A stretch of DNA of 64,000 bases, taken from assembly GCA_937925855.1 (NCBI GenBank), contig CALAMO010000001.1, positions 62,001-126,000 of the forward strand, written 5' to 3'. The notes under the pieces were generated by a model. That model ran no database searches, was not told the origin of the DNA, and worked only from the letters and a program-made list of their open reading frames with translations. The DNA comes from an uncultured Thiotrichaceae bacterium. GTDB taxonomy: Bacteria > Pseudomonadota > Gammaproteobacteria > Thiotrichales > Thiotrichaceae. Shown here piece by piece: positions 1 to 64,000 of the stretch. Position 1 is the stretch's first letter, and each line of letters starts with the position of its first letter. The translations under genes and the position numbers were made by a program.

Positions 1-338
1 ACAACATAACCATCGGCCGATAGAATAAAGCCGGAACCACGCGCATTAGAGTCGAAATCGAAAGGCGTTTCACCGTCTTCATCGCCAAAGAAACGCTTCA
101 TCAGGTCATCAAACAACTCCTCAGAGCCTGGCGGAACATTACGCCGGTATTTCTCTGGGATCATGCGTTTGGCCGTGACTTTACGGCTAGTGGAAATATT
201 AACCACTGCCGGGCCATTCTGCCGGACTAATTCAGCAAAATCAGGTAAATTGACGCGCGCAAACGCCTGACTGCTGAGCAGATAAAACGCAGCACAAAGG
301 GCATAAATAAGGGGTGTTTTAATAATTTGCTGATACAT
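1..338 (-). CDS. DegP/DegQ (Do/MucD-type) periplasmic serine protease, 5' part only
   Basis: Only the N-terminal 112 or so residues are in the window; the gene runs off the left edge. The minus-strand ATG at 338-336 opens a hydrophobic signal peptide ending near SSQAFA. Then come the sequence PAVVNIST, a charged insert (FDDLMKRFFGDED) and GSGFILSADGYVV, the usual start of the trypsin-like fold of HtrA proteins. The catalytic His, Asp and Ser lie beyond the edge. The family degrades or refolds misfolded envelope proteins. It is divergent from parE. Confidence 0.85.
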   Translation of the reverse strand, partial: MYQQIIKTPLIYALCAAFYLLSSQAFARVNLPDFAELVRQNGPAVVNISTSRKVTAKRMIPEKYRRNVPPGSEELFDDLMKRFFGDEDGETPFDFDSNARGSGFILSADGYV

Positions 339-587
339 TGGCCTAACGCCTCCTGTAGCGGAATGGTGTAAGTTTAATAGTGGCGTCTAACGCCAGACAA
401 TTCAAGTAAGCCTAATCCACAACATTGTTTTTGCCTACTTAGCCTTGTCTGCCTCTGTCAGACTTTTCGGCAAGCAAGCTTTTTACGCCCAGGGCTTTAC
501 GCATCGCCACATTAAAGCTATGTTGCAGCAAAGCTATTGCACCGCAGCCGACAACCCACCACCACCATTGAACATAGTGCTGAATTA
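339..587. promoter_or_regulatory. Divergent intergenic region between the DegP-like gene and parE
   Basis: About 250 bases must hold the promoters of both divergent genes. I see no clear hairpin or operator. An open frame runs into parE from 537, but its extra 17 residues do not resemble ParE and I treat them as non-coding. Confidence 0.4.
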
Positions 588-2480
588 ATGAGCAAAAACA
601 CCGTTTATGATGCCGCCGCAATCGAAGTCTTAACCGGACTTGATCCGGTGCGCAAACGCCCCGGCATGTACACCGATACCACCCGACCCAATCATTTGGC
701 GCAGGAGGTCATTGATAATAGCGTGGATGAGGCACTGGCCGGATTTGCCGATCAGATCACGCTGACGCTGCACGCCGATCAATCACTGTCGGTAAGCGAC
801 AACGGCCGTGGCATGCCGGTCGACATCCACCCCGAACAAGGGATTCCCGGCGTTGAAGTGATTCTGGCGACGCTGCATGCTGGCGGTAAATTCTCCGATC
901 AGAATTACCAGTTTTCAGGTGGCCTACACGGAGTGGGCGTCTCAGTCGTCAATGCCCTATCAACGCAGTTAGCCATCAAAATTCAACGTGACGGTCAGAT
1001 TTGGCAGATGCGCTTTGCCGATGGCAATAAGGCCAGCGAGCTAACCGTGACCGGTAAAGTTGCTAAAAAGGATACCGGCACCGAATTACACTTCTGGCCG
1101 GATAGCCAGTATTTTGACAGCCCGCGCTTCTCGGTCGCCCGCCTGAAACATACGCTGCGTGCTAAGGCCGTGCTCTGTCCTGGCCTGCGGATTATCTTTA
1201 ATAATCGCATCAGCGACGAAACCGAAGAGTGGTACTACGAATCCGGGCTAGAGGATTACTTACTCGAAGCCGTCACAGGCTTTACCCTACTCCCACCGGC
1301 ACCTTTTACCGGCACGCTGCAAACTGATAATGACGCCTTGGACTGGGCCATGCTCTGGCTGCCGGAAGGGGGTGATAGCGTACAGGAGAGCTACGTTAAC
1401 CTCATCCCCACTGCCCAGGGTGGCACCCATGTTAATGGCCTGCGTACCGGCACTACTGATGCGCTGCGTGAATTTTGTGAATTTCGTAATCTCCTGCCAC
1501 GCGGGTTAAAATTGACACCAGACGATGTCTGGGAAAATATCTGCTTCGTGCTGTCCTTCAAAACGCAGGATCCACAGTTCGCCGGTCAGACCAAGGAACG
1601 CCTCTCCTCACGCGAAGCCGCCAGTTTCGTTTCTGCGACGTTAAAAGACGCCTTTAGTCTTTATCTGAATCAGCACAACGACCTCGGTGAACTGCTGGCA
1701 CAAATGGCGATCAGCAATGCCGGGCGCCGCATGCGAGCCAGTAAAAAAGTGGTGCGCAAGAAAATCACCAGCGGCCCGGCCTTACCGGGCAAACTGGCAG
1801 ACTGCACCTCACAGGACCCCAGCCGTACTGAGCTATTTTTAGTGGAGGGCGATTCGGCCGGTGGCTCGGCCAAGCAAGCGCGCGACCGTGAGTTCCAGGC
1901 GATTATGCCGCTGCGCGGTAAAATTCTAAACACCTGGGAAGTTGACTCGGAACAGGTATTAGGCTCACAGGAAGTCCATGATATTTCAGTCGCTATCGGG
2001 GTTGAACCCGGGCACTGTAATCTGGAGCAGCTCCGCTACGGCAAGATTTGCATTCTGGCGGATGCGGACTCAGATGGTGCCCATATCGCCACCCTGCTCT
2101 GCGCGCTGTTCGTCAAACACTTTCGCCCGCTGGTCGCCGCAGGCCACGTCTATGTCGCGATGCCACCACTATTTCGTATTGATGTGGGTAAAGAGGTGTT
2201 CTATGCGCTCGATGAAGCAGAAAAGCAGGCGCGGCTGGAGCAAATTGCGAAAGCCAAAAAACGCGGCCAGATCGCGGTGACTCGCTTCAAAGGCTTGGGT
2301 GAAATGAATCCACCGCAGCTGCGCGAAACCACGATTTCACCCGACACCCGCCGTTTGGTGCAGCTGACGATTGCAGATGAAGCCGCTGCTGATAAGCTGA
2401 TGGACATGCTGCTGGCGAAGAAACGCGCCTCTGATCGCAAGGCCTGGCTGGAAGACAAAGGTAATCTAGCGAGCATATGA
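588..2480 (+). CDS. parE: DNA topoisomerase IV subunit B
   Basis: ATPase subunit of the type II topoisomerase that decatenates daughter chromosomes with ParC. I chose the ATG at 588, giving 630 residues, because family members start just before the motif DAAAIEVLTGLDPVRKRPGMY; an in-frame start at 537 adds unrelated residues. The GHKL ATPase motifs are visible (EVIDNSVDEAL, DNGRGMP, GGLHGVGVSVVNAL). The C-terminal TOPRIM part has LVEGDSAGGSA and the metal-binding DADSDGAHI. The RKRPGMYTDTTRPNH sequence and the length separate it from GyrB, which is much longer. Its stop overlaps the tcdA start (ATGA). parC is not in the window. Confidence 0.97.
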   Translation: MSKNTVYDAAAIEVLTGLDPVRKRPGMYTDTTRPNHLAQEVIDNSVDEALAGFADQITLTLHADQSLSVSDNGRGMPVDIHPEQGIPGVEVILATLHAGGKFSDQNYQFSGGLHGVGVSVVNALSTQLAIKIQRDGQIWQMRFADGNKASELTVTGKVAKKDTGTELHFWPDSQYFDSPRFSVARLKHTLRAKAVLCPGLRIIFNNRISDETEEWYYESGLEDYLLEAVTGFTLLPPAPFTGTLQTDNDALDWAMLWLPEGGDSVQESYVNLIPTAQGGTHVNGLRTGTTDALREFCEFRNLLPRGLKLTPDDVWENICFVLSFKTQDPQFAGQTKERLSSREAASFVSATLKDAFSLYLNQHNDLGELLAQMAISNAGRRMRASKKVVRKKITSGPALPGKLADCTSQDPSRTELFLVEGDSAGGSAKQARDREFQAIMPLRGKILNTWEVDSEQVLGSQEVHDISVAIGVEPGHCNLEQLRYGKICILADADSDGAHIATLLCALFVKHFRPLVAAGHVYVAMPPLFRIDVGKEVFYALDEAEKQARLEQIAKAKKRGQIAVTRFKGLGEMNPPQLRETTISPDTRRLVQLTIADEAAADKLMDMLLAKKRASDRKAWLEDKGNLASI

Positions 2481-3280
2481 GCCAGCCTGATCCCGCACCA
2501 GACTACGACCTACAGCGCCGTTTTGGCGGCATCGCGCGCACCTATGGCAGCTGCAAGCTAGAACGCTTTATGCGCTCACATGTCTGCGTCATTGGCACCG
2601 GTGGTGTGGGCTCATGGGCGGTGGAAGCTCTAGCGCGCAGTGGCATTGGCGAGCTGACCCTCATTGACCTAGACAATGTCGCGGAGTCTAATATAAACCG
2701 CCAGCTAGTCGCCCTCAGCAGCACGCTTGGCATGGCGAAAATTGAGGTATTGCGCCAGCGCATTGCTGACATTAACCCGGCCTGTAAAGTTCATTTAATC
2801 GAAGACTTCATCGATAGCGAGAATATCGCCCAGCTGATTAGCACCAGCGCAGACAAACGCTATCACTATGTCATTGATTGTATCGACAACTTCCGGCTTA
2901 AAGCCGCACTCATCGCCCACTGTCGGCGCCATAAAGTACCGGTACTCAGCGTTGGCGGTGCCGGTGGGCAGTGCGACCCCACGAAAATTCGCCTCAGCGA
3001 CCTCGCCCGCAGCCAGCATGACCCGCTATTATCGCGCGTGCGCAAACAGCTGCGGCAGGTATACGGCTTTAGCCGCAACCCAAAGCGGCGCTTTGACGTG
3101 GCCTGCGTCTGGTCGGAGGAACAAATGGTGTTTCCAGATGACGCGGGCGAGGTAAGTCACGAGCGACCAGTAACCGCACCCGCCGAAGGCCTAAGCTGCG
3201 CCGGAGGGATTGGTTCGATAATGACGGTCACAGCGGGGTTTGCGCTGTTTGCCGTGAGCCATGTTTTGGCTAAGCTTTAA
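2477..3280 (+). CDS. tcdA: tRNA threonylcarbamoyladenosine dehydratase (CsdL/YgdL)
   Basis: An E1-like enzyme that uses ATP to cyclise the t6A modification at position 37 of ANN-decoding tRNAs to ct6A. The 267 residues carry the nucleotide-binding GTGGVGSWAVEALARSGIG with the following acidic strand (LTLIDLDNV), the NRQ motif, and the DCIDN strand of the ThiF/MoeB fold. The C-terminus is a hydrophobic helix, as in the family. It overlaps parE by four bases and is probably translationally coupled. tsaD, which makes the t6A substrate, lies elsewhere in this window at 50.2-51.2 kb. Confidence 0.93.
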   Translation: MSQPDPAPDYDLQRRFGGIARTYGSCKLERFMRSHVCVIGTGGVGSWAVEALARSGIGELTLIDLDNVAESNINRQLVALSSTLGMAKIEVLRQRIADINPACKVHLIEDFIDSENIAQLISTSADKRYHYVIDCIDNFRLKAALIAHCRRHKVPVLSVGGAGGQCDPTKIRLSDLARSQHDPLLSRVRKQLRQVYGFSRNPKRRFDVACVWSEEQMVFPDDAGEVSHERPVTAPAEGLSCAGGIGSIMTVTAGFALFAVSHVLAKL

Positions 3281-3292
3281 GCATATTGCTTA
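3278..3292. terminator. Small hairpin between convergent tcdA and DUF2797 gene
   Basis: TAAGCA, loop TAT, TGCTTA: a perfect 6-bp stem spanning the ends of two convergent genes that are only nine bases apart. It is too short to be a strong terminator and could be coincidental. Confidence 0.3.
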
Positions 3293-4123
3293 GGCCAGGG
3301 CCGCTGACGCTACCGTCACCTCATAGCCCCCAAACTTACGAATATTAATCACCCCACTATCAAAGATCAGGTATTGCCCCTTAATGCCCTGGAGCACCCC
3401 CTCCACCACCGGATCTTTATCAAAATTAAACGACTTCACCTTAGTCGGGTAAACATCCACCGGAAATTCAATCTGCACGACCTCAGCCTCTGGCAGCAGC
3501 TGTATTGCGTCCGCACCAAAACGGGCCTGTAATTCAACGATACTGTCCTGTACGGCTGCCAACAATTCATCGCGCCGCGCCAGCATATCTACCGGTTCAG
3601 CCACACCCTTCAGCATTTTCTGCCAACTGGTTTTATCCGCGACATGATCTTTAAAAGCCACTTCCATCAGGCCAGACAGTTGACGCGAACTGACTTTCAT
3701 CACCGGCACCGCCGCCACCGCGCCCTGATCAATCCAGCGCGTCGGTATTTGGTTGTGGCGGGTGATGCCCACTTTCAGACCAGAGGAATTTGCTAGATAA
3801 ACATAGTGCGGCTGTAGGCAATTCGCCTCGCCCCACTCTGGTTCACGACAGGTGCCCGCCGCATAATGGCATTGCTCTGGCTTAATAATGCAGGAATCAC
3901 ACTGCGCCAGCTTAATAAAATCAGGATAGCAGTAACCCTGATTAAAGCTTTTTTTGGTTTTACGGCCACAGTGGATACAGTTAATTGTGCCAGTGTAAGT
4001 TAGCTTTAACGGGTGGCCAATAGCAGGATTCAGCGCAATGGCGGTATCGTTTAGCAAGAGTGAGTAACTGACCGGAGTATTTAACTCGGTGCGCATTTTG
4101 CGGAGGTTGCCGGTTTTATTCAT
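3290..4123 (-). CDS. DUF2797 family protein with Cys-rich N-terminus and GIY-YIG-like core
   Basis: Conserved protein of unknown function, 277 residues from the ATG at 4123. An ATG at 4141 would add six residues; I prefer the later one because relatives begin close to a G.L.KM motif. The N-terminal third has a zinc-ribbon-like cysteine set (CIHC, GYCYP, CDSC, then further Cys at QCHY, TCRE and NCLQ). It is followed by YVYLANSSGLKVGITR, a downstream Arg-Trp and a conserved Glu (GLMEVAFK). That spacing resembles the GIY-YIG nuclease superfamily, though the similarity is by eye. It is convergent with tcdA. No substrate is known and I assign none. Confidence 0.8.
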   Translation of the reverse strand: MNKTGNLRKMRTELNTPVSYSLLLNDTAIALNPAIGHPLKLTYTGTINCIHCGRKTKKSFNQGYCYPDFIKLAQCDSCIIKPEQCHYAAGTCREPEWGEANCLQPHYVYLANSSGLKVGITRHNQIPTRWIDQGAVAAVPVMKVSSRQLSGLMEVAFKDHVADKTSWQKMLKGVAEPVDMLARRDELLAAVQDSIVELQARFGADAIQLLPEAEVVQIEFPVDVYPTKVKSFNFDKDPVVEGVLQGIKGQYLIFDSGVINIRKFGGYEVTVASAALA

Positions 4124-4246
4124 GTATAGATTCTGCCTCATCAGCTATAGGCACAGCAACACCTTTTGCGTATCATGCCTGCACTGCACGCCTTAAGTTA
4201 AAGACATCAGCGACACACCCATGACATTACCCGACCCAGACAGCGA

Positions 4247-4454
4247 ATAGCCTAAAACAGCTTAAAGCATTTGAATCTCAGCCCGTAGTGCAGGACAATG
4301 TTAATCCTTAACTCGCTGATCTAAAACCTATGGCATTGGAGCACAAATTCTGGCCGATCTTGGCGTACAAAAATGCGCGTCATTGAGTTCACCCAAGCGC
4401 TTTTTAGGCATTGCGGGCTTTGGACTGGAAGTGATTGAGTCTATACAGGATTAA
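4247..4454 (+). pseudogene. Decayed 3' remnant of ribA/ribBA (GTP cyclohydrolase II)
   Basis: Reading from 4247 gives NSLKQLKAFESQPVVQDNV, which matches the NKLKAYxLQ...DTV stretch of GTP cyclohydrolase II. An in-frame TAA and a one-base shift follow. From 4329 a clean frame of 41 codons reads YGIGAQILADLGVQK and ends [11 protein letters not shown], which is the RibA/RibBA C-terminus. The usual KMR after LGV is disturbed, as by a compensating deletion and insertion. No upstream catalytic part is visible. It sits directly before ribH, where many gammaproteobacteria carry ribBA, so I read it as the stump of an ancestral riboflavin operon. Confidence 0.75.
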
Positions 4455-4461
4455 AAAAACT

Positions 4462-4938
4462 ATGCAGGGCATTAAAGTTATTGAAGGCAACTTCAAACCG
4501 CAGAAAGCACGCTATGGTATCGCCGTCGCTCGCGTTAACACATTTATCGTCGAGAGCCTGTTAGAGGGCGCAGTAGACACCCTACAGCGTCACGGCGTGG
4601 AAAATGACGACATTGAAATTGTGCGCGTCCCCGGCGCTTATGAACTCCCCTTAGTGACGCAATCGATGGCTGTTAACGGTGACTATGACGCGATTATTGC
4701 GCTGGGCGCTGTGATTCGCGGCGAAACGCCTCACTTCGACCACGTCGCTGGTGAAGCCGCCAAAGGACTGGGGCATGTGGCCCTCGCCCATGATATGCCT
4801 ATTATTTTCGGTGTCTTAACCACTGATACGATCGAACAGGCCATTGACCGTTCCGGCGCTAAAGCTGGGAACAAAGGCGCAGAAGCCGCCCGCACCGCCA
4901 TCGAGACCGTCTCGCTCCTTAACCAGTTACAGAACTGA
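4462..4938 (+). CDS. ribH: 6,7-dimethyl-8-ribityllumazine synthase
   Basis: Penultimate enzyme of riboflavin synthesis. It condenses 5-amino-6-ribitylaminouracil with 3,4-dihydroxy-2-butanone 4-phosphate and forms a capsid-like oligomer. I chose the ATG at 4462 (158 residues); a TTG at 4435 lies inside the ribBA remnant. Visible family motifs are the N-terminal substrate segment [19 protein letters not shown], and [14 protein letters not shown] with the catalytic His, followed by FGVLTTDT. nusB follows after 17 bases in the usual order. With ribBA broken upstream, transcription must start locally or read through the remnant. Confidence 0.96.
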
Positions 4939-4955
4939 CAGTAGAACCCAACAAT

Positions 4956-5450
4956 ATGGCTCACAAGTCCCCGCCCAGCGAAGCGCAGCAGCATATCGCC
5001 CGCCGTCGTGTTGCCCGCCGTTTGGCACTCATTGGTGTTTACCAATGGCTAATCACCGACAATAGCTTTCAGGACATCTATGCGGATTTCCAGCAGGATA
5101 CCGCCCTAGCCCAAGACTTCCGTAAATCAGACTCGGCTTTCTTCCATCAGCTGTTACGCTTTTCGATTGAGAATGGCGCTGCGATAGAGGCCAGGCTAAC
5201 ACCGCACCTAGATCGTAAGCTTAGCCAAGTTGACCCGATTGAAAATGCCGCACTGCGCATCGCAACCTGCGAAATGCTGAACCACCTGGAAACACCGTAT
5301 AAGGTCGTGGTGAATGAAGCGGTTAATTTGACCAAGAAATTTGGGGGGGAGCAGGCCCATAAATTTGTGAACGGGGTATTGGATAAAATAGCCTCTGAAA
5401 CCCGAGTGCATGAGGTTAAGGCTGATGCTAATAATCGGCCACCAGCTTGA
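4956..5450 (+). CDS. nusB: Transcription antitermination factor NusB
   Basis: RNA-binding helical protein that joins NusE (S10) on boxA RNA for rRNA antitermination. The 164-residue product has the expected N-terminal ARRVARRLALIGVYQW helix, the ...FFHQLL... region, the helix ENAALRIATCEMLN, and the C-terminal VVNEAVNLTKKFGGEQAHKFVNGVLDKIA signature described here in parts (VNEAV, KKFGGEQAHKFVNGVLD). The ribH-nusB order is classical. thiL, often next, is absent; an accessory patch begins here instead. Confidence 0.96.
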   Translation: MAHKSPPSEAQQHIARRRVARRLALIGVYQWLITDNSFQDIYADFQQDTALAQDFRKSDSAFFHQLLRFSIENGAAIEARLTPHLDRKLSQVDPIENAALRIATCEMLNHLETPYKVVVNEAVNLTKKFGGEQAHKFVNGVLDKIASETRVHEVKADANNRPPA

Positions 5451-5482
5451 CCTGAAATAAACTCAAGTCGATACAATACAAT

Positions 5483-5512
5483 CCCATGAGGCGGCGGCTA
5501 TTGGATCATGGG
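5483..5512. terminator. Inverted repeat between nusB and the HNH gene
   Basis: CCCATGA at 5483-5489 and TCATGGG at 5506-5512 form a 7-bp stem with a 16-base loop between two convergent genes. It may act as a weak bidirectional terminator; there is no strong T-tract. Confidence 0.4.
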
Positions 5513-5950
5513 TTAGGTTGGTCGATGGCCCGGTAATTCAGCAGGATACCGACCAACATCAATCAATGCTATACGCTCAATCTGCCTTTCCTCACTATTG
5601 AATCGCAATATTCGAGCAGTCACTTCACCAATAGCGGTAGAGGTTTTGATAACAGCACCGTCAAGCACGAAATGCTCATCCCACTCGTCTTTTCTGGGGT
5701 CAAAAAATCGTGCCAGTTCTCCACCATCAGAAACAGAGGCAATATCACTGCCTTTATGCAAATTGCAGAGCATGCAGGATAAAGCGAGATTCCCTGCTTC
5801 AGTAAGACCGCCATGCTTCTCACTAATGATGTGATCAATCTGACAACCATAGAAAGTATCGTCAGCATGTATGCGGCAATATTCGCAGGCATTACCTGCT
5901 CTCTCGGTTACAAGACGTCGAAGTTGAGCATTTATATACGTTGAACTCAT
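5513..5950 (-). CDS. HNH endonuclease family protein
   Basis: A 145-residue protein with a complete HNH/McrA-like motif: CEYC, then CQIDHIISEKHGG, GNLALSCMLCNLHKGSD. The two CxxC pairs would bind structural zinc and the DH...N...H residues the catalytic metal. The C-terminal half (FFDPRKDEWDEHF) is typical of a group of small chromosomal HNH proteins. The start overlaps the stop of the upstream small gene by one base (TGATG on the minus strand), so the two are almost surely co-translated. The role (defence, mobile-element or other DNA metabolism) is not known. Confidence 0.85.
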   Translation of the reverse strand: MSSTYINAQLRRLVTERAGNACEYCRIHADDTFYGCQIDHIISEKHGGLTEAGNLALSCMLCNLHKGSDIASVSDGGELARFFDPRKDEWDEHFVLDGAVIKTSTAIGEVTARILRFNSEERQIERIALIDVGRYPAELPGHRPT

Positions 5951-6180
5951 CAGGAAACGAAACGTTGCGCTCTAGCCTTGGCGAGACGCATCAAGTGCTC
6001 CAGCTGTACATAGTGTTCCAGCTCAGATGATTCTTCCGCAGAAAGATTACCGTTTTTTTTCCACGCGATTAGGTCGAATACGCGATTTTTTGAGGACTCA
6101 GAGGGGCGGAAGGCAATTATTTTGCTAGGGGTAGTGCCGCCTGCAATAAAATCAACTAGTTCTTCGTAGGCACGTTCCAT
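5950..6180 (-). CDS. Small conserved partner of the HNH endonuclease
   Basis: A 76-residue acidic, helical protein (FIAGGTTPSKIIAFRPSES, then LSAEESSELEHYVQLEHLM). From memory, similar small proteins often precede this type of HNH gene in cyanobacteria and proteobacteria, so the pair looks like a conserved cassette. A function as antitoxin, inhibitor or adaptor is speculation. The gene ends in an AKARAQRF basic tail. Confidence 0.65.
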   Translation of the reverse strand: MERAYEELVDFIAGGTTPSKIIAFRPSESSKNRVFDLIAWKKNGNLSAEESSELEHYVQLEHLMRLAKARAQRFVS

Positions 6181-6304
6181 GATTTTTCCTCAGTGGGTTA
6201 ACGCTTTAGTCATATCTTTTGATAGACCAATGTTTCAAGCATTATACGCTCTAGTCATTTAAAGAAAACGAGCAAATGTTTAAAATAACGCTCCAAAATA
6301 TTAA

Positions 6305-6475
6305 GTGAAGACCATTTTTCCGACAAAAAGACAATGGCGAAATTGGAGTCTGCCCAGCAAACTGACACTGATTGGAACTTATGTTGGAATTCTCGGCATT
6401 ACATTGTCAATAAATTTTACGAACGAGACAGAAACACACTTAGGTTTACACTCTCTTCAAATCAATCTGCCGTAA
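6305..6475 (+). pseudogene. Short membrane-segment ORF or 5' gene fragment (56 codons)
   Basis: A GTG-started frame encodes about 56 residues: a basic/aromatic N-terminus, RNWSLPSKLTLIGTYVGILG, then one transmembrane helix and a short polar tail ending at TAA 6473. The W-S-L-P-S-K-L-T-x-I-G-T pattern is common just before the membrane helix of larger bacterial membrane-anchored proteins. I suspect a truncated remnant rather than a complete gene. It sits in the otherwise empty stretch 6181-6477, has no good ribosome site, and is convergent with the ankyrin-like gene, whose stop is three bases away. Confidence 0.35.
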
Positions 6476-6477
6476 CC

Positions 6478-7329
6478 TCACAAAAGATCACAAAACTCCT
6501 CACACAGCTTTAGATTCTGCTTAAGCTTCAGACGCAACTGATTAGCTGTCACGTCGTCGTCGTTAGGTATTTCAAAAGATGCTCCGCGTTTCCGAAGAAT
6601 CTCGATGAGTTCTATCTGGTACCCTGATAAAAAAGCTTTTCCCATCATATCGAAATAAAAATGGTGCAATGCAGTGTTACCATTTTTATCTTGCCGGTCG
6701 ATTTCAGCTGCTCTTTCAGCAACTAGCAATGTTTCTGCCGGACAATACAAACCAAGATTAGCCATACTCATTAACGGTGTAGCTCCGATGTTTTGCTCTG
6801 GATAACCACTTGGTCTATTAGGATAAGGGATAGTCAAATCTTCTGAACTAAGCTCGCCGATGATAAGGCGAATTGTTTCACAAGTTCCTCCGCCGACATA
6901 GGTTGCCCAGAACGCTTCACCTAACACGTGCGTACCAGCGCTATTTTTTGCTGCCGGATTTGCACCAAAAATAAGTAACTCTTCCACATATCTGTGTTCC
7001 AGCGCTTGTTTATCATTAACAACATAACTATCCAGAACGGAATCCAATATGGATTGCTGGTTTGGGAGATCCATTGCAATGATCATCTGAACCCACTGTT
7101 TAAAAAGTGTGAATTCTATACGAGTTGCTGGCTGAGTCAGAATGTGGACAATACATCGCTGTCGAGCCTCGATAGAAGCACTTTGATTAAAGCGTTCTAT
7201 CGAAGCAGAATCCACCGGTTCAATAGCTGCAGCCCGAATCTTTTCACATTCGGCGGTACTAACAATGTCTTCTTCAGCCAAAACATTAATAGAAAACAAG
7301 CTTAAGGCAATGATCAACAGCAGCGTCAC
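6478..7329 (-). CDS. Exported ankyrin-repeat-like protein of unknown function
   Basis: 283 residues with a clear Sec signal peptide (LLLIIALSLFSINVLAEE). Two stretches look like degenerate ankyrin repeats: ELLIFGANPAAKNSAGTHVL in the middle, and NGNTALHHFYFDMM... followed by EILRKRGASFEIPNDDDVTA near the C-terminus. Scattered cysteines suggest periplasmic disulphides. Codon and base use is AT-richer than the flanking enzymes, consistent with an acquired patch from about 5.5 to 7.3 kb. The stop of the next minus-strand gene is three bases upstream of its start, so it may be the tail of that operon. Function unknown. Confidence 0.6.
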   Translation of the reverse strand: MTLLLIIALSLFSINVLAEEDIVSTAECEKIRAAAIEPVDSASIERFNQSASIEARQRCIVHILTQPATRIEFTLFKQWVQMIIAMDLPNQQSILDSVLDSYVVNDKQALEHRYVEELLIFGANPAAKNSAGTHVLGEAFWATYVGGGTCETIRLIIGELSSEDLTIPYPNRPSGYPEQNIGATPLMSMANLGLYCPAETLLVAERAAEIDRQDKNGNTALHHFYFDMMGKAFLSGYQIELIEILRKRGASFEIPNDDDVTANQLRLKLKQNLKLCEEFCDLL

Positions 7330-7332
7330 ACT

Positions 7333-9780
7333 TTAACCCCGCATCCGTAAACCCTCAGCATCATACAACGGAGCGCCTTGGACTTTGGCAGAACACATCT
7401 CCCCCAAAATTTCCACCTCAACCTCAGTCCCCGGTTCAGCATATTCAGCCGCTACATACCCCATAGCCATAGACTTCCCCACATGATGCGCGTACCCCCC
7501 CGAAGAAACATACCCAATCGCCTCACCATCTTTAAGAATAGCCTCATCCAAGGTCACATCAATCGGCGTATTAATCACCAGCGCCACTAACTTCCGCGCC
7601 ACACCATCTTCCTTAAATTTCAGCGTCGCGGCCTTCCCCACAAAATCCTTGTTCCAATTAATAAACCCATCCATCCCAGCTTCAATCACATTAAAATCAG
7701 GCCGGAATTCCAATCCCCACGCCCCCCAGGCCTTCTCCAAACGCAAACTCATCAGCGCCCGACTGCCATACCAGCGATACCCCAGATCAGCACCCGCCTC
7801 CTCAATCGCCTCAGCTAAACGAATCAGATACTGCGGACGGCAATAAATCTCATAACCCAACTCACCCGAGAAGCTAATCCGCGTCAGAATCACCGGTACA
7901 CCGCCGACATAAGTATGCCGCGTATCCCGAAATGTAAACGCCTCCGCCGACACATCATCCCGTGCAATTCGCGACAATAACGCCCGCGACTGAGGCCCGG
8001 CTATACCTATCCCATGCCAGTCACCCGTCTGATTTTCATGCGTAACACCCTCCGGCAGCGTCCGTGCAAACCAGCGTGAATGCGCATCCTGCATCGCGCC
8101 GGAGCCAAACAGCATAAACTCATCATCACCATAACAAGCCACCGTCAGATCACCATACAAACGCCCCGCTTCGGTCAGCATCGGCGTCAGCGTAATCCGT
8201 CCCGGCTGCGGAATGTGCCCCGCCATGGTTTTATTCAACCACTCACGCGCCCCCGGCCCTTTAACGGAATGCTTAGCAAAAGTCGCCAGCTCAATCCCAC
8301 CGACGCCATTACGCACCGCCGCACATTCCCGCGCCACATAGTCATGCGAACGATTACGCTCAAAGGTCGGGTCTTCCCACGCATCCTCCGGGCTATCCGC
8401 AAACCACAGTGCATGCTCCAGCCCAAACGCCTGTCCCATGCGTGCGCCCTTCGCCACCAAACGATCATACAGCGCCGTCGTCTGCTGGCGACGCCCTTTC
8501 GGCAGCGTTTCATTCGGGAAAGTCATCACAAAACGCCGCTCATAGTTCTCGGTCGATTTCACCGTACCCCAATCCGGTGACGCCCAGTTACCAAAACGCG
8601 CCACATCCATCGCCCAAACATCAATCGACGGCTCACCGTCAATCATCCATTCCGCCATGGTGAGGCCGACGCCACCACCCTGACAGAAACCCGCCATCAC
8701 CCCAACCGCACACCAATAATTATGCATGCCCGGCACCGGCCCAATCATCGGATTACCATCCGGCCCGAAAGTAAACGGCCCATTGATGGTCTGCCGAATC
8801 CCCACCTCACCCAATACCGGAATACGCTCAAAGGCAAACTCCAGCCGATCCGCGATCTGATCCAGGTTCGGATTCAACAGCTCATGGCCAAAGTCCATTG
8901 GTGTGCCGTCCACCTTCCACGGCGTACCGCGCTGCTCATAGGTTCCAAGCAGCAGACCGTCACGCTCCTGGCGGAAATAAATATTCGCCTGATAATCAAT
9001 CCCGCACGGCAGGCGCGACCCAAAATTCTTCACTTCATCAATGGTATCGGTCAGCAGGTAATGGTGCTCCATCGGCTGCACCGGCAGATTCATCCCGGCC
9101 ATATGCCCGACCTCACGCGCCCACAGCCCGCCGCAGTTGACCACATGCTCAGCATTCACCACACCCCTACTGGTCACCACATCCCACGTACCATCCGCCC
9201 GCTGCGTGGTCGCGGTGACCGGCGTATGAGTGAAATAACGCCCGCCATAATGCTTCGCCGCCTTCGCAAACGCATACGTCGTCCCCGACGGATCAAGATC
9301 ACCATCCTGATCATCCCACAGCGCAGCCAGGTAATGCTTCGGATCAATCAGCGGATGACGCTCTGCCACTTCTTTAGGTGAAATAAATTCCTGATGCAAC
9401 CCCATATAACGCGCCTTGGAACGCTCCCGCTTCAGGTAGTCGTACCACGTCTTATCTGAGGCCAGATAAAACCCGCCGGTGAGATTCAAACCAATATCCT
9501 GCCCGGACAGTGCTTCCACCTCTTTGTACAGGCCGATGGTATAGCTTTGCAGGCGTGAGATGTTTGGGTCAGAGCTAATGGTGTGAATCTGCCCCGCTGC
9601 ATGCCAGCTCGAACCGGACGTCAGCTCGTCCCGCTCCAATAGGATCGTGTCCTTCCAGCCAAATTTAGTCAGGTGATACAGGATCGAACAGCCGACTACG
9701 CCGCCGCCGACGATGGCGACTTTAACGTGGCTGGGTAAGGCGGATTGTTCGGTGGTTTCTTCGCGTTGAATTTCTGGCAT
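7333..9780 (-). CDS. FAD-dependent dimethylglycine/sarcosine dehydrogenase-like protein with GcvT domain
   Basis: An 815-residue two-part flavoenzyme. The N-terminus is a DAO-type FAD fold: VAIVGGGVVGCSILYHL at about residue 21, then SSWHAAG with His60 at the position where relatives carry covalent FAD. A linker (FAO_M-like) is followed by GcvT and GcvT-C domains from about residue 440 to the end, which in this family transfer the released one-carbon unit to tetrahydrofolate. The family oxidatively demethylates N-methyl amines such as dimethylglycine or sarcosine. The MttB-family methyltransferase upstream on the same strand supports a methylated-amine pathway. The start at 9780 has an AAGGA site. 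The exact substrate cannot be told. Confidence 0.85.
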   Translation of the reverse strand: MPEIQREETTEQSALPSHVKVAIVGGGVVGCSILYHLTKFGWKDTILLERDELTSGSSWHAAGQIHTISSDPNISRLQSYTIGLYKEVEALSGQDIGLNLTGGFYLASDKTWYDYLKRERSKARYMGLHQEFISPKEVAERHPLIDPKHYLAALWDDQDGDLDPSGTTYAFAKAAKHYGGRYFTHTPVTATTQRADGTWDVVTSRGVVNAEHVVNCGGLWAREVGHMAGMNLPVQPMEHHYLLTDTIDEVKNFGSRLPCGIDYQANIYFRQERDGLLLGTYEQRGTPWKVDGTPMDFGHELLNPNLDQIADRLEFAFERIPVLGEVGIRQTINGPFTFGPDGNPMIGPVPGMHNYWCAVGVMAGFCQGGGVGLTMAEWMIDGEPSIDVWAMDVARFGNWASPDWGTVKSTENYERRFVMTFPNETLPKGRRQQTTALYDRLVAKGARMGQAFGLEHALWFADSPEDAWEDPTFERNRSHDYVARECAAVRNGVGGIELATFAKHSVKGPGAREWLNKTMAGHIPQPGRITLTPMLTEAGRLYGDLTVACYGDDEFMLFGSGAMQDAHSRWFARTLPEGVTHENQTGDWHGIGIAGPQSRALLSRIARDDVSAEAFTFRDTRHTYVGGVPVILTRISFSGELGYEIYCRPQYLIRLAEAIEEAGADLGYRWYGSRALMSLRLEKAWGAWGLEFRPDFNVIEAGMDGFINWNKDFVGKAATLKFKEDGVARKLVALVINTPIDVTLDEAILKDGEAIGYVSSGGYAHHVGKSMAMGYVAAEYAEPGTEVEVEILGEMCSAKVQGAPLYDAEGLRMRG

Positions 9781-9820
9781 GGTGTTTTTCCTTAAAATCT
9801 ATCAGTACTGTTATCACAAG

Positions 9821-9955
9821 CTTAAAAGCAACCCCTCCCGGCCTCCCCTTATCAAGGGAGGAGACAAGAGCAAGATGCTTATCCGCAACCAGCTTACGAA
9901 GCGAGGTTAAGCTCCCTCCCTTGATAAGGGGAGGGCTGGGGAGGGGTTTAAAGCT
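9821..9955. repeat. MITE-like long inverted repeat
   Basis: Two arms of roughly 44 bases (about 9821-9863 and 9912-9955) are imperfect inverted copies, separated by about 48 bases. Each arm contains the near-palindrome CTCCCCTTATCAAGGGAG flanked by a run like AACCCCTCC. This is the build of a non-coding miniature inverted-repeat element. It lies between the methyltransferase and flavoprotein genes and may act as a transcript-processing or attenuating hairpin. A minus-strand open frame across it (9722-9970) has repeat-derived composition and is not a gene. Confidence 0.7.
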
Positions 9956-10004
9956 CCAGCTACAAAGCACAATGTATCCGTAAATTAAATCCTATCGCCC
10001 AGTA

Positions 10005-11531
10005 TCAATACCAAGCATCCGGCAACTCCCGCTTCCGCCGCGCCACATAATCATCCAGCGCCTCTTTCACTCCGGCATCCATCGGCGGCGCTTCATAATT
10101 TGCCAACATCTTATTCCACTTCTCATAGGCCCGTCGCCGCATATCCGGGCTGCCCTTCTCTTCCCAGCTCTCCACGTTCTCACTGTCACTCAGCTCAGCA
10201 TCATAAAACGCCGTCTGGTAGTGGCGCATGGTATGCGCAGAACCGAGGAAATGGCCGCCCGGCTCGGTTTCCTGATACGCATCGCGCGCAAACTGATCTT
10301 CGCTCATATCCGGCCCGGCCATGAGTTTCTGGTAAGCCCCCAAACGATCCGCATCCATAATCAGCTTCTCAAAGCCAACACACAGCCCGCCTTCCATCCA
10401 ACCCGCTGCGTGGAGGGTAAAGTTAGAACCCGCCAGTACGGTCGAATGCATAGAATCCGCGCTTTCATACGCCGCCTGAGCGTCTTCAATCTTGGACGCG
10501 GTCAGCGAACCACCGCAGCGCAATGGCAAACCCAGCCGCCGCGCCAGCTGTCCGATCATATAATTCGACAATACCGGCTCCGGCATGCCAAAGGTCGGCG
10601 CACCGGATTTGAGGCTCATGGACGACAAGAAGTTACCCATCACAAACGGCGCACCGGGCTTCACCAGCTGGCCGAATGCTACCGTGATCATCACCTCCGC
10701 CATCGCCTGCGCTACCGCCGCCACCGTCGTCACCGGCCCCATCGCCCCGGTCAGAATAAACGGCACGATCACCATCGCCTGGCCACGGGTGGAATAGACC
10801 TGAATACATTCCGTCACCACCTTATCAATCAGCAGCGGCGAATTAGTATTCACGTTCGCCATAATGACCACGTTGTTGTCCATCGTCTCCTTACCATGCA
10901 CGATCTCCGCCATATCGACGCTGTCCTGCGCCCGGCTTTTCTCCGTGATCGCGCCGAGGTGGGGCTTGTCGCTATTCACCATATGGGTGTAAACCATATC
11001 GAGATGCCGCTTCGACACCGGTATATCGGTGGGTTCCGCAATCACTAAACCGGTGTGATGCAGGTTTGGGTGCATATAGCTGAGCTTGACCAGCTTCTGG
11101 AAATCATCAAAGGTAGCATAGCGCCGCCCACCTTCGAGATCGCGGGCGAAGGGTGCGCCGTAGATGGGCGCAAAGACCTGATTTTTACCGCCGATCGTAA
11201 CGGTGCGCTCCGGGTTACGCCCCAACTGAGTGAATTGACTTGGCGCTTTAGCACATTGCGCCCGCACCCATTCCGCATCGGCAAATACTTTATCACCGAC
11301 CAACTTCACCCCATCGCCGCTGGCTTCGCGCCAGATACGCAGCGCTTCCGGGTCATCACGAAAAGCAAAGCCGATGTTCTCTAACATCCAATCGACCTGA
11401 TCCTCAATCTGCACCAGTTGCTCTTCGTCTAAGGGATCATAAAAAGCCAGTTTGCGCCGGATAAACGGCGATGGCACGGCAGCCGCTATGGCTCCGGGCG
11501 CGGCGCGGGCTTTACGTATTCGTCGGGCCAT
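10005..11531 (-). CDS. MttB-family (trimethylamine methyltransferase-like) protein, non-pyrrolysine
   Basis: 508 residues that fit the MttB superfamily: N-terminal FYDPLDEEQLVQIEDQVDWML, the AEPTDIP segment, TGAMGPVTTVAAVAQ, the FGMPEP motif, and a C-terminal YEKWNKMLANYE stretch. No in-frame amber codon interrupts it, so it belongs to the group without pyrrolysine. Characterised members demethylate quaternary amines such as glycine betaine, handing the methyl group to a corrinoid protein. No corrinoid protein or reductase gene is seen nearby. A GAGG site precedes the start at 11531. The divergent LysR gene is the probable regulator and the downstream flavoprotein a probable partner. Confidence 0.85.
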   Translation of the reverse strand: MARRIRKARAAPGAIAAAVPSPFIRRKLAFYDPLDEEQLVQIEDQVDWMLENIGFAFRDDPEALRIWREASGDGVKLVGDKVFADAEWVRAQCAKAPSQFTQLGRNPERTVTIGGKNQVFAPIYGAPFARDLEGGRRYATFDDFQKLVKLSYMHPNLHHTGLVIAEPTDIPVSKRHLDMVYTHMVNSDKPHLGAITEKSRAQDSVDMAEIVHGKETMDNNVVIMANVNTNSPLLIDKVVTECIQVYSTRGQAMVIVPFILTGAMGPVTTVAAVAQAMAEVMITVAFGQLVKPGAPFVMGNFLSSMSLKSGAPTFGMPEPVLSNYMIGQLARRLGLPLRCGGSLTASKIEDAQAAYESADSMHSTVLAGSNFTLHAAGWMEGGLCVGFEKLIMDADRLGAYQKLMAGPDMSEDQFARDAYQETEPGGHFLGSAHTMRHYQTAFYDAELSDSENVESWEEKGSPDMRRRAYEKWNKMLANYEAPPMDAGVKEALDDYVARRKRELPDAWY

Positions 11532-11626
11532 AGAGCTTACCTCAGGTGATAACGTGTCAATATCATAGCGCTGCTGGCATCAATTGTGACCTTGGTAAAT
11601 TTCAATCTATAGCATAGACTAGGGCT
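11532..11626. promoter_or_regulatory. Divergent promoter region, mttB-like gene / LysR regulator
   Basis: A 95-base gap between divergent genes is the classic place for LysR binding and for both promoters. I could not single out one convincing T-N11-A operator by eye. Confidence 0.4.
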
Positions 11627-12529
11627 ATGCGAAACACCCTAAAACTCATCGCCTCCCCGCGCAACCTATTCATCTTTGAAGCCGCTGCCCGCCTCGGCTC
11701 ATTCACCTTGGCCGCTAATGAGTTAGGTATGCAGCAACCTTCAGTCAGCGCCGCCATCAAACAGCTGGAAGCCGCATTAGCAGTACGCCTTTTCGATCGC
11801 GGCCATCGTCGCATCACCTTAACCAATGCGGGTTTGCGTTTTTATACCGATGTCTCCAGAGCGCTGCGTAATATCGAAAGCGCAGCGGAGGCGGTGCATA
11901 ATATGGGGCGCTCCGATTATGTCACGCTCAATTCATCCTCAGCGTTTTCCTATTATTGGATGATGCCAAAGCTGCATACCCTGCGGGAATTACACCCGGC
12001 GATTGATCTGCGGTTACAAAATAGCGTGAGTGAACCCAATCTGGACGTAGAAAATATTAGCGTGGCGGTACGCTTAGGCGACGGTAACTGGCCGGACTGT
12101 TATGCCGAGAAGATTGCGGATGAAGTGATTTTCCCGGTGGCCAGCCCACGCGTAATGCAGGCCGCACGCAATCTGCGCTCGATTCCGAATTTATTGCACG
12201 AACGCCTGATTCATCTGGAAGAACCGGTGCGTATTCGCCCGACCTGGAAACAATGGTTCGCGCATCACAGTATTAACAATATGCAGATACCAGAAGGCCT
12301 GCGCTTTAATGATTATGCCTTAGTACTACAGGCCGCCCAGACCGGCGAGGGCTTCGCCTTTGGCTGGGAGCATATTGTGCGCGATCTGCTGGAGCGGGAA
12401 CTATTGGCCGCACGCGAGGAATGGGCATGGCAGACCGGGCGTGGTATTTATCTGGTGTGGTCAAAATCGCGCCCGCTGTCCACTAATGCAGAAAAGGTGC
12501 GCGATTGGATCTTGTCATTTGTTCACTAA
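11627..12529 (+). CDS. LysR-family transcriptional regulator (GcvA-like)
   Basis: 300 residues. The N-terminal winged helix-turn-helix reads FEAAARLGSFTLAANELGMQ followed by QPSVSAAIKQLE and LFDRGHRRITLTNAG, the LysR signature. The remainder is a two-lobed effector domain; VAVRLGDGNWP resembles the GcvA subgroup. Being divergent from the methyltransferase gene, it probably controls the methylated-amine genes in response to an amine or one-carbon signal. Its last four bases overlap the end of the convergent lipoprotein gene. Confidence 0.88.
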   Translation: MRNTLKLIASPRNLFIFEAAARLGSFTLAANELGMQQPSVSAAIKQLEAALAVRLFDRGHRRITLTNAGLRFYTDVSRALRNIESAAEAVHNMGRSDYVTLNSSSAFSYYWMMPKLHTLRELHPAIDLRLQNSVSEPNLDVENISVAVRLGDGNWPDCYAEKIADEVIFPVASPRVMQAARNLRSIPNLLHERLIHLEEPVRIRPTWKQWFAHHSINNMQIPEGLRFNDYALVLQAAQTGEGFAFGWEHIVRDLLERELLAAREEWAWQTGRGIYLVWSKSRPLSTNAEKVRDWILSFVH

Positions 12530-12957
12530 CCATAACAGCGGTCAAAACTCTTACGCTTCCTAAAATGACCTTTATGCGGGTGATAGCGATAGACCGCATA
12601 ACAAAGATTTTTTCCACCGCGTCCGGTATTCCTCAAAATACCAATATCAGTCATCCCATCACCATCATAATCCCGCAGTTGCAGGTAACGCTCGTTCCAC
12701 TCTCTCATTAAGGATCGATTCAAGCGCTTCAAGCGGATTGACTGCCCTTGATTAACCCGGACTCTTATGTGTGTTTCTGACAGAGTTAACACGGCGTTCA
12801 ATCCAGTGTGAACATCAAAATTTAGCTTATGGGTGACGACCTCGGCGGTGGGTGGTGCCAGATAGTCCTCGGCTTGTGCCGGTGGCACCGTGTTACATCC
12901 ACTCAGCCATAGGGTTGATGCAATGAACAGTGCATTTGTTTTTGTTAACATTCTCAA
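12526..12957 (-). CDS. Small lipoprotein with acidic DxDxD loop
   Basis: 143 residues with a lipoprotein signal and lipobox LSGC, so the mature protein should be anchored by Cys21 or close to it. The C-terminal half contains LRDYDGDGMTDIGIL, a calcium-loop-like DxDxDGxxD motif seen in FG-GAP-type and XAC2610-like proteins. It ends with three basic segments and a Cys pair that could form a disulphide. No function can be given. It is convergent with the LysR gene. Confidence 0.6.
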   Translation of the reverse strand: MRMLTKTNALFIASTLWLSGCNTVPPAQAEDYLAPPTAEVVTHKLNFDVHTGLNAVLTLSETHIRVRVNQGQSIRLKRLNRSLMREWNERYLQLRDYDGDGMTDIGILRNTGRGGKNLCYAVYRYHPHKGHFRKRKSFDRCYG

Positions 12958-13220
12958 GTCCTCATTGGTAACGGGCCGGCAAATTATGTGCTGTCAGAGC
13001 ACAGTGCTTACACACCACAGTTCCGCAAGCACCTAAGTCTGCAACAGTTGCAGCAACAGTCCGTGCAGGCTATCTTTTTTTTATCCATAGACAAAGGATT
13101 TTTAGATTATAATAAAAAAACTATTCGTGCAGGATGCAAGAATATACCAATAAAAAATTATAAGGTAGTCGACAGATTGCCAAGCTAGGCGACTTAAAAA
13201 TTTTATCCAAGGTGGATTTT

Positions 13221-15602
13221 ATGCGTATTTTGAATGGGCTTATACTTTTATCATTTGCTGTGTTACTCACAGCATGCGGTGGGGGCGGCGGTACAACAAC
13301 CCCCACTCCGACGCCTACAACTCAGGCGAGTGCAACACCACAACCAACACCTACAACGGGCACTTCTCTCACTGGCAAGCTTATCATAGAGGACAAGCAG
13401 GTTAATCCGGTGCGCAACCTTCCGCTTGTTGATATTCCCTTTACCCTGGCGTCCACTGCAACCAATCAGCGTACTGGCAGCACCAACGGCACAGGTGAAT
13501 ATGAATACTACGATGCAGATAATGTCACTTTCACTATTTTGAACCAGCGCTTCGGCCCTATGCCGGCTAAAACAGTACTAACGCCTGCTGAATTGGCACT
13601 CAGTTACTGCACCACTGCTGTTGGTTCTGCGGACGCCGCTATCCTGGCCAGCTGTCGCCATAACGCCGCCCAGAACCTACAGCGCACCCTGTTTGGTCTG
13701 GATGCTGACAATTTGCTAGGCAATGGGATAACCTTATCTGAGATGCTGGACGCCTTCCCGGATAAGCTGGAAGTCGGCATCGATATTTATGAATCAGCAC
13801 TCAGTAAAAAGTTGGCAGTGCAAGGTCGCCAGGTTGCGCCGCTGTTTAAGCCCTCACTGGGTATCAACCTGGAAGAGCCTCAGCCGGAAGCGGATGATGT
13901 CGGTGGACAGCCGATTCCTTTCGCTGACATTTTCCGCATTGGCCGTCCTTTTCCAGAGTATTCCTGTACTAAAATTGTCTATGACGATCATGGCTGGCCG
14001 CAGGAAATCCCGCCGGAGTGTGCCACAGAAGAACATTCTGTGCTGCGGGTCGCAAGTTATGCGACCACGTTAATTCTGCGCTATGTACCCTTAGGCACCC
14101 TGCCAACCGGTAAGTACACCGTGCTGTATGAAGGCAGCGGCACTATTCAATATTCAGGTATCGCCACCAAGCTAGCGGCCGAAAGTGCACCGGGTCGCGA
14201 TATTATTGAAATTACCTCCGACCAACTAAGCAGTCGTGCTGGTGCCGGTTTGAGGGTGCAGATTAAAGACATTGCCGCCGGTAATCATGTGCGTAATATG
14301 CGAATTATTATGCCAGGTGGCACCTGTGACGGTAATCCGTTCCTACATGTGAACGGCGCGGATGAATGTCCAGCGGGAGCTTACCAAAGCTTTGTCTCAC
14401 GTTACGAGCAGGACAGTAACGCCATCGTTTTCAACCCACAGTTCATGAACTTTTTGAAAGATTTCAAAGTTATTCGCACCATGAACTTTATGAAGGCCAG
14501 CCCACGTAATCCCTGCTTTACCTTTACCGATGATGCCTACCGGGAATGTATTTTGCAGGAATTTACCTGGGAACAGCGCGCTAAAATGGGCGATGCCATG
14601 TGGGGCGGCTCCTTCCGCACTGACTTAGCTAAACGGGCTGGGCGGGGCGTACCACTGGAAGTAACCGTAGCCCTTGCCAACCAGCTACAGCGCGACCCGT
14701 GGTTTAATCTACCGCATAATGCGACCGATGATTATGTAAAACGGTATGCGGACTATGTGCGTGACAACCTCGATAGCTCGCTGAAAGCGCATATCGAATA
14801 TACCAACGAACCCTGGAACGGGCCGTTTTGGGCCAATCCGTATACGATCATGAAGGGTAAAGAACGCGGTTTAGACGAGCGTGATTACTGGGCCGGTCTC
14901 TATTATTACACCGAACGCTCCGTTGAAATTTTTAATATCTGGCAGAGTAGCTGGGGCGGTACCGAGCGTCTGGTGCGCATTATTAACACCCAGCATAACG
15001 GGGGTGAATTTGCCTCACGCAATATGCTGAATCACAAAGGTGCTTTTCAGTCCATTGATGCCTTAGCCAGCGCGCCCTATTTCTTTGGCTGCTGGAATCG
15101 CGCCAGCGTTCGCTGTCAGGACACCAGTGCCATTCCGATGGTGCTCACCGAAATCACCTCAGTCGACGATGTGTTTGCTATTCTAGACAATCCAAACAAT
15201 CCTTATGGGATGGAAAGCACCAAGCGTTATGTTAAGCTGCAAGCCGAGGTGGCCAAAGATTTTGACGTTGACCTGTATGCCTATGAAGGCGGCCAGCATC
15301 TCACAGTCACCTGGGGTGATGATGCGGTCAGTACCGCCAAGAAACAAAGCATCCTCGACTTATTCAGAGCGGCTAACCGCGATCCACGAATGGCGGCCCG
15401 CTACAGCCACCTATTACACGGCTGGAAGGACGAAGGCGGTAAACTATTCACGCTTTATACCATGCCACAGACTTATCACACTTTTGGCAGCTTTGGTATT
15501 AAAGAGCACCTGGCTCAACCGCGCAGTGAGGCTCCCAAGTATGATATGAGCATGCAATTTCAGGAAGATCAGGGCCGCTGCTGGTGGGATAACTGCGAAT
15601 AA
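13221..15602 (+). CDS. Large lipoprotein with glycoside hydrolase clan A-like region (copy 1)
   Basis: 793 residues from the ATG at 13221, which has AAGGTGG just before it; the GTG at 13212 is part of that site. A lipobox (LLTACGG) leads into a Gly run and a Pro/Thr linker, then a beta-rich domain (GKLIIEDKQV...), a central region, and a C-terminal region containing IEYTNEPWNGPFW (Glu530) and YEGGQHLT (Glu689). Paired Glu residues in an NEP motif and a later EGG strand resemble acid/base and nucleophile of clan GH-A enzymes. I could not place it in a CAZy family. Its neighbour is a paralogue. It may act on an extracellular or self-made polysaccharide. Confidence 0.7.
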   Translation: MRILNGLILLSFAVLLTACGGGGGTTTPTPTPTTQASATPQPTPTTGTSLTGKLIIEDKQVNPVRNLPLVDIPFTLASTATNQRTGSTNGTGEYEYYDADNVTFTILNQRFGPMPAKTVLTPAELALSYCTTAVGSADAAILASCRHNAAQNLQRTLFGLDADNLLGNGITLSEMLDAFPDKLEVGIDIYESALSKKLAVQGRQVAPLFKPSLGINLEEPQPEADDVGGQPIPFADIFRIGRPFPEYSCTKIVYDDHGWPQEIPPECATEEHSVLRVASYATTLILRYVPLGTLPTGKYTVLYEGSGTIQYSGIATKLAAESAPGRDIIEITSDQLSSRAGAGLRVQIKDIAAGNHVRNMRIIMPGGTCDGNPFLHVNGADECPAGAYQSFVSRYEQDSNAIVFNPQFMNFLKDFKVIRTMNFMKASPRNPCFTFTDDAYRECILQEFTWEQRAKMGDAMWGGSFRTDLAKRAGRGVPLEVTVALANQLQRDPWFNLPHNATDDYVKRYADYVRDNLDSSLKAHIEYTNEPWNGPFWANPYTIMKGKERGLDERDYWAGLYYYTERSVEIFNIWQSSWGGTERLVRIINTQHNGGEFASRNMLNHKGAFQSIDALASAPYFFGCWNRASVRCQDTSAIPMVLTEITSVDDVFAILDNPNNPYGMESTKRYVKLQAEVAKDFDVDLYAYEGGQHLTVTWGDDAVSTAKKQSILDLFRAANRDPRMAARYSHLLHGWKDEGGKLFTLYTMPQTYHTFGSFGIKEHLAQPRSEAPKYDMSMQFQEDQGRCWWDNCE

Positions 15603-15610
15603 AGCGCAGG

Positions 15611-15649
15611 TACAGGCTTACCTTCTCCCCCAAGGTTGGTAAGCCTGTA
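15611..15649 (+). terminator. Perfect 12-bp hairpin after lipoprotein copy 1
   Basis: TACAGGCTTACC at 15611-15622 pairs exactly with GGTAAGCCTGTA at 15638-15649 over a 15-base loop. It begins ten bases after the stop codon. There is no T-tract, so it may be a 3'-end stabiliser or attenuator rather than a full terminator between the two paralogues. Confidence 0.6.
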
Positions 15650-15739
15650 ACCCTGGCCATTGCAACGCTAGTGTTATGAGCATGAAGAAATTTCACCTCG
15701 CAAACCTATAGGTCTGCGACGGCTACAGTAAGGATTAAG

Positions 15740-18424
15740 ATGAGTGTCATGCGTTGCCAGAATGGAGTGATTGGCTTACTGCTGGTGACCACGCTGTTCG
15801 CCTGTACCGGCGATAAAACCGACCCCAGCAGCCCCAAAAAACCTGCGCCAGCAACAACGCTGACACCCCTGCCAACACCAACGCCCGAACCCACACTCCC
15901 CCCGGAACCGGAAACCCCCGGCATCGGTAAGCTCATGCTGCATGATAAGCAGGTTGTCAGCCCCGGACGACGGCTACCGCTTACTGGAGTCGCGTTTACG
16001 CTGATGCCCGAGGAAGCCGAGCAGCTCGCAGAACGCACGAATGAGCGCGGGGAATTTGCCTATCAGGATGCGACAGGCGTCACTTTCACCCTACTGGATC
16101 AAACCTTTGGCCCGTTTGCACCGCAAGGTTTAATTACTGTGGCCGAGCTGGCACAGCAACATTGTGCCAGTGATACAGCCATAGAGGCGTTGCCTTCAGC
16201 AGACCCAAGCGCTGCGGTGGCTGCAACGGATTCAACTTATGAGGCGCATGCTGCTGATGAAACTGACCTAATGGATGCGGCAGGTTCAGCGGCTCCGGCG
16301 GATGCAGCGCAGACCTCAGGCGCAATCGATACGACACCAGCAGGCTCATCAAACCGTTCAACAGCGATGACGGCTTCCGCAGTGAATGATGCAGCGGATG
16401 CAGTCGCCCTAGCCCGCTGTCGTTACCGTGTAGAGCAAAATCTACTCAATACCCTACGCAGCTTGGATGCAGATACAGATTCTGATAACGGCATGCATTT
16501 ATCCGCCGCTGTTACTGCCTTCCCTCATGACCTAAAAGCGCCTATTGATGTCTACACCCGCGCGCTGGCCAAACAGTTAGCCCGAACCGGTAAGCCTCTG
16601 CGCACCGCATTTCAACCCTCTCTGGGTATTAATTTGGAAGAGCCTCAGCCTGAGGCCGATGATGTTGGTGGCCAACCTATTCCCTTTGCAGATCTTTTTA
16701 GGATTGGGCGTCCGTTCCCGGAGTATTCCTGCAGCCAAATCAGCTATGATGACCATGGCTGGCCGCTGAGCATTCCACCGGAGTGTGCAGATGAAGTGCA
16801 CGACAAGCTCAAAGTGCCCAGCTATGCCACCACCTTGATTGCCCGCTTCGTCCCGCTGGGTGCGCTACCCACCGGCAAATATACCGTCTTATACGAGGGC
16901 AGCGGCACCATTCAATATTCAGGCATTGGCCTCAAACTGCCGACAGAAAGCACTGCGGGCCGCGATATTATTGAAATTAGCGCCCAACGGCTCAGCACAA
17001 AACACCTGAATAATGCCGGTCTACGTGTACAAATCAGTGCCACAGATAGCGCTGACCCCATACGCAATATCCGCATTATTATGCCCGGTGGCACCTGCGC
17101 CGGTAATCCATTCGTGCATGTATACCGAGCAGATGAATGCCCCGCCGCTGCTTACCAGAGTTTTGTATCGCGCTACGAGCAGGACAGTAACGCTATTGTA
17201 TTTAATCCGCAGTTCATGAGCTTTCTGAAAGACTTTAAAGTCATCCGCACCATGAACTTTATGAAGGCCAGCCCACGCAACCCCTGCTATGCCTTTAAAG
17301 ATGACGCCTATCAGGCCTGTTTACTACAGGAATTAAACTGGGAGCAGCGCGCCAAAATGCAGGATGCCATGTGGGGCGGCTCCTACCTGACTGATTTAGC
17401 TAAACGTGCTGGCCGTGGGGTGCCGCTGGAGGTGACAGTGGCACTCGCTAACCAGCTCAAACGTGACCCCTGGTTCAATATTCCACATAACGCCACCGAT
17501 GATTACATCACACAATACGCGACCTATGTGCGTGATCATTTGGATAGCACACTTAAGGCCTATATCGAATACAGTAATGAACCCTGGAATGGGCCATTTT
17601 GGGTTAACCCCTATACCATTGCCCAAGGCAAAGCCCGCGCTATCGAAGGCCGCAACGACTACTGGATCGGTCTGGCTTATTATGTCGAACGTTCTGTTGA
17701 AGTCTTTAATCACTGGCAGGAAATCTGGGGCAGTACCGAACGCCTGATACGCACCATTAATACACAGCATAACGGCGGGGAATTTGCCTCACGCTATATG
17801 CTGGCACATAACGATGCCTACCAATCGATTGATGCGTTGGCCAGTGCACCTTACTTTTTTGGCTGCTGGAATCGGGCCAATCAGCGCTGTAAGGCGATTG
17901 ATATGGTGCTGCCTGAAATCACCAGCGTGGACGATATTTTTGCGATTCTAGATGACCCAAAGAACCCCTACGGCATGGCCAGCACTAAAAGCTACGTTAA
18001 GCGCCAGGCCGAGGCCGCCCAGGAATTTGAGGTTGACCTGATTTCATATGAAGGTGGTCAACACCTCACCATCACTTGGGGTGACAGCGCAATTAGCCAT
18101 GAGAGAAAACGCAGCCTGTTGGACTTATTCCGCGCCGCTAATCGTGATCCGCGCATGGCGGAACGTTATGCGCACTTGCTGAACGGTTGGAAGCAATACG
18201 GCGGCAAACTATTCACCCTGTACACCATGCCACAGACGTATCATACTTTTGGCAGCTTTGGCCTGAAGGAACATCTCGGACAAGCACGGGCTGAAGCGCC
18301 AAAATATGCGGCGAGCATGCGGTTTCAGGAGCACCATGGGCTTTGCTGGTGGGAGCACTGTGCCATGGGCCATACCCGACTTAAGGCCGCGCCTACTCCC
18401 GCCACTCCACCGGGTTCACCCTAA
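15740..18424 (+). CDS. Large lipoprotein with glycoside hydrolase clan A-like region (copy 2)
   Basis: 894 residues, start at 15740 with AAGGA upstream. A lipobox-like TLFACTG and a Pro/Thr linker lead into the same domain order as copy 1. Long stretches are almost identical, for example LGINLEEPQPEADDVGGQPI and the segment around NEPWNGPFW (Glu614) and YEGGQHLT (Glu771). It differs by an Ala/Asp/Ser/Thr-rich insert of about 65 residues near positions 150-215. This is a tandem duplication that has since diverged. Its 3' end overlaps the convergent MtfA-like gene by about 32 bases, so its unusual Pro/Ala tail may be a late extension. Confidence 0.7.
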   Translation: MSVMRCQNGVIGLLLVTTLFACTGDKTDPSSPKKPAPATTLTPLPTPTPEPTLPPEPETPGIGKLMLHDKQVVSPGRRLPLTGVAFTLMPEEAEQLAERTNERGEFAYQDATGVTFTLLDQTFGPFAPQGLITVAELAQQHCASDTAIEALPSADPSAAVAATDSTYEAHAADETDLMDAAGSAAPADAAQTSGAIDTTPAGSSNRSTAMTASAVNDAADAVALARCRYRVEQNLLNTLRSLDADTDSDNGMHLSAAVTAFPHDLKAPIDVYTRALAKQLARTGKPLRTAFQPSLGINLEEPQPEADDVGGQPIPFADLFRIGRPFPEYSCSQISYDDHGWPLSIPPECADEVHDKLKVPSYATTLIARFVPLGALPTGKYTVLYEGSGTIQYSGIGLKLPTESTAGRDIIEISAQRLSTKHLNNAGLRVQISATDSADPIRNIRIIMPGGTCAGNPFVHVYRADECPAAAYQSFVSRYEQDSNAIVFNPQFMSFLKDFKVIRTMNFMKASPRNPCYAFKDDAYQACLLQELNWEQRAKMQDAMWGGSYLTDLAKRAGRGVPLEVTVALANQLKRDPWFNIPHNATDDYITQYATYVRDHLDSTLKAYIEYSNEPWNGPFWVNPYTIAQGKARAIEGRNDYWIGLAYYVERSVEVFNHWQEIWGSTERLIRTINTQHNGGEFASRYMLAHNDAYQSIDALASAPYFFGCWNRANQRCKAIDMVLPEITSVDDIFAILDDPKNPYGMASTKSYVKRQAEAAQEFEVDLISYEGGQHLTITWGDSAISHERKRSLLDLFRAANRDPRMAERYAHLLNGWKQYGGKLFTLYTMPQTYHTFGSFGLKEHLGQARAEAPKYAASMRFQEHHGLCWWEHCAMGHTRLKAAPTPATPPGSP

Positions 18425-19220
18425 AATATCCGTGTAACTGCTCAAACAGCGCGGGGTGGCGCTGCGATAATTCCAGCGGGCGCTCAAAAAACACTTCAGT
18501 CACCACCGCAAAAAACTCCGCCGGCTCAGTGGCGCCGTAATAATCTAACAACGTTTTATCACCCTGGTAGGCTGAGCGCTGTAGCGCCTCAAATTCTGCT
18601 GTCAGCACCCGTGCCCAACGCTTATAACCCGCCGCACTGCCCAAAATCGGCGCACCGTTAGTCGCGCCGGATTCATGATCCAGCTGATGCGCAAACTCAT
18701 GTAGCGCAACATTGCTGCCATCGGCTTCATCCCGGCTGCCGCGGATAACATCATCCCAGGATAAAATCACCTTACCATTAGACCAAGACTCGCCCAGCAG
18801 ACCTTGTTTACGTTGGCCCGCCATCCCGTGATCGTCAACGGCATCACGCTGTACCATAAACGCCTCAGGGTATACCAGAATATAACGCAACCCTGGATAA
18901 ACCCCAGTCTTACGATTCAAGATCAGCAGACACGCACAGGCTGCAATCGTGACCCGCATTTCATCCGTTATGGCTAAGCCAGCACAACCCGTGAAATGCT
19001 TCTCATGGATAAATTGCTTGATGTGCTGCTTGAGCTGTAGCTGGAGATCTGTTGGCATACGCCGATAAATCGGCAGATTGCGTGCAAGAATCCGCCGCCA
19101 CTCAGTTGGAAAGGGTGCCGCCAGGGCCTGTTTCAATCGGTAGTACGGCCAAGCAAACCAGGCGATAGCAACCACCACCAGTGACAGTAAAAACAATAAA
19201 GAAAAATCGGGCATATTCAA
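18393..19220 (-). CDS. MtfA-like zinc peptidase (M90 family)
   Basis: 275 residues with an N-terminal transmembrane helix, then the MtfA (YeeI) fold. The zinc site HEFAHQLDHESG is clear, followed by the downstream Glu region EFFAVVTEVFFERP. In Escherichia coli MtfA binds Mlc and modulates glucose uptake, and has aminopeptidase activity; here only the family is certain. It is longer at the N-terminus than soluble MtfA because of the membrane helix. It is convergent with, and overlaps, copy 2 of the large lipoproteins. Confidence 0.85.
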   Translation of the reverse strand: MNMPDFSLLFLLSLVVVAIAWFAWPYYRLKQALAAPFPTEWRRILARNLPIYRRMPTDLQLQLKQHIKQFIHEKHFTGCAGLAITDEMRVTIAACACLLILNRKTGVYPGLRYILVYPEAFMVQRDAVDDHGMAGQRKQGLLGESWSNGKVILSWDDVIRGSRDEADGSNVALHEFAHQLDHESGATNGAPILGSAAGYKRWARVLTAEFEALQRSAYQGDKTLLDYYGATEPAEFFAVVTEVFFERPLELSQRHPALFEQLHGYFRVNPVEWRE

Positions 19221-19601
19221 TCCATAAGGCAGCGTGCAGCGGCTATTAATGGGTGTATTGATTTAAACGCCTGCGCACCGTAGTGCTTATAAGGTTCTGG
19301 CTTAGACTCCAAATTTCAAGAGCAGTCCGTAAAATCACCCAGTGAGCCAGTAAGATGACCCCACTGTAAACTGGTAATTTGTTTGGCAGCACCCAAATAT
19401 TCTATGCTAGTCATGAGTTACATGGCGTCTGTTTCTTTCAAGTAGCAGCGTTCACCGCTCGCTGCCTGTGGGCCTCCTCCTCTGCCTGCAGGCAGCTTTA
19501 TTAGCCAGATGCTAAAACACAGCGGCAAACGTACTTGTCTCACCAGTCAGCTTTTCCGTATGCTGCTGTTATTGACTTCTGCCAGCCATAAGGTACTCCC
19601 T
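19221..19601. other. Non-coding stretch before the tautomerase gene
   Basis: About 380 bases hold the MtfA-like promoter on the left. A perfect palindrome CTGCCTGCAGGCAG lies at 19482-19495. A short frame from about 19412 stops after ten codons. I see no convincing gene here; the sequence may include decayed material. Confidence 0.35.
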
Positions 19602-19982
19602 ATGCCATTCACCCAAATCTCGCTTAAAAAAGGCCAATCATCCACATACCGCAGCACATTGATGGAACAGGTCTATCTTGCGATGCGCGCAATCATCAAC
19701 ATCCCCGAGAATGATCGCTTCGCGACCATCACCGAGCTTGAACCCGATAATATCAACAATAGTGGAAACTATGCAGGTATCGAGCGCTCAGCTGACGTGG
19801 TATTTATCCAAATCACATTGAATGCAGGCCGCAGCCTCGCCAAGAAACAGGCGCTGTACGCAGAAATTGCACGCAGATTAGCCGATAAACCTGGGGTTCG
19901 GCCCGAAGATATTGTGATCAGTCTGCTCGAAGTACCACAAGAAAACTGGTCACTCGGGCATGGTGTGGCACAGTACGCCTAA
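19602..19982 (+). CDS. Tautomerase family protein
   Basis: 126 residues from the ATG at 19602, chosen because it leaves Pro as the first mature residue (MPFTQISLKKG). Pro1 is the catalytic base of the 4-oxalocrotonate tautomerase/MIF superfamily. AAGG lies about ten bases upstream. A longer frame back to 19509 lacks family likeness. The two-repeat length and the RPEDIVISLLEV...ENWSLGHG ending fit the tautomerase_2 group. Substrate unknown. It neighbours other accessory catabolic genes. Confidence 0.82.
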   Translation: MPFTQISLKKGQSSTYRSTLMEQVYLAMRAIINIPENDRFATITELEPDNINNSGNYAGIERSADVVFIQITLNAGRSLAKKQALYAEIARRLADKPGVRPEDIVISLLEVPQENWSLGHGVAQYA

Positions 19983-19996
19983 AGCCATCTTAGTCA

Positions 19997-20317
19997 TTAC
20001 AAATCCAAGATAAGCAGAGCCGTTTTTGAGCGCGAACAGCACGGCGTGAACTGATCATTCTCGGCCTGCTCTTCCGCGTCTAAAAAGTGGTCGTGATGCT
20101 CGGGCGTACCCGCTATCACCCCAGTCACACAGGTGCCACACATGCCCTCTGTGCAGGCAAAAGGCAGTTCAATCCCGTTTTCCTCTAGCACCGCGAGCAC
20201 ACTTTTACCGGCAGGAATCGAGTAAACAGCTTGGTCACTGTGTAACTGCACGGCAAAACTACCATCAGCAGCACAGGGCGTCTGGGTAGCTGCTAAGGCA
20301 GGCTGCGAATCGCTCAT
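19997..20317 (-). CDS. Stand-alone [2Fe-2S] ferredoxin-like protein
   Basis: 106 residues. The cluster motif CTEGMCGTC with a later Cys in FTPCCSRSK matches the C-terminal plant-type ferredoxin domain of phthalate dioxygenase reductase/VanB-type proteins, including the final LLILDL. Those reductases have an FMN/NAD part in front; here the gene starts just before the ferredoxin domain, with a good AGGAG site, so it is probably a free-standing electron carrier. It lies directly downstream of a broken dioxygenase gene on the same strand, so its redox partner may be lost. Confidence 0.8.
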   Translation of the reverse strand: MSDSQPALAATQTPCAADGSFAVQLHSDQAVYSIPAGKSVLAVLEENGIELPFACTEGMCGTCVTGVIAGTPEHHDHFLDAEEQAENDQFTPCCSRSKTALLILDL

Positions 20318-20359
20318 ATTATCTTCTCCTGTTGCAATAGAGTATCTATCTCTTCCGGG

Positions 20360-20607
20360 TCAGCAGGCCCGCCAACACACCGGAAACGACGCATGCTCCA
20401 GCGGATCACCCGCCGCTAACGTTGTCACTTCGGGATAAGGTGGTGAAGTCTGCCATGCCCGCGTAGCAAAGCACGCATCATCACCGACCCAGCGCGTTGA
20501 AAATGCCCGGCAGCGCGCACTGAGCCCTTGAGTCGCGGGCGCACCGTGTCATGCATAAATCCACCTCGTTCAGGCATCACCCACACGCTTTCTGTCGCCG
20601 GCTGCAT
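20360..20607 (-). pseudogene. Remnant of a phytanoyl-CoA dioxygenase (PhyH) family gene
   Basis: On the minus strand, 20545 down to a TGA at 20360-20362 reads a 61-codon frame with RAFSTRWVGDDACFATRAWQ, TSPPYPEV, AAGDPLEHASFPV. That resembles the C-terminal end of PhyH-type Fe(II)/2-oxoglutarate oxygenases. It has no start. A neighbouring frame upstream (to about 20607, MQPATESVWVMP...) may be the preceding part, displaced by a frameshift. The iron-binding HxD and distal His parts are absent. It stands immediately before the ferredoxin gene. Confidence 0.6.
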
Positions 20608-20731
20608 TGGCTCAATGCCTTACTAAACGGGGTGTTTTGCAATCTAACAGCTTTCATGCAATCATGCCAGACGCTCAAAAACTAATGCTCAAAGGCTGCC
20701 CCGCCTTGTTATTATCTGAGGAGAAATCTAG

Positions 20732-21514
20732 ATGAAACTGCTTAAATTACTACCGGCATTGGCACTCGCCGCTTTCATGTCCTTGGGTCAGGCACAGGCC
20801 GCTGACTCTGCATTACAAAACATTCTGAACGATGGCAAACTCAAAGTCGGCACTACCGGTGACTGGAATCCGATGACGATGAAAGATATCGCCACCAATA
20901 GCTACACCGGCTACGATATTGATGTGATGACTGAACTGGCTAAAGACCTCGGCGTTGAAGTTGAGTTTGTGCCTACTGACTGGAAAACCTTGGTCAGTGG
21001 CGTTACTGCCGGGAAATACCATATCACCGGTTCAGCATCGATTTCTCCAGCACGGGCTAAAGCAGCGGGCTATTCTACCAGCTATTTTTCACTGGCAACC
21101 GTGCCGTTGATTCTGGCGAAAAATGCCGATAAATTTAAGGACTGGGACGATCTGAATACTGCTGACGTTACCGTGGCCGCTACCTTGGGCACTACTCAGG
21201 AAAAACAGGTCAAGCAGTATTTTCCAGCGGCCAAGCACCAGATCGTAGAGGCACCGGCGCGTGATTTCCAGGAAGTGCTAGCAGGCCGTGCCGATGCCCA
21301 TATCACCTCCAATGTTGAGGCGTATAAGCTGGTTGAAAAATACAGTCAAATGATGATTGTACCGGTCTCTGCCCCTAAATCACCTACGCCGATTGCAATG
21401 CTGCTGCCACAAGCGGATCAGGTATGGATTAACTACGTGAACACCTGGATTGCACTGAAGCAAGAGCGCGGCTTCTTTGCTGAACTGGCCAAGAAGTGGA
21501 AGCTGTCGAACTAA
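20732..21514 (+). CDS. Periplasmic family-3 solute-binding protein, cyclohexadienyl-dehydratase-like
   Basis: 260 residues with a clear signal peptide (LALAAFMSLGQAQA) and a GAGGAG site before the ATG. The sequence follows SBP_bac_3 proteins: KLKVGTTGDWNPMTM, YTGYDIDVMTELAKDLG, and TLGTTQEKQV at the hinge. ARDFQEVLAGRADAHITSNVEA resembles the periplasmic cyclohexadienyl dehydratase PheC group, which evolved from binding proteins. No ABC permease or ATPase follows, so an enzymatic role or an orphan binding protein are both possible. Two hairpins follow the stop. Confidence 0.8.
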   Translation: MKLLKLLPALALAAFMSLGQAQAADSALQNILNDGKLKVGTTGDWNPMTMKDIATNSYTGYDIDVMTELAKDLGVEVEFVPTDWKTLVSGVTAGKYHITGSASISPARAKAAGYSTSYFSLATVPLILAKNADKFKDWDDLNTADVTVAATLGTTQEKQVKQYFPAAKHQIVEAPARDFQEVLAGRADAHITSNVEAYKLVEKYSQMMIVPVSAPKSPTPIAMLLPQADQVWINYVNTWIALKQERGFFAELAKKWKLSN

Positions 21515-21549
21515 AACGGCGGGCACTTAAACAAATTAAGTTAATAGCC

Positions 21550-21573
21550 ATGCAGGCCACGCTCGGCCTGCAT
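21550..21573 (+). terminator. Hairpin after the solute-binding protein gene
   Basis: ATGCAGGCC and GGCCTGCAT form a perfect 9-bp GC-rich stem with a 6-base loop, 36 bases after the stop codon. It is followed by CTTATC, a weak T-tract. It is probably the transcription terminator. Confidence 0.65.
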
Positions 21574-21578
21574 CTTAT

Positions 21579-21616
21579 CGGGGTATGAGATCGTCATTTG
21601 CGCTGTCCATACCCCG
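21579..21616. promoter_or_regulatory. Second inverted repeat before the creatininase-family gene
   Basis: CGGGGTATG (21579-21587) and CATACCCCG (21608-21616) are perfect 9-bp inverted arms separated by 20 bases. It lies 40 bases before the next start, so an operator or a 5'-UTR hairpin is as likely as a second terminator. Confidence 0.4.
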
Positions 21617-21656
21617 TCGCTTAACACACTAACCGCCTTTTAGAGCGCTTCAGCTC

Positions 21657-22406
21657 ATGCACCTCCATCACTGTACCTGGCTGGAAATAGCCAACTACTT
21701 ACAGCAGCAAACCGGTATTATAATCCCCACCGGCTCGACCGAACAGCATGGCCCAATGGGACTCATCGGCACCGATGCGCTGTGCGCTGAGTTAATCGCA
21801 GCCGGGGCAGCAGAACAGGCAAACGCCCTATTGGCGCCCACATTAGCTTACACACCTGCCGCCTTTAATAGCGCCTTTCCTGGCACTATTTCCGTTTCAG
21901 TCGCCTTATTCACCGAGCTGTTGCATGAAATAATTACGGGGCTGGCACAGCAAGGCTTTCGCCACCTCTACTTTCTCAACGGCCACGGTGCAAATCTGGC
22001 TCCCCTGCACCACTGTGCGGCGGTGCAAACGGCCAAGCATCCAAACTTAGCAATACGCATTCGCAGCTGGTGGGATTTTGCGGCAGTGAATGCCTTACGT
22101 GAACGCTATTACGGTACCTGGGAAGGGATGCATGCCACACCGTCTGAAATCGCGCTCACTCAGACGCAGTATCGGCGCATTGCGCCCGGCACGGCGAGTG
22201 AGCCACCGGAGCCGCTGAGTCCGGCCTATATCAAAGCACATGCCGGAGACAAACACGGCCGGCCCGCGCAACATCGGAAGCAGTTTCCAGACGGGCGCGT
22301 GGGTTCACACTCGGCGCTGGCGCGACCCGAACACGGCGAAGCCTTATTAGCGGCTGCGGTGACGGCGCTAACAGCGGATTATCAGCAGTTTATTGCACTA
22401 AGATAA
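21657..22406 (+). CDS. Creatininase-family amidohydrolase
   Basis: 249 residues. The metal-binding pattern of the creatininase family is present: STEQHGPMGLIGTDA near the start, FLNGHGAN in the middle, and HATPSEIALTQ later. The family cleaves cyclic or open amides such as creatinine or formamidopyrimidines; members also mature mycofactocin. The neighbours (solute-binding protein, thioesterase) do not fix the substrate. It would fit the nitrogen-rich osmolyte theme of the methylated-amine genes, but that is inference. Confidence 0.85.
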   Translation: MHLHHCTWLEIANYLQQQTGIIIPTGSTEQHGPMGLIGTDALCAELIAAGAAEQANALLAPTLAYTPAAFNSAFPGTISVSVALFTELLHEIITGLAQQGFRHLYFLNGHGANLAPLHHCAAVQTAKHPNLAIRIRSWWDFAAVNALRERYYGTWEGMHATPSEIALTQTQYRRIAPGTASEPPEPLSPAYIKAHAGDKHGRPAQHRKQFPDGRVGSHSALARPEHGEALLAAAVTALTADYQQFIALR

Positions 22407-22453
22407 GACCCAAGACCTAGCCTGCCTGAACGGCCAGAGTGGACCTATATAGA

Positions 22454-22900
22454 CTAGGGGTGAATCAGCATGCAGGTACAGGTTGCATGCGCCACCAGTT
22501 TACCCGCCTTCGTTTTAATCGACCCCTCCGCCACGCCAAGATTGCGCGACTGATTCAGCAGCCTTCCCTCGGCGATGACGGCCTCATGCAGCGGCACGGG
22601 CCTGACCATTTTCACCGCAAGGTCAATAGTCGCAAACCCCACACCGGCCTCCAGCATGCTGTGCACCGCACAGCCGGTGACCGAATCGAGCACGGTGGCA
22701 GCAAACCCGCCGTGGACACCGCCCATTGGGTTGAGGTGGCGCTCATCCGCCATTGCGTGAAATTTGACATAACCGGCTTCGACGTGGCTAAACACCATGC
22801 CGATGGTCGCGGCCATGGTCGGCGGCGGATAACGCCCCTCCACAATACCCTGTAGGGCGTCCAATCCGCTGCCCTCGCCACGTTTAATATCAGTTGTCAT
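22454..22900 (-). CDS. PaaI-family hotdog thioesterase
   Basis: 148 residues with the hotdog-fold signature NPMGGVHGGFAATVLDSVTG. The Asp in that stretch is the usual catalytic residue, and the following central helix and VKMVRPVP strand fit the family. Such enzymes hydrolyse acyl-CoA thioesters. The start overlaps the end of the DMT transporter gene by eleven bases, so the two form an operon. Confidence 0.85.
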   Translation of the reverse strand: MTTDIKRGEGSGLDALQGIVEGRYPPPTMAATIGMVFSHVEAGYVKFHAMADERHLNPMGGVHGGFAATVLDSVTGCAVHSMLEAGVGFATIDLAVKMVRPVPLHEAVIAEGRLLNQSRNLGVAEGSIKTKAGKLVAHATCTCMLIHP

Positions 22901-23807
22901 GTCCCTGCTCCGCAGTTGCTTGCATGGCTGCTTTGCTCAGCCGGTGCTCGGTATAAACATTCAAAAAATTACCGCCCATAACCAACAACGCACCCAATAG
23001 CACCCAGCCATCCAGCCCCTCGTTATAAAACAGTAGGCCAATCAGCACCATCAGCGGCAGACGAATAAAATCTAGCGGTGACACCATAACCGCAGGCGCA
23101 AACTGTAGTGCAGTCGTAATACAAAAATGCGCAAATAAACCGGCAATGCCCACCACAATCACACCCGGTAAAGTTGTCCAACCCGGCAGCATCACATCAC
23201 CATCCCAGCACACAAACACGACGCCGAGCACAGCCTGGATCAGCGTCAGCCAAAATAAAATGCAGGTCGTACTCTCGGTGCGCGCGAGTAGCTTAGTGCA
23301 GATATAAGCCCCGGCAAAACCAATGGCGCATAGCGCCGCCGCGAGGGTACCCGGTCCAAAGATGAGCGTACCGGGTTGTGCCACCAGCAAAATACCGGCA
23401 AAGCCAAGTAGTGCAGCGCCCAACCGGGTTTTACTCATGCGCTCACTTAACAAGAACGGCGCGAGTACCGCTACCCACAGCGGCGTGCTAAATTCAAACG
23501 CAGCCAGCTGCGCAAATGGCACCAGCGCCACCGCATAAAACCAGAGGTTCTGCCCGGTAAAGTGGCTCAAATTACGCAGAACATGCAGCTTCATATGGCG
23601 GCGATTAATTTCGCTCAATGTCCCGGCCCATTTTGCAACCGCAAGCACAATCACAATGCCCAGCAGCGAGCGATACAGCATGATCTCGAAGGTGTCCAGT
23701 TCATGCGCCATTTCACGCCCGGCGACCGCCATCGCAGCAAAGGATACAACCGCACCCAGCATCCAACAGGCCGCGCGCAGCGGTTGCGAGCGTGTCTTGT
23801 CCGTCAT
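22890..23807 (-). CDS. DMT-superfamily (EamA) transporter
   Basis: 305 residues from the ATG at 23807. A longer frame to 23888 would run into lnt and adds non-membrane sequence. Ten hydrophobic helices form two EamA repeats; the first holds EIMLYRSLLG and the second the ATALQFAPAVMVSPLDFIRLP element found in S-adenosylmethionine/purine-like DMT carriers. Location is the inner membrane. Substrate unknown. It lies 49 bases after lnt and may be co-transcribed with it. Confidence 0.85.
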   Translation of the reverse strand: MTDKTRSQPLRAACWMLGAVVSFAAMAVAGREMAHELDTFEIMLYRSLLGIVIVLAVAKWAGTLSEINRRHMKLHVLRNLSHFTGQNLWFYAVALVPFAQLAAFEFSTPLWVAVLAPFLLSERMSKTRLGAALLGFAGILLVAQPGTLIFGPGTLAAALCAIGFAGAYICTKLLARTESTTCILFWLTLIQAVLGVVFVCWDGDVMLPGWTTLPGVIVVGIAGLFAHFCITTALQFAPAVMVSPLDFIRLPLMVLIGLLFYNEGLDGWVLLGALLVMGGNFLNVYTEHRLSKAAMQATAEQGHDN

Positions 23808-23856
23808 CGTGAACACTGCCGACCGCACCACTTGCAGTGACAGCAGATAATCTGCA

Positions 23857-25365
23857 TCAGCGGAATTTCCCGCGACCCAACCAGCCAATCACCCCTAATA
23901 ACATTACCCACACAAGCAGTGACGGCCAGTTCGCCCAGCGGATATAAGGGGTAAGCCCCTGCATTGGTTGGGCCTTGGCTTTAATCACAGCCTGCTGATA
24001 TTGTGCAGCAGTGGCAATGACCTTGCCCTTCTCATTAATAATGGCACTCACGCCGTTATTGGTCGCCCGCAGCATATAACGCCCAGTTTCCAGGGCGCGC
24101 AAGCGTGCAATTTCAGCATGCTGCTGCGGCTCAATTGAACCGGTAAACCAGCCATCGTTACTCACATTCACCAGCATGGTCGCCTCTGGCAGGCCAGTCA
24201 GCATCTCAGCGCCATAAGCATCCTCGTAGCAGATGGAAATGCGCATGGGCTGTCCGGCCAACATGAGATTCGTCTTACCGCGCCACGGCGTAACATTGTC
24301 ATAAGGCAGAATAATAAAGCGCTCCATCCAGCGCAGGTATTCCAACAGCGGTATATATTCACTAAAGGGCACGAGATGCCGCTTGGCATAAACATCACGG
24401 TTTTCACTGAGTGCAATCACCGCGTTATAGGTTTTATTGCCATCTGCTTCATAATAAAATCCACCAGCCAATAGGTGAGTACCCAAGGCTTTGAATAACT
24501 TTTGCAGCGGTAGGATGACATCGTCCATAGCGTGGTTAAACGTATCAGGGATCGCCGTTTCCGGCCAGATGATGAGATCGGAGTCCTCAAGGTGCGGCGT
24601 CATCAGATCAATATGCTGCTGAATATGCTGCGAACGCAGCTGGGGCTGCCATTTTTCCTGTTGCAGGATATTGCCTTGAATCATCGTGACTCTGATAGGC
24701 TGGTCGACAGCTTGTGTCCAGTGAATCGTCCCTAGCGCATAGCCACCGCCCCCCGTTAGCAGCAGCACCAATAAACCAACGAACCGTTCACCCCTAGAGC
24801 CAATGGCGAGTAGCACACAGGCCCCCGCACCCAGTGCCACAATCCAGCTGATGCCCAAAGAGCCAATCAGCGGGGCATACGCCGCCAGCCAAGTATCCGC
24901 CTGTGTATGGCCCAGCTGAAGCCATGGGAAACCGGTTAAAAACCAGCTGCGGAACCACTCGGTGAGTCCCCATGCTGCCGGAAACACTAGCAGGAGCTTG
25001 ACCCAGCGGAGCTGATAAGGAAAGAAGTGCACCAGCCAGCCAAACAGCATCAGCGTCAGCGCCACCAAAATTACAAATATCAGCACCATGCCGCCCGCAA
25101 TCAGGCTATTGGCCCCGCCAAAAAAGTGGATACTGACATAAATCCAGTGCGCGCCCCCGGCAAACGCACCAATGCCATAGACCCAGGCCAAACGCATACG
25201 CTGGCCCCGCAGCATAGGCTTCAAATTCAACCAAAACAGTATAGCTGGTGATAACCAAGCAATAGGCCGCCAGGCAAAAGGCGCAAAGGCCAGCACCAGT
25301 ACTAGCCCCGCTAGAAAAGCGAAGAAATAGTCACGGCGAGAAATATTCGCACGAAAAGTCAGCAT
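23857..25365 (-). CDS. lnt: Apolipoprotein N-acyltransferase
   Basis: Adds the third acyl chain to the N-terminal Cys of lipoproteins at the periplasmic face of the inner membrane. 502 residues: seven or so N-terminal transmembrane helices, then a nitrilase-like domain with the catalytic Glu (WPETAIPD), Lys (DVYAKRHLVPFSEYIP) and Cys (RISICYEDAYG), and a final C-terminal helix. The corC gene upstream on the same strand is its usual neighbour. The other lipoprotein-maturation enzyme, lgt, is at 49.4 kb. Confidence 0.96.
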   Translation of the reverse strand: MLTFRANISRRDYFFAFLAGLVLVLAFAPFAWRPIAWLSPAILFWLNLKPMLRGQRMRLAWVYGIGAFAGGAHWIYVSIHFFGGANSLIAGGMVLIFVILVALTLMLFGWLVHFFPYQLRWVKLLLVFPAAWGLTEWFRSWFLTGFPWLQLGHTQADTWLAAYAPLIGSLGISWIVALGAGACVLLAIGSRGERFVGLLVLLLTGGGGYALGTIHWTQAVDQPIRVTMIQGNILQQEKWQPQLRSQHIQQHIDLMTPHLEDSDLIIWPETAIPDTFNHAMDDVILPLQKLFKALGTHLLAGGFYYEADGNKTYNAVIALSENRDVYAKRHLVPFSEYIPLLEYLRWMERFIILPYDNVTPWRGKTNLMLAGQPMRISICYEDAYGAEMLTGLPEATMLVNVSNDGWFTGSIEPQQHAEIARLRALETGRYMLRATNNGVSAIINEKGKVIATAAQYQQAVIKAKAQPMQGLTPYIRWANWPSLLVWVMLLGVIGWLGRGKFR

Positions 25366-25576
25366 AAAATGTCCGAATCAGGAACAGCAAAACATAATTT
25401 AGCGCAGGTATACCTGCAAACTTAGCCCGTTTCACACATTATACAGAAACCAACCCGGCAGCGGGGAAGTCTAGCCCTAATGATTTTCTAAACCTAGCCT
25501 AGGTACAACGCTTAAACGCTCAGGTAAACAGCCCAATAAGCCAAGGGCAACCCTCAGCAGTAGTGGATAATGGTGC

Positions 25577-26446
25577 TTAAGCAACCGCAAGCTCAGCTGC
25601 GAGCGCTTCATTGCGTAAAACTTCGAGCATAAGAATGCGCCGATTATCACTGCGCAATACGCGAAACAGCAACCCATCGTGCAAAAGCTCTTCACCCTGG
25701 CGTGGAATTTTCCCCATGCGTTTAATCACTAATCCAGCAATGGTATCGTATTCAGTGCTGCTTAGCTGCGTGCCCAGCATGTCATCGATGTCTTCCAGCG
25801 GCGTGGTGGCTTGCATCACAAAGCGACCATTGCCGTAGCGGCGGATATTGCCCTCTTCCTCCTCATCGGCATCATGCTCATCATCGATATTGCCCACGAT
25901 TTGTTCTAACACGTCTTCAAAAGTCACCAAACCGGCAACACCGGAGTATTCGTCAATGACAATAGCCATGTGACTACGGTTATTACGAAACTCACCTAGC
26001 AGGCGGTTCAGCCCCTGAATCTCCGGCACCACGAGTGCAGGCCGTACCACATCATCGATATCAAAAGCATCCTGATTACCGATATAACGCAGTAAATCTT
26101 TCGCTAACAGAATCCCGATGAGGTCATCACGGTCCTCATCAAAGACCGGATAACGGGAGTGCTCGGTTTCTGCGATGCACTTTAAAATTGAGTTAAAGTC
26201 CGCATCTTGCCGCAGGAAATCAATCTGTGCGCGCGGCAACATAATATCTCTAACCTGCAAGCTGCCAAATTCCATCACCCCCTGCATCATGTCGACCGCA
26301 TCACCGTGCAAAATATTTTTATCATTAGCACGCTGTAGCTCATCGAGCAGTTCATTTTGGTTTTGTGAAGAAAGCTCAAAACGATCAATCAGCCACTGTT
26401 TCCACTTTGGCCGTGATCGGGGTACCGCCGTTCGTTTGTGTTTCAT
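25577..26446 (-). CDS. corC: CorC/YbeX-type CBS-domain protein
   Basis: 289 residues: two CBS motifs (MLPRAQIDFL... and ...VIDEYSGVAGLVTFEDVLEQIVGNI), followed by a CorC_HlyC C-terminal domain (TTPLEDIDDMLG, YDTIAGLVIKRMGKIP). There is no membrane DUF21 part, so this is the soluble YbeX class, implicated in magnesium/cobalt efflux and, in E. coli, ribosome metabolism. It lies nine bases from ybeY in the conserved phoH-ybeY-corC-lnt order. Confidence 0.93.
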   Translation of the reverse strand: MKHKRTAVPRSRPKWKQWLIDRFELSSQNQNELLDELQRANDKNILHGDAVDMMQGVMEFGSLQVRDIMLPRAQIDFLRQDADFNSILKCIAETEHSRYPVFDEDRDDLIGILLAKDLLRYIGNQDAFDIDDVVRPALVVPEIQGLNRLLGEFRNNRSHMAIVIDEYSGVAGLVTFEDVLEQIVGNIDDEHDADEEEEGNIRRYGNGRFVMQATTPLEDIDDMLGTQLSSTEYDTIAGLVIKRMGKIPRQGEELLHDGLLFRVLRSDNRRILMLEVLRNEALAAELAVA

Positions 26447-26455
26447 TATATCCTG

Positions 26456-26935
26456 TCAGTCCGCCTCATACGGATTAGGAAACCCTAATCCACGCAGAAT
26501 TTCAATTTCTCTCGCTTCCATAATATCGGCTTCTATTTCCCTTACGTGATCGAAGCCCTGCAAATGCAGTAAACCATGAACTAACATGTGCGCCCAGTGC
26601 TGCCACTGCGTTTTGCCCTGTTCAGCCGCCTCCCGCAGAATCACCGGCTGGCACATCACCAGATCCCCCAGATAATCGATGTCTGCCTGATTATCCATCT
26701 CAGGCTCGGGCAGTAACATCGTATTGTCATACTGAAATGACAGCACGTTTGTAGCGTAATCTTTGCCACGAAACCCACCGTTTAACTCCCGGCTCTCTGC
26801 CTCATCCACCACGCGAATGACCACGCCCGCAGCGCCCTCATCTAGCCAACAGGCACTGGCCCAACGTTCAACTTCCGTCAACGCTGGCAGCTCGCTATAG
26901 GCCTGCGGATTCTGTATGTCAACCAATAGGGTCAT
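26456..26935 (-). CDS. ybeY: Endoribonuclease YbeY (16S rRNA maturation)
   Basis: 159 residues with the single-metal site HGLLHLQGFDH (H-x3-H-x5-H), preceded by the usual NGGFRGKDYATNVLSF strand. YbeY acts in 16S rRNA 3'-end processing and late 70S quality control. It sits between phoH and corC as in most proteobacteria. Confidence 0.96.
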   Translation of the reverse strand: MTLLVDIQNPQAYSELPALTEVERWASACWLDEGAAGVVIRVVDEAESRELNGGFRGKDYATNVLSFQYDNTMLLPEPEMDNQADIDYLGDLVMCQPVILREAAEQGKTQWQHWAHMLVHGLLHLQGFDHVREIEADIMEAREIEILRGLGFPNPYEAD

Positions 26936-27004
26936 GGCAGCAGCCCAATAATGGGTATAGGACGGCTACATTCTTCGCTAATGCAGCGTTTTATTTGTAA
27001 GCGG

Positions 27005-27988
27005 CTACACGGGCTGTTTATGTTCATAGGCTTCAACAATTTTCTGTACCAGCTGGTGCCGCACCACATCATGCCCATGGAACCAGCTGAAGCTGATGCC
27101 GTCTACGCCCTTCAGAATGTCCAACACCTGCTTTAGGCCAGATACCTGATGTTTGAGCAAATCAATCTGTGTGATGTCACCGGTGATAACAGCGGTAGAA
27201 CCAAAACCCAAACGTGTCAGAAACATTTTCATTTGCTCCGCCGTGGTATTTTGCGCCTCATCCAGCAGAATGAATGAGTCGTTTAGCGTACGTCCCCGCA
27301 TATAAGCCAGCGGCGCAACTTCAATCACGTTGCGCTCGATCAGCCGGTTTACTTTCTCAATCCCCATCATTTCAAACAGTGCGTCGTACATCGGGCGCAA
27401 ATAGGGGTCAATTTTTTGTGATAAATCACCCGGCAGAAAGCCCAGGCGTTCCCCAGCTTCAACCGCTGGCCGAACCAAGATCAGCCGCTTAACCTCATCC
27501 CGCTCCAACGCTTCTACTGCACAAGCAACCGCCAGCCAGGTTTTACCGGTTCCCGCCGGGCCAACGCCAAAATTCACGTCGTGCGTACGAATATTCTCGA
27601 TATAGCGCGCCTGGGTCAATCCTTTAGGTTTAATGTAGCCACGACGGGTGCGGATGCGAATATCACTGTGCGTGTGCTTATCGACCGTTTCTAGATTAGC
27701 CTGCTGCAGGAACAGATGAATCTGCGCCTGATTGAGCACGCTCTCACGGGTTTCCTGATAAAGATCGCGGATAAGGTTAACGGCGGTTTGCACAATGGCG
27801 GTTTTACCGCTGACTTGGAACTGGTGCGCCCGATTATTGATTTCAATGCCGAGGCGATTTTCCAATAGGCGTAGATGTTGATCAAACTGCCCGCACAGAT
27901 TCATAAGACGTTCGGAGTCAACGGGATCAAGTTCAAAGCGAATACTGGCATTGTCTGCCGGGTCAAGCGAATGGGCTGCTGTGCTCAA
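27005..27988 (-). CDS. ybeZ: PhoH-like ATPase (YbeZ)
   Basis: 327 residues. P-loop GPAGTGKTWLAV, the DEAQNTT Walker B-like segment, and the upstream RPAVEAGERLGFLPG motif identify a PhoH-family ATPase. An N-terminal KH-like region (about residues 20-80) is typical of the YbeZ group. It partners YbeY in RNA metabolism. miaB, often the next gene upstream, is not here; the polysaccharide locus starts instead. Confidence 0.94.
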   Translation of the reverse strand: MSTAAHSLDPADNASIRFELDPVDSERLMNLCGQFDQHLRLLENRLGIEINNRAHQFQVSGKTAIVQTAVNLIRDLYQETRESVLNQAQIHLFLQQANLETVDKHTHSDIRIRTRRGYIKPKGLTQARYIENIRTHDVNFGVGPAGTGKTWLAVACAVEALERDEVKRLILVRPAVEAGERLGFLPGDLSQKIDPYLRPMYDALFEMMGIEKVNRLIERNVIEVAPLAYMRGRTLNDSFILLDEAQNTTAEQMKMFLTRLGFGSTAVITGDITQIDLLKHQVSGLKQVLDILKGVDGISFSWFHGHDVVRHQLVQKIVEAYEHKQPV

Positions 27989-28068
27989 GTACGGATTGTT
28001 CCTGTCATTATACTCAATTGTTGATTATAACTCAGAGCGTTACCCACGGCCAATTGTACTCACTCCGA

Positions 28069-29427
28069 TCACCGTCCTATCTTTAACAACTGACCGAACT
28101 GGCGAAATGCCAGAGTCTCTAACACAATGCCATTAGTGTTCGCTGTCAGCGCTTTATTCGGCAGATCATCAGCCTCATAAACCCCGGCGTACCAACCTAG
28201 CTCCGGGTCATGGGCCTGCGCAATACGCGCCATCATTTTTTGGGTATAGGCCGTTTCATACAGCATATGCCAACCAAAAACAGCCTTAGTACTCAGCGTT
28301 TTATAAGCAGCGGCATCCTGGCCGTCCTCTGTAATCGCGTTCCAAACTTTACCATCAGTAAATACCGTGTTGTAGACAAAATAAGGTGCCTGATCGATAT
28401 TATCTTCGCTCACCGCAGTCAAAATCCCCGTCGCCTCATAGCGCTTTTCCTGCGCCTGATACACGCGCCACGCTAGCTCGCGTGAAATTCGATCCCAGCC
28501 ATATTCAATGCCATCCAGAATGTAAGGCTCACTCACAACATAATTGTGCGCCTGAAACCGTTCAGGATCGCGGCTATCGGTGACGACCTCGATGCCATAA
28601 ATGTCGATAAAATTTACATAATCCAGATAATCCAACGCAACCGACACATCCGTTCCCATCAGGCTAAAGGATTTAGCCGCATACTCCTCGTAGCCTAAAC
28701 GACCTTCCTGCACGTAGTTGGTGCCACCATCAGCATTTAAATGTGTGCCGTACAACGTGCCCGCACGAATCATATTCGTTAACTGCCAGCGCTTAAGTAC
28801 CTGTTCTACGGCTGCCGTGTGCTGGTTGTAATGCCACACTAAAATATTAAACGGCACCAGTACCCGCCCGATGTCAATCGCCGACCAGCCAATACCGTTG
28901 GCTCGTGTCTTGTTTTTATAATCCACCATCGCCAGTGACTCGGTGTGGTAGACCTTATTCGGCAGCTGATTATCAAATAAAGCAATGGCAGCAAGCGAAC
29001 GTAGTACCGCTGCGACCCGCTGGTCAAACTCATCCTGCTGAATGATGCCAAGTCGCTGCGCAGCAATCACCGCCATCAGATAAGATGAGGTATCCCATAA
29101 AGTGGAGGACTGATAACCTTCCACTGAATTTACTAGGCCTGTTATTTTATTGGTATTATTTTCAAAGTACTTCCATGCTATCCTCGCCCACTGAAGCTCC
29201 TGTGCAGTCAATGGGCGCGGCGTTGTGACCTCCGCCCTGTCGGCGGAAGCAGCCACCTTTAACAGCGATACCCGCTGCCCCGCATCAGCCTTTTGACTAA
29301 GCACACCGGACGGCGTCACATCGACACGCTCTAAAGCTAATACCAGCGTAAACGCACTGATCAATCCAAACAGAAAGATCAAATGACTGCGCGCCCGCAC
29401 CAAGCCCTGTTTAACGCTCATAGTCAC
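28069..29427 (-). CDS. DUF3131 domain protein (envelope, polysaccharide-associated), copy A
   Basis: 452 residues with an N-terminal membrane anchor or signal helix (LIFLFGLISAFTLVLAL) and a DUF3131 domain from about residue 75 to the end. Conserved features shared with the second copy at 38.8 kb are SSTLWDTSSYL, GIGWSAIDIGR, VQEGRLGYEEY, DSRDPERFQAHNYV and AVSEDNID. The abundance of acidic and aromatic residues suggests an (alpha/alpha)6-type carbohydrate-active fold, but no catalysis is proven. It follows the GT2 synthase by 24 bases, the last gene of the leftward operon. Confidence 0.8.
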   Translation of the reverse strand: MTMSVKQGLVRARSHLIFLFGLISAFTLVLALERVDVTPSGVLSQKADAGQRVSLLKVAASADRAEVTTPRPLTAQELQWARIAWKYFENNTNKITGLVNSVEGYQSSTLWDTSSYLMAVIAAQRLGIIQQDEFDQRVAAVLRSLAAIALFDNQLPNKVYHTESLAMVDYKNKTRANGIGWSAIDIGRVLVPFNILVWHYNQHTAAVEQVLKRWQLTNMIRAGTLYGTHLNADGGTNYVQEGRLGYEEYAAKSFSLMGTDVSVALDYLDYVNFIDIYGIEVVTDSRDPERFQAHNYVVSEPYILDGIEYGWDRISRELAWRVYQAQEKRYEATGILTAVSEDNIDQAPYFVYNTVFTDGKVWNAITEDGQDAAAYKTLSTKAVFGWHMLYETAYTQKMMARIAQAHDPELGWYAGVYEADDLPNKALTANTNGIVLETLAFRQFGQLLKIGR

Positions 29428-29451
29428 CCCAATGATAATAGTTCATCGATT

Positions 29452-31272
29452 TCAGGCCGCCTCTAGCGTTTCGGGTTGCCAAAATGCCGCCATTACAATA
29501 CCGCTCAGCGCAAAAATATTATTCAGCCCCCAGAACACATTCACTAAGATGCCACCGGCAGAATAGTTTGTATTGCCAAGGAGCAAAAACTGCACCGCCG
29601 CATACAATAAGCCCAGAACTGTCAGCCCAATAATCGCGGCCTGCGGCCAGACCAAATGCAGAAAATTACCTTCCTGCCGATCTTTCGGTGTGACTGGAAA
29701 CTTAATTTGCTCCCCTTTCAACACCGTCCATATGGCCTTTAAATTTGTCGGAAAGAATGATAAATAACTGGCCTTAGACCGGTAACCCGCGATGCCCCAG
29801 GTACCCATCATGAACGCTAGTTCCATCGCAATGAGAAACGGTAAAATATGAATGAAGAAATCGGTGGTATAAGCACTGACCGGCGCCACGGCGCTAAACA
29901 AATAAACCAAGGGTGCGATTAAGAACAAAGCATTCCAAATGCCCCCTAAGTACGACCAAACGGTGGTGGCATACATCAACCGCTGCCCAAAGCTTAAGCC
30001 TTTACGAAAGACCGGATTATCATTTTTAGCAATATCCAGCGTGCCACCCGCGTACTTAAAACGCTGTACCGACCAGCTTAGTAAATCCTGCGGTGAAAGC
30101 ATTTTTGATTCCACCTCAGGATGCAGAACGGACTTCCAGTTACGGCCCTGATCGGCATGCAGCACCAGTGAGGTATAAATATCTTCCGACACATGGAAAC
30201 GATACGGCGTAAACTCTTCTTCGTGCGCAATATTATGCCGCACCATCGACACCAGCTGATCGTCCAGCGCTTGCTCACCCGTCATTTTCTTCAGCGCAGC
30301 GGCCTTGGTGTTCACCTGGCACTCAATATTATCGGAATAGCTTTTTAAAGCGGCTTCCATCACCGCATCGCGCCGATGAATCGACCCCGCACCACAGCAA
30401 AAAGACGCATTAACCCAGTTTCTTCGCCGCTGAATAATGTCATAAAACATTTTAGGCTCGTTCACAAACGGATCATCGCCCAGCATCACCGGGCCAATCA
30501 GCCGTTCTATCCCCTTGCCCAACCAACGTCCTGGCGTAGACAGCCAGCATTCCAGTGCCTGTGGCAGGCGCCGCCCTTCCGGCAGGTCAAAAAACCATTG
30601 TGGCGTCTGCACCCAGGCCACGTCAGGGTCACGAAAATAGCCCATGGTGTGTTCCAGCAAAGTGGGAAAAGGCCGAGTATCCGCATCACAAATGACGATG
30701 AAATCCCCACAGCTCTGCTCCATCGCATTGCGCAGATTACCCGCCTTAAAACCTATATTGTTATCGCGGGTAATGTAGGCAACGCCCTCTTCTTCAGCCA
30801 CCTGCTGCATCGCGGGCCGCCGCCCATCGTCGAGCACATAGATCTCAAGATCAAGGGCATGCGGATAGGTCATTTTCTTTGCGTCAATCAGACTCAGTCG
30901 CACCAACTCAGGGTCTTCATCATAAGAAGGAAAGAATACATCCACCGCTAGCAGCCGATCCTCACCGTACAGTGTTGCCGTCACCTCCGCCAGAGTGGCC
31001 GGTGCCGGGCGCTGTGGATAATCGTCCACCTTCCATAAATTGAATACAAACAGAACGAGACCGATATAAGCCGCCGTTTCTGCAAATGCTAGTGGAATGG
31101 CATACCACAGCGCTTCCATATTGAGTGATTCCGTCCAGCGCCACCACAAGTACCAGGCCCCCAGACTTAAAGCAACCACGGCAAGATACTGCCAGATAGC
31201 CTCAACCGTGGCCGAATAGGCTAGCGGTGGTTCTGGTTTGCGGTGTTCAAAACGATCGAAGTAGAAAGCCAT
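29452..31272 (-). CDS. Cellulose-synthase-like GT2 glycosyltransferase
   Basis: 606 residues. Transmembrane helices flank a processive GT2 domain with the ordered motifs DDG (148-150), DAD (196-198), SFCCGAGSIHRR, SED (362-364) and QRFKY (403-407). The last replaces the canonical QxxRW of cellulose synthases. There are two N-terminal helices and four or five C-terminal ones. Unlike BcsA it stops without a PilZ domain, so direct c-di-GMP activation is not expected. It probably makes and extrudes a beta-linked polymer. Co-directional STAS, kinase and phosphatase genes upstream suggest control by partner switching. Confidence 0.88.
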   Translation of the reverse strand: MAFYFDRFEHRKPEPPLAYSATVEAIWQYLAVVALSLGAWYLWWRWTESLNMEALWYAIPLAFAETAAYIGLVLFVFNLWKVDDYPQRPAPATLAEVTATLYGEDRLLAVDVFFPSYDEDPELVRLSLIDAKKMTYPHALDLEIYVLDDGRRPAMQQVAEEEGVAYITRDNNIGFKAGNLRNAMEQSCGDFIVICDADTRPFPTLLEHTMGYFRDPDVAWVQTPQWFFDLPEGRRLPQALECWLSTPGRWLGKGIERLIGPVMLGDDPFVNEPKMFYDIIQRRRNWVNASFCCGAGSIHRRDAVMEAALKSYSDNIECQVNTKAAALKKMTGEQALDDQLVSMVRHNIAHEEEFTPYRFHVSEDIYTSLVLHADQGRNWKSVLHPEVESKMLSPQDLLSWSVQRFKYAGGTLDIAKNDNPVFRKGLSFGQRLMYATTVWSYLGGIWNALFLIAPLVYLFSAVAPVSAYTTDFFIHILPFLIAMELAFMMGTWGIAGYRSKASYLSFFPTNLKAIWTVLKGEQIKFPVTPKDRQEGNFLHLVWPQAAIIGLTVLGLLYAAVQFLLLGNTNYSAGGILVNVFWGLNNIFALSGIVMAAFWQPETLEAA

Positions 31273-31338
31273 TATTATTTTAATTCAGCGTTTGTCTTAC
31301 ACAATTAGGCAGGGCAGCAGATCAGCGCCCCATTTATT

Positions 31339-31776
31339 TTACGCCAGCTGCTTACACAGGTGTAAATGATTGCCATCCTGGTTACATTCATAGTGCAGGG
31401 AATCTGCCAACATGCGAATCAGCCCCAGGCCCCACCCCCCCTCTGGCAGGCTCTCAGGTTCTGGCAGCAGCGCATCGTCGCCTGCACTTCCCCGCTGGAG
31501 CTGCGCCGCTGGAATCGGATGGCCACGGTCAGAAATAATCACTTTCAGCTGGTCATCCGGGTTGCATTCAACCCGTACGTGCACGTCGTGACCGGTCTCA
31601 TTATCGTAGGCATGCTCAATCACATTGTTCACCGCTTCAACCAACATCAGTTCAATTTGGCCGACTTGTTCCGTCGGCAAGTCCAGTTCCTGGCCAATGC
31701 CACGCACCGCACTGCCTAACAGCCGCACATGCGCTAATTGGCTGTCTATAAACAGACGAATATTATAGGTTGACAT
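31339..31776 (-). CDS. RsbW/SpoIIAB-like serine kinase (anti-sigma-type ATPase)
   Basis: 145 residues forming a single HATPase_c_2 domain: N-box EAVNNVIEHAYDN, G1 box ISDRGHPIP, G2 box GGWGLGLIR. In partner switches these proteins phosphorylate a STAS antagonist on Ser/Thr and bind a sigma factor or another target. No sigma factor gene is nearby, so the target may be something else. The STAS gene lies 143 bases upstream and the matching phosphatase upstream of that. Confidence 0.88.
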   Translation of the reverse strand: MSTYNIRLFIDSQLAHVRLLGSAVRGIGQELDLPTEQVGQIELMLVEAVNNVIEHAYDNETGHDVHVRVECNPDDQLKVIISDRGHPIPAAQLQRGSAGDDALLPEPESLPEGGWGLGLIRMLADSLHYECNQDGNHLHLCKQLA

Positions 31777-31919
31777 CGCTTTCTGTGCCCCGTTGTACCA
31801 CGCACAGACTGCTGCTGTGGTGTTTGTGTGTGCCTTGCTGATCGGTATGGCTACTCCGTCGCTAACCGCTCAATTCATACGCAATAATGATCACCCGTGC
31901 CTCGGACAGATCCCTAGGT

Positions 31920-32261
31920 TCAGGCAGTTGCCATCATATCCAGCGCACTATCAGCATCAGCAGCCATTTGAAACACCCGATCCATTCGGGTCAGTTTAAA
32001 TAACTCCGCCACAATGCCATGTGCACCAGCAATCACTAAATCACCGCTGCCGCCGACCATTTTAAGGATACTTACGACCGCCCCCAGACTACTACTATCC
32101 ATAAATTCGACGGCGCTGACATCAAGAATAAGGCGCTGGGTGCCTGCCCCAATCATTTCACTCACCCTGAGGCGTAACTCCGGCGCATTGGCGGCATCAA
32201 GCCGAGGTTCTAATACCTTTAACACGGTCAGTTCTTCATGGGTATGGACTGATAGCTTCAT
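31920..32261 (-). CDS. STAS-domain protein (anti-sigma factor antagonist type)
   Basis: 113 residues, a single STAS domain. The phosphorylatable site is intact: VEFMDSSSLGAVV, with Asp55 and Ser56-58. Dephosphorylated STAS proteins bind their RsbW-like kinase and release its target. Comparable free STAS proteins (SypA in Vibrio fischeri, HsbA in Pseudomonas aeruginosa) control biofilm polysaccharides or motility. Gene order here (phosphatase, STAS, kinase) makes a complete switch. Confidence 0.88.
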   Translation of the reverse strand: MKLSVHTHEELTVLKVLEPRLDAANAPELRLRVSEMIGAGTQRLILDVSAVEFMDSSSLGAVVSILKMVGGSGDLVIAGAHGIVAELFKLTRMDRVFQMAADADSALDMMATA

Positions 32262-32319
32262 TAGTAGCTCTCTTTGGCATTATAAATTATTTTTATAAAT
32301 TGAATATTAAATCGTTATG

Positions 32320-33537
32320 CTAGCAAAGATCAACTATCAATAACGAAAGGTCATCAGGCGGGCTAACATCAACAGCATTTAACGTCCAAAGATTACAGAA
32401 TTCATTAACGCTCTCATCCGCACTTAAATGCGCAGTATCTTTTAAAGTTTCACCTAAATCAGCAGGCGTGTACAGAGTATTGTCTGGTTTAGTCAATTCA
32501 AACAAACCATCCGAGAATAAGGCCAGACGTGTACCCACCGGAAAGTCACAGCTGACAGACTCGTACTCAGCTTGTGGAATGAGTCCTACCGGAAAGCCGG
32601 TACACTCCAATTCTTGCAATTGTTGTGTCTGCGTGTTTAACAGGAAGGGTTTGGGGTGTCCGGCCTGAACAAAATGCAGCCGCTGCTGCGTGGTATCTAC
32701 CACACCAAGGATCATCGTAAAATAGTGCTCACTGAAATCAAGCACCTCCTGCAAATACGCATTGAAAGCCGTTACCATTTGACTCAGTTGGGGTGCCACC
32801 GCTGCGGTGGGCTGCAAACGGTCACGCAGACTAAGACCGGCAGAAGTCAACAAGTTACTCAGGTACATCGAGAGTAATGCAGACGATATACCGTGACCAG
32901 ACACATCAACGGTATAAAATAAGCTACGCTGGCTATCTAACGGGAAATAATTAAACGTATCGCCGCCGATGAAACTAGCCGGACGATAAAACCACGCGAA
33001 GTCTAAAGCGCCCATGCGCTTCTGGGCGGGCAACAGTCCATTTTGTAAGGCTGCGGCATGGCGCAGATCCTGTTGAATTTCATCCTGCGTCTGCTGCAAC
33101 GAAGCGTTCATCTGCCCGAGGTGGCGGTTTTGCAACGCCAGAGTGCGTTCTAGCTCAATCACCCGCTCAGCAGCGCGCAGCCTAACTGCAATTTCATCGG
33201 TTTCAATCGGCTTATTACTGAAATCATCTGCGCCGGCATCCATACCAGCGATTAAATTGAGTTTGCCGGACATGCCTGTTAACAGAATTATGTAAATATA
33301 GTGCGGTAAATCAGCCTGCCTGATACGCCGACACAAGCCAGGGCCATCCAAGCGCGGCATCAACCAGTCGGTAATGACAACCTGAAAGCGTTCATGTTGC
33401 AGGCAGTCCCACGCGATTTCACCATCTTCAGCCACCGTAACCTCATGACCTAGGAGCGTCAGCGTACGTTTCATGACCAAGCGCATATCGAGCGCATCAT
33501 CAACCAGAAGTATTTTCATATTATTGTTATTAGTCAT
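32320..33537 (-). CDS. Response regulator with PP2C (RsbU/SpoIIE-type) phosphatase output
   Basis: 405 residues from the ATG at 33537; an ATG at 33549 or one six codons later is also possible. N-terminal REC: ILLVDD, phospho-acceptor Asp57 in VITDWLMP, LLTG and NKP. A coiled linker (about 125-165) leads to a PP2C domain with FIGGDTFNYF, DVSGHGISSALLS and FSDGLFEL, which carry the metal ligands. The layout equals Pseudomonas HsbR without its C-terminal kinase; here that kinase is the separate RsbW-like gene. Phosphorylation from the divergent Hpt/kinase genes would set phosphatase activity on the STAS protein. Confidence 0.9.
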   Translation of the reverse strand: MTNNNNMKILLVDDALDMRLVMKRTLTLLGHEVTVAEDGEIAWDCLQHERFQVVITDWLMPRLDGPGLCRRIRQADLPHYIYIILLTGMSGKLNLIAGMDAGADDFSNKPIETDEIAVRLRAAERVIELERTLALQNRHLGQMNASLQQTQDEIQQDLRHAAALQNGLLPAQKRMGALDFAWFYRPASFIGGDTFNYFPLDSQRSLFYTVDVSGHGISSALLSMYLSNLLTSAGLSLRDRLQPTAAVAPQLSQMVTAFNAYLQEVLDFSEHYFTMILGVVDTTQQRLHFVQAGHPKPFLLNTQTQQLQELECTGFPVGLIPQAEYESVSCDFPVGTRLALFSDGLFELTKPDNTLYTPADLGETLKDTAHLSADESVNEFCNLWTLNAVDVSPPDDLSLLIVDLC

Positions 33538-33696
33538 GTGCGCGATCAAATATCACTCACAATATACCGCTCCGTGGCCTGCGCTTCACTTTACTGAATG
33601 CTTGGCTTATAAAAGTTTTAGCATTGGTTCAGCTTATGATAGTTTATTGTCAATTAAAATAATTAATGACAATTGGTACTTCCGAGAATAATAAAA
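33538..33696. promoter_or_regulatory. Divergent control region of the sensing/polysaccharide locus
   Basis: The gap between the leftward phosphatase gene and the rightward Hpt gene is AT-rich. It holds TTGTCA at 33647-33652 and TGACAA at 33667-33672, an inverted pair with a 14-base AT-only spacer, ending 24 bases before the Hpt start. It could be an operator or part of overlapping promoters. No FNR, NsrR or NorR site is evident by eye. Confidence 0.45.
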
Positions 33697-34056
33697 ATGG
33701 TTCCTAACAAAAGCGCAGTCATTGACCAGGAAACCTATGAGCTCCTGCGGGATCTGATGGGCGAGGAAGGCTTTGAAGAAATCCTCAGTTTTTTCTGCTC
33801 AGATACCCAGCAAGCCATTCAAAATTTACAGCAGGCTGTCGCCGAACAACAAGCCGAATATGTTGGCGGCATTTGCCATAAGCTGAAATCCAGCAGCAAG
33901 TTAGTGGGTGCCAATAACATGGCAGAACTCAGCAGCACGCTAGAAGCTTATACCGAGCATAAAAACCAAGCAGAAGCGACCCATCTCGTCCAGCAACTCG
34001 AAGCCGAATTTATCCGGGTCAGGGTGCAAATTGAACACCTAACCGCTATCAGCTGA
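33697..34056 (+). CDS. Histidine phosphotransfer (Hpt) protein
   Basis: 119 residues from the ATG at 33697; an upstream TTG at 33673 is unlikely. A helical Hpt domain with the phosphorylatable His61 in ICHKLKSSSKLVGA. The sequence matches HptB-like shuttles that pass phosphate from hybrid kinases to a response regulator. The hybrid kinase two genes downstream and the REC-phosphatase divergently next door are the obvious donor and acceptor. Confidence 0.9.
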   Translation: MVPNKSAVIDQETYELLRDLMGEEGFEEILSFFCSDTQQAIQNLQQAVAEQQAEYVGGICHKLKSSSKLVGANNMAELSSTLEAYTEHKNQAEATHLVQQLEAEFIRVRVQIEHLTAIS

Positions 34057-34079
34057 ATTAAAAAAATAAGAGGTTAATC

Positions 34080-34625
34080 ATGAAGGGCGTGGTATTTACA
34101 GAATTTCTTGAAATGGTAGAGGATAAATTCTCTGCGGAGATGGTCGATGACATTATTGAGGAGGCCGATCTTGCCTCAGAAGGCGTTTACACCGCCGTCG
34201 GCACCTATCCACATGAGGAAATTGTAAGCTTAGTGAGCTGCCTATCTCAACAAACTGGCATTGAAGTGCCGGATTTAGTCAAAATTTTTGGTGAGCACCT
34301 ATTTGGCCGATTTGCGATTTTATACCCGGATTTTTTCACCGCAGAAACAGATGCCTTTGACTTTCTCGAATCAGTCGAAACCTATATTCACATTGAGGTA
34401 AAAAAACTGTATCCCGATGCGCAGCTGCCAACCTTTCATACTTGGCGGGAAGGTGAGCATACGCTCATTATGGATTATCGCTCGCCACATCCTTTTGCCA
34501 CCCTGGCAGACGGCTTGCTCAAGGGCTGCCTAGCGCATTTCCAGGTTGATGCTGAAATTACTATGACCGACCGCTCGCAAGGTCAGGGCACCGCAGCGGA
34601 ATTTCGGATTGTTAAGGCCGCTTAA
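34080..34625 (+). CDS. H-NOX haem-based gas sensor
   Basis: 181 residues beginning [18 protein letters not shown], the standard start of the haem-NO/O2-binding domain. The proximal haem ligand His104 is present in [15 protein letters not shown]. The YxSxR haem-propionate motif reads Y133-R-S135-P-H137, so the Arg is replaced by His. The domain stands alone, as in bacteria where H-NOX modulates a neighbouring histidine kinase. The start follows AAGAGG by six bases; the stop overlaps the kinase start (TAATG). Expected role: NO sensing, possibly O2, feeding the phosphorelay. Confidence 0.92.
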
Positions 34626-36433
34626 TGGACGACATCACGCGCTGGCAGCGTCGCCTAGAACGGGAAAAGAAAGCCCGTAAGCAGGCGGAAAAACTGCTGG
34701 AAGACAAAAGCAAAGCGCTGTTCACTGCCAATCAAGAACTGCAAACGCTGGCAGATTCGCTTGAACAGGAAGTGGTCAAGCGCGTTGCAGAATTAAGCAT
34801 TGCGCGTGACCAAGCACTGGGGGCTAACCGCGCCAAAAGTGCCTTTTTAGCCGCCATGAGTCATGAAATCCGTACGCCGATGAATGGCATAATTGGCATG
34901 GCTACCTTGCTAAGCGACAGCACGCTACAAGACACCCAGAGTGGGCAGGTTGAAACCATTTTGAAATCTGCGCAGTCCCTATTAGTCATCATCAATGACA
35001 TCTTGGATATTTCACGCTTGGATGCAGGTAAGCTAGAGCTTATCCAAGAACCTTTTCAGCTCAGTGAAACTCTCCCTTCTCTGATGGAAACGCTCGGCAT
35101 TATTGCTGCAGAGAAACAGCTGGCGCTCTTTATCATTATCCAACCCGACGTGCCGGAGTGGATGATTGGCGATGCGCTGCGGATTCGGCAGGTGCTGATG
35201 AATCTGATTGGTAATGCGATTAAATTCACTCAGCAGGGTCAAATCACCCTGCGTATCTCTCGCTCCCTGCAACACACAAACGCCGTCTATTTCGCCGTCG
35301 AAGATTCAGGTAGTGGTATCCCTGCGGAGAAGATACCCACACTGTTTAATGCCTTTAGCCAGCTAAGCAAATACGATCAATACAATAACAGCGGCAGCGG
35401 CCTGGGGCTGGCTATTTCGCGTAAGCTGGTCAAGTTGATGCACGGTCAAATTGGGGTGCACAGTCGCGTCGGAATAGGGAGTACTTTTTGGTTTGACCTG
35501 CCCATCGGGCAGATCGCCCACAATCGCGCTATGCTGCCACACTACCCAACGCAGCGCAGCCTGCTGGTGATTGAAAATCAGTTACACCGCCAGCTCATCG
35601 GTGAACAATTACAAAGCTGTGGCGTGCAGTGTGTCATGCTTGACTCCGTGCCAGCGTTGCAGCAGGCCTTGGCAGGCGATTCACAGCAGGCGGACTGGCT
35701 ATTTTTTGATGATAGCCCGCTGGATGACACGCAGGCACAGCAGCTTGTTCAGCTGCTGTCGGTACAGTATCCCGCCCGGATTAACCGAGTTTGCCAGTTG
35801 CATAACCCTTACCCGGCACCAGAAAATCGCTACCCCGCCAGTGCGCAGTGGCATAAAGTCTGCAAACCGCTGACCTATGAAAAATTGCTGACCTTATTCA
35901 ATCCTGTCAACCAAAGCGCAGCCGATACGCTCCCCGTAAAACCAGACAGCAGCCCAATACATACACAAGCAGCGGCCAAGAATAGCGTGGGCGCGGGTAA
36001 TCAGTCTAAGCAGTCACCGCCTCCCCCAGGCCCAAGTGAGGCAACAGCCAAGCGGATATTAGTGGTCGAAGATCACGCGATTAATCGCATGGTGGCCAAA
36101 GGATTATTAGGCAAACTGGGACATTCAACGCAGTTTGCCCATGATGGACAGGAGGCGGTCACCCTACTTGAAACCGATAAAACCTTTGACCTTATCCTAA
36201 TGGATATCCAGATGCCGATTATGAATGGCATAGAAGCAACCCAGCAAATCAGACAGCGCTGGCCTACTTTTGAGGTGCCGATTCTGGCCCTAACGGCCAA
36301 TGTGATGAAAGGCAACGAGCTAAGCTACCTCCAAGCAGGCATGAATGACTTTATTGCTAAACCCATACAAATCAAGCAACTCGAACAGATTATTGATAAA
36401 TGGTGCGCGCCCGCCACAGCGGTCAGTGCATAA
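34625..36433 (+). CDS. Soluble hybrid histidine kinase (HnoK-like)
   Basis: 602 residues with no transmembrane segment. A basic coiled coil (1-65) is followed by HisKA with His80 ([13 protein letters not shown]), HATPase ([28 protein letters not shown]), a degenerate receiver-like segment (about 310-435) lacking a clear phospho-acceptor, a Ser/Pro linker, and a full REC domain with Asp527 ([11 protein letters not shown]). It overlaps the H-NOX gene by one base, which strongly suggests that H-NOX is its sensory subunit. Phosphate would pass His80 to Asp527 to the Hpt His61 and on to the REC-PP2C protein. Confidence 0.92.
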
Positions 36434-36467
36434 GCACCCCTTAAAACAAAAATAATAGAGCACAATA

Positions 36468-36992
36468 ATGACAACGGCTATTGATGAAGCACCCCCACAG
36501 CTAAATGCAGGCACCGGGCGCATTGGTATCATGCTAGCTGCGGCACTCCTACCCCTTATGCTGGCACTGGCACTGAGCGGCCTCTTTCACCTAGCGGGCG
36601 ACTATACGGTCAGCACGCACGTAGCTGCCAAAACCACCTTTGCCAGCATCACTTACCCCCGCCGTGATACGCCAGTGGGGCAGACGTTCACCGCCAAGGG
36701 GGAGCTAACGCAGCTGCCGGCTGACACCAGCGCCTATCTCATGGTTAAGCGCGATGAACGCTATTGGCCGAAGAAAGCGCTCGGCAATAAGATGGGCGCG
36801 TGGTCACAGAGCATCAAAGAAACGATTAGGAAACGCAGCAAGCTCTATTTGGTGGTGCTAGCGCTAACCGCGCAGGATAAGGCACTGATCGATCAATGGT
36901 ATGCCGACAGTAAAGCCAGCGGGAAGTATCCGGGGATTACGCAGTTTACGGCCGCGCAGGAAATTGCGGCCATTGAGGTAAAACAACAATGA
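36468..36992 (+). CDS. Small single-pass membrane protein of unknown function
   Basis: 174 residues: a cytoplasmic N-terminus of about 20, one transmembrane helix (IMLAAALLPLMLALALSGLF), then a periplasmic domain with TYPRRDTPVGQTFTAKGEL and DTSAYLMVKRDERYWPKK. The periplasmic part looks like a small beta-rich module, perhaps carbohydrate- or partner-binding, but I recognise no family. It lies 34 bases after the kinase gene and overlaps the acyltransferase by four bases, so it is part of the same operon and probably works with that enzyme. Confidence 0.65.
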   Translation: MTTAIDEAPPQLNAGTGRIGIMLAAALLPLMLALALSGLFHLAGDYTVSTHVAAKTTFASITYPRRDTPVGQTFTAKGELTQLPADTSAYLMVKRDERYWPKKALGNKMGAWSQSIKETIRKRSKLYLVVLALTAQDKALIDQWYADSKASGKYPGITQFTAAQEIAAIEVKQQ

Positions 36993-38143
36993 ATAATTTG
37001 CGCATGAATTGGCTGGATGCTGCGCGTATTGCGGCAGCTTTTTGCATTATCGCCATCCATTCCACTACAGACCCACAGGGCAAGCCTTTTCCGTTTGCCC
37101 ACGAAGGTGAACGTCTGTTTACCGTCTTATTCAGAACCACCGCCGAACTCGCCAGTACCGAATATTTCATTCTAGTATCATTGTTTTTATTGGCCTTCAA
37201 AATGGAGCGCAAACCCGCTAGCTTTGGTGCAACCATGCGGCTCCAGGCCAGGCGCTTATTAGTACCCTTTGTGTTCTGGACGCTATTCTATGCTTTTTTT
37301 AAACTCTTAAAGGCTAGCCAGTTTGGTTACATAGAAACCGCGACAGCCGCTTTGTTCAACCCGCTTAACTGGCTGGACTATTTCGTGCTCGGTACATCGC
37401 AATACCATATGCACTTCCTGCCCACGCTGTTTATCCTGATCCTGTTTTACCCGCTGTATAAACTGGCGGCAAAATACCCCGTGCTCGGCTTAGCGCTCAT
37501 CCCACTGCTGTTTATGCGTGATTTCTTAGCGGGCTGGCTATGGGCTAATGTTGCTAACTATGACGTGTTGGAGTACCTGGCGCGGGCAGTGAAAATTCTG
37601 TGCTATGTTGGCTATGGCATGGCCGCTTATGCTCTGTTTGGCTGGTGGAAATCGCAGGTAGATCGTGAACTTTCCCTGCGTGTTTTTGCGTTCACCGGAT
37701 TTGTGCTGAGCCTAATGTTTATGGTCAAACTAATTCAGGCCACCACAATTATTCAAAGCGGTGATTTCGGCCTGCGCAGCGGCGCTTTTTATTATGCGCA
37801 CTACCTTATTCCAGTCTGCTCACTCCTGTTGTTCATGAGCTCACAGCATTTCCGCTGGCCGGATAAGCTGTCCCTGTGGTCGAAATACACGTTCGCCATG
37901 TATCTGGTACATCCCGCCGTGATTGATGTGTTTGACATTCTGACCCACAGCATCGAACTGCCGGTCTGGCAATATACGCTGGGTAAATATAGTTTCGCGG
38001 CCAGCGGCTCACTGGCGCTTGCATGGCTGCTGGGCCGGATTATGCCGCTAGCCTGGAGCGTAGGTCTTGGGCCATTACCTTTTTCAGCAGCTTATCGCCG
38101 GTTAGCACAGCGCACGCCGCTAAAAGCAGGCAGCGCGGCTTAG
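36989..38143 (+). CDS. Acyltransferase-3 family membrane protein
   Basis: 384 residues with about ten transmembrane helices. The N-terminus WLDAARIAAAFCIIAIHS carries the conserved His of the acyltransferase-3 family, and an R residue cluster follows (RLQARRLLVPFVFW). The family O-acylates (usually acetylates or succinylates) polysaccharides and lipids at the inner membrane. Position next to a GT2 synthase locus suggests modification of the exported polymer. Confidence 0.87.
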   Translation: MNNLRMNWLDAARIAAAFCIIAIHSTTDPQGKPFPFAHEGERLFTVLFRTTAELASTEYFILVSLFLLAFKMERKPASFGATMRLQARRLLVPFVFWTLFYAFFKLLKASQFGYIETATAALFNPLNWLDYFVLGTSQYHMHFLPTLFILILFYPLYKLAAKYPVLGLALIPLLFMRDFLAGWLWANVANYDVLEYLARAVKILCYVGYGMAAYALFGWWKSQVDRELSLRVFAFTGFVLSLMFMVKLIQATTIIQSGDFGLRSGAFYYAHYLIPVCSLLLFMSSQHFRWPDKLSLWSKYTFAMYLVHPAVIDVFDILTHSIELPVWQYTLGKYSFAASGSLALAWLLGRIMPLAWSVGLGPLPFSAAYRRLAQRTPLKAGSAA

Positions 38144-38229
38144 TTTAGCCCTATAAAAATAACACTTAGTCGATCACTGTACCGGTCAACTGAGCACTCA
38201 ACTGACAGACCAACTTACGGGTCAATTTT

Positions 38230-38781
38230 ATGATACTGCGCATACTACAAGTTGCGATGTTTATCTTACTGGTATGGCTGACCTTTCAGTTCAGCCTACT
38301 CAACAGTCAAGTCAATACGCTACAGCACTTAGGCCAGCAACAGCAGCTGCTGCTAGAGAGCACCCTCCAAGCGGCCGATAAGGACAACGGCAAACAGCGT
38401 CATGAATTCGCTGAATTAACCACTCAGCTCACCAAAATGACTCAGATCCAGCAAAAAAATACCGGCGCTGAACAACAACTGAAAACCCTCCAGGCCAAAC
38501 AAAGCAAACTGAATGACTTACGCAAGGCCTATATTTTAGTGCTGGAAGCGGAAGCGGCCAGGGCCTTAAACGATGCCAAAACCGCCCAGGCGCGCTTAGC
38601 CGCCGCTAAAACCTTGATCTGGAAAGCTGGCAGTCATTACCCCGCACATAAAAAATCGCTCCAAGGCTTGATGAAAAGCATCGACCTGACGCTCGGTGCC
38701 TGGAAACGCAAGGATCTATCGAAGCACACGCAAGCCATCTACTCCGTTATCGCACAAGCCCTTAAGCAGCAGGAAAAATGA
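38230..38781 (+). CDS. Coiled-coil protein with N-terminal membrane anchor
   Basis: 183 residues: an N-terminal hydrophobic helix (VAMFILLVWLTFQFSLL), then a long Gln/Lys/Ala-rich coiled coil (about 30-120) and a helical C-terminus. No recognised family. It is followed two bases later by the second DUF3131 gene. It may be a periplasmic scaffold of the export machinery. Confidence 0.65.
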   Translation: MILRILQVAMFILLVWLTFQFSLLNSQVNTLQHLGQQQQLLLESTLQAADKDNGKQRHEFAELTTQLTKMTQIQQKNTGAEQQLKTLQAKQSKLNDLRKAYILVLEAEAARALNDAKTAQARLAAAKTLIWKAGSHYPAHKKSLQGLMKSIDLTLGAWKRKDLSKHTQAIYSVIAQALKQQEK

Positions 38782-38782
38782 T

Positions 38783-40363
38783 ATGGATACCCCACAGCAT
38801 ACACCCAAGCCACCGTTGCGGCGCTTCCAAGCGCTGACCCTCGCGCTGTCAGTCGTCTTTGGCCTGTGCATTGCAGGCGGAATTATTTATCTGGCAAACC
38901 ACAGTGAACAAGCCATGGCCGCCGCCAACGAGTATCCCCTGCGCTATTTGTTAAAGCAGCCCCACTCCGCCAGCACCACACTCACGGGTAATGGCTGCGC
39001 TACCGCCGCGGACGCTTTGGCCTCAGACGCACCGCACTGCCTGCAACGTAAAAAAGTTGATGCCTGTCTCGCCGGAGGCAAGGCGCTCTGTGAAGCGGAC
39101 CGTGAAATTGCACGCATCGCTTGGATTTACTTTCAAAATAACTATAACCCGGAAACAGGCCTGTATAACTCAGCGAACCGCTATACCTCAACCACTATGT
39201 GGGACACCGGTTCCGCCATTGCGGCAACGCTGGCAGCCAAAGACTTTGGCTTCATCGACCAAAAAACCTTTGATGACCGCATTATGGCGATGTACAAAAC
39301 CTTAAACACGATGCAACTCTTCAACAAAGAGGCTCCCAATAAGGCGTACAACACCAAAACAGCCAAAATGGTGGATTACCGCAACAAAGCCGCACCGGAG
39401 GGAATTGGGGTCTCCATTCTGGATCTTGGCCGCCTAGTCTCATGGCTTAATACCCTACAGTGTATGCATCCCAAATATAAAACGGCCACGCGAACCACTA
39501 TCGAACGCTGGGATATGTCCCGCTTATTGAAGGACGGCCAGATGTATGGCCTAGCGCGGGATGAAGTCAGTAAAAAAATTAAAGTACTCCAAGAAGGCCG
39601 CCTGGGATATGAGCAGTATACCGGCAAAGTCTTTCGTAATCTGGGCTATGACATGCATATCGCAGCCAGTTATAACAATAAGCACCGGCGCAACGTCAAT
39701 ATAATGGGCGTACCCGTCGCGCATGACAGCCGCGACCCGCGTGAATTTGGTGCCAATAACTACGTGATTACTGAATCGTATACCATGGATGCGACAGAAA
39801 ATGGCTTAGATGGTGAAAACCGCCCACTCCTGCGCAATATCTTTGCGGTACAGAAAGAACGTTGGCAGCGCACAGGCATTGTGACCGCCGTTTCAGAGGA
39901 TAATATTGATCGTAAGCCCTGGTTTCTCTACAACAGTATTTTTAATGCGGGCATCCCCTGGAGCACCATCAACCCGCGCGGCACTCGCTTTAATCACTTA
40001 AAGACCGTATCGACTAAAGCCGCGCTATCACTCGCGGTCATGTACCCGGAGGATGAGTATAGCCAGGTATTAATGGAAACCATTGAAAGTGCCTACAGCC
40101 TTAAAAAGGGCTGGTACTCCGGTGTCTATGAAAACGGGCTTGGCTATAACACCACGGCGACCGCGAACACTAACGGCAATATTATGGCGAATATGCTGTA
40201 TAAAAAGTATGGCAATTTCTATGCGTTATGTCATGGATGTCAACGCATGGTGCACTTGAAGAACATGCCGATCAAAGATAATAAAGTCTGCGATGTGTGT
40301 GAGATCAGCACGACCAACAGCACAGCAGACCCAACTCAGTATGCAGGGAATAAAAAAGAATAA
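38783..40363 (+). CDS. DUF3131 domain protein, copy B, with C-terminal CxxC...CxxC tail
   Basis: 526 residues from the ATG at 38783. An N-terminal transmembrane helix (LALSVVFGLCIAGGIIYL) and a Cys-containing spacer precede a DUF3131 domain parallel to copy A: STTMWDTGSAIA, GIGVSILDLGR, LQEGRLGYEQY, DSRDPREFGANNYV, AVSEDNID. After the domain comes a short module LCHGCQRMVHLKN...VCDVC, a possible zinc ribbon or disulphide knot not present in copy A. The 3' end overlaps the next gene by 23 bases. Confidence 0.8.
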   Translation: MDTPQHTPKPPLRRFQALTLALSVVFGLCIAGGIIYLANHSEQAMAAANEYPLRYLLKQPHSASTTLTGNGCATAADALASDAPHCLQRKKVDACLAGGKALCEADREIARIAWIYFQNNYNPETGLYNSANRYTSTTMWDTGSAIAATLAAKDFGFIDQKTFDDRIMAMYKTLNTMQLFNKEAPNKAYNTKTAKMVDYRNKAAPEGIGVSILDLGRLVSWLNTLQCMHPKYKTATRTTIERWDMSRLLKDGQMYGLARDEVSKKIKVLQEGRLGYEQYTGKVFRNLGYDMHIAASYNNKHRRNVNIMGVPVAHDSRDPREFGANNYVITESYTMDATENGLDGENRPLLRNIFAVQKERWQRTGIVTAVSEDNIDRKPWFLYNSIFNAGIPWSTINPRGTRFNHLKTVSTKAALSLAVMYPEDEYSQVLMETIESAYSLKKGWYSGVYENGLGYNTTATANTNGNIMANMLYKKYGNFYALCHGCQRMVHLKNMPIKDNKVCDVCEISTTNSTADPTQYAGNKKE

Positions 40364-43205
40364 CGCCACTCAGTCGCTGAAGGCTTGTTTTAACACGCTG
40401 GCAGGTGTGTTAATGGTTGATCAACTCGCACTACAGGGTTCTGTTCATGCAGCAGAGCAGCCTGTTGTTGTGCCTGCTGTTTCTGCCGATAGCGCCTCCC
40501 CCAGCAGCTATCGAGTACGCCGTGGTGACACCCTGCTGCGCATTGCTAAACGCCTCAATCTTCCGACCCAGCACTATTACCAGACGGCACTGGCGCTGTT
40601 CCTTAAAAACCCGCAGGCCTTTATTGACTATAATCTGCACCAGCTGATTGCGGGTAAAACACTGCGGCTGCCGCAACCGGCAGAGATCAATGCGATCACC
40701 CTGCCGCAGGCCCAAAAAATTATCCATGCAAAAACCTTGAACAGGATAGGCCGCAGCCTCGCCGCTACGGCAACACCTGTCGCCCCGCCCAGTCCGTTAG
40801 CACAGACTTTACTCAGTGAGATAAAAAGCGCTAGCGCTCAGCAACATCAGCTCCAGCAGGCATTAGCGACGCCAGCAGAACAGATGCAGGCCCGCAGGCA
40901 CTATCTGGTAAAGCTACAGGCGCAGCTACAGCAGCTAGATGACAATATTAGCCGTTTTGAGCAGCAGCAAGTGATTCACCAGCGCCAACTGCGTCAGCTG
41001 CGTACCCAACAACGCGCGCAGCAGGCCGCAAAGCGCCAGCTGCAGCAAGCACACCAGCAGCTCAGCGCCGCCGTCGCCAGAACGCGCTTCTTGCAGCCCA
41101 GAGCGCTGAGCTGGCCGCCAGCCTCGGCTCAAACTGGTTTTTTCCAACGCATCGCCAAACTAAAGCGCCAGCAGCAGCCGCTATCGCCGTTGTTAACACA
41201 AACTGAGGCGCTACACTGTGCCGCTGACCTACCCGCTGCGGCGCAGGTATTACAGCAGTTTTTCGCTATTTCTGCCCCAGGTACCCAATGGCCGGATGAA
41301 CAACTCGGCCAGCAGCCGCAGCGTGCCATCTTACATGCTGGGTCTATGGATATCATACTGGCGACGCTGCATCGTACGATTCAACGTTTTCCGACACTCC
41401 GCCAAATTACGGAACGGGTTGCGCTACAGTGGGATTATTGTGAGCTGACGAATGCAGGCAGCGGTTTTTACGATTTAAGCCTGAACCAAGACGGACTACA
41501 CACCCGTCAGGCGGCACTCCAAGTGCCTCTGAAGTGGCAGGGCTTCCATCACTGGGGCTTTGGTAAAAACCCCGCAAACAATGCGCACCGCTATATCCCC
41601 ATGCTGTTAAAAGCGCGTGAACCCTACCATGCTTACGAGCTATTTTTACACCAGGTCTACCGTCGGCAGTGTTTTCCGCACCCTGCTGATGGCAAAATTT
41701 ACACTGAAATTAGCACAGAACGCGCACTAGGCAGAACCTTATACCCCATTGCGGTAACGGCGCGTAGTAAGGCTTACCCTTATCACTGGCAGCCAATATG
41801 TGACCTACCACAAATCAACACTCAGCCCAAACGGCTCTGGCAGGCTCAGCGATTACAACATTCGCAGACCAAGCTGACCCAAGCACAGCAGCGCATCACC
41901 GCACTGAATACTCAAATTACACGACTCGAACAGCAGAACCAACAGCAGCAGCGGGCTTTTCAAGGACTCAATCAACAGATCGAACAGGAAATTGATGCCC
42001 TTAAAAAAGCCGAGCATCTCAGGAAAAACCGACTTAAAGCCCAATACGCAGTGCTAGCCAAATTAGCACAGTTACTTGCTGATAAAAAAAGACAGCTTTA
42101 TCCTGCACTGCTGCACACACAAATGGCAATAGCGCAACAGCAGGCGCAGAAGGAACGCCTGCTCGTCGAGACAGCGCTACACAACGCGGCGCTGGCTATG
42201 CAGGTACACACCCTGGCTGAACACAAAGCACACTCACAAAATCAGTTGCAAAATCAAACGCAGCAGCAAGTACCCATACCGGCACAACAGACACCGCACA
42301 GCACCAGAAGGTATGCCCGCCCCCAGCAGAACAGCAAGCGTGCAATAACGCTCAGTCCCAATAACACTCGCTCAGAACCACCGCAGCCGCTGTTGGGTAA
42401 CGTGCAGAAGAGTGCAATCAGCTTCAGCCCTGATAGCACTGCTGAAGCATTCCGCCACCCCAACACTCCCGCCAAGGTGAGCACAAAAACAGATGGCACG
42501 CCGCCTGTGGCGCTCGACCCGCTATTACGGCGACTCAGCAGCACGCCTCGGATTCATTTTTCCGCTATTCCAACGAACACAGACAGCCGTCAACAGCCAA
42601 AACCGCTTAATAAAAAGGCCAGCCCAAAGAAACGTAATATCACCGCCACTGCGCTGTATACCTTACCCCTTTCTGGCGACAAGCCTTTCGGCAAACTCAA
42701 TCTGAGCTGGGCACCCAAAACCAACTGGTTTGTGCGTGGGTCGGCTAAATACGACAGCGAGCAAGGCTTTACCTATTCATGGGGCATGGGTTACAGCGAT
42801 TGGCGACCAGGGACAACTTCAGCGCAACTGAATAATTGGGGGCCGATTAAACCCGGTGAGGGTTTAGACCTAAGCAATGCGGTGTTCAGCATCAGTCACA
42901 AAGTCGGCGCTGAATGGTTAAAAAAGAATAAACTATCGCTCGCACTGGGGTTGAGTAAGCCGCTTAGTGGTGATCTGAGCGTAAACGCTACGCTACAGTG
43001 GAACCCCATACCGAACTGGTATTTTCGTACCACTGCCATCCAAAAACTGGCGGGCGGCCCAACCAAATGGAGCTATGGTTTTGGCCATTTTAATTGGCGG
43101 CCCGGCACTTGGCGACTTGAATACGCGAATTATGCCGATAACCGCTACCCGTTTGATAATTTTCATGAAGGTGCAATCACCTTGAGCCGCGCCTGGGCGT
43201 TTTAG
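40341..43205 (+). CDS. Envelope protein: LysM, Gln-rich coiled coils and C-terminal beta-barrel-like domain
   Basis: 954 residues from the ATG at 40341. A signal peptide ends near GSVHAAE. A FimV/LysM-like domain follows (YRVRRGDTLLRIAKRLNLP). Then come a Gln-rich coiled coil (about 165-265), a Cys-containing globular middle, a second coiled coil (about 515-620), a Gln/Pro linker, and a C-terminal region of about 180 residues with alternating aromatic strands. That region has two related units (YSWGMGYSDWRPGT and WSYGFGHFNWRPGT) and a terminal Phe (RAWAF), as in outer-membrane barrels. I infer a peptidoglycan-binding, outer-membrane polysaccharide export protein; no named family is claimed. 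Confidence 0.7.
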   Translation: MQGIKKNNATQSLKACFNTLAGVLMVDQLALQGSVHAAEQPVVVPAVSADSASPSSYRVRRGDTLLRIAKRLNLPTQHYYQTALALFLKNPQAFIDYNLHQLIAGKTLRLPQPAEINAITLPQAQKIIHAKTLNRIGRSLAATATPVAPPSPLAQTLLSEIKSASAQQHQLQQALATPAEQMQARRHYLVKLQAQLQQLDDNISRFEQQQVIHQRQLRQLRTQQRAQQAAKRQLQQAHQQLSAAVARTRFLQPRALSWPPASAQTGFFQRIAKLKRQQQPLSPLLTQTEALHCAADLPAAAQVLQQFFAISAPGTQWPDEQLGQQPQRAILHAGSMDIILATLHRTIQRFPTLRQITERVALQWDYCELTNAGSGFYDLSLNQDGLHTRQAALQVPLKWQGFHHWGFGKNPANNAHRYIPMLLKAREPYHAYELFLHQVYRRQCFPHPADGKIYTEISTERALGRTLYPIAVTARSKAYPYHWQPICDLPQINTQPKRLWQAQRLQHSQTKLTQAQQRITALNTQITRLEQQNQQQQRAFQGLNQQIEQEIDALKKAEHLRKNRLKAQYAVLAKLAQLLADKKRQLYPALLHTQMAIAQQQAQKERLLVETALHNAALAMQVHTLAEHKAHSQNQLQNQTQQQVPIPAQQTPHSTRRYARPQQNSKRAITLSPNNTRSEPPQPLLGNVQKSAISFSPDSTAEAFRHPNTPAKVSTKTDGTPPVALDPLLRRLSSTPRIHFSAIPTNTDSRQQPKPLNKKASPKKRNITATALYTLPLSGDKPFGKLNLSWAPKTNWFVRGSAKYDSEQGFTYSWGMGYSDWRPGTTSAQLNNWGPIKPGEGLDLSNAVFSISHKVGAEWLKKNKLSLALGLSKPLSGDLSVNATLQWNPIPNWYFRTTAIQKLAGGPTKWSYGFGHFNWRPGTWRLEYANYADNRYPFDNFHEGAITLSRAWAF

Positions 43206-43259
43206 GCTGCTGTGATGTGTTAGCGCTTAGGCTTGCTATCGCGTGCGCCAGCATGAATA

Positions 43260-44000
43260 ATGAAACGCTTACAGGAGGATAATCAAACCGTGGTGGAAGA
43301 TCCCAGCCAGCTCGTGCACACATTTCATAATCAGCAGGAAATATATCGCCATGCCATTGCTGAAAATTATATGGCCCACCGCGAAATTCATACCGCGATT
43401 CGGCAGCACCTGAACGCATTATATGAGCAAGCATTCTCCCTGCTTGATCTTGGCTGTGGTGACGCCGCATTCACCAGCCGCAGCCTACAGGCCACACTGA
43501 TCAAGCGTTATACCGGTATTGATCAATCCAGGACTTTATTACAAACCGCCCGTATAAACCTAGAGGCCGCTGGGGTTAATGCCGAGCTCATACAGGGCGA
43601 TCATACTGATTTCGTGCCGTTGATTAATGCTCAAACTTACCGCGTGATGATTGTCGGTTTTTCGCTGTACCTTCTGCCGGAAGCTGAGAAAATCCGTTTC
43701 TTTCAGGCGTGTCGGAAGCACCTGCGCAAACGGGGTCGCGTACTGGTGTATGACGTTATGCGTCGCCATAATGAGACACGCGCGACCTATCTACAGCGCT
43801 ACTACCAGCACGCCGCAGAAAACTGGCCGACGTTGGATACGCCCGCACTGCAACAACTGGCGCAGTATATTAATTTGCATGACCACCCGGAATCACTGGA
43901 AAGCCTGCTCGATATTGCGCGCCGCGCCGGATTTAAACATGCGGAGGTACTCTATGTGGATGCCACCGGTTTTCATCAGCTGATTGAGTTTGTACAGTGA
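43260..44000 (+). CDS. Class I SAM-dependent methyltransferase
   Basis: 246 residues. Motif I LLDLGCGDAAFTSR, then YTGIDQSR and LIQGDHTDF follow the Rossmann methyltransferase order; the late part has FSLYLLPEAEKI and a GRVLVYDV strand. A strong AGGAGG lies at 43273-43278, inside the frame, so translation may start at the GTG at 43290 (236 residues) rather than the ATG at 43260. Substrate unknown. It follows the export gene by 54 bases and may belong to that operon. Confidence 0.8.
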   Translation: MKRLQEDNQTVVEDPSQLVHTFHNQQEIYRHAIAENYMAHREIHTAIRQHLNALYEQAFSLLDLGCGDAAFTSRSLQATLIKRYTGIDQSRTLLQTARINLEAAGVNAELIQGDHTDFVPLINAQTYRVMIVGFSLYLLPEAEKIRFFQACRKHLRKRGRVLVYDVMRRHNETRATYLQRYYQHAAENWPTLDTPALQQLAQYINLHDHPESLESLLDIARRAGFKHAEVLYVDATGFHQLIEFVQ

Positions 44001-44179
44001 TTGAGCAAAATAGTTTTGTTAGTGGGGTATAGTGGTTCAGGTCTTGGCAACTAGAAGTATTATTCGCAGAAAAGCGTCGCAGACTACAGACAGAATTTGC
44101 AGATGTTCAGGCTTAAATATATGCTCTTGTCTCAAATACCGGCAGCAACCCACCCACGCACATAAAGAGACTTTCTGCC

Positions 44180-45475
44180 ATGAAGACAGCGACACATCAC
44201 CAACACGCCACCGCAACCGGCTATAAACGGTCTCCGTTGAGCCGCCTGCTTGGCTATAGTTTACTGCTGGGCCTGTTATACGCGCTCAGCAGCTGCGCCA
44301 ACGTTGACCGTAATCTGATGAAGGTCAGTAATGCGATTAGCTCGCCCGACCCGGTCACCGGGGCACGCGAAATCAACATGATGTCAGAACAGGCCGAAGT
44401 CAATCAGGGCCTGCAGTCTTCCCGTAAGCTGTTGAAGGCGATGCAACAAAAAGGCTTACGCTATGATAAGCAACTAGCCGAATACCCACGGGTGCAAAAC
44501 GTCTTTCAGCGCTTACGCCAGGTCACACATCGCCAAAATCTGCCGTGGGAAGTTCATTTAGTCGGTGATAAAACTTGGAATGCCTTCACGGTGGGCGGTG
44601 GTAAAATATTCCTATTTCAAGGACTGATGCAGGGTCCGGGGGCCATTCAGGGTGATGCTGAACTGGCCGTAGTGCTCGCTCATGAAATGGCACATAATAC
44701 TGCCCGCCATATTGGAGAGCGTCAGGGTAAGACCCTACTCACGCAGCTCGCCGACAAAAAAACCCGCAACAGCCTATATAAGGCGAGCTGGTCAAGCAAT
44801 CAGGAGCACGAAGCCGACAAATTCTCTGTTATTTACATGGCGCTGGCTGGTTATGACCCTATGGCTGCCGTCAGCGTTTGGGCACGCATGGCCCGACTCA
44901 AAGGAAATTTCTCAGCTAATATGCTGCATAGCCACCCGTTAAACAGTGAGCGGGCGCAGCGCTTACACACCTTTGCGACGCAGGCACGGCAGTACTACAT
45001 CCCTGGACAAATTCACCCGCAGGCCGCCCAGCTCGCCGTTTGCAATAACATCTACTGTAATCGCAGCGGCCAACAACGCCCCACAACGGGCGGGGACGGC
45101 TCCGGCACTTTTGCTCTACTGGAAACCGTCGCTAACGCTTATGTAGAAACCCAGGCCGCGAAAGCCGAAGCAGCGCGCCGCGCGCAGATGAAAGCACAGC
45201 AAGTCCAGCTCGCCGCCCGCGTTATTCGCCTGAGCGAAGTCAAGATGACTCAACATCAGGGCAAACCCAGCGCGACGGGCTATATTCAAAACACCTCAAA
45301 CCGCAACGTGCAAAACGGCGTGGTACGCATTCAATACCTGCTAAAAGGCAAAGTTGTGCATCAGCAGGCCAAACCCTTTCCGGCGCTACCGGCGGGTGTC
45401 CGCAAACCGTTTACCCTCCCATTGAAAACCGGGCAGTACGATGACATCAAACTCATACCGGAATACGTGCAATAA
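44180..45475 (+). CDS. M48-family metallopeptidase lipoprotein
   Basis: 431 residues. A signal with lipobox LSSC, then an M48 domain: zinc site HEMAHNTARHIGE and the third ligand region EHEADKFSV. The C-terminal 100 residues form a separate beta-rich domain (RVIRLSEVKMTQHQGKPSATGYI) like FxLYD-type modules. Such LoiP/BepA-like peptidases act in outer-membrane quality control. It is convergent with nothing and is followed by an MFS gene. Confidence 0.87.
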   Translation: MKTATHHQHATATGYKRSPLSRLLGYSLLLGLLYALSSCANVDRNLMKVSNAISSPDPVTGAREINMMSEQAEVNQGLQSSRKLLKAMQQKGLRYDKQLAEYPRVQNVFQRLRQVTHRQNLPWEVHLVGDKTWNAFTVGGGKIFLFQGLMQGPGAIQGDAELAVVLAHEMAHNTARHIGERQGKTLLTQLADKKTRNSLYKASWSSNQEHEADKFSVIYMALAGYDPMAAVSVWARMARLKGNFSANMLHSHPLNSERAQRLHTFATQARQYYIPGQIHPQAAQLAVCNNIYCNRSGQQRPTTGGDGSGTFALLETVANAYVETQAAKAEAARRAQMKAQQVQLAARVIRLSEVKMTQHQGKPSATGYIQNTSNRNVQNGVVRIQYLLKGKVVHQQAKPFPALPAGVRKPFTLPLKTGQYDDIKLIPEYVQ

Positions 45476-45544
45476 CACCATGGGAGCCCATCATCTCGCC
45501 CACACCAACGGCACTCCTCGCCTTCCGCAGAGTAATCGCCCACA

Positions 45545-46909
45545 ATGAATGCACTGGAATGGCGGGTCGCTGCCTCATTATCCGCAGTGTATGCCGTGCG
45601 TATGCTGGGCCTGTTTATGATTCTGCCGGTATTTTCGCTGTACGCTAACACGCTCAGCGGGACCACTGAATTTTTAACCGGACTGGCGATTGGCATTTAC
45701 GGCCTGACCCAGGCGCTGCTTCAGATTCCAATGGGACTGGCTTCAGACCGCATTGGACGTAAACCGGTGATTATCGGCGGCCTGCTTATTTTTGCCCTGG
45801 GCAGCCTAGTGGCCGCCCTTGCGGATTCTATCTGGCTGATTATTCTAGGCCGCATGCTCCAGGGCATGGGCGCCATTGCCGCTGCGACTATGGCGCTGGC
45901 CGCTGACCTCACCCGCGACGAGTACCGGGCGCGCATGATGGCCTTTATCGGCATGAGCATTGGCCTGTCATTTATGATTGCGATGATTGCGGGACCGCTG
46001 CTGCATGATTGGGCCGGACTGGCGGGCATTTTCTGGGTCACGATGGGACTGGCCCTATTCAGTATCGCGCTGATTGCCTTCGCCGTGCCTCAGCCCGTGC
46101 AAATTAGAGCACACCGTGATGCCGGTATTTTACAGGATTATCTGCGTAAAGCGCTGCACAATCCTGCGTTACTGCGCATGAATGCGGGCGTCTTTATTCT
46201 GCATCTCATCATGACGGCAAATTTTCTGGTGGTGCCACGCCTGTTGACTGAACAGGTGAATTTGGCGGTGGTTGAGCACTGGAAAATTTACCTGCCAATC
46301 TTCCTACTGTCGTTTGTATTGGCCGTGCCCATGATTATTGTGGCCGAGAAATACCGGCAGGTAAAACGCCTGCTGCTCCTAGCGATTATGCTGCTGATCA
46401 TCGCCGAGCTAGTCCTTGCCTGGGGCAACGACCTGTCATTCGCGCTGCTGGCAGGCTTTCTGGTGTTTTTTGTTGGCTTTAATTTTTTAGAGGCGATACA
46501 GCCCTCACTAGTCGCAAAATATGCGGCAGTCGACGCCAAGGGCACCGCCATGGGAATTTTTAGCAGCGCTCAATTCTTAGGTATTTTTATGGGTGGCAGC
46601 CTCGGCGGGCTAGTCGATCAGCAGTTCGGCAGCAGCGGCGTGTTTATACTCAGCGCCCTCATGGCGTTGGTTTGGCTTGGTTTGAGCTTCAACCTGCCGC
46701 AGCCTCAATTCTTCACCAGCCGCATTGTTAAACTCGATACCGCCGTAATAAATAGTGACAACTGGCATGACATCCACCAACGCCTGCTCGCGATACCCGG
46801 CGTACGCGAAGTCGCTATCGTCGCCCAAGAACAGCTGGCTTACGTCAAAGTCGATAAAAGTGAATTAGATGATCAGGCTCTCCGTGCATTTTCAGCTGCA
46901 CCTGCGTAA
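45545..46909 (+). CDS. YajR-type MFS transporter with C-terminal YAM domain
   Basis: 454 residues: twelve transmembrane helices with the motif A GLASDRIGRKPVI between helices 2 and 3, then a C-terminal ferredoxin-like soluble domain of about 70 residues (DNWHDIHQRLLAIPGVREVAIV). That tail defines the YajR group of proton-driven drug/H+ antiporter-like carriers. A small palindrome ATGGGAGCCCAT lies before it at 45480-45491. ssb follows. Confidence 0.88.
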   Translation: MNALEWRVAASLSAVYAVRMLGLFMILPVFSLYANTLSGTTEFLTGLAIGIYGLTQALLQIPMGLASDRIGRKPVIIGGLLIFALGSLVAALADSIWLIILGRMLQGMGAIAAATMALAADLTRDEYRARMMAFIGMSIGLSFMIAMIAGPLLHDWAGLAGIFWVTMGLALFSIALIAFAVPQPVQIRAHRDAGILQDYLRKALHNPALLRMNAGVFILHLIMTANFLVVPRLLTEQVNLAVVEHWKIYLPIFLLSFVLAVPMIIVAEKYRQVKRLLLLAIMLLIIAELVLAWGNDLSFALLAGFLVFFVGFNFLEAIQPSLVAKYAAVDAKGTAMGIFSSAQFLGIFMGGSLGGLVDQQFGSSGVFILSALMALVWLGLSFNLPQPQFFTSRIVKLDTAVINSDNWHDIHQRLLAIPGVREVAIVAQEQLAYVKVDKSELDDQALRAFSAAPA

Positions 46910-46946
46910 AATCTCAAACAACTCACAGTAAGTTTAAGGAACAGAC

Positions 46947-47483
46947 ATGGCACGAGGAATCAATAAGGTTATTCTGGTCGGCACATTGGGCCGTGACCCG
47001 GAAACCAAGTACATGCCAAGCGGGGGCGCAGTGACTAATATCAGCCTCGCCACCAGCGAACAGTGGAAAGATAAAAACACCGGCGAACGCCAAGAACGCA
47101 CCGAATGGCACCGCATCGTGTTCTTTAACCGCCTCGCCGAAATTGCCGGGCAGTACCTGCGCAAGGGCCAACAGACTTATGTCGAAGGCAGCCTACGCAC
47201 GCGCAAATGGCAGGGTCAGGATGGCCAGGATCGTTATACCACTGAAATTGTCGCCTCAGAGATGCAGATGCTCGGTGGGCCGCGTGATGGCGGTGGCTCC
47301 TCTAATTTTGGCGGCGACCAACAGGGCGGCGGCCAGCAAGGCGGTTACGGTAGCAGTCAGCAGGGCGGCTATGGTGGCGGTCAACAGCAAAGCAGCGGTG
47401 CCCCAGCCCAGCAGCCACAGCAAGCACCGGCGCAGCAGGCTGATAAAGGTTTTGAAGACTTTGATGATGATATTCCATTTTAG
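46947..47483 (+). CDS. ssb: Single-stranded DNA-binding protein
   Basis: 178 residues. An OB-fold N-terminus ([44 protein letters not shown]), a Gly/Gln-rich flexible tail, and the conserved acidic tip FDDDIPF that recruits repair and replication proteins. AAGGA precedes the start by about eight bases. The order MFS gene then ssb resembles the usual uvrA-neighbour arrangement, though uvrA is not seen. Confidence 0.97.
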
Positions 47484-47493
47484 GGCTTAACCG

Positions 47494-48507
47494 ATGACGT
47501 TCCAGGCTTATCTCAATAAAGTCGTCGCAGGCGACACGCTCCAACACGACGAAATGACCGATGCCATGCACACCATTATGACCGGTGGCGCGACACCCGC
47601 ACAGATCGGTGGCTTTCTAGTTGGCATGCGCATGCGGGGCGAAACAATCGCAGAACTCAGCGCAGCGGCTTCAGTCATGCGCGCACTTGCCACCCCAGTT
47701 AAGGTCAACAGTGAATACCTCGTAGATACCTGTGGCACCGGTGGCGATTCATCGGGCACCTTTAACATTTCCACCGCCAGTGCCTTCGTCTGCGCAGCGG
47801 CGGGGGCATCCGTTGCTAAACATGGCAATCGCTCGGTCTCTAGTCAGTCGGGTAGTGCTGATGTCCTGGAAGCAGCCGGAGTGAACCTTGAGGTCACGCC
47901 GGAGCAGGTGGCAGACTGCATCAACACGCTCGGTGTCGGCTTTCTGTTTGCCCAGAAGCATCACAGCGCCATGCGCCATGCGATTGGCCCGCGCAAAGAG
48001 CTGGGCATGCGCACCCTGTTTAATTTGCTTGGCCCCCTAACGAATCCGGCTGCTGCCCCCAATCAGGTGGTAGGCGTCTTTAGCCAAGCCTGGGTCAATC
48101 CCTTAGCGCACGTCTTACAACAGCTGGGCAGCCGCCATGTCATGGTCGTGAATGCCCAGGATGGCCTGGACGAAATCAGCATCGCAGCCCCCACTCAGGT
48201 GGCGGAATATAAAGACGGTGTCGTTCGTGACTATATCATCACACCGGAAGATTTTGGCCTGCATACCGCCCCACTGGACAGCCTACGGGTCGAGACCGCA
48301 CAGGAATCGCTGGCGCTGATACGCAGCGCGCTGAGCCCTACACCTAGCCCGGCCCAAGCGATTGTGGCACTCAATGCCGGCGCGGCCATTTATGTTTCCG
48401 GCGTGGCAGATTCGCACCAAGAAGGCGTCGACAGGGCGCTGCGTGTGATAACCGATGGCAGCGCACTACAACGCATGGAGCAGCTCGCAGCGCTGACGCA
48501 GAGATAA
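47494..48507 (+). CDS. trpD: Anthranilate phosphoribosyltransferase
   Basis: Second step of tryptophan synthesis: joins anthranilate and PRPP. 337 residues with the PRPP-binding [17 protein letters not shown], the [19 protein letters not shown] loop, and a later metal-binding DGLDEIS. It lies 4 bases before trpC and ten bases after ssb; trpE/G are not in the window. Confidence 0.97.
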
Positions 48508-48511
48508 AGCC

Positions 48512-49312
48512 ATGAGCACAACAGACATTCTGGCAAAAATCCTGGCGACCAAGCAAGAAGAAATCGCCTATCGATCCCAGCACACGCCGCTGGCAGAGCT
48601 TAAGGCGCAGGCGACACAGGCCGATAGCCCGCGTGGCTTTCTGGCGGCGCTGCAACACAGCATTCGCCAGGGCAACGCGGCGGTCATAGCCGAGGTCAAG
48701 AAAGCCTCGCCCAGTAAAGGTGTCATCCGCGCTGATTTTGACCCAGCGGCGATTGCGGCCAGCTATGAACGCGGTGGCGCGGCCTGCCTGTCAGTTCTCA
48801 CCGATGCGCACTATTTCCAAGGGCATGAAGATTACCTACGCGCCGCCCGAGCGGCCTGCGCCCTGCCGGTTATTCGGAAAGACTTTATTATTGATTCGTA
48901 TCAGGTATATGAAGCGCGGGCGATGGACGCGGATTGTATTCTGCTGATTGTAGCGGCGCTAAATGATACGCAGCTGCGTGCTTTATACGATCTGGCGACG
49001 GCGCTGGACATGGATGTACTGATTGAAGCACATGACCGCGACGAGCTGGAGCGCGCGCTTAAGCTGGATGCACCGCTGATTGGGATTAATAACCGCAATC
49101 TACGCACCTTTGAGACTTCGCTGGCAACCAGTATTGATTTATTACCACAGGTACCAGAGACATCGCTCTTGGTGACGGAAAGCGGTATTCATACTGCGGC
49201 AGATGTCGCCTTAATGCGTCACCACCATATTCATGCGTTTCTGGTCGGTGAGGCCTTTATGCGCGCTGATGATCCTGGCAGCGAACTCAACACACTTTTT
49301 CATCGCTCGTAG
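48512..49312 (+). CDS. trpC: Indole-3-glycerol phosphate synthase
   Basis: 266 residues, a TIM barrel closing the indole ring from CdRP. Motifs [61 protein letters not shown] and LVTESGI are all present. It is a monofunctional TrpC without the TrpF part. It forms a tight pair with trpD. Confidence 0.97.
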
Positions 49313-49396
49313 AGCGAATCATCGCCACAACCATGGCAAAACCATAGCCAGCAGGGCTAACACCGCCAGCCCTACGGTGACAAATGAGCAAAGCAC

Positions 49397-50179
49397 ATGC
49401 TGACACACCCACAATTTGATCCGGTGGCGATTGCCATTGGCCCACTGTCCGTTCACTGGTATGGCCTGATGTATGTGATCGGCTTTCTTGCCTTTCTCTT
49501 CCTCGGTAAACGCCGCGCCGCTAAGCCAGGCAGCGTCTTTAAACCCGAACAGGTCGATGACATTATGTTTTGGGGTGCGCTGGGCGTGGTACTTGGTGGG
49601 CGCATTGGCTATATGTTCTTCTATAATTTCCGCCAGCTGCTCGGTGACCCACTCTCGTTTTTTCAGGTATGGGACGGCGGCATGAGCTTTCATGGCGGGC
49701 TGATTGGGGTCACGCTAGTGATGGTTATCCTAGCGCGCAAATGGCGACTTGGCTTTTTCCAGCTTGCTGACTTTGTCGCCCCGCTGGTTCCGATTGGACT
49801 CGGCGCGGGACGCATCGGCAACTTCATTAATGGTGAACTGTGGGGACGCCAGACTGACGTACCGTGGGGCATGGTCTTCCCTCAGGTCGACACACTGGTA
49901 AGGCACCCCTCACAGCTGTATCAGGCGGCATTGGAAGGATTCGTGCTATTTGTGTTGCTAGGGTGGTTCTCGCGGGTCTCGCGTCCGGTGGGAGCGATTA
50001 CCGGCTTGTTTGTTGCGGCTTATGCCGTGTTTCGCATCATCGTTGAGTTTTTCCGCCAGCCGGATATCCACATGGGGTATGTTGCCTTTGGCTGGGTGAC
50101 ACAAGGACAACTCTTAAGCTTACCGATGCTCGTATTGGGTATAGCGGTGATGGTCTGGGCCTACAAAAAAGCGAGGTAA
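49397..50179 (+). CDS. lgt: Phosphatidylglycerol:prolipoprotein diacylglyceryl transferase
   Basis: First step of lipoprotein maturation in the inner membrane. 260 residues with seven transmembrane helices and the signatures SVHWYGLMYVIGF, SFHGGLIGV with the essential His, and GRIGNFINGELWG with the essential Arg. It lies 84 bases after trpC, with no strong ribosome site before its ATG. lspA is not in the window; lnt is at 23.9 kb. Confidence 0.96.
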   Translation: MLTHPQFDPVAIAIGPLSVHWYGLMYVIGFLAFLFLGKRRAAKPGSVFKPEQVDDIMFWGALGVVLGGRIGYMFFYNFRQLLGDPLSFFQVWDGGMSFHGGLIGVTLVMVILARKWRLGFFQLADFVAPLVPIGLGAGRIGNFINGELWGRQTDVPWGMVFPQVDTLVRHPSQLYQAALEGFVLFVLLGWFSRVSRPVGAITGLFVAAYAVFRIIVEFFRQPDIHMGYVAFGWVTQGQLLSLPMLVLGIAVMVWAYKKAR

Positions 50180-50188
50180 AACCAGCGC

Positions 50189-51196
50189 TTAGCCAGCGAT
50201 TGGCTCCAATTCAGTCAACGGCCAGCGCGGCCTTGGCTGGATAGCTGCCTGATCCATCTGCCCGGCCTGTAGACGCATCGCCCCGGCGTAGGCAATCATT
50301 GCGCCGTTGTCCGTACAAAATTCCAGGCGAGGAAAACAGACTTCAGCCTCTAAATCCTGCAACCGCAGCCGCAGCCGCTTATTCGCCCCCACGCCACCGG
50401 CCACCACCAGCGTATTGCGCCCGCTCTGTTCTAGCGCACGGCGGCACTTAATAAATACCGTATCCACCACCGCATCCTCGAAGGCGCGGGCGATATTGGC
50501 TTTGTCCTGCTGCGTTTGTGCAGATTTCTGCCAGGTATTCAGACTAAAAGTTTTCAGACCGCTAAAGCTGAAATCACAGCCCGGACGATCCGTCATGGGT
50601 CGTGGAAAGCGATAGGCCGTCGGGTCACCCTGCTCCGCCAGCTGCGCCAATAGCGGCCCGCCGGGATAGGCTAAACCCAATAGCTTGGCAGTTTTATCAA
50701 AGGCTTCACCCGCCGCATCATCCACGCTTTCTCCCAACACGCGGTAGTCCCCAAGCTGTGGCACATCCACCAGCAGCGAATGGCCGCCTGAAACCAAGAG
50801 AGCTACAAACGGCAGTTTGGGTGCATTGTCTTCCAGCAGCGGAGCCATCAGATGCCCTTCCATGTGGTGCACACCCAGCGCAGGCACGCCTAAACCCAAG
50901 GCCAGCGAACGCGCCACGGCTGCGCCGGTCATCAATGCACCAATCAGGCCCGGCCCAGCGGTATAGGCTACTCCATCAATCTCTGCCAGCGTCATTTCAG
51001 CCGCTGCCAGCACCTCGCGAATCAGCGGCAACACGCGCCGAATATGATCACGCGACGCCAGCTCAGGCACAACCCCACCGTATTCAGCATGCATTTTGAC
51101 CTGACTGAATAAACGATGGGCCAATAGACCGTGATGCGTGTCATACACTGCCACGCCAGTTTCATCACAGGAAGATTCTATGCCAAGCACACGCAT
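50189..51196 (-). CDS. tsaD: tRNA N6-adenosine threonylcarbamoyltransferase
   Basis: 335 residues from the ATG at 51196 ([14 protein letters not shown]), the universal TsaD start; an open frame further upstream adds nothing conserved. The iron-binding HHMEGHL motif and [10 protein letters not shown] are present, and the C-terminal [12 protein letters not shown] closes the ASKHA fold. It transfers the threonylcarbamoyl group to A37 of tRNAs with TsaB and TsaE. It is convergent with lgt, nine bases apart. Confidence 0.96.
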
Positions 51197-51390
51197 TAGG
51201 GATTTGCCGCCCGTCAAAACCCCCATTATAAACGCAGCACGGACTGCGAGTACACGCACCTCACCGCCTAAGGCAAAATAAATTCCAGGAATTTTTGATC
51301 AGGCTAAATAAATACAGTTTGGACTAACCAAGACGGCGCGTTAGCGGTAAGATGTTGTGTGTATTTACTCACAATCCGCACAGTGCACTC

Positions 51391-51909
51391 ATGACCAAAA
51401 CCCTATTTAAATCCCTGTCCATCGCCGTCCTCACCATTTCCGACACCCGCACTGAGGCTGAAGATGTCTCTGGCAAGCTGTTAGTGAGCAAACTGACGGA
51501 GGCGGGCCACCACTGCGCTGAAAAAGCATTGGTGCGTGATGATAAATACGCCATTCGGGCCGTTATTTCGCGCTGGATTGCGGACGACGACGTGCAGGCC
51601 GTGCTAACCACTGGCGGCACCGGCATCACTGGTCGTGATGGCACACCTGAAGCCGTCCAACCCCTGCTGGACAAAGAAATCGAAGGTTTCGGCGAAATGT
51701 TTCGCGTACTGTCTTATGCAGAAATCAAAACCTCGACGCTACAGTCGCGCACTCTGTGTGGCGTGGCAAACAGTACCTACATCTTCTGTCTGCCAGGCTC
51801 TAGCGGAGCCTGTCGCTTGGGCTGGGATAAACTGATCGTGGAACAGCTGGATAACCGCACCCTGCCCTGTAATCTAGTGATGTTAATGCCTCGGCTTAAC
51901 GAAAGTTAA
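51391..51909 (+). CDS. moaB: MoaB/MogA-family molybdenum cofactor protein
   Basis: 172 residues from the ATG at 51391. The molybdopterin-binding fold shows SIAVLTISDTRTEAEDVSG, LTTGGTGITGRDGTPEAV and FCLPGSSGACRLGWD. The MoaB/MogA group adenylates or binds molybdopterin; MoaB-like length and the trimer-type sequence favour MoaB. Its last seven or eight residues (MPRLNES) are encoded by the first copy of a 23-bp tandem repeat, so the tail may be a recent addition. Confidence 0.9.
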   Translation: MTKTLFKSLSIAVLTISDTRTEAEDVSGKLLVSKLTEAGHHCAEKALVRDDKYAIRAVISRWIADDDVQAVLTTGGTGITGRDGTPEAVQPLLDKEIEGFGEMFRVLSYAEIKTSTLQSRTLCGVANSTYIFCLPGSSGACRLGWDKLIVEQLDNRTLPCNLVMLMPRLNES

Positions 51910-51970
51910 TGCCTCGGCTTAACGAAAGTTAACGCCTCGGCTCAACGAAAGTTAAGCCGAGGCATTAACG
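51883..51970. repeat. Three 23-bp direct repeats plus an inverted half-copy, terminator-like
   Basis: Three consecutive 23-base units start at 51883, 51906 and 51929, each with the core GCCTCGGCTTAACGAAAG; the third has two changes. From 51952 the sequence TTAAGCCGAGGCATTAA is the reverse complement of the unit start. The last unit and this inverted copy form a stem of about 17 bp between convergent moaB and sdaA. The first unit is inside moaB. Confidence 0.85.
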
Positions 51971-51979
51971 CTTAGTTCA

Positions 51980-53368
51980 TCAGCACTCAATCACATTAAC
52001 CGCCAGCCCGCCCCGCGCCGTTTCTTTGTACTTGGTTTTCATATCGGCCCCCGTTTCACGCATGGTCTTAATTACTTTATCCAGCGAAACAAAGTGCTTG
52101 CCGTCGCCACGCAGTGCCATGCGTGAGGCATTAATCGCTTTAACGGCCCCCATTGCATTACGCTCAATGCAGGGCACCTGCACTAAGCCTCCAATCGGAT
52201 CACACGTTAGCCCAAGGTTATGCTCCATCGCAATTTCCGCCGCGTTTTCCACCTGTTCCGGCGTTCCACCCAGTATCTCTGCCAGCGCCCCCGCTGCCAT
52301 CGAACAAGCTGAGCCAACTTCGCCTTGACAGCCAACCTCGGCACCAGAAATTGACGCATTTTCCTTATACAAAATAGCAATAGCACCCGCCGTTAATAAA
52401 AACCGCACGACGCCCTCGTCATTCGCACCGTGAATAAAGCGCTGGTAGTAGTGCAGCACCGCTGGAATAATACCCGCGGCCCCATTGGTTGGGGCCGTGA
52501 CTACCCGGCCACCTGCCGCATTCTCTTCATTCACCGCCAGCGCAAATAAATTAACCCAGTCCATTGCCCCCATGGGATCAAGACGGTTCGCCTCTTCGTG
52601 TTGGAGCTTTGTATACAGCTGGGCAGCCCGCCGCTTTACTTTCAGACCACCCGGCAATATACCCTGCGTTTTACACCCACTGCGGACACAAGCCTGCATT
52701 ACCTGCCAGATATGCAGCAGTTTTGCGCGCACTTCAGCCTCGGACAGCCAGACCTGTTCATTCTGCAACATCAGCTCGCTAATCGATAAGCCGTGTTCTT
52801 CACACAAGCTCAGCAAGCCCGCCGCCGTATTAAAGGCATAAGGCAACGCAGTAGCATCTTCGATAATGGGCGATGCCGCCGCATCACCCGCACTAATTTC
52901 CGGGTTCACCACAAAACCGCCACCCACTGAATAATAGGTGGTCTGCTGCAAACGTTTCCCGCCGGCGTCAAAAGCATGAAAAATCATACCATTGGGGTGA
53001 CCCGGCAGCGTTTTGCGCCGGAAAAATACCAGATCCTGCTGTGGATCAAATTCCAGCAGCCGACAGCCTGCCAAATCCAGTGTTTTACTCTCGGCGATCT
53101 GCTGCATCCGCTGGGGAATACTTGAGGTGTCAACCGTTTCTGGGTCATCGCCTTCCAACCCCAGAAGAATTGCTTTATCAGAGCCATGCCCTTTACCGGT
53201 CGCCCCAAGTGAGCCGTATAAATCAATCTGCACTCTGGCAACCTGATCAAACAGATCCTGACGACGTAAACGACCGATAAACCGGTTGGCGGCGCGCATT
53301 GGGCCGACCGTGTGTGAACTTGATGGGCCAATACCAACTTTGAAAATATCGAAGACGCTGATTGCCAT
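51980..53368 (-). CDS. sdaA: L-serine ammonia-lyase (iron-sulphur type)
   Basis: 462 residues from the ATG at 53368, giving the standard beginning [18 protein letters not shown]. It is a single-chain enzyme: a beta domain first, then an alpha domain with the cluster-ligand cysteines in [33 protein letters not shown]. It deaminates L-serine to pyruvate and ammonia using a [4Fe-4S] cluster. A longer frame to 53431 is not supported. A perfect palindrome lies 49 bases upstream of the start. Confidence 0.95.
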
Positions 53369-53416
53369 AGTGCTAATGCTGCCTGCCAAATAAAAGGATG
53401 CAGTTATCACATTCAC

Positions 53417-53430
53417 TGACTGATCAGTCA
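53417..53430. promoter_or_regulatory. Perfect 14-bp palindrome upstream of sdaA (operator candidate)
   Basis: TGACTGATCAGTCA is a complete 14-base palindrome, 49 bases before the sdaA start. Its form resembles operators of TetR-family repressors. No such regulator is encoded nearby, so the assignment is inference. Confidence 0.5.
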
Positions 53431-53493
53431 ATCATTTCTTGCTATGCCAAAAGAGGTACGCAGTGTGGGTATAGCGCCTGAGCTAATCGCTAT

Positions 53494-54552
53494 TTAGGCG
53501 AGCTGCTTAGTGCGCGGCCAAGCATTTAATACAGCATGGATCAGGGTCGCCAATGGAATAGCAAAGAATACACCCCACACGCCCCAAACAGCGCCAAACA
53601 CTAAGACCGCTGCGATAATAGCCGCAGGATGTAGATTCACAATGCCAGAAAACAGCAGTGGCACCAAGAGATTACCATCGAAGAATTGGATGACGGCATA
53701 AACCATCATCACCCAGATAAAATCAGAGTTATAGCCCCATTGAAAGTAGGCCACAATTGCAATGGGGAGCGTAACCAAGGCCGCCCCCACATACGGGATA
53801 AGCACGGAAATACCAACTAGAAAAGACAGCAGCACCGCATACTGTAAATCGAACCACAGAAAGGCGATAAATGTTGCAACCCAGATAATCAGGATTTCCA
53901 GAAACTTACCGCGAACATAGTTACCAATCTTGCCGTTGACCTCATGCCATACTTTGACTACCAAACCCTTATCGCGCGGTAAAAAGGTTCCAAACCACTC
54001 CATAATCATCTGCTTATCTTTCAAGAAGAAAAAGACTAACAGCGGCACCACAATCAGGTAAACCATGAAGGCAATGATGTCAAAAACGGAAGCAATGGAA
54101 AAACTGAGAATTTGCTGAGAAGCGCTCGTCACCTGCGTTTTAACAGAGGACAGAATTTCTAGCACCACCTGCTCTGAGACAAAGGCCGGGTACTTCTCTG
54201 GCAGCAGCATGACCACACTCTGTCCGGTCGCTAACATACCCGGAATCTCAAGCACAAACTGCGTAGCCTGTTTGAACAACAGCGGCGCTAGCACAAACAA
54301 GATCAACAACAGTAGCAAAATGAAGAAACTAAAGACCAACAGCACAGAAATAAAACGCGGCACTTTAAAGGCGCGCAACAGATCAACCCCACCGTCCAGC
54401 AAATACGCAATGATGACCGCTGCTAGCAATGGGGCCAGAATATCGCCCGCCAGGACGACAGTGACCAAACCAAACAGCAGCAGCAACGCCAGAATAGCCA
54501 CCTGAGGGTTAGAGAAATGTTGGTTATACCAATCGTTGAGCAACTTGATCAT
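53494..54552 (-). CDS. AI-2E family (PerM-like) membrane protein
   Basis: 352 residues with about eight transmembrane helices and the family's long amphipathic middle; VGISVLIPYVGAALVTLP and the FFDGNLLVPLLFSGIVNLHP stretch (seen as FDGNLLVPLLFSG and VNLHP) are typical. Members move small molecules or ions; some export AI-2, which is not implied here. Its start overlaps the upstream gene by four bases. Confidence 0.88.
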   Translation of the reverse strand: MIKLLNDWYNQHFSNPQVAILALLLLFGLVTVVLAGDILAPLLAAVIIAYLLDGGVDLLRAFKVPRFISVLLVFSFFILLLLLILFVLAPLLFKQATQFVLEIPGMLATGQSVVMLLPEKYPAFVSEQVVLEILSSVKTQVTSASQQILSFSIASVFDIIAFMVYLIVVPLLVFFFLKDKQMIMEWFGTFLPRDKGLVVKVWHEVNGKIGNYVRGKFLEILIIWVATFIAFLWFDLQYAVLLSFLVGISVLIPYVGAALVTLPIAIVAYFQWGYNSDFIWVMMVYAVIQFFDGNLLVPLLFSGIVNLHPAAIIAAVLVFGAVWGVWGVFFAIPLATLIHAVLNAWPRTKQLA

Positions 54553-54992
54553 GCTGGTTCAGACCCATCTGTGGTTGGACAGTTCTGTTCGAAGTCATTT
54601 CTTAACTGATGGTAATGTTCGGCAAACAACTGCTCCAACTCATCAATGACATCCGCTGCGGCTCGCCCCTGCGTCACATGTTCTGCCATCAAGTCGGAAG
54701 CTTTGTGTAATAGTTTTTCTTTGTTAATCATTGGGTAAGTAGCTGTCAAACGTTTGATTGCCATGATAACACTTTCTGCTTCAGGTCGTTGCAAATCTTC
54801 CGGCAGCGGAAAACGAATTTCATCCACTTCGAGCGGTAACTCCTCCGCAGACGCCACCAAAAACTCGGCAAAGCGCAGTAGGGTGGTCTGTTGCTCTGTA
54901 TTTAAGGCGCGCAACAAATCATGCAAGCGCTGCTCAACGGCAGTAGCCTGCACGGAAGTGGGTGTGGCAATGGATTTGGCAAAGACAGGCAA
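54549..54992 (-). CDS. Uncharacterised helical protein upstream of the AI-2E gene
   Basis: 147 residues, predicted mostly helical and acidic (LHDLLRALNTEQQTTLLRFA, then FPLPEDLQRPEAESVIMAIK and a long C-terminal helix). No membrane segment. I recognise no function. The four-base overlap with the AI-2E gene implies one operon and translational coupling. Confidence 0.6.
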   Translation of the reverse strand: MPVFAKSIATPTSVQATAVEQRLHDLLRALNTEQQTTLLRFAEFLVASAEELPLEVDEIRFPLPEDLQRPEAESVIMAIKRLTATYPMINKEKLLHKASDLMAEHVTQGRAAADVIDELEQLFAEHYHQLRNDFEQNCPTTDGSEPA

Positions 54993-55033
54993 GCTATGCC
55001 CCCTAGGGTAGAATTGTCGCTATTCTACTGATA

Positions 55034-55064
55034 TTGTTCACAGAAAGAAAACTCCTGTGAACAA
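55034..55064. terminator. Perfect 10-bp inverted repeat between LysR gene and the helical-protein gene
   Basis: TTGTTCACAG (55034-55043) and CTGTGAACAA (55055-55064) with an 11-base loop. It lies after the LysR stop and before the next minus-strand start. It could terminate the LysR transcript or serve as an operator for the downstream pair. Confidence 0.5.
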
Positions 55065-55162
55065 ATGACAGAGAATCTAGCGCTCAAACACCCCAGACAT
55101 CGAGGATAAGCAAGAAAGCACTCACGGAGACTATGCAAGACACAAAACGACCTGTCTATTAA

Positions 55163-56080
55163 TTAGGCTGCAGATTGTGCCTGTTGCGCCTGTTTACAAT
55201 AGTTTCGGGCAAACTCTAATAGCTCTTCCATCGCGGGCACTTTGAACTTTTGACGCTGCCGGACAAAAGAGAAATCCCGGGATAAGGGCGGCTGCATCGG
55301 CAGGCTCACCAATGTCCCCAGTTTTAACTCTTTAACGATGCTCGCGCTCGACACAATTGACAGCCCCATACCGGCTTCAACGGCACCTTTAACCGCTTCA
55401 GGGCTACCCAATTCCAAACAATTATTAACGGCATGTTTGTCCACACCTTGCTCTAGGAAATAGTCGATAGTCACTTCCCGCGTACCCGAGCCTTCTTCCC
55501 GGCAAATAAACGGATGCTGCATTAATTCCTGTACCGTCACCTGCTTCAGTCCAGCCATAGGGTGCTGTGGCGGTACAATGGCGACCAATTCGTCTGTACG
55601 ACACACTTCAACCAGCAAATTTTTATTATTAACCGGCCCTTCAACCACCCCCAAGTCAATGACATTATTCTCAACCATCGACACAATACCTTCGGTATTA
55701 GAGACGCGCAGGCGTAGTTTAACGTCCATATTCTTAGCTTTAAAATCACCGAGTAACGCGGGTAACATATATTCTGAAATAGTGGTGCTCGCACCAATAG
55801 TCAATGAACCACTAATGTCGTCCGTCATTTCACGGATTGCATTTTCCATCTCATTGTAATGTTCAAAAATTTTCTCGGAATACTCGAAAACAATTGCCCC
55901 TGCTTCCGTTAACGAAACACGGTTGTGCGTGCGATCAAAAAGCCTGGTATCAAACTGATCTTCCAGCTGACGTATTTGAAACGTCACTGCAGGCTGTGTC
56001 ATGTGTAACACTTCAGCGGCTTTGGTAAAGCTCAGCAAGCGCGCAACCGCATGAAAGACCTGTAATCTTCTGTCTGACAT
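55163..56080 (-). CDS. LysR-family regulator (CysL/CbbR-like)
   Basis: 305 residues. The helix-turn-helix FHAVARLLSFTKAAEVLHMT with QPAVTFQIRQLE, and LFDRTHNRVSLTEAG, then an effector domain (TIGASTTISEYMLP, DLGVVEGPV, FICREEGSGTREV). The last motif is typical of the CysL/CbbR/YeiE subgroup, which senses sulphur, nitrogen or carbon metabolites. It is followed on the same strand by nothing close. It may regulate the rubrerythrin cluster upstream, but the intervening 640 bases weaken that. Confidence 0.88.
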   Translation of the reverse strand: MSDRRLQVFHAVARLLSFTKAAEVLHMTQPAVTFQIRQLEDQFDTRLFDRTHNRVSLTEAGAIVFEYSEKIFEHYNEMENAIREMTDDISGSLTIGASTTISEYMLPALLGDFKAKNMDVKLRLRVSNTEGIVSMVENNVIDLGVVEGPVNNKNLLVEVCRTDELVAIVPPQHPMAGLKQVTVQELMQHPFICREEGSGTREVTIDYFLEQGVDKHAVNNCLELGSPEAVKGAVEAGMGLSIVSSASIVKELKLGTLVSLPMQPPLSRDFSFVRQRQKFKVPAMEELLEFARNYCKQAQQAQSAA

Positions 56081-56721
56081 GAAAAACTATTCTCCTTATA
56101 GTGACACTGCAAATGTCGAATGCCGAGGCAGGGGTTATAGCCTCATAGCAAGCCATCCGACATATCTATCCAGTCATCCGTTCTGGTAGTATCTTGCAAA
56201 GATGCAACAGAAACTTCCGCAGACTGCGACATAAATTCTATCTATTAATTTCAAGAAATCCATAGTGTATAGAATAGGACAATTAGATACTTTCAGCTTT
56301 GATTAATCCATGATGTTTATCAACAAACCCTGAAAACCGATGAACTGCAGTTATTTCGGTCTGAGCCACCTCTAAATGCTTGTATATGCCAGGAGGACTG
56401 CTCAAGCAAACCGCGTTACTGCTAGCCGCAGACAGCTAATAGTCGAAAACACACACGACTGGCTACCCGCAAAAAAAACAATACTGATAAATTTATACCG
56501 AATCATAAAATATTATACACATTAAGAGTGAGCAATATCCTTAATTTTGTCATAGGCAATCAATACACTAGATTACGACAATCACGGTAGGGTCCATTTA
56601 AAAACATTCAATGAAGCAGCAACATCACTATCGCGATACTATAGAGCTTTTTGATGATACACGGTGGTAGATTTATTTATGAACATAGGGAGCGAACGCC
56701 CCCTAGTATTACGGCGGGCTA
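56081..56721. other. Long AT-rich non-coding region
   Basis: About 640 bases without a convincing gene. A 49-codon frame from 56376 to 56525 has an AGGAGG just inside it but no recognisable product. A hairpin AGGGAGCG / CGCCCCCT at 56686-56703 lies just past the DUF3501 stop and is probably its terminator. The left part should hold the LysR promoter. Confidence 0.5.
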
Positions 56722-57303
56722 TCAGTCCAGGTCCGCAGCCAGCGAACGCAGGCTTTCCGCAGCCAGCTCAACTTGATAATTATAGTGGGCATGCTCCGTT
56801 CCCATCGACACCCCTGCCGCCTGCTTGACCGCAGCGCACATTTCAGGACTGAGCTCAAAACGCATGAAGTGCACCGAGGAGGTTTTTTCATCCGTCTCAC
56901 GCTCCAGGTCTTCATTGCAAATAGGGTAGACCTTGGCAAAGCCTGTAACTTGCACCCAGGTCTGGCGCTCAATCCCAATCAATTTAGCCAGCCACTGCTT
57001 GCGCTCGCTTTCCACTGGAAATTCCAGCATAAAAGTTGCTTTCCAGTTGCGGCCACTAGGTACCAACGCATTATAAGCATCCAACTCTTCCTGGATGCCT
57101 GCGGCATCAAAAATCTTCTCAATCCGCAGCATTTCTTGAACTTGATACTGCATGGTCAGTTGGTCTTCAAAATAAAGCGTCGCATTGGGGCCAAGCGCAA
57201 TTTTACGCGCTGCCTTATGGGCGATAACCTTGGCTCGAAAATCGGAACGTTGCTCCGAATACGCTTCCAAGCTCATCAAATCAGCACGAGTTAACTCTGT
57301 CAT
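56722..57303 (-). CDS. DUF3501 family protein
   Basis: 193 residues: LTRADLMSLEAYSEQRSDFR at the start, LYFEDQLTMQYQVQEMLRIE in the middle, FMRFELSPEM and THE HYNYQ-type end (MGTEHAHYNYQVEL). This family occurs together with rubrerythrin and a GlpC-like iron-sulphur protein, as here. Function unknown; a role in peroxide or redox handling is inferred from neighbours. It lies 38 bases after the iron-sulphur gene on the same strand. Confidence 0.85.
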   Translation of the reverse strand: MTELTRADLMSLEAYSEQRSDFRAKVIAHKAARKIALGPNATLYFEDQLTMQYQVQEMLRIEKIFDAAGIQEELDAYNALVPSGRNWKATFMLEFPVESERKQWLAKLIGIERQTWVQVTGFAKVYPICNEDLERETDEKTSSVHFMRFELSPEMCAAVKQAAGVSMGTEHAHYNYQVELAAESLRSLAADLD

Positions 57304-57341
57304 TTTTATCTCCGGGGTCAGTCTAGCGTGTCCAGGGGGCG

Positions 57342-58697
57342 TTAAGCCAAACCATAAGCAATGCGCAGCATCGTCATTGGGTGAGTCGGCGGCATGGCCT
57401 CCGCGCCCAAACCATTCTCAATCTGGTGTCCAGCCATTGGGCAGTCACTGCCATAATAATCCGGCTGTGCCTGCTTCACTTTGTTAAATATGGGGCGACA
57501 GATCTTCATCGAAATATCATGAAATTCCTCTTTCACCGCATAAGTACCATCATGCCCAGAACAGCGTTCCAACAGCTCCAGCTCAGTGTCCGGTATCAGT
57601 GACAGCACTTCGCGCGTCTTGTAGCCGATATTCTGTACCCGCAGGTGACAGGAAGCGTGATAGCTGACTTTACCCAATGATTCAGGGAAATCTTTGTTCA
57701 ACAGGCCCTGTTTCTCACGCAGCATCAGATACTCAAACGGATCAAAAATATGCTGCTTTACGCGCTGCACATCAGCATCATCTGGAAACATTAGCGGCAG
57801 TTCCTGTTTGAACATCAGCACACACGACGGTACTGGGCCAACAATATCCCAACCCTGGTCGATCATGGCGATCATTTCAGGAATATTGACTTCCTTGGCG
57901 GCAGCCACCGCCTCCAGATCGCCCAGCTCTAGCTTGGGCATACCGCAGCACTGCTCTTTATCCAGCAGGTTAACGGGAATGGCGTTGTGTTCGAATACCT
58001 TGACCAAATCTTCCAAAATATGCGGCTCGTTATAATTACCATAACAGGTCGCAAACAACGCCACCTTGCCCTGAGTACGCCCAGCAGGCTTGGCTTGCAC
58101 CGCCGCACGAGTGAGGCGTGAATTACTACCTGATAAGCGTTTGCGCCCTGTGTTGGTATGATAATCCGGCACTTTAGCCGCGGGGTGTACGCCCATTGCT
58201 TGCTGCAAACCCTTACGGAACAGTCGGTTTTTATTCAGCGTATTCACCGTCTGCGCCACCACCGGAATGCCCGCCAACTTACCAACCGCATCCGTCGAAC
58301 TTAATACCTTATCGCGGACTGTGGTCTCACCTTTTTTATGTTTAATCGCTTTAGCCCGCAGCATCAAATGCGGGAAATCAATATTCCATTCGTGGGGCGG
58401 CGTGTACGGACACTTCGTCATATAGCACAGGTCACACAAATAACAATGATCCACCACTTTCCAGTAGTCTGCTTTCGCGACACCGTCGACTTCAAAGGTG
58501 TCAGATTCATCAACTAAATCAAACAGCGTCGGAAAGGAATGACACAGGCTGACACAGCGGCGACAGCCGTGACATAGATCGAACACGCGCTCCATCTCAT
58601 CCAGCACCGCCTCTTCGTTATAAAATTCCGGGTTTTTCCAGTCGAGCGCATGGCGTGTGGGAGCTGCTAAACTGCCTTCGCGTTGTGGGGTGGCCAT
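57342..58697 (-). CDS. GlpC/HdrB-like iron-sulphur protein with CCG domains
   Basis: 451 residues from the ATG at 58697, with GCAGGAGAA before it. Two 4Fe-4S motifs at the N-terminus (CHGCRRCVSLCHSFP and CYLCDLCYMTKCPY), then two cysteine-rich CCG-type segments (LDKEQCCGMPKLELG, and SYHASCHLR with a later ERCSGHDG). It lacks a flavin domain. The architecture fits an electron-transfer subunit of the glycerol-3-phosphate dehydrogenase C/heterodisulphide reductase group; in this cluster it probably passes electrons to rubrerythrin. Confidence 0.87.
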   Translation of the reverse strand: MATPQREGSLAAPTRHALDWKNPEFYNEEAVLDEMERVFDLCHGCRRCVSLCHSFPTLFDLVDESDTFEVDGVAKADYWKVVDHCYLCDLCYMTKCPYTPPHEWNIDFPHLMLRAKAIKHKKGETTVRDKVLSSTDAVGKLAGIPVVAQTVNTLNKNRLFRKGLQQAMGVHPAAKVPDYHTNTGRKRLSGSNSRLTRAAVQAKPAGRTQGKVALFATCYGNYNEPHILEDLVKVFEHNAIPVNLLDKEQCCGMPKLELGDLEAVAAAKEVNIPEMIAMIDQGWDIVGPVPSCVLMFKQELPLMFPDDADVQRVKQHIFDPFEYLMLREKQGLLNKDFPESLGKVSYHASCHLRVQNIGYKTREVLSLIPDTELELLERCSGHDGTYAVKEEFHDISMKICRPIFNKVKQAQPDYYGSDCPMAGHQIENGLGAEAMPPTHPMTMLRIAYGLA

Positions 58698-58781
58698 GAG
58701 TATATTCTCCTGCAACTGTTTTTGATGAGTTAAGCGCTAGGACAGACATTAACGTCGGCCCAGTGAATGGGACACTATAAA

Positions 58782-58818
58782 CGCAGAAAGCCAACGGATG
58801 GCCCGTCAGCTTTCTGCG
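58782..58818 (-). terminator. Hairpin between rubrerythrin and the iron-sulphur gene
   Basis: CGCAGAAAGC (58782-58791) and GCTTTCTGCG (58809-58818) form a perfect 10-bp stem, with an inner ACGG/CCGT pair. On the minus strand it is followed by TTTATAG. It lies just past the rubrerythrin stop, so it would end or attenuate that transcript and lower expression of the downstream genes. Confidence 0.65.
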
Positions 58819-58838
58819 AAACCGTTTAGAAATCGCTG

Positions 58839-59258
58839 TTAAGCGTCCAAGCTATCCAGTGCTTTCTGGAAACGGTTGGCATGGGAACGCTCTGCTTTAG
58901 CCAGCGTTTCAAACCAGTCAGCTACTTCATCAAAGCCCTCGTCACGCGCGTCTTTCGCCATACCCGGATACATATCGGTGTATTCGTGCGTTTCACCAGC
59001 AATCGCCGCTTTCAGGTTGTCCGCAGTGCCACCAATAGGCAGGCCAGTTGCCGGATCACCCGCCGCTTCCAGGTATTCCAAGTGACCGTGGGCGTGCCCA
59101 GTTTCACCTTCCGCTGTTGAACGGAACACAGTTGAAACATCGTTATAGCCTTCAACATCCGCTTTTGCCGCAAAATAAAGGTAACGACGGTTCGCCTGTG
59201 ATTCGCCTGAAAAAGCATCCTTCAGGTTTTGCTCAGTCTTACTGCCTTTCAATTCCAT
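58839..59258 (-). CDS. Rubrerythrin family diiron protein (no rubredoxin domain)
   Basis: 139 residues from the ATG at 59258. An ATG two codons earlier is closer to AGGAG, but the spacing favours this one. Four helices carry the diiron ligands in [39 protein letters not shown] and [12 protein letters not shown]. The C-terminal rubredoxin of classical rubrerythrins is missing; the iron-sulphur protein downstream may supply electrons. The family reduces peroxide. Confidence 0.9.
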
Positions 59259-59550
59259 GTACATGACTCCTGTGTCATCAGTTAACAAAATGGTATGCTT
59301 GCTACGCATGTTAACGCCATTATTAGCGCTGGCAAAAATAACCTGCATAATGTAGAAGATAGTGTTTTCAAGTTCCAATAGAATATTTTGAATATTTCAA
59401 TTCAAAAAACCGGATATTCCACGCCCGGCAATGGCGTACTATCGCTTAAAAATTCGGGTTGCACAACATACACACCACAGCACGACAAGCGAACATCTAA
59501 TATGCCCTGCCTTTATGACCCGCAGCGCATCAGTCACCAAGGAGGACGAC
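59259..59550. promoter_or_regulatory. Divergent region between rubrerythrin and DUF3530 genes
   Basis: 292 bases hold the promoters of both genes. A small perfect inverted repeat TTGAATATTTCAA lies at 59388-59400 within an AT-rich segment and could be a regulator site. Open frames running into both genes from here show no conserved sequence. Confidence 0.4.
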
Positions 59551-60696
59551 ATGAGTTTCCCGGCTTTAATCTACACTATAGCAGCGGTCGCTTTTTTCAT
59601 TTTGATGATTAACCGACCCGCTGTCGAGCCACCCAATGCTAATATGCAGCCCCCAGCAAGCGCGGTTGAAACAGCCAGTGCTGGCACTACCCTTAATATA
59701 ACGGCCATTGGGGCAACAGACTCAAGTGGCGCCGATGACAACATTACAGCCGGCGACACTACGACAGACAGCTCCAAAGGCGACACGTCATCTGGTGATG
59801 GCAGCACAGCCAGCACGCAGGCAGACGGCACTCAAAGTGCAAGCAGCGAAGTGGTCGCCAGCAATAGCGCCGCCGACGCAGCCAATCAGGCGGCCACCGA
59901 TGATGCGGCTAATACCTCAGCACAGTCCAGTGCGGCGCAAACAGATTCAGCGACAAATACCCGCCAAACGGCTAGTAGCACCCAGCCAGATTATGCGCGC
60001 GAGCGCCGCATCAGTAATGAAATTCGGGATGCCGTGTTAGAGGGTGATATTTTTTACCTAAATGACGGCAGCCGCAGTTTCATGTCCATCCAAACCAACG
60101 CTAATGAGCGACGCGGCGGAGCGCTCATTCTACATGGTAGGGGCTTACACCCCGATTGGGAAGATACGGTCTACCCACTCCGCACCGGCCTAGCCGAACA
60201 GGGCTGGACAACCCTGTCACTCCAGCTACCCGTGCTGGAGAAAGGCGCTAAGTATTACGACTACGTTCCTTTATTTGCCGAAGCCGGCAAGCGTATTCAG
60301 GCGGGTATCCGTCATCTCAAACAGCAGGGTATTTCGCCAATCACACTCGTTGCGCATAGCTGCGGTGCGCATATGGCGATGCAATGGGTGCGCGATTATG
60401 GTGATGCAGACATTGCGGCCTACGTTGGCCTGGGCATGGGCGCAACTGACCTAGGACAAACCATGGCAGACCCCTTACCGCTCGATAAAATGCAAGTACC
60501 CGTCTTCGACGTTTATGGGGAAAATGACTTTCCTGCCGTGCTTAAAATGGCGCCGCTGCGCTGGAACCAGATCACTACAGCGGGCAACCCTGCCTCTGCT
60601 CAGCGCATGCTGCCAGACGCTGATCACGATTTTAAGGACAAAGACGATGCTTTGGTCGGCGCGGTCTCTACTTGGTTAAACGCGCTGCAACTGTAG
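59551..60696 (+). CDS. DUF3530 family alpha/beta-hydrolase-like protein
   Basis: 381 residues from the ATG at 59551, which is preceded by a perfect AAGGAGG. An N-terminal membrane helix leads into a low-complexity Ser/Thr/Ala/Asp linker (about 35-150), then an alpha/beta-hydrolase fold: GGALILHGRGLHPDW, TLVAHSCGAHMAMQW (nucleophile-elbow-like HSCGA, with Cys at the nucleophile position), and a late DADHDF with the His. The product is probably periplasmic and anchored. Substrate unknown. Confidence 0.8.
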   Translation: MSFPALIYTIAAVAFFILMINRPAVEPPNANMQPPASAVETASAGTTLNITAIGATDSSGADDNITAGDTTTDSSKGDTSSGDGSTASTQADGTQSASSEVVASNSAADAANQAATDDAANTSAQSSAAQTDSATNTRQTASSTQPDYARERRISNEIRDAVLEGDIFYLNDGSRSFMSIQTNANERRGGALILHGRGLHPDWEDTVYPLRTGLAEQGWTTLSLQLPVLEKGAKYYDYVPLFAEAGKRIQAGIRHLKQQGISPITLVAHSCGAHMAMQWVRDYGDADIAAYVGLGMGATDLGQTMADPLPLDKMQVPVFDVYGENDFPAVLKMAPLRWNQITTAGNPASAQRMLPDADHDFKDKDDALVGAVSTWLNALQL

Positions 60697-60755
60697 CAGT
60701 GCACAGGCGCGAACAGCGATGGCACAAGCTACAAATTGGCGGGAAGACGACTAAG

Positions 60756-61526
60756 TTAGCCGCCCTCCCGCCAGATCAACGAGGCCATGCGCCCGGTGTG
60801 CGCCTCACGCCGATAAGAGAAGAAGCGCTCACTGTCAGTGAACGTACAGCAGTCGCCGCCATAAATCTGCATGACGCCCAGCGCGCGCAAACGCTGCCGC
60901 GCCAACTGATAAATATCAGCCAAGTACTTGCCTCGGTGCCGACTGGCTTTAAAGGCCAGCGCAGCCTGAGCATCCTCACGCATGAATGCTGCTCGCACCT
61001 CAGCGCCGACCTCAAAACACTCCGGCCCAATCGCTGGTCCCAGCCAAGCCATGAGCTGGATCGGCTGGCAAGCCAGTGCTGCCACCGTCCGCTCCAGCAC
61101 GCCATCGCATAAACCGCGCCAACCCGCATGCGCCGCCGCTACTTGGGTTCCCGCAACATCACAAAATAATACGGGCAGGCAATCCGCCGTCATAACCACC
61201 GCCACCTGATTTTCAGCAGAAACGACCACCGCATCAGCCTGCGGTGTAGCCGCGGCGTCATTGATTGTTGGCGGAGCAGGATGGTATACCGTCGTGCCAT
61301 GCACCTGCTCTAGCCACAGCGGCTCGCTGGGCAGCTGTAATAGATCGTGCAGACGCTGCCGGTTTTGGTGCACGTCGTGCGGTACGTCGCCAACATGCGC
61401 ACCCAAATTTAAGTGATCATAGGGTGCCTGACTGACGCCGCCCACACGCGAGGTTGAGACGGCTTTAATCGTGGGCGGTACAGGCCAGTCCGGTAGTATC
61501 CAACCCAGCGCGTTAACCTCGTCCAC
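60756..61526 (-). CDS. pgeF: Peptidoglycan editing factor / purine nucleoside phosphorylase (YfiH)
   Basis: 256 residues of the laccase-domain family: EQVHGTTVY, VMTADCLPVLFCD, AAAHAGWRGLCDGVLE and a C-terminal DCCTFTD with the metal-binding Cys/His set. Members act on purine nucleosides and in peptidoglycan quality control. The gene overlaps rluD by one base, the conserved arrangement. Confidence 0.93.
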   Translation of the reverse strand: MDEVNALGWILPDWPVPPTIKAVSTSRVGGVSQAPYDHLNLGAHVGDVPHDVHQNRQRLHDLLQLPSEPLWLEQVHGTTVYHPAPPTINDAAATPQADAVVVSAENQVAVVMTADCLPVLFCDVAGTQVAAAHAGWRGLCDGVLERTVAALACQPIQLMAWLGPAIGPECFEVGAEVRAAFMREDAQAALAFKASRHRGKYLADIYQLARQRLRALGVMQIYGGDCCTFTDSERFFSYRREAHTGRMASLIWREGG

Positions 61527-62482
61527 TAGGCGTCCACTTCCTCAGCCTGTAGCTGCTGTAATAAATTCTGCATATCCACAGGCAGATCAACTGCCCACTG
61601 CATGGCCGCAGCGCTAGTCGGATGCAGCAAACCCAGCCGGGTAGCATGCAACGCCTGCCGTGGGAAGGCCAACAAGGCCGCGCGCAGAGTTGCACTAATC
61701 CCTGCTGGAATCCGAGGGCGACCACCATAAGTCGCATCACCCACAATCGGCATCTGCTTCCAGCTGAGGTGAACACGAATCTGATGGGTGCGCCCAGTTT
61801 CCAGCTTAACGCTGAGCAACGTATGGTGCGTAAAGCGCCGCTCGACTCGGTAGTGGGTAATGGCAGTTTTGCCCGCTACAGTGACCGCCATTTTCTTACG
61901 ATCCACTGGATGACGCCCCATATTACTGGTAAGCGTATTACCCGCAATCACCGCCCTGGACACTAAGGCCAGATACTCTCGGCTAACCGTTCGTGCCTGT
62001 AGCTGCGCGACCAAAGACTGATGCGCTTCCAGCGTTTTTGCCACCACCATCAGGCCGCTGGTATCTTTATCCAACCGATGCACAATACCGGCACGCGGCA
62101 ATTGATCCTGTGCCGCCCGGTAATACAACAAGCCATTCACCAGCGTCCCCGACCAATTGCCCACCGCCGGATGCACCACTTGGCCCACCGGCTTGTTCAG
62201 CACCAATATCGCCTCGTCTTCATAGATAATATCCAGCGCCATGGCTTCTGGCTCATAGTGGGTCTGCTTTTCTTGCGTCACCATGACAATAAGCTCTTCA
62301 CCACCGGTTAAGCGTTCCTTGGGTTTCAGCACCTTATCATCCACCCTAACCTGTCCGGCCTTGATCCATTTTTGCAGTTGACTTCGTGAATATTGTGGAT
62401 ATAGGCTGGCCAGCACCTGATCCAGGCGCTGCTGTGCCATTTCAGAAGGCACAATACTGATAATCTGCTGACTTTGGGGCAT
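61526..62482 (-). CDS. rluD: 23S rRNA pseudouridine synthase RluD
   Basis: 318 residues: an N-terminal S4 RNA-binding domain (QRLDQVLASLYPQYSRSQLQ), then a catalytic domain with the conserved Asp in HRLDKDTSGLMVVAKT, and later KLETGRTHQIRVHL. RluD makes the pseudouridines of helix 69 (1911, 1915, 1917 in E. coli numbering). Divergent from bamD across 60 bases, as in many gammaproteobacteria. Confidence 0.95.
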   Translation of the reverse strand: MPQSQQIISIVPSEMAQQRLDQVLASLYPQYSRSQLQKWIKAGQVRVDDKVLKPKERLTGGEELIVMVTQEKQTHYEPEAMALDIIYEDEAILVLNKPVGQVVHPAVGNWSGTLVNGLLYYRAAQDQLPRAGIVHRLDKDTSGLMVVAKTLEAHQSLVAQLQARTVSREYLALVSRAVIAGNTLTSNMGRHPVDRKKMAVTVAGKTAITHYRVERRFTHHTLLSVKLETGRTHQIRVHLSWKQMPIVGDATYGGRPRIPAGISATLRAALLAFPRQALHATRLGLLHPTSAAAMQWAVDLPVDMQNLLQQLQAEEVDA

Positions 62483-62542
62483 GTTAAACTGATGAATACG
62501 CTATACTTGAAAACTTGTTCCATCATACGTGTTATTAATCAA

Positions 62543-63337
62543 ATGTCGACCAACGCAATCATTCTAAAAAAACTCATCCAACTCAGCGCAACCGGCCTGC
62601 TTGCGATAACGTTAAGCGCCTGTTCTTCACTGTCTGGCGGCTCCGGCCCAAAGAAAGATGCGACTGAAGGCATGACTGCCGAGCAAATTTACACCAAAGC
62701 CAAGTCAGAGCTGCAGCAAAAAAATTACCAGCAGGCCATAAAACTTTATGAGTCGCTGGAAGCACGCCATCCACTGAGCAAGTATTCACAGGCCGCTCCG
62801 CTGGAAACTGCCTATGCTTATTACAAATCAGATGAACCGGGCAACGCGCTAGACACGATTGATCGCTTTGCACGCATGAATCCAAGCAGCAAGCAAATGG
62901 CCTATGGCTGGTACCTGCGCGGCTTGGTCAACTTTAACCGTGGCAGCAGCCTAGTCGATAAAATTTTCCCGCGCAGTATTACCGACCTCGATACCGTCCG
63001 GCAAAAAGAAGCCTTCCAGGATTTCTCCCGCGTTGTGACCCGCTATGCGGACAGTGAGTACGCCGAGGATGCACAAAATCGCCTCCAGTACCTGCGCAAT
63101 ACGCTGGCAGATTCTGAAGTGAACGTCGCCCGATACTATATGACTCGCTCCGCTTGGCTGGCCGCGTTTAACCGGGCTGAATACACAATCAAACACTACC
63201 AGGGCTCACCTGCAGTGATTGATGCGCTGGAAATCAAAATTCAAGCCGCCCGCAATCTGGGTAAAAACGATCTAGCCGCAGACAGTTTGCGCGTACTGGA
63301 ATTGAATTTTCCACAGCGCGCCGCACAGCTGCGCTAG
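62543..63337 (+). CDS. bamD: Outer-membrane assembly lipoprotein BamD
   Basis: 264 residues from the ATG at 62543; an upstream in-frame start at 62474 would overlap rluD. A lipobox (LSACSSL) is followed by TPR-like helices (EQIYTKAKSELQQKNYQQAI, LYESLEARHP, and later YADSEYAEDAQNRLQYLRN). It is an essential part of the BAM complex that inserts barrel proteins. The neighbours rluD-pgeF are the standard divergent partners. Confidence 0.95.
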   Translation: MSTNAIILKKLIQLSATGLLAITLSACSSLSGGSGPKKDATEGMTAEQIYTKAKSELQQKNYQQAIKLYESLEARHPLSKYSQAAPLETAYAYYKSDEPGNALDTIDRFARMNPSSKQMAYGWYLRGLVNFNRGSSLVDKIFPRSITDLDTVRQKEAFQDFSRVVTRYADSEYAEDAQNRLQYLRNTLADSEVNVARYYMTRSAWLAAFNRAEYTIKHYQGSPAVIDALEIKIQAARNLGKNDLAADSLRVLELNFPQRAAQLR

Positions 63338-63351
63338 CCAGCTCGCCCTCC

Positions 63352-63378
63352 TGGCCGGATGATCGATGTATCCGGCCA
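63352..63378 (+). terminator. Hairpin after bamD
   Basis: TGGCCGGAT and ATCCGGCCA form a perfect 9-bp stem with a 9-base loop 14 bases past the stop. The following sequence is G-rich, without a T-tract, so termination may be partial. Confidence 0.55.
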
Positions 63379-63555
63379 CGGGAGGGGGCAGCCGCACAGC
63401 CCAGTTCCCTACTCCCAACCGCAATCGCCACTGCACTTACGCTCATCTGATATTGTTGTTAGCCCATCTTATAACACTATAATTAAATATGGGGCATCAA
63501 TGGGACAACAAGGTAACACCGCTCACACCTACCAAAATAACTAATAAGGGGCTGT

Positions 63556-64000
63556 ATGAAATATTCGCATGCACCAATGCTTGCTACGCTGTTCTTACTG
63601 TCATTACAGACCGCACAGACAGTCGCTAATGCTGCGTCACAGGCGCAAAAAACGCCCGCTAACAATTACATCGGGGCGAGTATTAGCCAGGCCGACACCG
63701 AAGCAATCTGCGACTCGTTTACGCGCTGTGATAGCGGTGACAGGGGCTGGAAAATTTATTCTGGCGTTCGCCTAAGTAGCGACATCGTGGTGGAAGGTGG
63801 CTACATCGATTTTGGTGAGATGGCGACCTATGACAGCGATAATAAACGCACTACTTCGCGCCTGAGCGGCTACACCACAGCAGCACTGGCAACGTATCAA
63901 TACGGCGACAAACTAGAGCTATTCGCCAAAGGCGGCATTATCTGGTGGGACAATGAGCGCTCCGCCGACAGCGGCGACTCAAGCAATGACGACGCCAGCC
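63556..64000 (+). CDS. OmpA-like outer-membrane beta-barrel protein, 5' part
   Basis: The gene runs off the right edge; 148 residues are visible. The start ATG at 63556 follows AAGGGG. A signal peptide ending near VANA precedes NNYIGASISQADTEAICDS, DRGWKIYSGVRLSSDIVVEG and GYIDFGEM, the pattern of the eight-stranded OmpA transmembrane domain family. A cysteine pair lies near the start of the mature chain. The periplasmic part, if any, is not seen. Confidence 0.8.
   Translation, partial: MKYSHAPMLATLFLLSLQTAQTVANAASQAQKTPANNYIGASISQADTEAICDSFTRCDSGDRGWKIYSGVRLSSDIVVEGGYIDFGEMATYDSDNKRTTSRLSGYTTAALATYQYGDKLELFAKGGIIWWDNERSADSGDSSNDDAS

Follow-up and report, generated by a model that had tools for sequence, protein, structure and literature searches.

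A compact Thiotrichaceae locus linking a putative NO sensor, a phosphorelay and a partner switch to polysaccharide synthesis genes

Filamentous sulfur bacteria are among the members of the Thiotrichaceae. The genome of one member of this family carries a locus that raises the question of whether a gas sensor, a phosphorelay and a partner switch together govern a single polymer-producing machine. The locus lies at 28069-43205 of the window, by which is meant the 64,000-nucleotide stretch analysed here (CALAMO010000001.1, 62,001-126,000); all coordinates are positions within it. Two divergent gene runs contain an intact Hpt, an H-NOX, a soluble hybrid kinase, a REC-PP2C, a STAS protein, an RsbW-like kinase, a GT2 and two DUF3131 proteins. 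The domains had been named in a sequence-only reading, and a Pfam search recovered every one of them except LysM, with strong E-values.

The right run opens with a stand-alone Hpt gene (33673..34056, plus strand; Pfam E 3e-11), the probable true start of which is ATG 33698. It is followed by the genes for the H-NOX haem protein, a putative NO sensor (34080..34625, plus strand; Pfam HNOB E 2e-39), and for a soluble hybrid histidine kinase of coiled coil-HisKA-HATPase-REC architecture (34625..36433, plus strand; Pfam HisKA-HATPase-REC), which also adjoins H-NOX in relatives and here overlaps it by 1 base. The minus strand encodes the SpoIIE-type REC-PP2C phosphatase (32320..33549; Pfam), the STAS switch protein (31920..32261; Pfam E 3e-17) and the RsbW-like serine kinase of the HATPase_c_2 type (31339..31776; Pfam E 7e-25). 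The active sites of all signalling proteins at the locus are present. The H, N and REC Asp motifs of the hybrid kinase are conserved, His69 and Lys72 of Hpt are invariant in 26 sequences, and the REC and metal-binding residues of REC-PP2C are conserved in up to 30 sequences. The phospho-acceptor motif of STAS, D-S-S-S at residues 55-58, is invariant in the family, and the conserved N, G1 and G2 boxes of the RsbW-like kinase are intact. Genome searches found a single SpoIIE domain, that of REC-PP2C, a single full-length HATPase_c_2 match, the RsbW-like kinase, and a single free Hpt, the one at the locus; the wiring proposed below therefore has few alternatives.

The two runs diverge from an intergenic region of 160 bases (33538..33697), and this divergence is retained in relatives. 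The sequence-only reading had described a shared control region of this length together with gene overlaps, and both were confirmed from the sequence with start codons ATG 33537 on the left and ATG 33698 on the right; the region would measure 178 bases if the left start were 33519. A promoter scan returned 18 sites against 17.0 (sd 4.7) in shuffles, that is, no clear promoter above chance, and an alignment of the intergenic regions with those of relatives revealed no strongly conserved shared operator. Rfam and tRNA searches of the whole window gave no matches.

The remaining genes point to polymer synthesis. The GT2 synthase (29452..31272, minus strand; Pfam) resembles BcsA, with which its GT2 domain and membrane helices align (7lby; phmmer E 2.8e-39) until the alignment stops at BcsA residue 687. 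The D, DxD and TED-like motifs are present as LDDG, CDAD and SED and are conserved across 54 homologues. The protein differs from BcsA in three respects: the C-terminal PilZ domain is absent, as judged by both Pfam and the BcsA alignment; QxxRW is replaced by QRFKY, as in 53 of the 54 homologues; and BcsB, BcsC and BcsZ genes are absent among the annotated neighbours. DUF3131 protein a (28069..29427, minus strand; Pfam E 4.7e-145) has an N-terminal membrane anchor and an (alpha/alpha)6 glucanase-like domain, whereas its counterpart b (38696..40363, plus strand; Pfam E 2e-123) is probably coded from ATG 38783. Comparison of the DUF3131 sequence with solved structures yielded no useful match, and the best Foldseek matches of the AF2 model of protein a (pLDDT 89.6) were putative glucoamylases, beta-1,2-glucanases and cyclic beta-1,2-glucan synthase. 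According to the model, the DUF3131 fold is that of a GH144/CGS-type glucanase, although the identity to GH144 beta-1,2-glucanase and cyclic beta-1,2-glucan synthase domains is only ~8-14%. Weak sequence matches of the DUF3131 model were also found to ORFs of ~2,850 aa, the size of cyclic glucan synthases.

The right run further encodes a membrane-anchored protein of 174 aa (36468..36992, plus strand), a homologue of which lies 5' of the acyltransferase in relatives; an acyltransferase-3 membrane protein (36989..38143, plus strand; Pfam E 1e-21), the start of which overlaps the preceding gene by 4 bases; and a coiled-coil membrane-anchored protein of 183 aa (38230..38781, plus strand), with homologues 5' of DUF3131b in relatives. 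Neither the 174-aa nor the 183-aa protein had a significant match in a Pfam search. The run ends with a LysM-like, coiled-coil protein carrying a C-terminal outer-membrane barrel (40293..43205, plus strand). Both a LysM part and a barrel had been read into this protein: the barrel is supported by the AF2 model, with 12 strands in residues 770-970 at pLDDT 91 and with a de novo 12-strand barrel and the KdgM porin among the best folds, but LysM is absent from the Pfam results and is recognised by eye only, at about residues 72-125. The sfz stalk cluster of Zetaproteobacteria, likewise a GT2-based polymer locus of attached bacteria, was considered as a known home of this machinery and rejected; the sfz paper does not use the terms DUF and phosphatase and describes no STAS domain (PMC8250860).

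The locus had been proposed to be one linked system, and a survey of 63 family genomes, with 40 H-NOX regions outside the family for comparison, agrees with this. H-NOX co-occurs with DUF3131 in 29 of the 63 genomes (Fisher p 2e-10, without phylogenetic correction) and is found without it in 4; DUF3131 without H-NOX is found in 3. The suggested search for co-occurrence of H-NOX, the partner switch and GT2-DUF3131 confirmed the linkage: in 27 of the 29 genomes carrying both, H-NOX and DUF3131 are 2.3-15.4 kb apart. Synteny extends over five or six genera, and this recurrence in relatives places the arrangement far beyond chance. In G068 and G023 the signalling genes and the right-arm polymer genes form a single co-directional run, and in L057 and L076 REC-PP2C, STAS and RsbW share one run with the right-arm polymer genes. 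Hpt adjoins REC-PP2C in L068 and L072, where the H-NOX-kinase pair sits at the other end, and in L057 and L076, where that pair is missing. In lineage f65, GT2-DUF3131a-CC183-DUF3131b-LysM/barrel is contiguous. PP2C, STAS, RsbW, GT2 and DUF3131 were all absent from the 40 outside H-NOX regions, and the partner switch with GT2 and DUF3131 was found without H-NOX in Rhodobacteraceae, other gammaproteobacteria and one myxobacterium. This core is older and wider than its association with H-NOX.

It had been thought that the known parallels were all separate. This did not hold, as HnoX-HahK-SypF-SypE-SypA of V. fischeri already joins NO sensing, a phosphorelay, a partner switch and a polysaccharide (PMC12369376). 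The likeness comprises an H-NOX beside a hybrid kinase, an Hpt step, a REC-PP2C that sets STAS and a polysaccharide output, and unphosphorylated SypA is the active form (PMC12369376, PMC8256260). SypE is itself both the serine kinase and the phosphatase (PMC8256260), whereas here each has a gene of its own (31339-31776 and 32320-33549). The V. fischeri genes are dispersed rather than gathered in one compact locus, and no counterpart of its DNA-binding regulator SypG was found here. The machinery that makes the SYP polymer is not known to correspond to the GT2-DUF3131 set. NosP-NahK-HptB-HsbR-HsbA of P. aeruginosa likewise offers an NO sensor (FIST type), a kinase, a free Hpt, a REC-PP2C and a STAS protein (PMC11784011, PMC6482189). 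However, HsbR has its own kinase domain, unlike the REC-PP2C here, and the outputs are FlgM/FliA, RpoS and HsbD, whereas at the window's locus the synthase adjoins.

Taken together, we consider it rather probable that the whole locus works as a single regulated polymer machine, with the full mechanism that follows. The phosphate flow, the direction of control, the STAS target and the polymer are as we infer them. Without NO, the soluble hybrid kinase would autophosphorylate, and phosphate would pass from its REC domain through the free Hpt to REC-PP2C, which in its phosphorylated form would strip phosphate from the STAS serine. Free STAS would then turn on the PilZ-less BcsA-like GT2, via the synthase itself or via sugar-nucleotide supply. 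NO-bound H-NOX would inhibit the kinase, whereupon the RsbW-like kinase would rephosphorylate STAS and synthesis would cease. The DUF3131 proteins may act on the glycan in the periplasm by trimming or transferring it, decoration may fall to the acyltransferase, and the LysM/barrel protein may provide the outer-membrane anchor or passage. We expect the polysaccharide to be probably of an adhesive, rosette or sheath kind. In P. aeruginosa it is HsbA~P, not unphosphorylated HsbA, that favours biofilm (PMC6482189), which is a point against the proposed direction of STAS control; NO effects also run in different directions between species (PMC12570481).

A divergent layout permits separate control, so the two arms could be independent operons that are neighbours by coincidence. 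This is very improbable in view of a linkage that is rearranged yet retained across genera, the co-directional runs of G068 and G023, and its absence from the 40 H-NOX regions outside the family. The nature of the signal needs more weighing. The H-NOX fold is secure: the best solved-structure match is 6ocv (E 1e-43), the closest solved relative probably being the V. cholerae H-NOX, and the proximal haem His104 is present and conserved in 28 of 31 relatives. In the YxSxR motif, Y and S are invariant among 31 aligned sequences; the arginine is replaced by histidine here (YRSPH) and in 19 of the 31, and such a protein may still be able to hold haem. NO or O2 had been suggested as the ligand, and of these NO is favoured. 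NirS was not found in the genome and the NirK match was below the cut-off, so self-made NO via these enzymes is not supported in this host, and NO would come from outside or from another enzyme. The same finding, and the oxidant response of V. cholerae H-NOX in its haem-free form (PMC8738867), would suit a protein that detects O2 or a haem-free redox state instead. We regard this as improbable, since O2-binding H-NOX proteins have a distal tyrosine and fused chemotaxis domains (PMC8738867), whereas this one stands alone by a kinase and, in an alignment made by hand, apparently has Leu142 at the tyrosine position. Moreover, ten relatives pair H-NOX with a FIST and kinase pair within the same locus (Pfam FIST in L064, homologues in nine further loci), and FIST is the domain of the NosP NO sensor (PMC12570481). 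The pair is of the NO-sensor type by sequence, with a predicted NosP-like role; a genome search found no FIST domain in the window's genome, which confines the second sensor to relatives.

What the STAS protein acts on, should NO set its state as preferred here, can be approached through lineages in which it outlasts its kinase. In kinase-less lineages STAS persists and has lost the serine in 4 of 6 cases, against 0 of ~31 with RsbW, the pattern that an output role of STAS would predict. It is sometimes fused to a sugar nucleotidylyltransferase, though the match of the STAS of these fusions and of f65 is weak (23-59 bits), which makes orthology there uncertain. Instead of the synthase, free STAS might bind and activate a nucleotidylyltransferase that supplies it with substrate. 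The STAS-NTP_transferase fusions of three genomes (L090 and L091 by Pfam, L092 by homology) adjoin AT3, GT2 and DUF3131, and most Thiothrix copies, like the unrelated gammaproteobacteria L080 and L081, have an NTP_transferase gene placed between STAS and RsbW. We nevertheless find this unlikely, because the window's locus, L060, L061, L063 and L079 have no such gene there, and the fused STAS, its phospho-site gone, is a switch no more. Comparably doubtful is a switch that works on a sigma or anti-sigma factor encoded elsewhere in the genome and so governs transcription or lifestyle, with the polymer genes as just one output. RsbW-like kinases are often anti-sigma factors, and HsbR-HsbA works via FlgM and RpoS (PMC6482189), but no sigma factor was found in the locus, several lineages have the switch genes next to GT2-DUF3131, and in f65 STAS without RsbW still lies directly 5' of GT2. 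Within the preferred reading of a switch acting on synthesis, a more specific proposal is put forward tentatively: a PilZ-less cellulose-synthase-like family gated by direct binding of unphosphorylated STAS, with swappable sensor kinases (H-NOX, FIST, HNOBA, PAS) feeding in via Hpt. If this is true, the partner switch regulates an enzyme post-translationally, not a sigma factor, and the c-di-GMP (PilZ) gate has been lost.

The regulatory logic is thus already known from V. fischeri, while the compact single-locus form is new. Also new are the BcsA-like synthase without PilZ, the DUF3131 glucanase fold, the 12-strand barrel on the LysM protein, the FIST and kinase pair in ten relatives, and a STAS that outlives its kinase and is sometimes nucleotidylyltransferase-fused. 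The targets of STAS proteins that serve as outputs, SypA and HmpV among them, have been described as unknown (PMC8256260). Here the question is directly testable, because the candidate target, the synthase (in relatives also a nucleotidylyltransferase), adjoins and the genome has one phosphatase, one full RsbW-like kinase and one free Hpt. For DUF3131, a glucan-processing fold is the first functional guess. Thiothrix-type filamentous sulfur bacteria form rosettes and cause fouling and bulking in wastewater plants. As the genes for NO sensor, relay, switch and polymer are linked, the cell probably toggles a surface glue or sheath by NO; if true, this would be the first regulatory model for the attachment polymer of these bacteria.

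The two divergent gene runs that the sequence-only reading described at 28069-43205 are upheld by gene calling and Pfam. The left arm encodes REC-PP2C, STAS, an RsbW-like kinase, a GT2 synthase and a DUF3131 protein (DUF3131a, 28069-29427, minus strand). The right arm starts with Hpt, H-NOX, a hybrid kinase and a 174-aa membrane-anchored protein (MP174), and continues with an acyltransferase-3, a coiled-coil protein (CC183), a second DUF3131 protein (DUF3131b, 38696-40363, plus strand) and a LysM/barrel protein. The locus lies between housekeeping genes, with PhoH, YbeY and CorC to the left and M48 peptidase, MFS and SSB to the right. The C-terminal end of DUF3131b carries a zinc-ribbon-like CxxC...CxxC, which is odd given its expected periplasmic location. 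Among named organisms, the best matches to the GT2 come from uncultured Thiotrichaceae, Thiothrix, Leucothrix and Cocleimonas; Thiothrix eikelboomii is now placed in Thiolinea (PMC11355018).

Linkage of H-NOX to the polymer genes was found to extend to relatives. Among 63 genomes of the family, H-NOX occurs in 33, DUF3131 in 32 and both in 29 (Fisher p 2e-10, a descriptive value that ignores shared ancestry). The two genes lie 2.3-15.4 kb apart in 27 of these 29 genomes and on separate contigs in the other 2. As a control, identical profiles detected PP2C, STAS, RsbW, GT2 and DUF3131 in 0 of 40 H-NOX regions (~20 kb each) outside the family, and in 10 extra-family genomes with H-NOX and a substantial DUF3131 match, the pair is on different contigs or far apart. 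Gene order varies among relatives. The Hpt, H-NOX and kinase genes are divergent from REC-PP2C in the Thiolinea-like and Thiothrix genomes. The Leucothrix-like and Cocleimonas-like genomes have H-NOX with its kinase at the opposite end, past DUF3131a; a weakly scoring Hpt still adjoins REC-PP2C at two Cocleimonas-like loci (L068, L072). REC-PP2C, STAS, RsbW and the MP174-to-LysM/barrel genes form one co-directional run in two genomes (G068, locus L057; G023, locus L076), and another lineage (f65; L082, L087, L089) holds the polymer genes of both arms together, in the order GT2-DUF3131a-CC183-DUF3131b-barrel. A single-contig Thiothrix-group genome (G077, locus L048) retains REC-PP2C, STAS, NTP_transferase, Hpt, H-NOX and the kinase, with RsbW fragmented and DUF3131 absent. 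In the genus to which the window belongs, one genome (G007, locus L062) has the Hpt-H-NOX-kinase trio alone, with no other locus parts nearby.

The proposed chain, from the hybrid kinase through the free Hpt to REC-PP2C and STAS, has few alternative partners in the window's genome assembly (97% complete), since this contains one SpoIIE domain, one full HATPase_c_2 match (87 bits; others are below 30 bits and in larger ORFs) and a pair of Hpt domains, the locus copy being the sole free-standing one. The active sites are conserved in the family alignments: the Hpt His (26/26), the REC Asp and the PP2C motifs GGD, D-S-G-H-G, S-D-G and D-D (30/30 or 29/30), the STAS D-S-S (29/29), the RsbW N box (28/29) and the kinase H box, N box and REC Asp (16/16 aligned).

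The nearest solved structures to the H-NOX (34080-34625) are 6ocv (E 1e-43), which we take to be the V. cholerae protein, and the pair 6bde/6bdd, the former presumably from Kordia. YxSxH replaces YxSxR in the window's copy, a change shared by roughly two thirds of the family (19 of 31 sequences in the alignment). Oxygen-binding H-NOX proteins are marked by a distal tyrosine and by fusion to chemotaxis domains (PMC8738867), whereas this one is free-standing and adjoins a kinase, in which Pfam recognises neither a sensor nor a membrane domain. The FIST domain belongs to NosP, the other NO sensor of bacteria (PMC12570481), and in P. aeruginosa HptB receives phosphate from NahK (PMC11784011). A FIST protein and kinase lie within the locus in 10 relatives, mainly Thiothrix, beside the H-NOX pair (L064:8688-11515; homologues in L040, L045, L047, L049, L051-L054 and L061); this insertion is on the opposite strand and separates REC-PP2C from STAS. 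One genome (G074) retains the FIST-kinase and H-NOX-kinase pairs as near neighbours, DUF3131 being absent. A hybrid kinase with HNOBA, GAF, REC and Hpt (L030:14408-17044) at a GT2-DUF3131-partner-switch locus of the myxobacterium Hyalangium is possibly an independent NO input, and PAS kinases with their own Hpt are found at L025, L093 and L095. Given these different kinases at similar loci, the sensor looks exchangeable, with NO recurring.

In a classical partner switch, STAS merely titrates an anti-sigma factor and is of no use without it. At this type of locus, STAS itself is suggested by the sequences to be the output, because it persists without RsbW, mostly with the phospho-site lost. STAS adjoins GT2 without RsbW and PP2C in lineage f65, and STAS-NTP_transferase fusions lacking the phospho-serine motif occur at three loci without RsbW or PP2C (L090:14161-15627 and L091:13484-14995 by Pfam; L092:14184-16022 by homology). 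Of six STAS cases without RsbW, four have lost the serine and a fifth the preceding Asp; with RsbW, the site is kept in all of about 31. The orphan STAS domains score low, so this argument is suggestive only. STAS as output has been proposed for SypA and HmpV (PMC8256260).

HnoX of V. fischeri acts as an inhibitor of HahK, and biofilm is favoured there by SypE in its phosphorylated form (PMC12369376). By analogy, NO would turn the polymer off; the sign is uncertain, because NO acts in opposite ways in different NosP systems and because in P. aeruginosa it is the phosphorylated form of HsbA that promotes biofilm. As to the source of NO, NirS was absent from the window's genome and no NirK exceeded the cut-off, although NirS is present in several species of Thiothrix (PMC8570282).

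The alignment of the GT2 with BcsA ends at BcsA residue 687, and PilZ is missing. QRFKY stands at the QxxRW position in nearly all of 54 homologues, and on that ground the enzyme should not be termed a cellulose synthase. The structure model of DUF3131a (pLDDT 89.6) has putative glucoamylases, beta-1,2-glucanases and a cyclic beta-1,2-glucan synthase as its best predicted fold matches. In many genomes the DUF3131 profile weakly matches ~90 residues of ORFs ~2,850 aa long, a length that cyclic beta-1,2-glucan synthases have; this is in line with the fold result. In the LysM protein, the last 200 residues are modelled as a 12-stranded barrel, with KdgM among its predicted fold relatives. Two further genes occur in Thiothrix copies: one for an NTP_transferase, placed between STAS and RsbW, and one for a GH2 enzyme, placed between RsbW and GT2. 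At L061:13713-15621 (the same gene as in L031), GT2 is split over two overlapping frames by a frameshift or assembly error. Beside another GT2-DUF3131 locus, a 331-aa protein with weak similarity to the phospholipase A1 barrel adjoins a protein of 1620 aa that contains 46 RTX repeats (both at L080:12804-18807). Upstream of the GT2-DUF3131 locus of L087, a protein with HYR and Ig-like repeats also carries a GH26 domain (L087:3-3227).

DUF3131 gets no more than a mention in the literature searched, and H-NOX is unmentioned in that on the host genera, among the matches listed; subscription journals lay outside the coverage of both searches. The gathering of these parts in one compact locus is judged to be new; V. 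fischeri provides a precedent for all its logical steps, from dispersed genes. The combination of a PilZ-less synthase and a partner switch is common to gammaproteobacteria, Rhodobacteraceae and one myxobacterium, and this is the wider finding, beyond the NO-linked locus.
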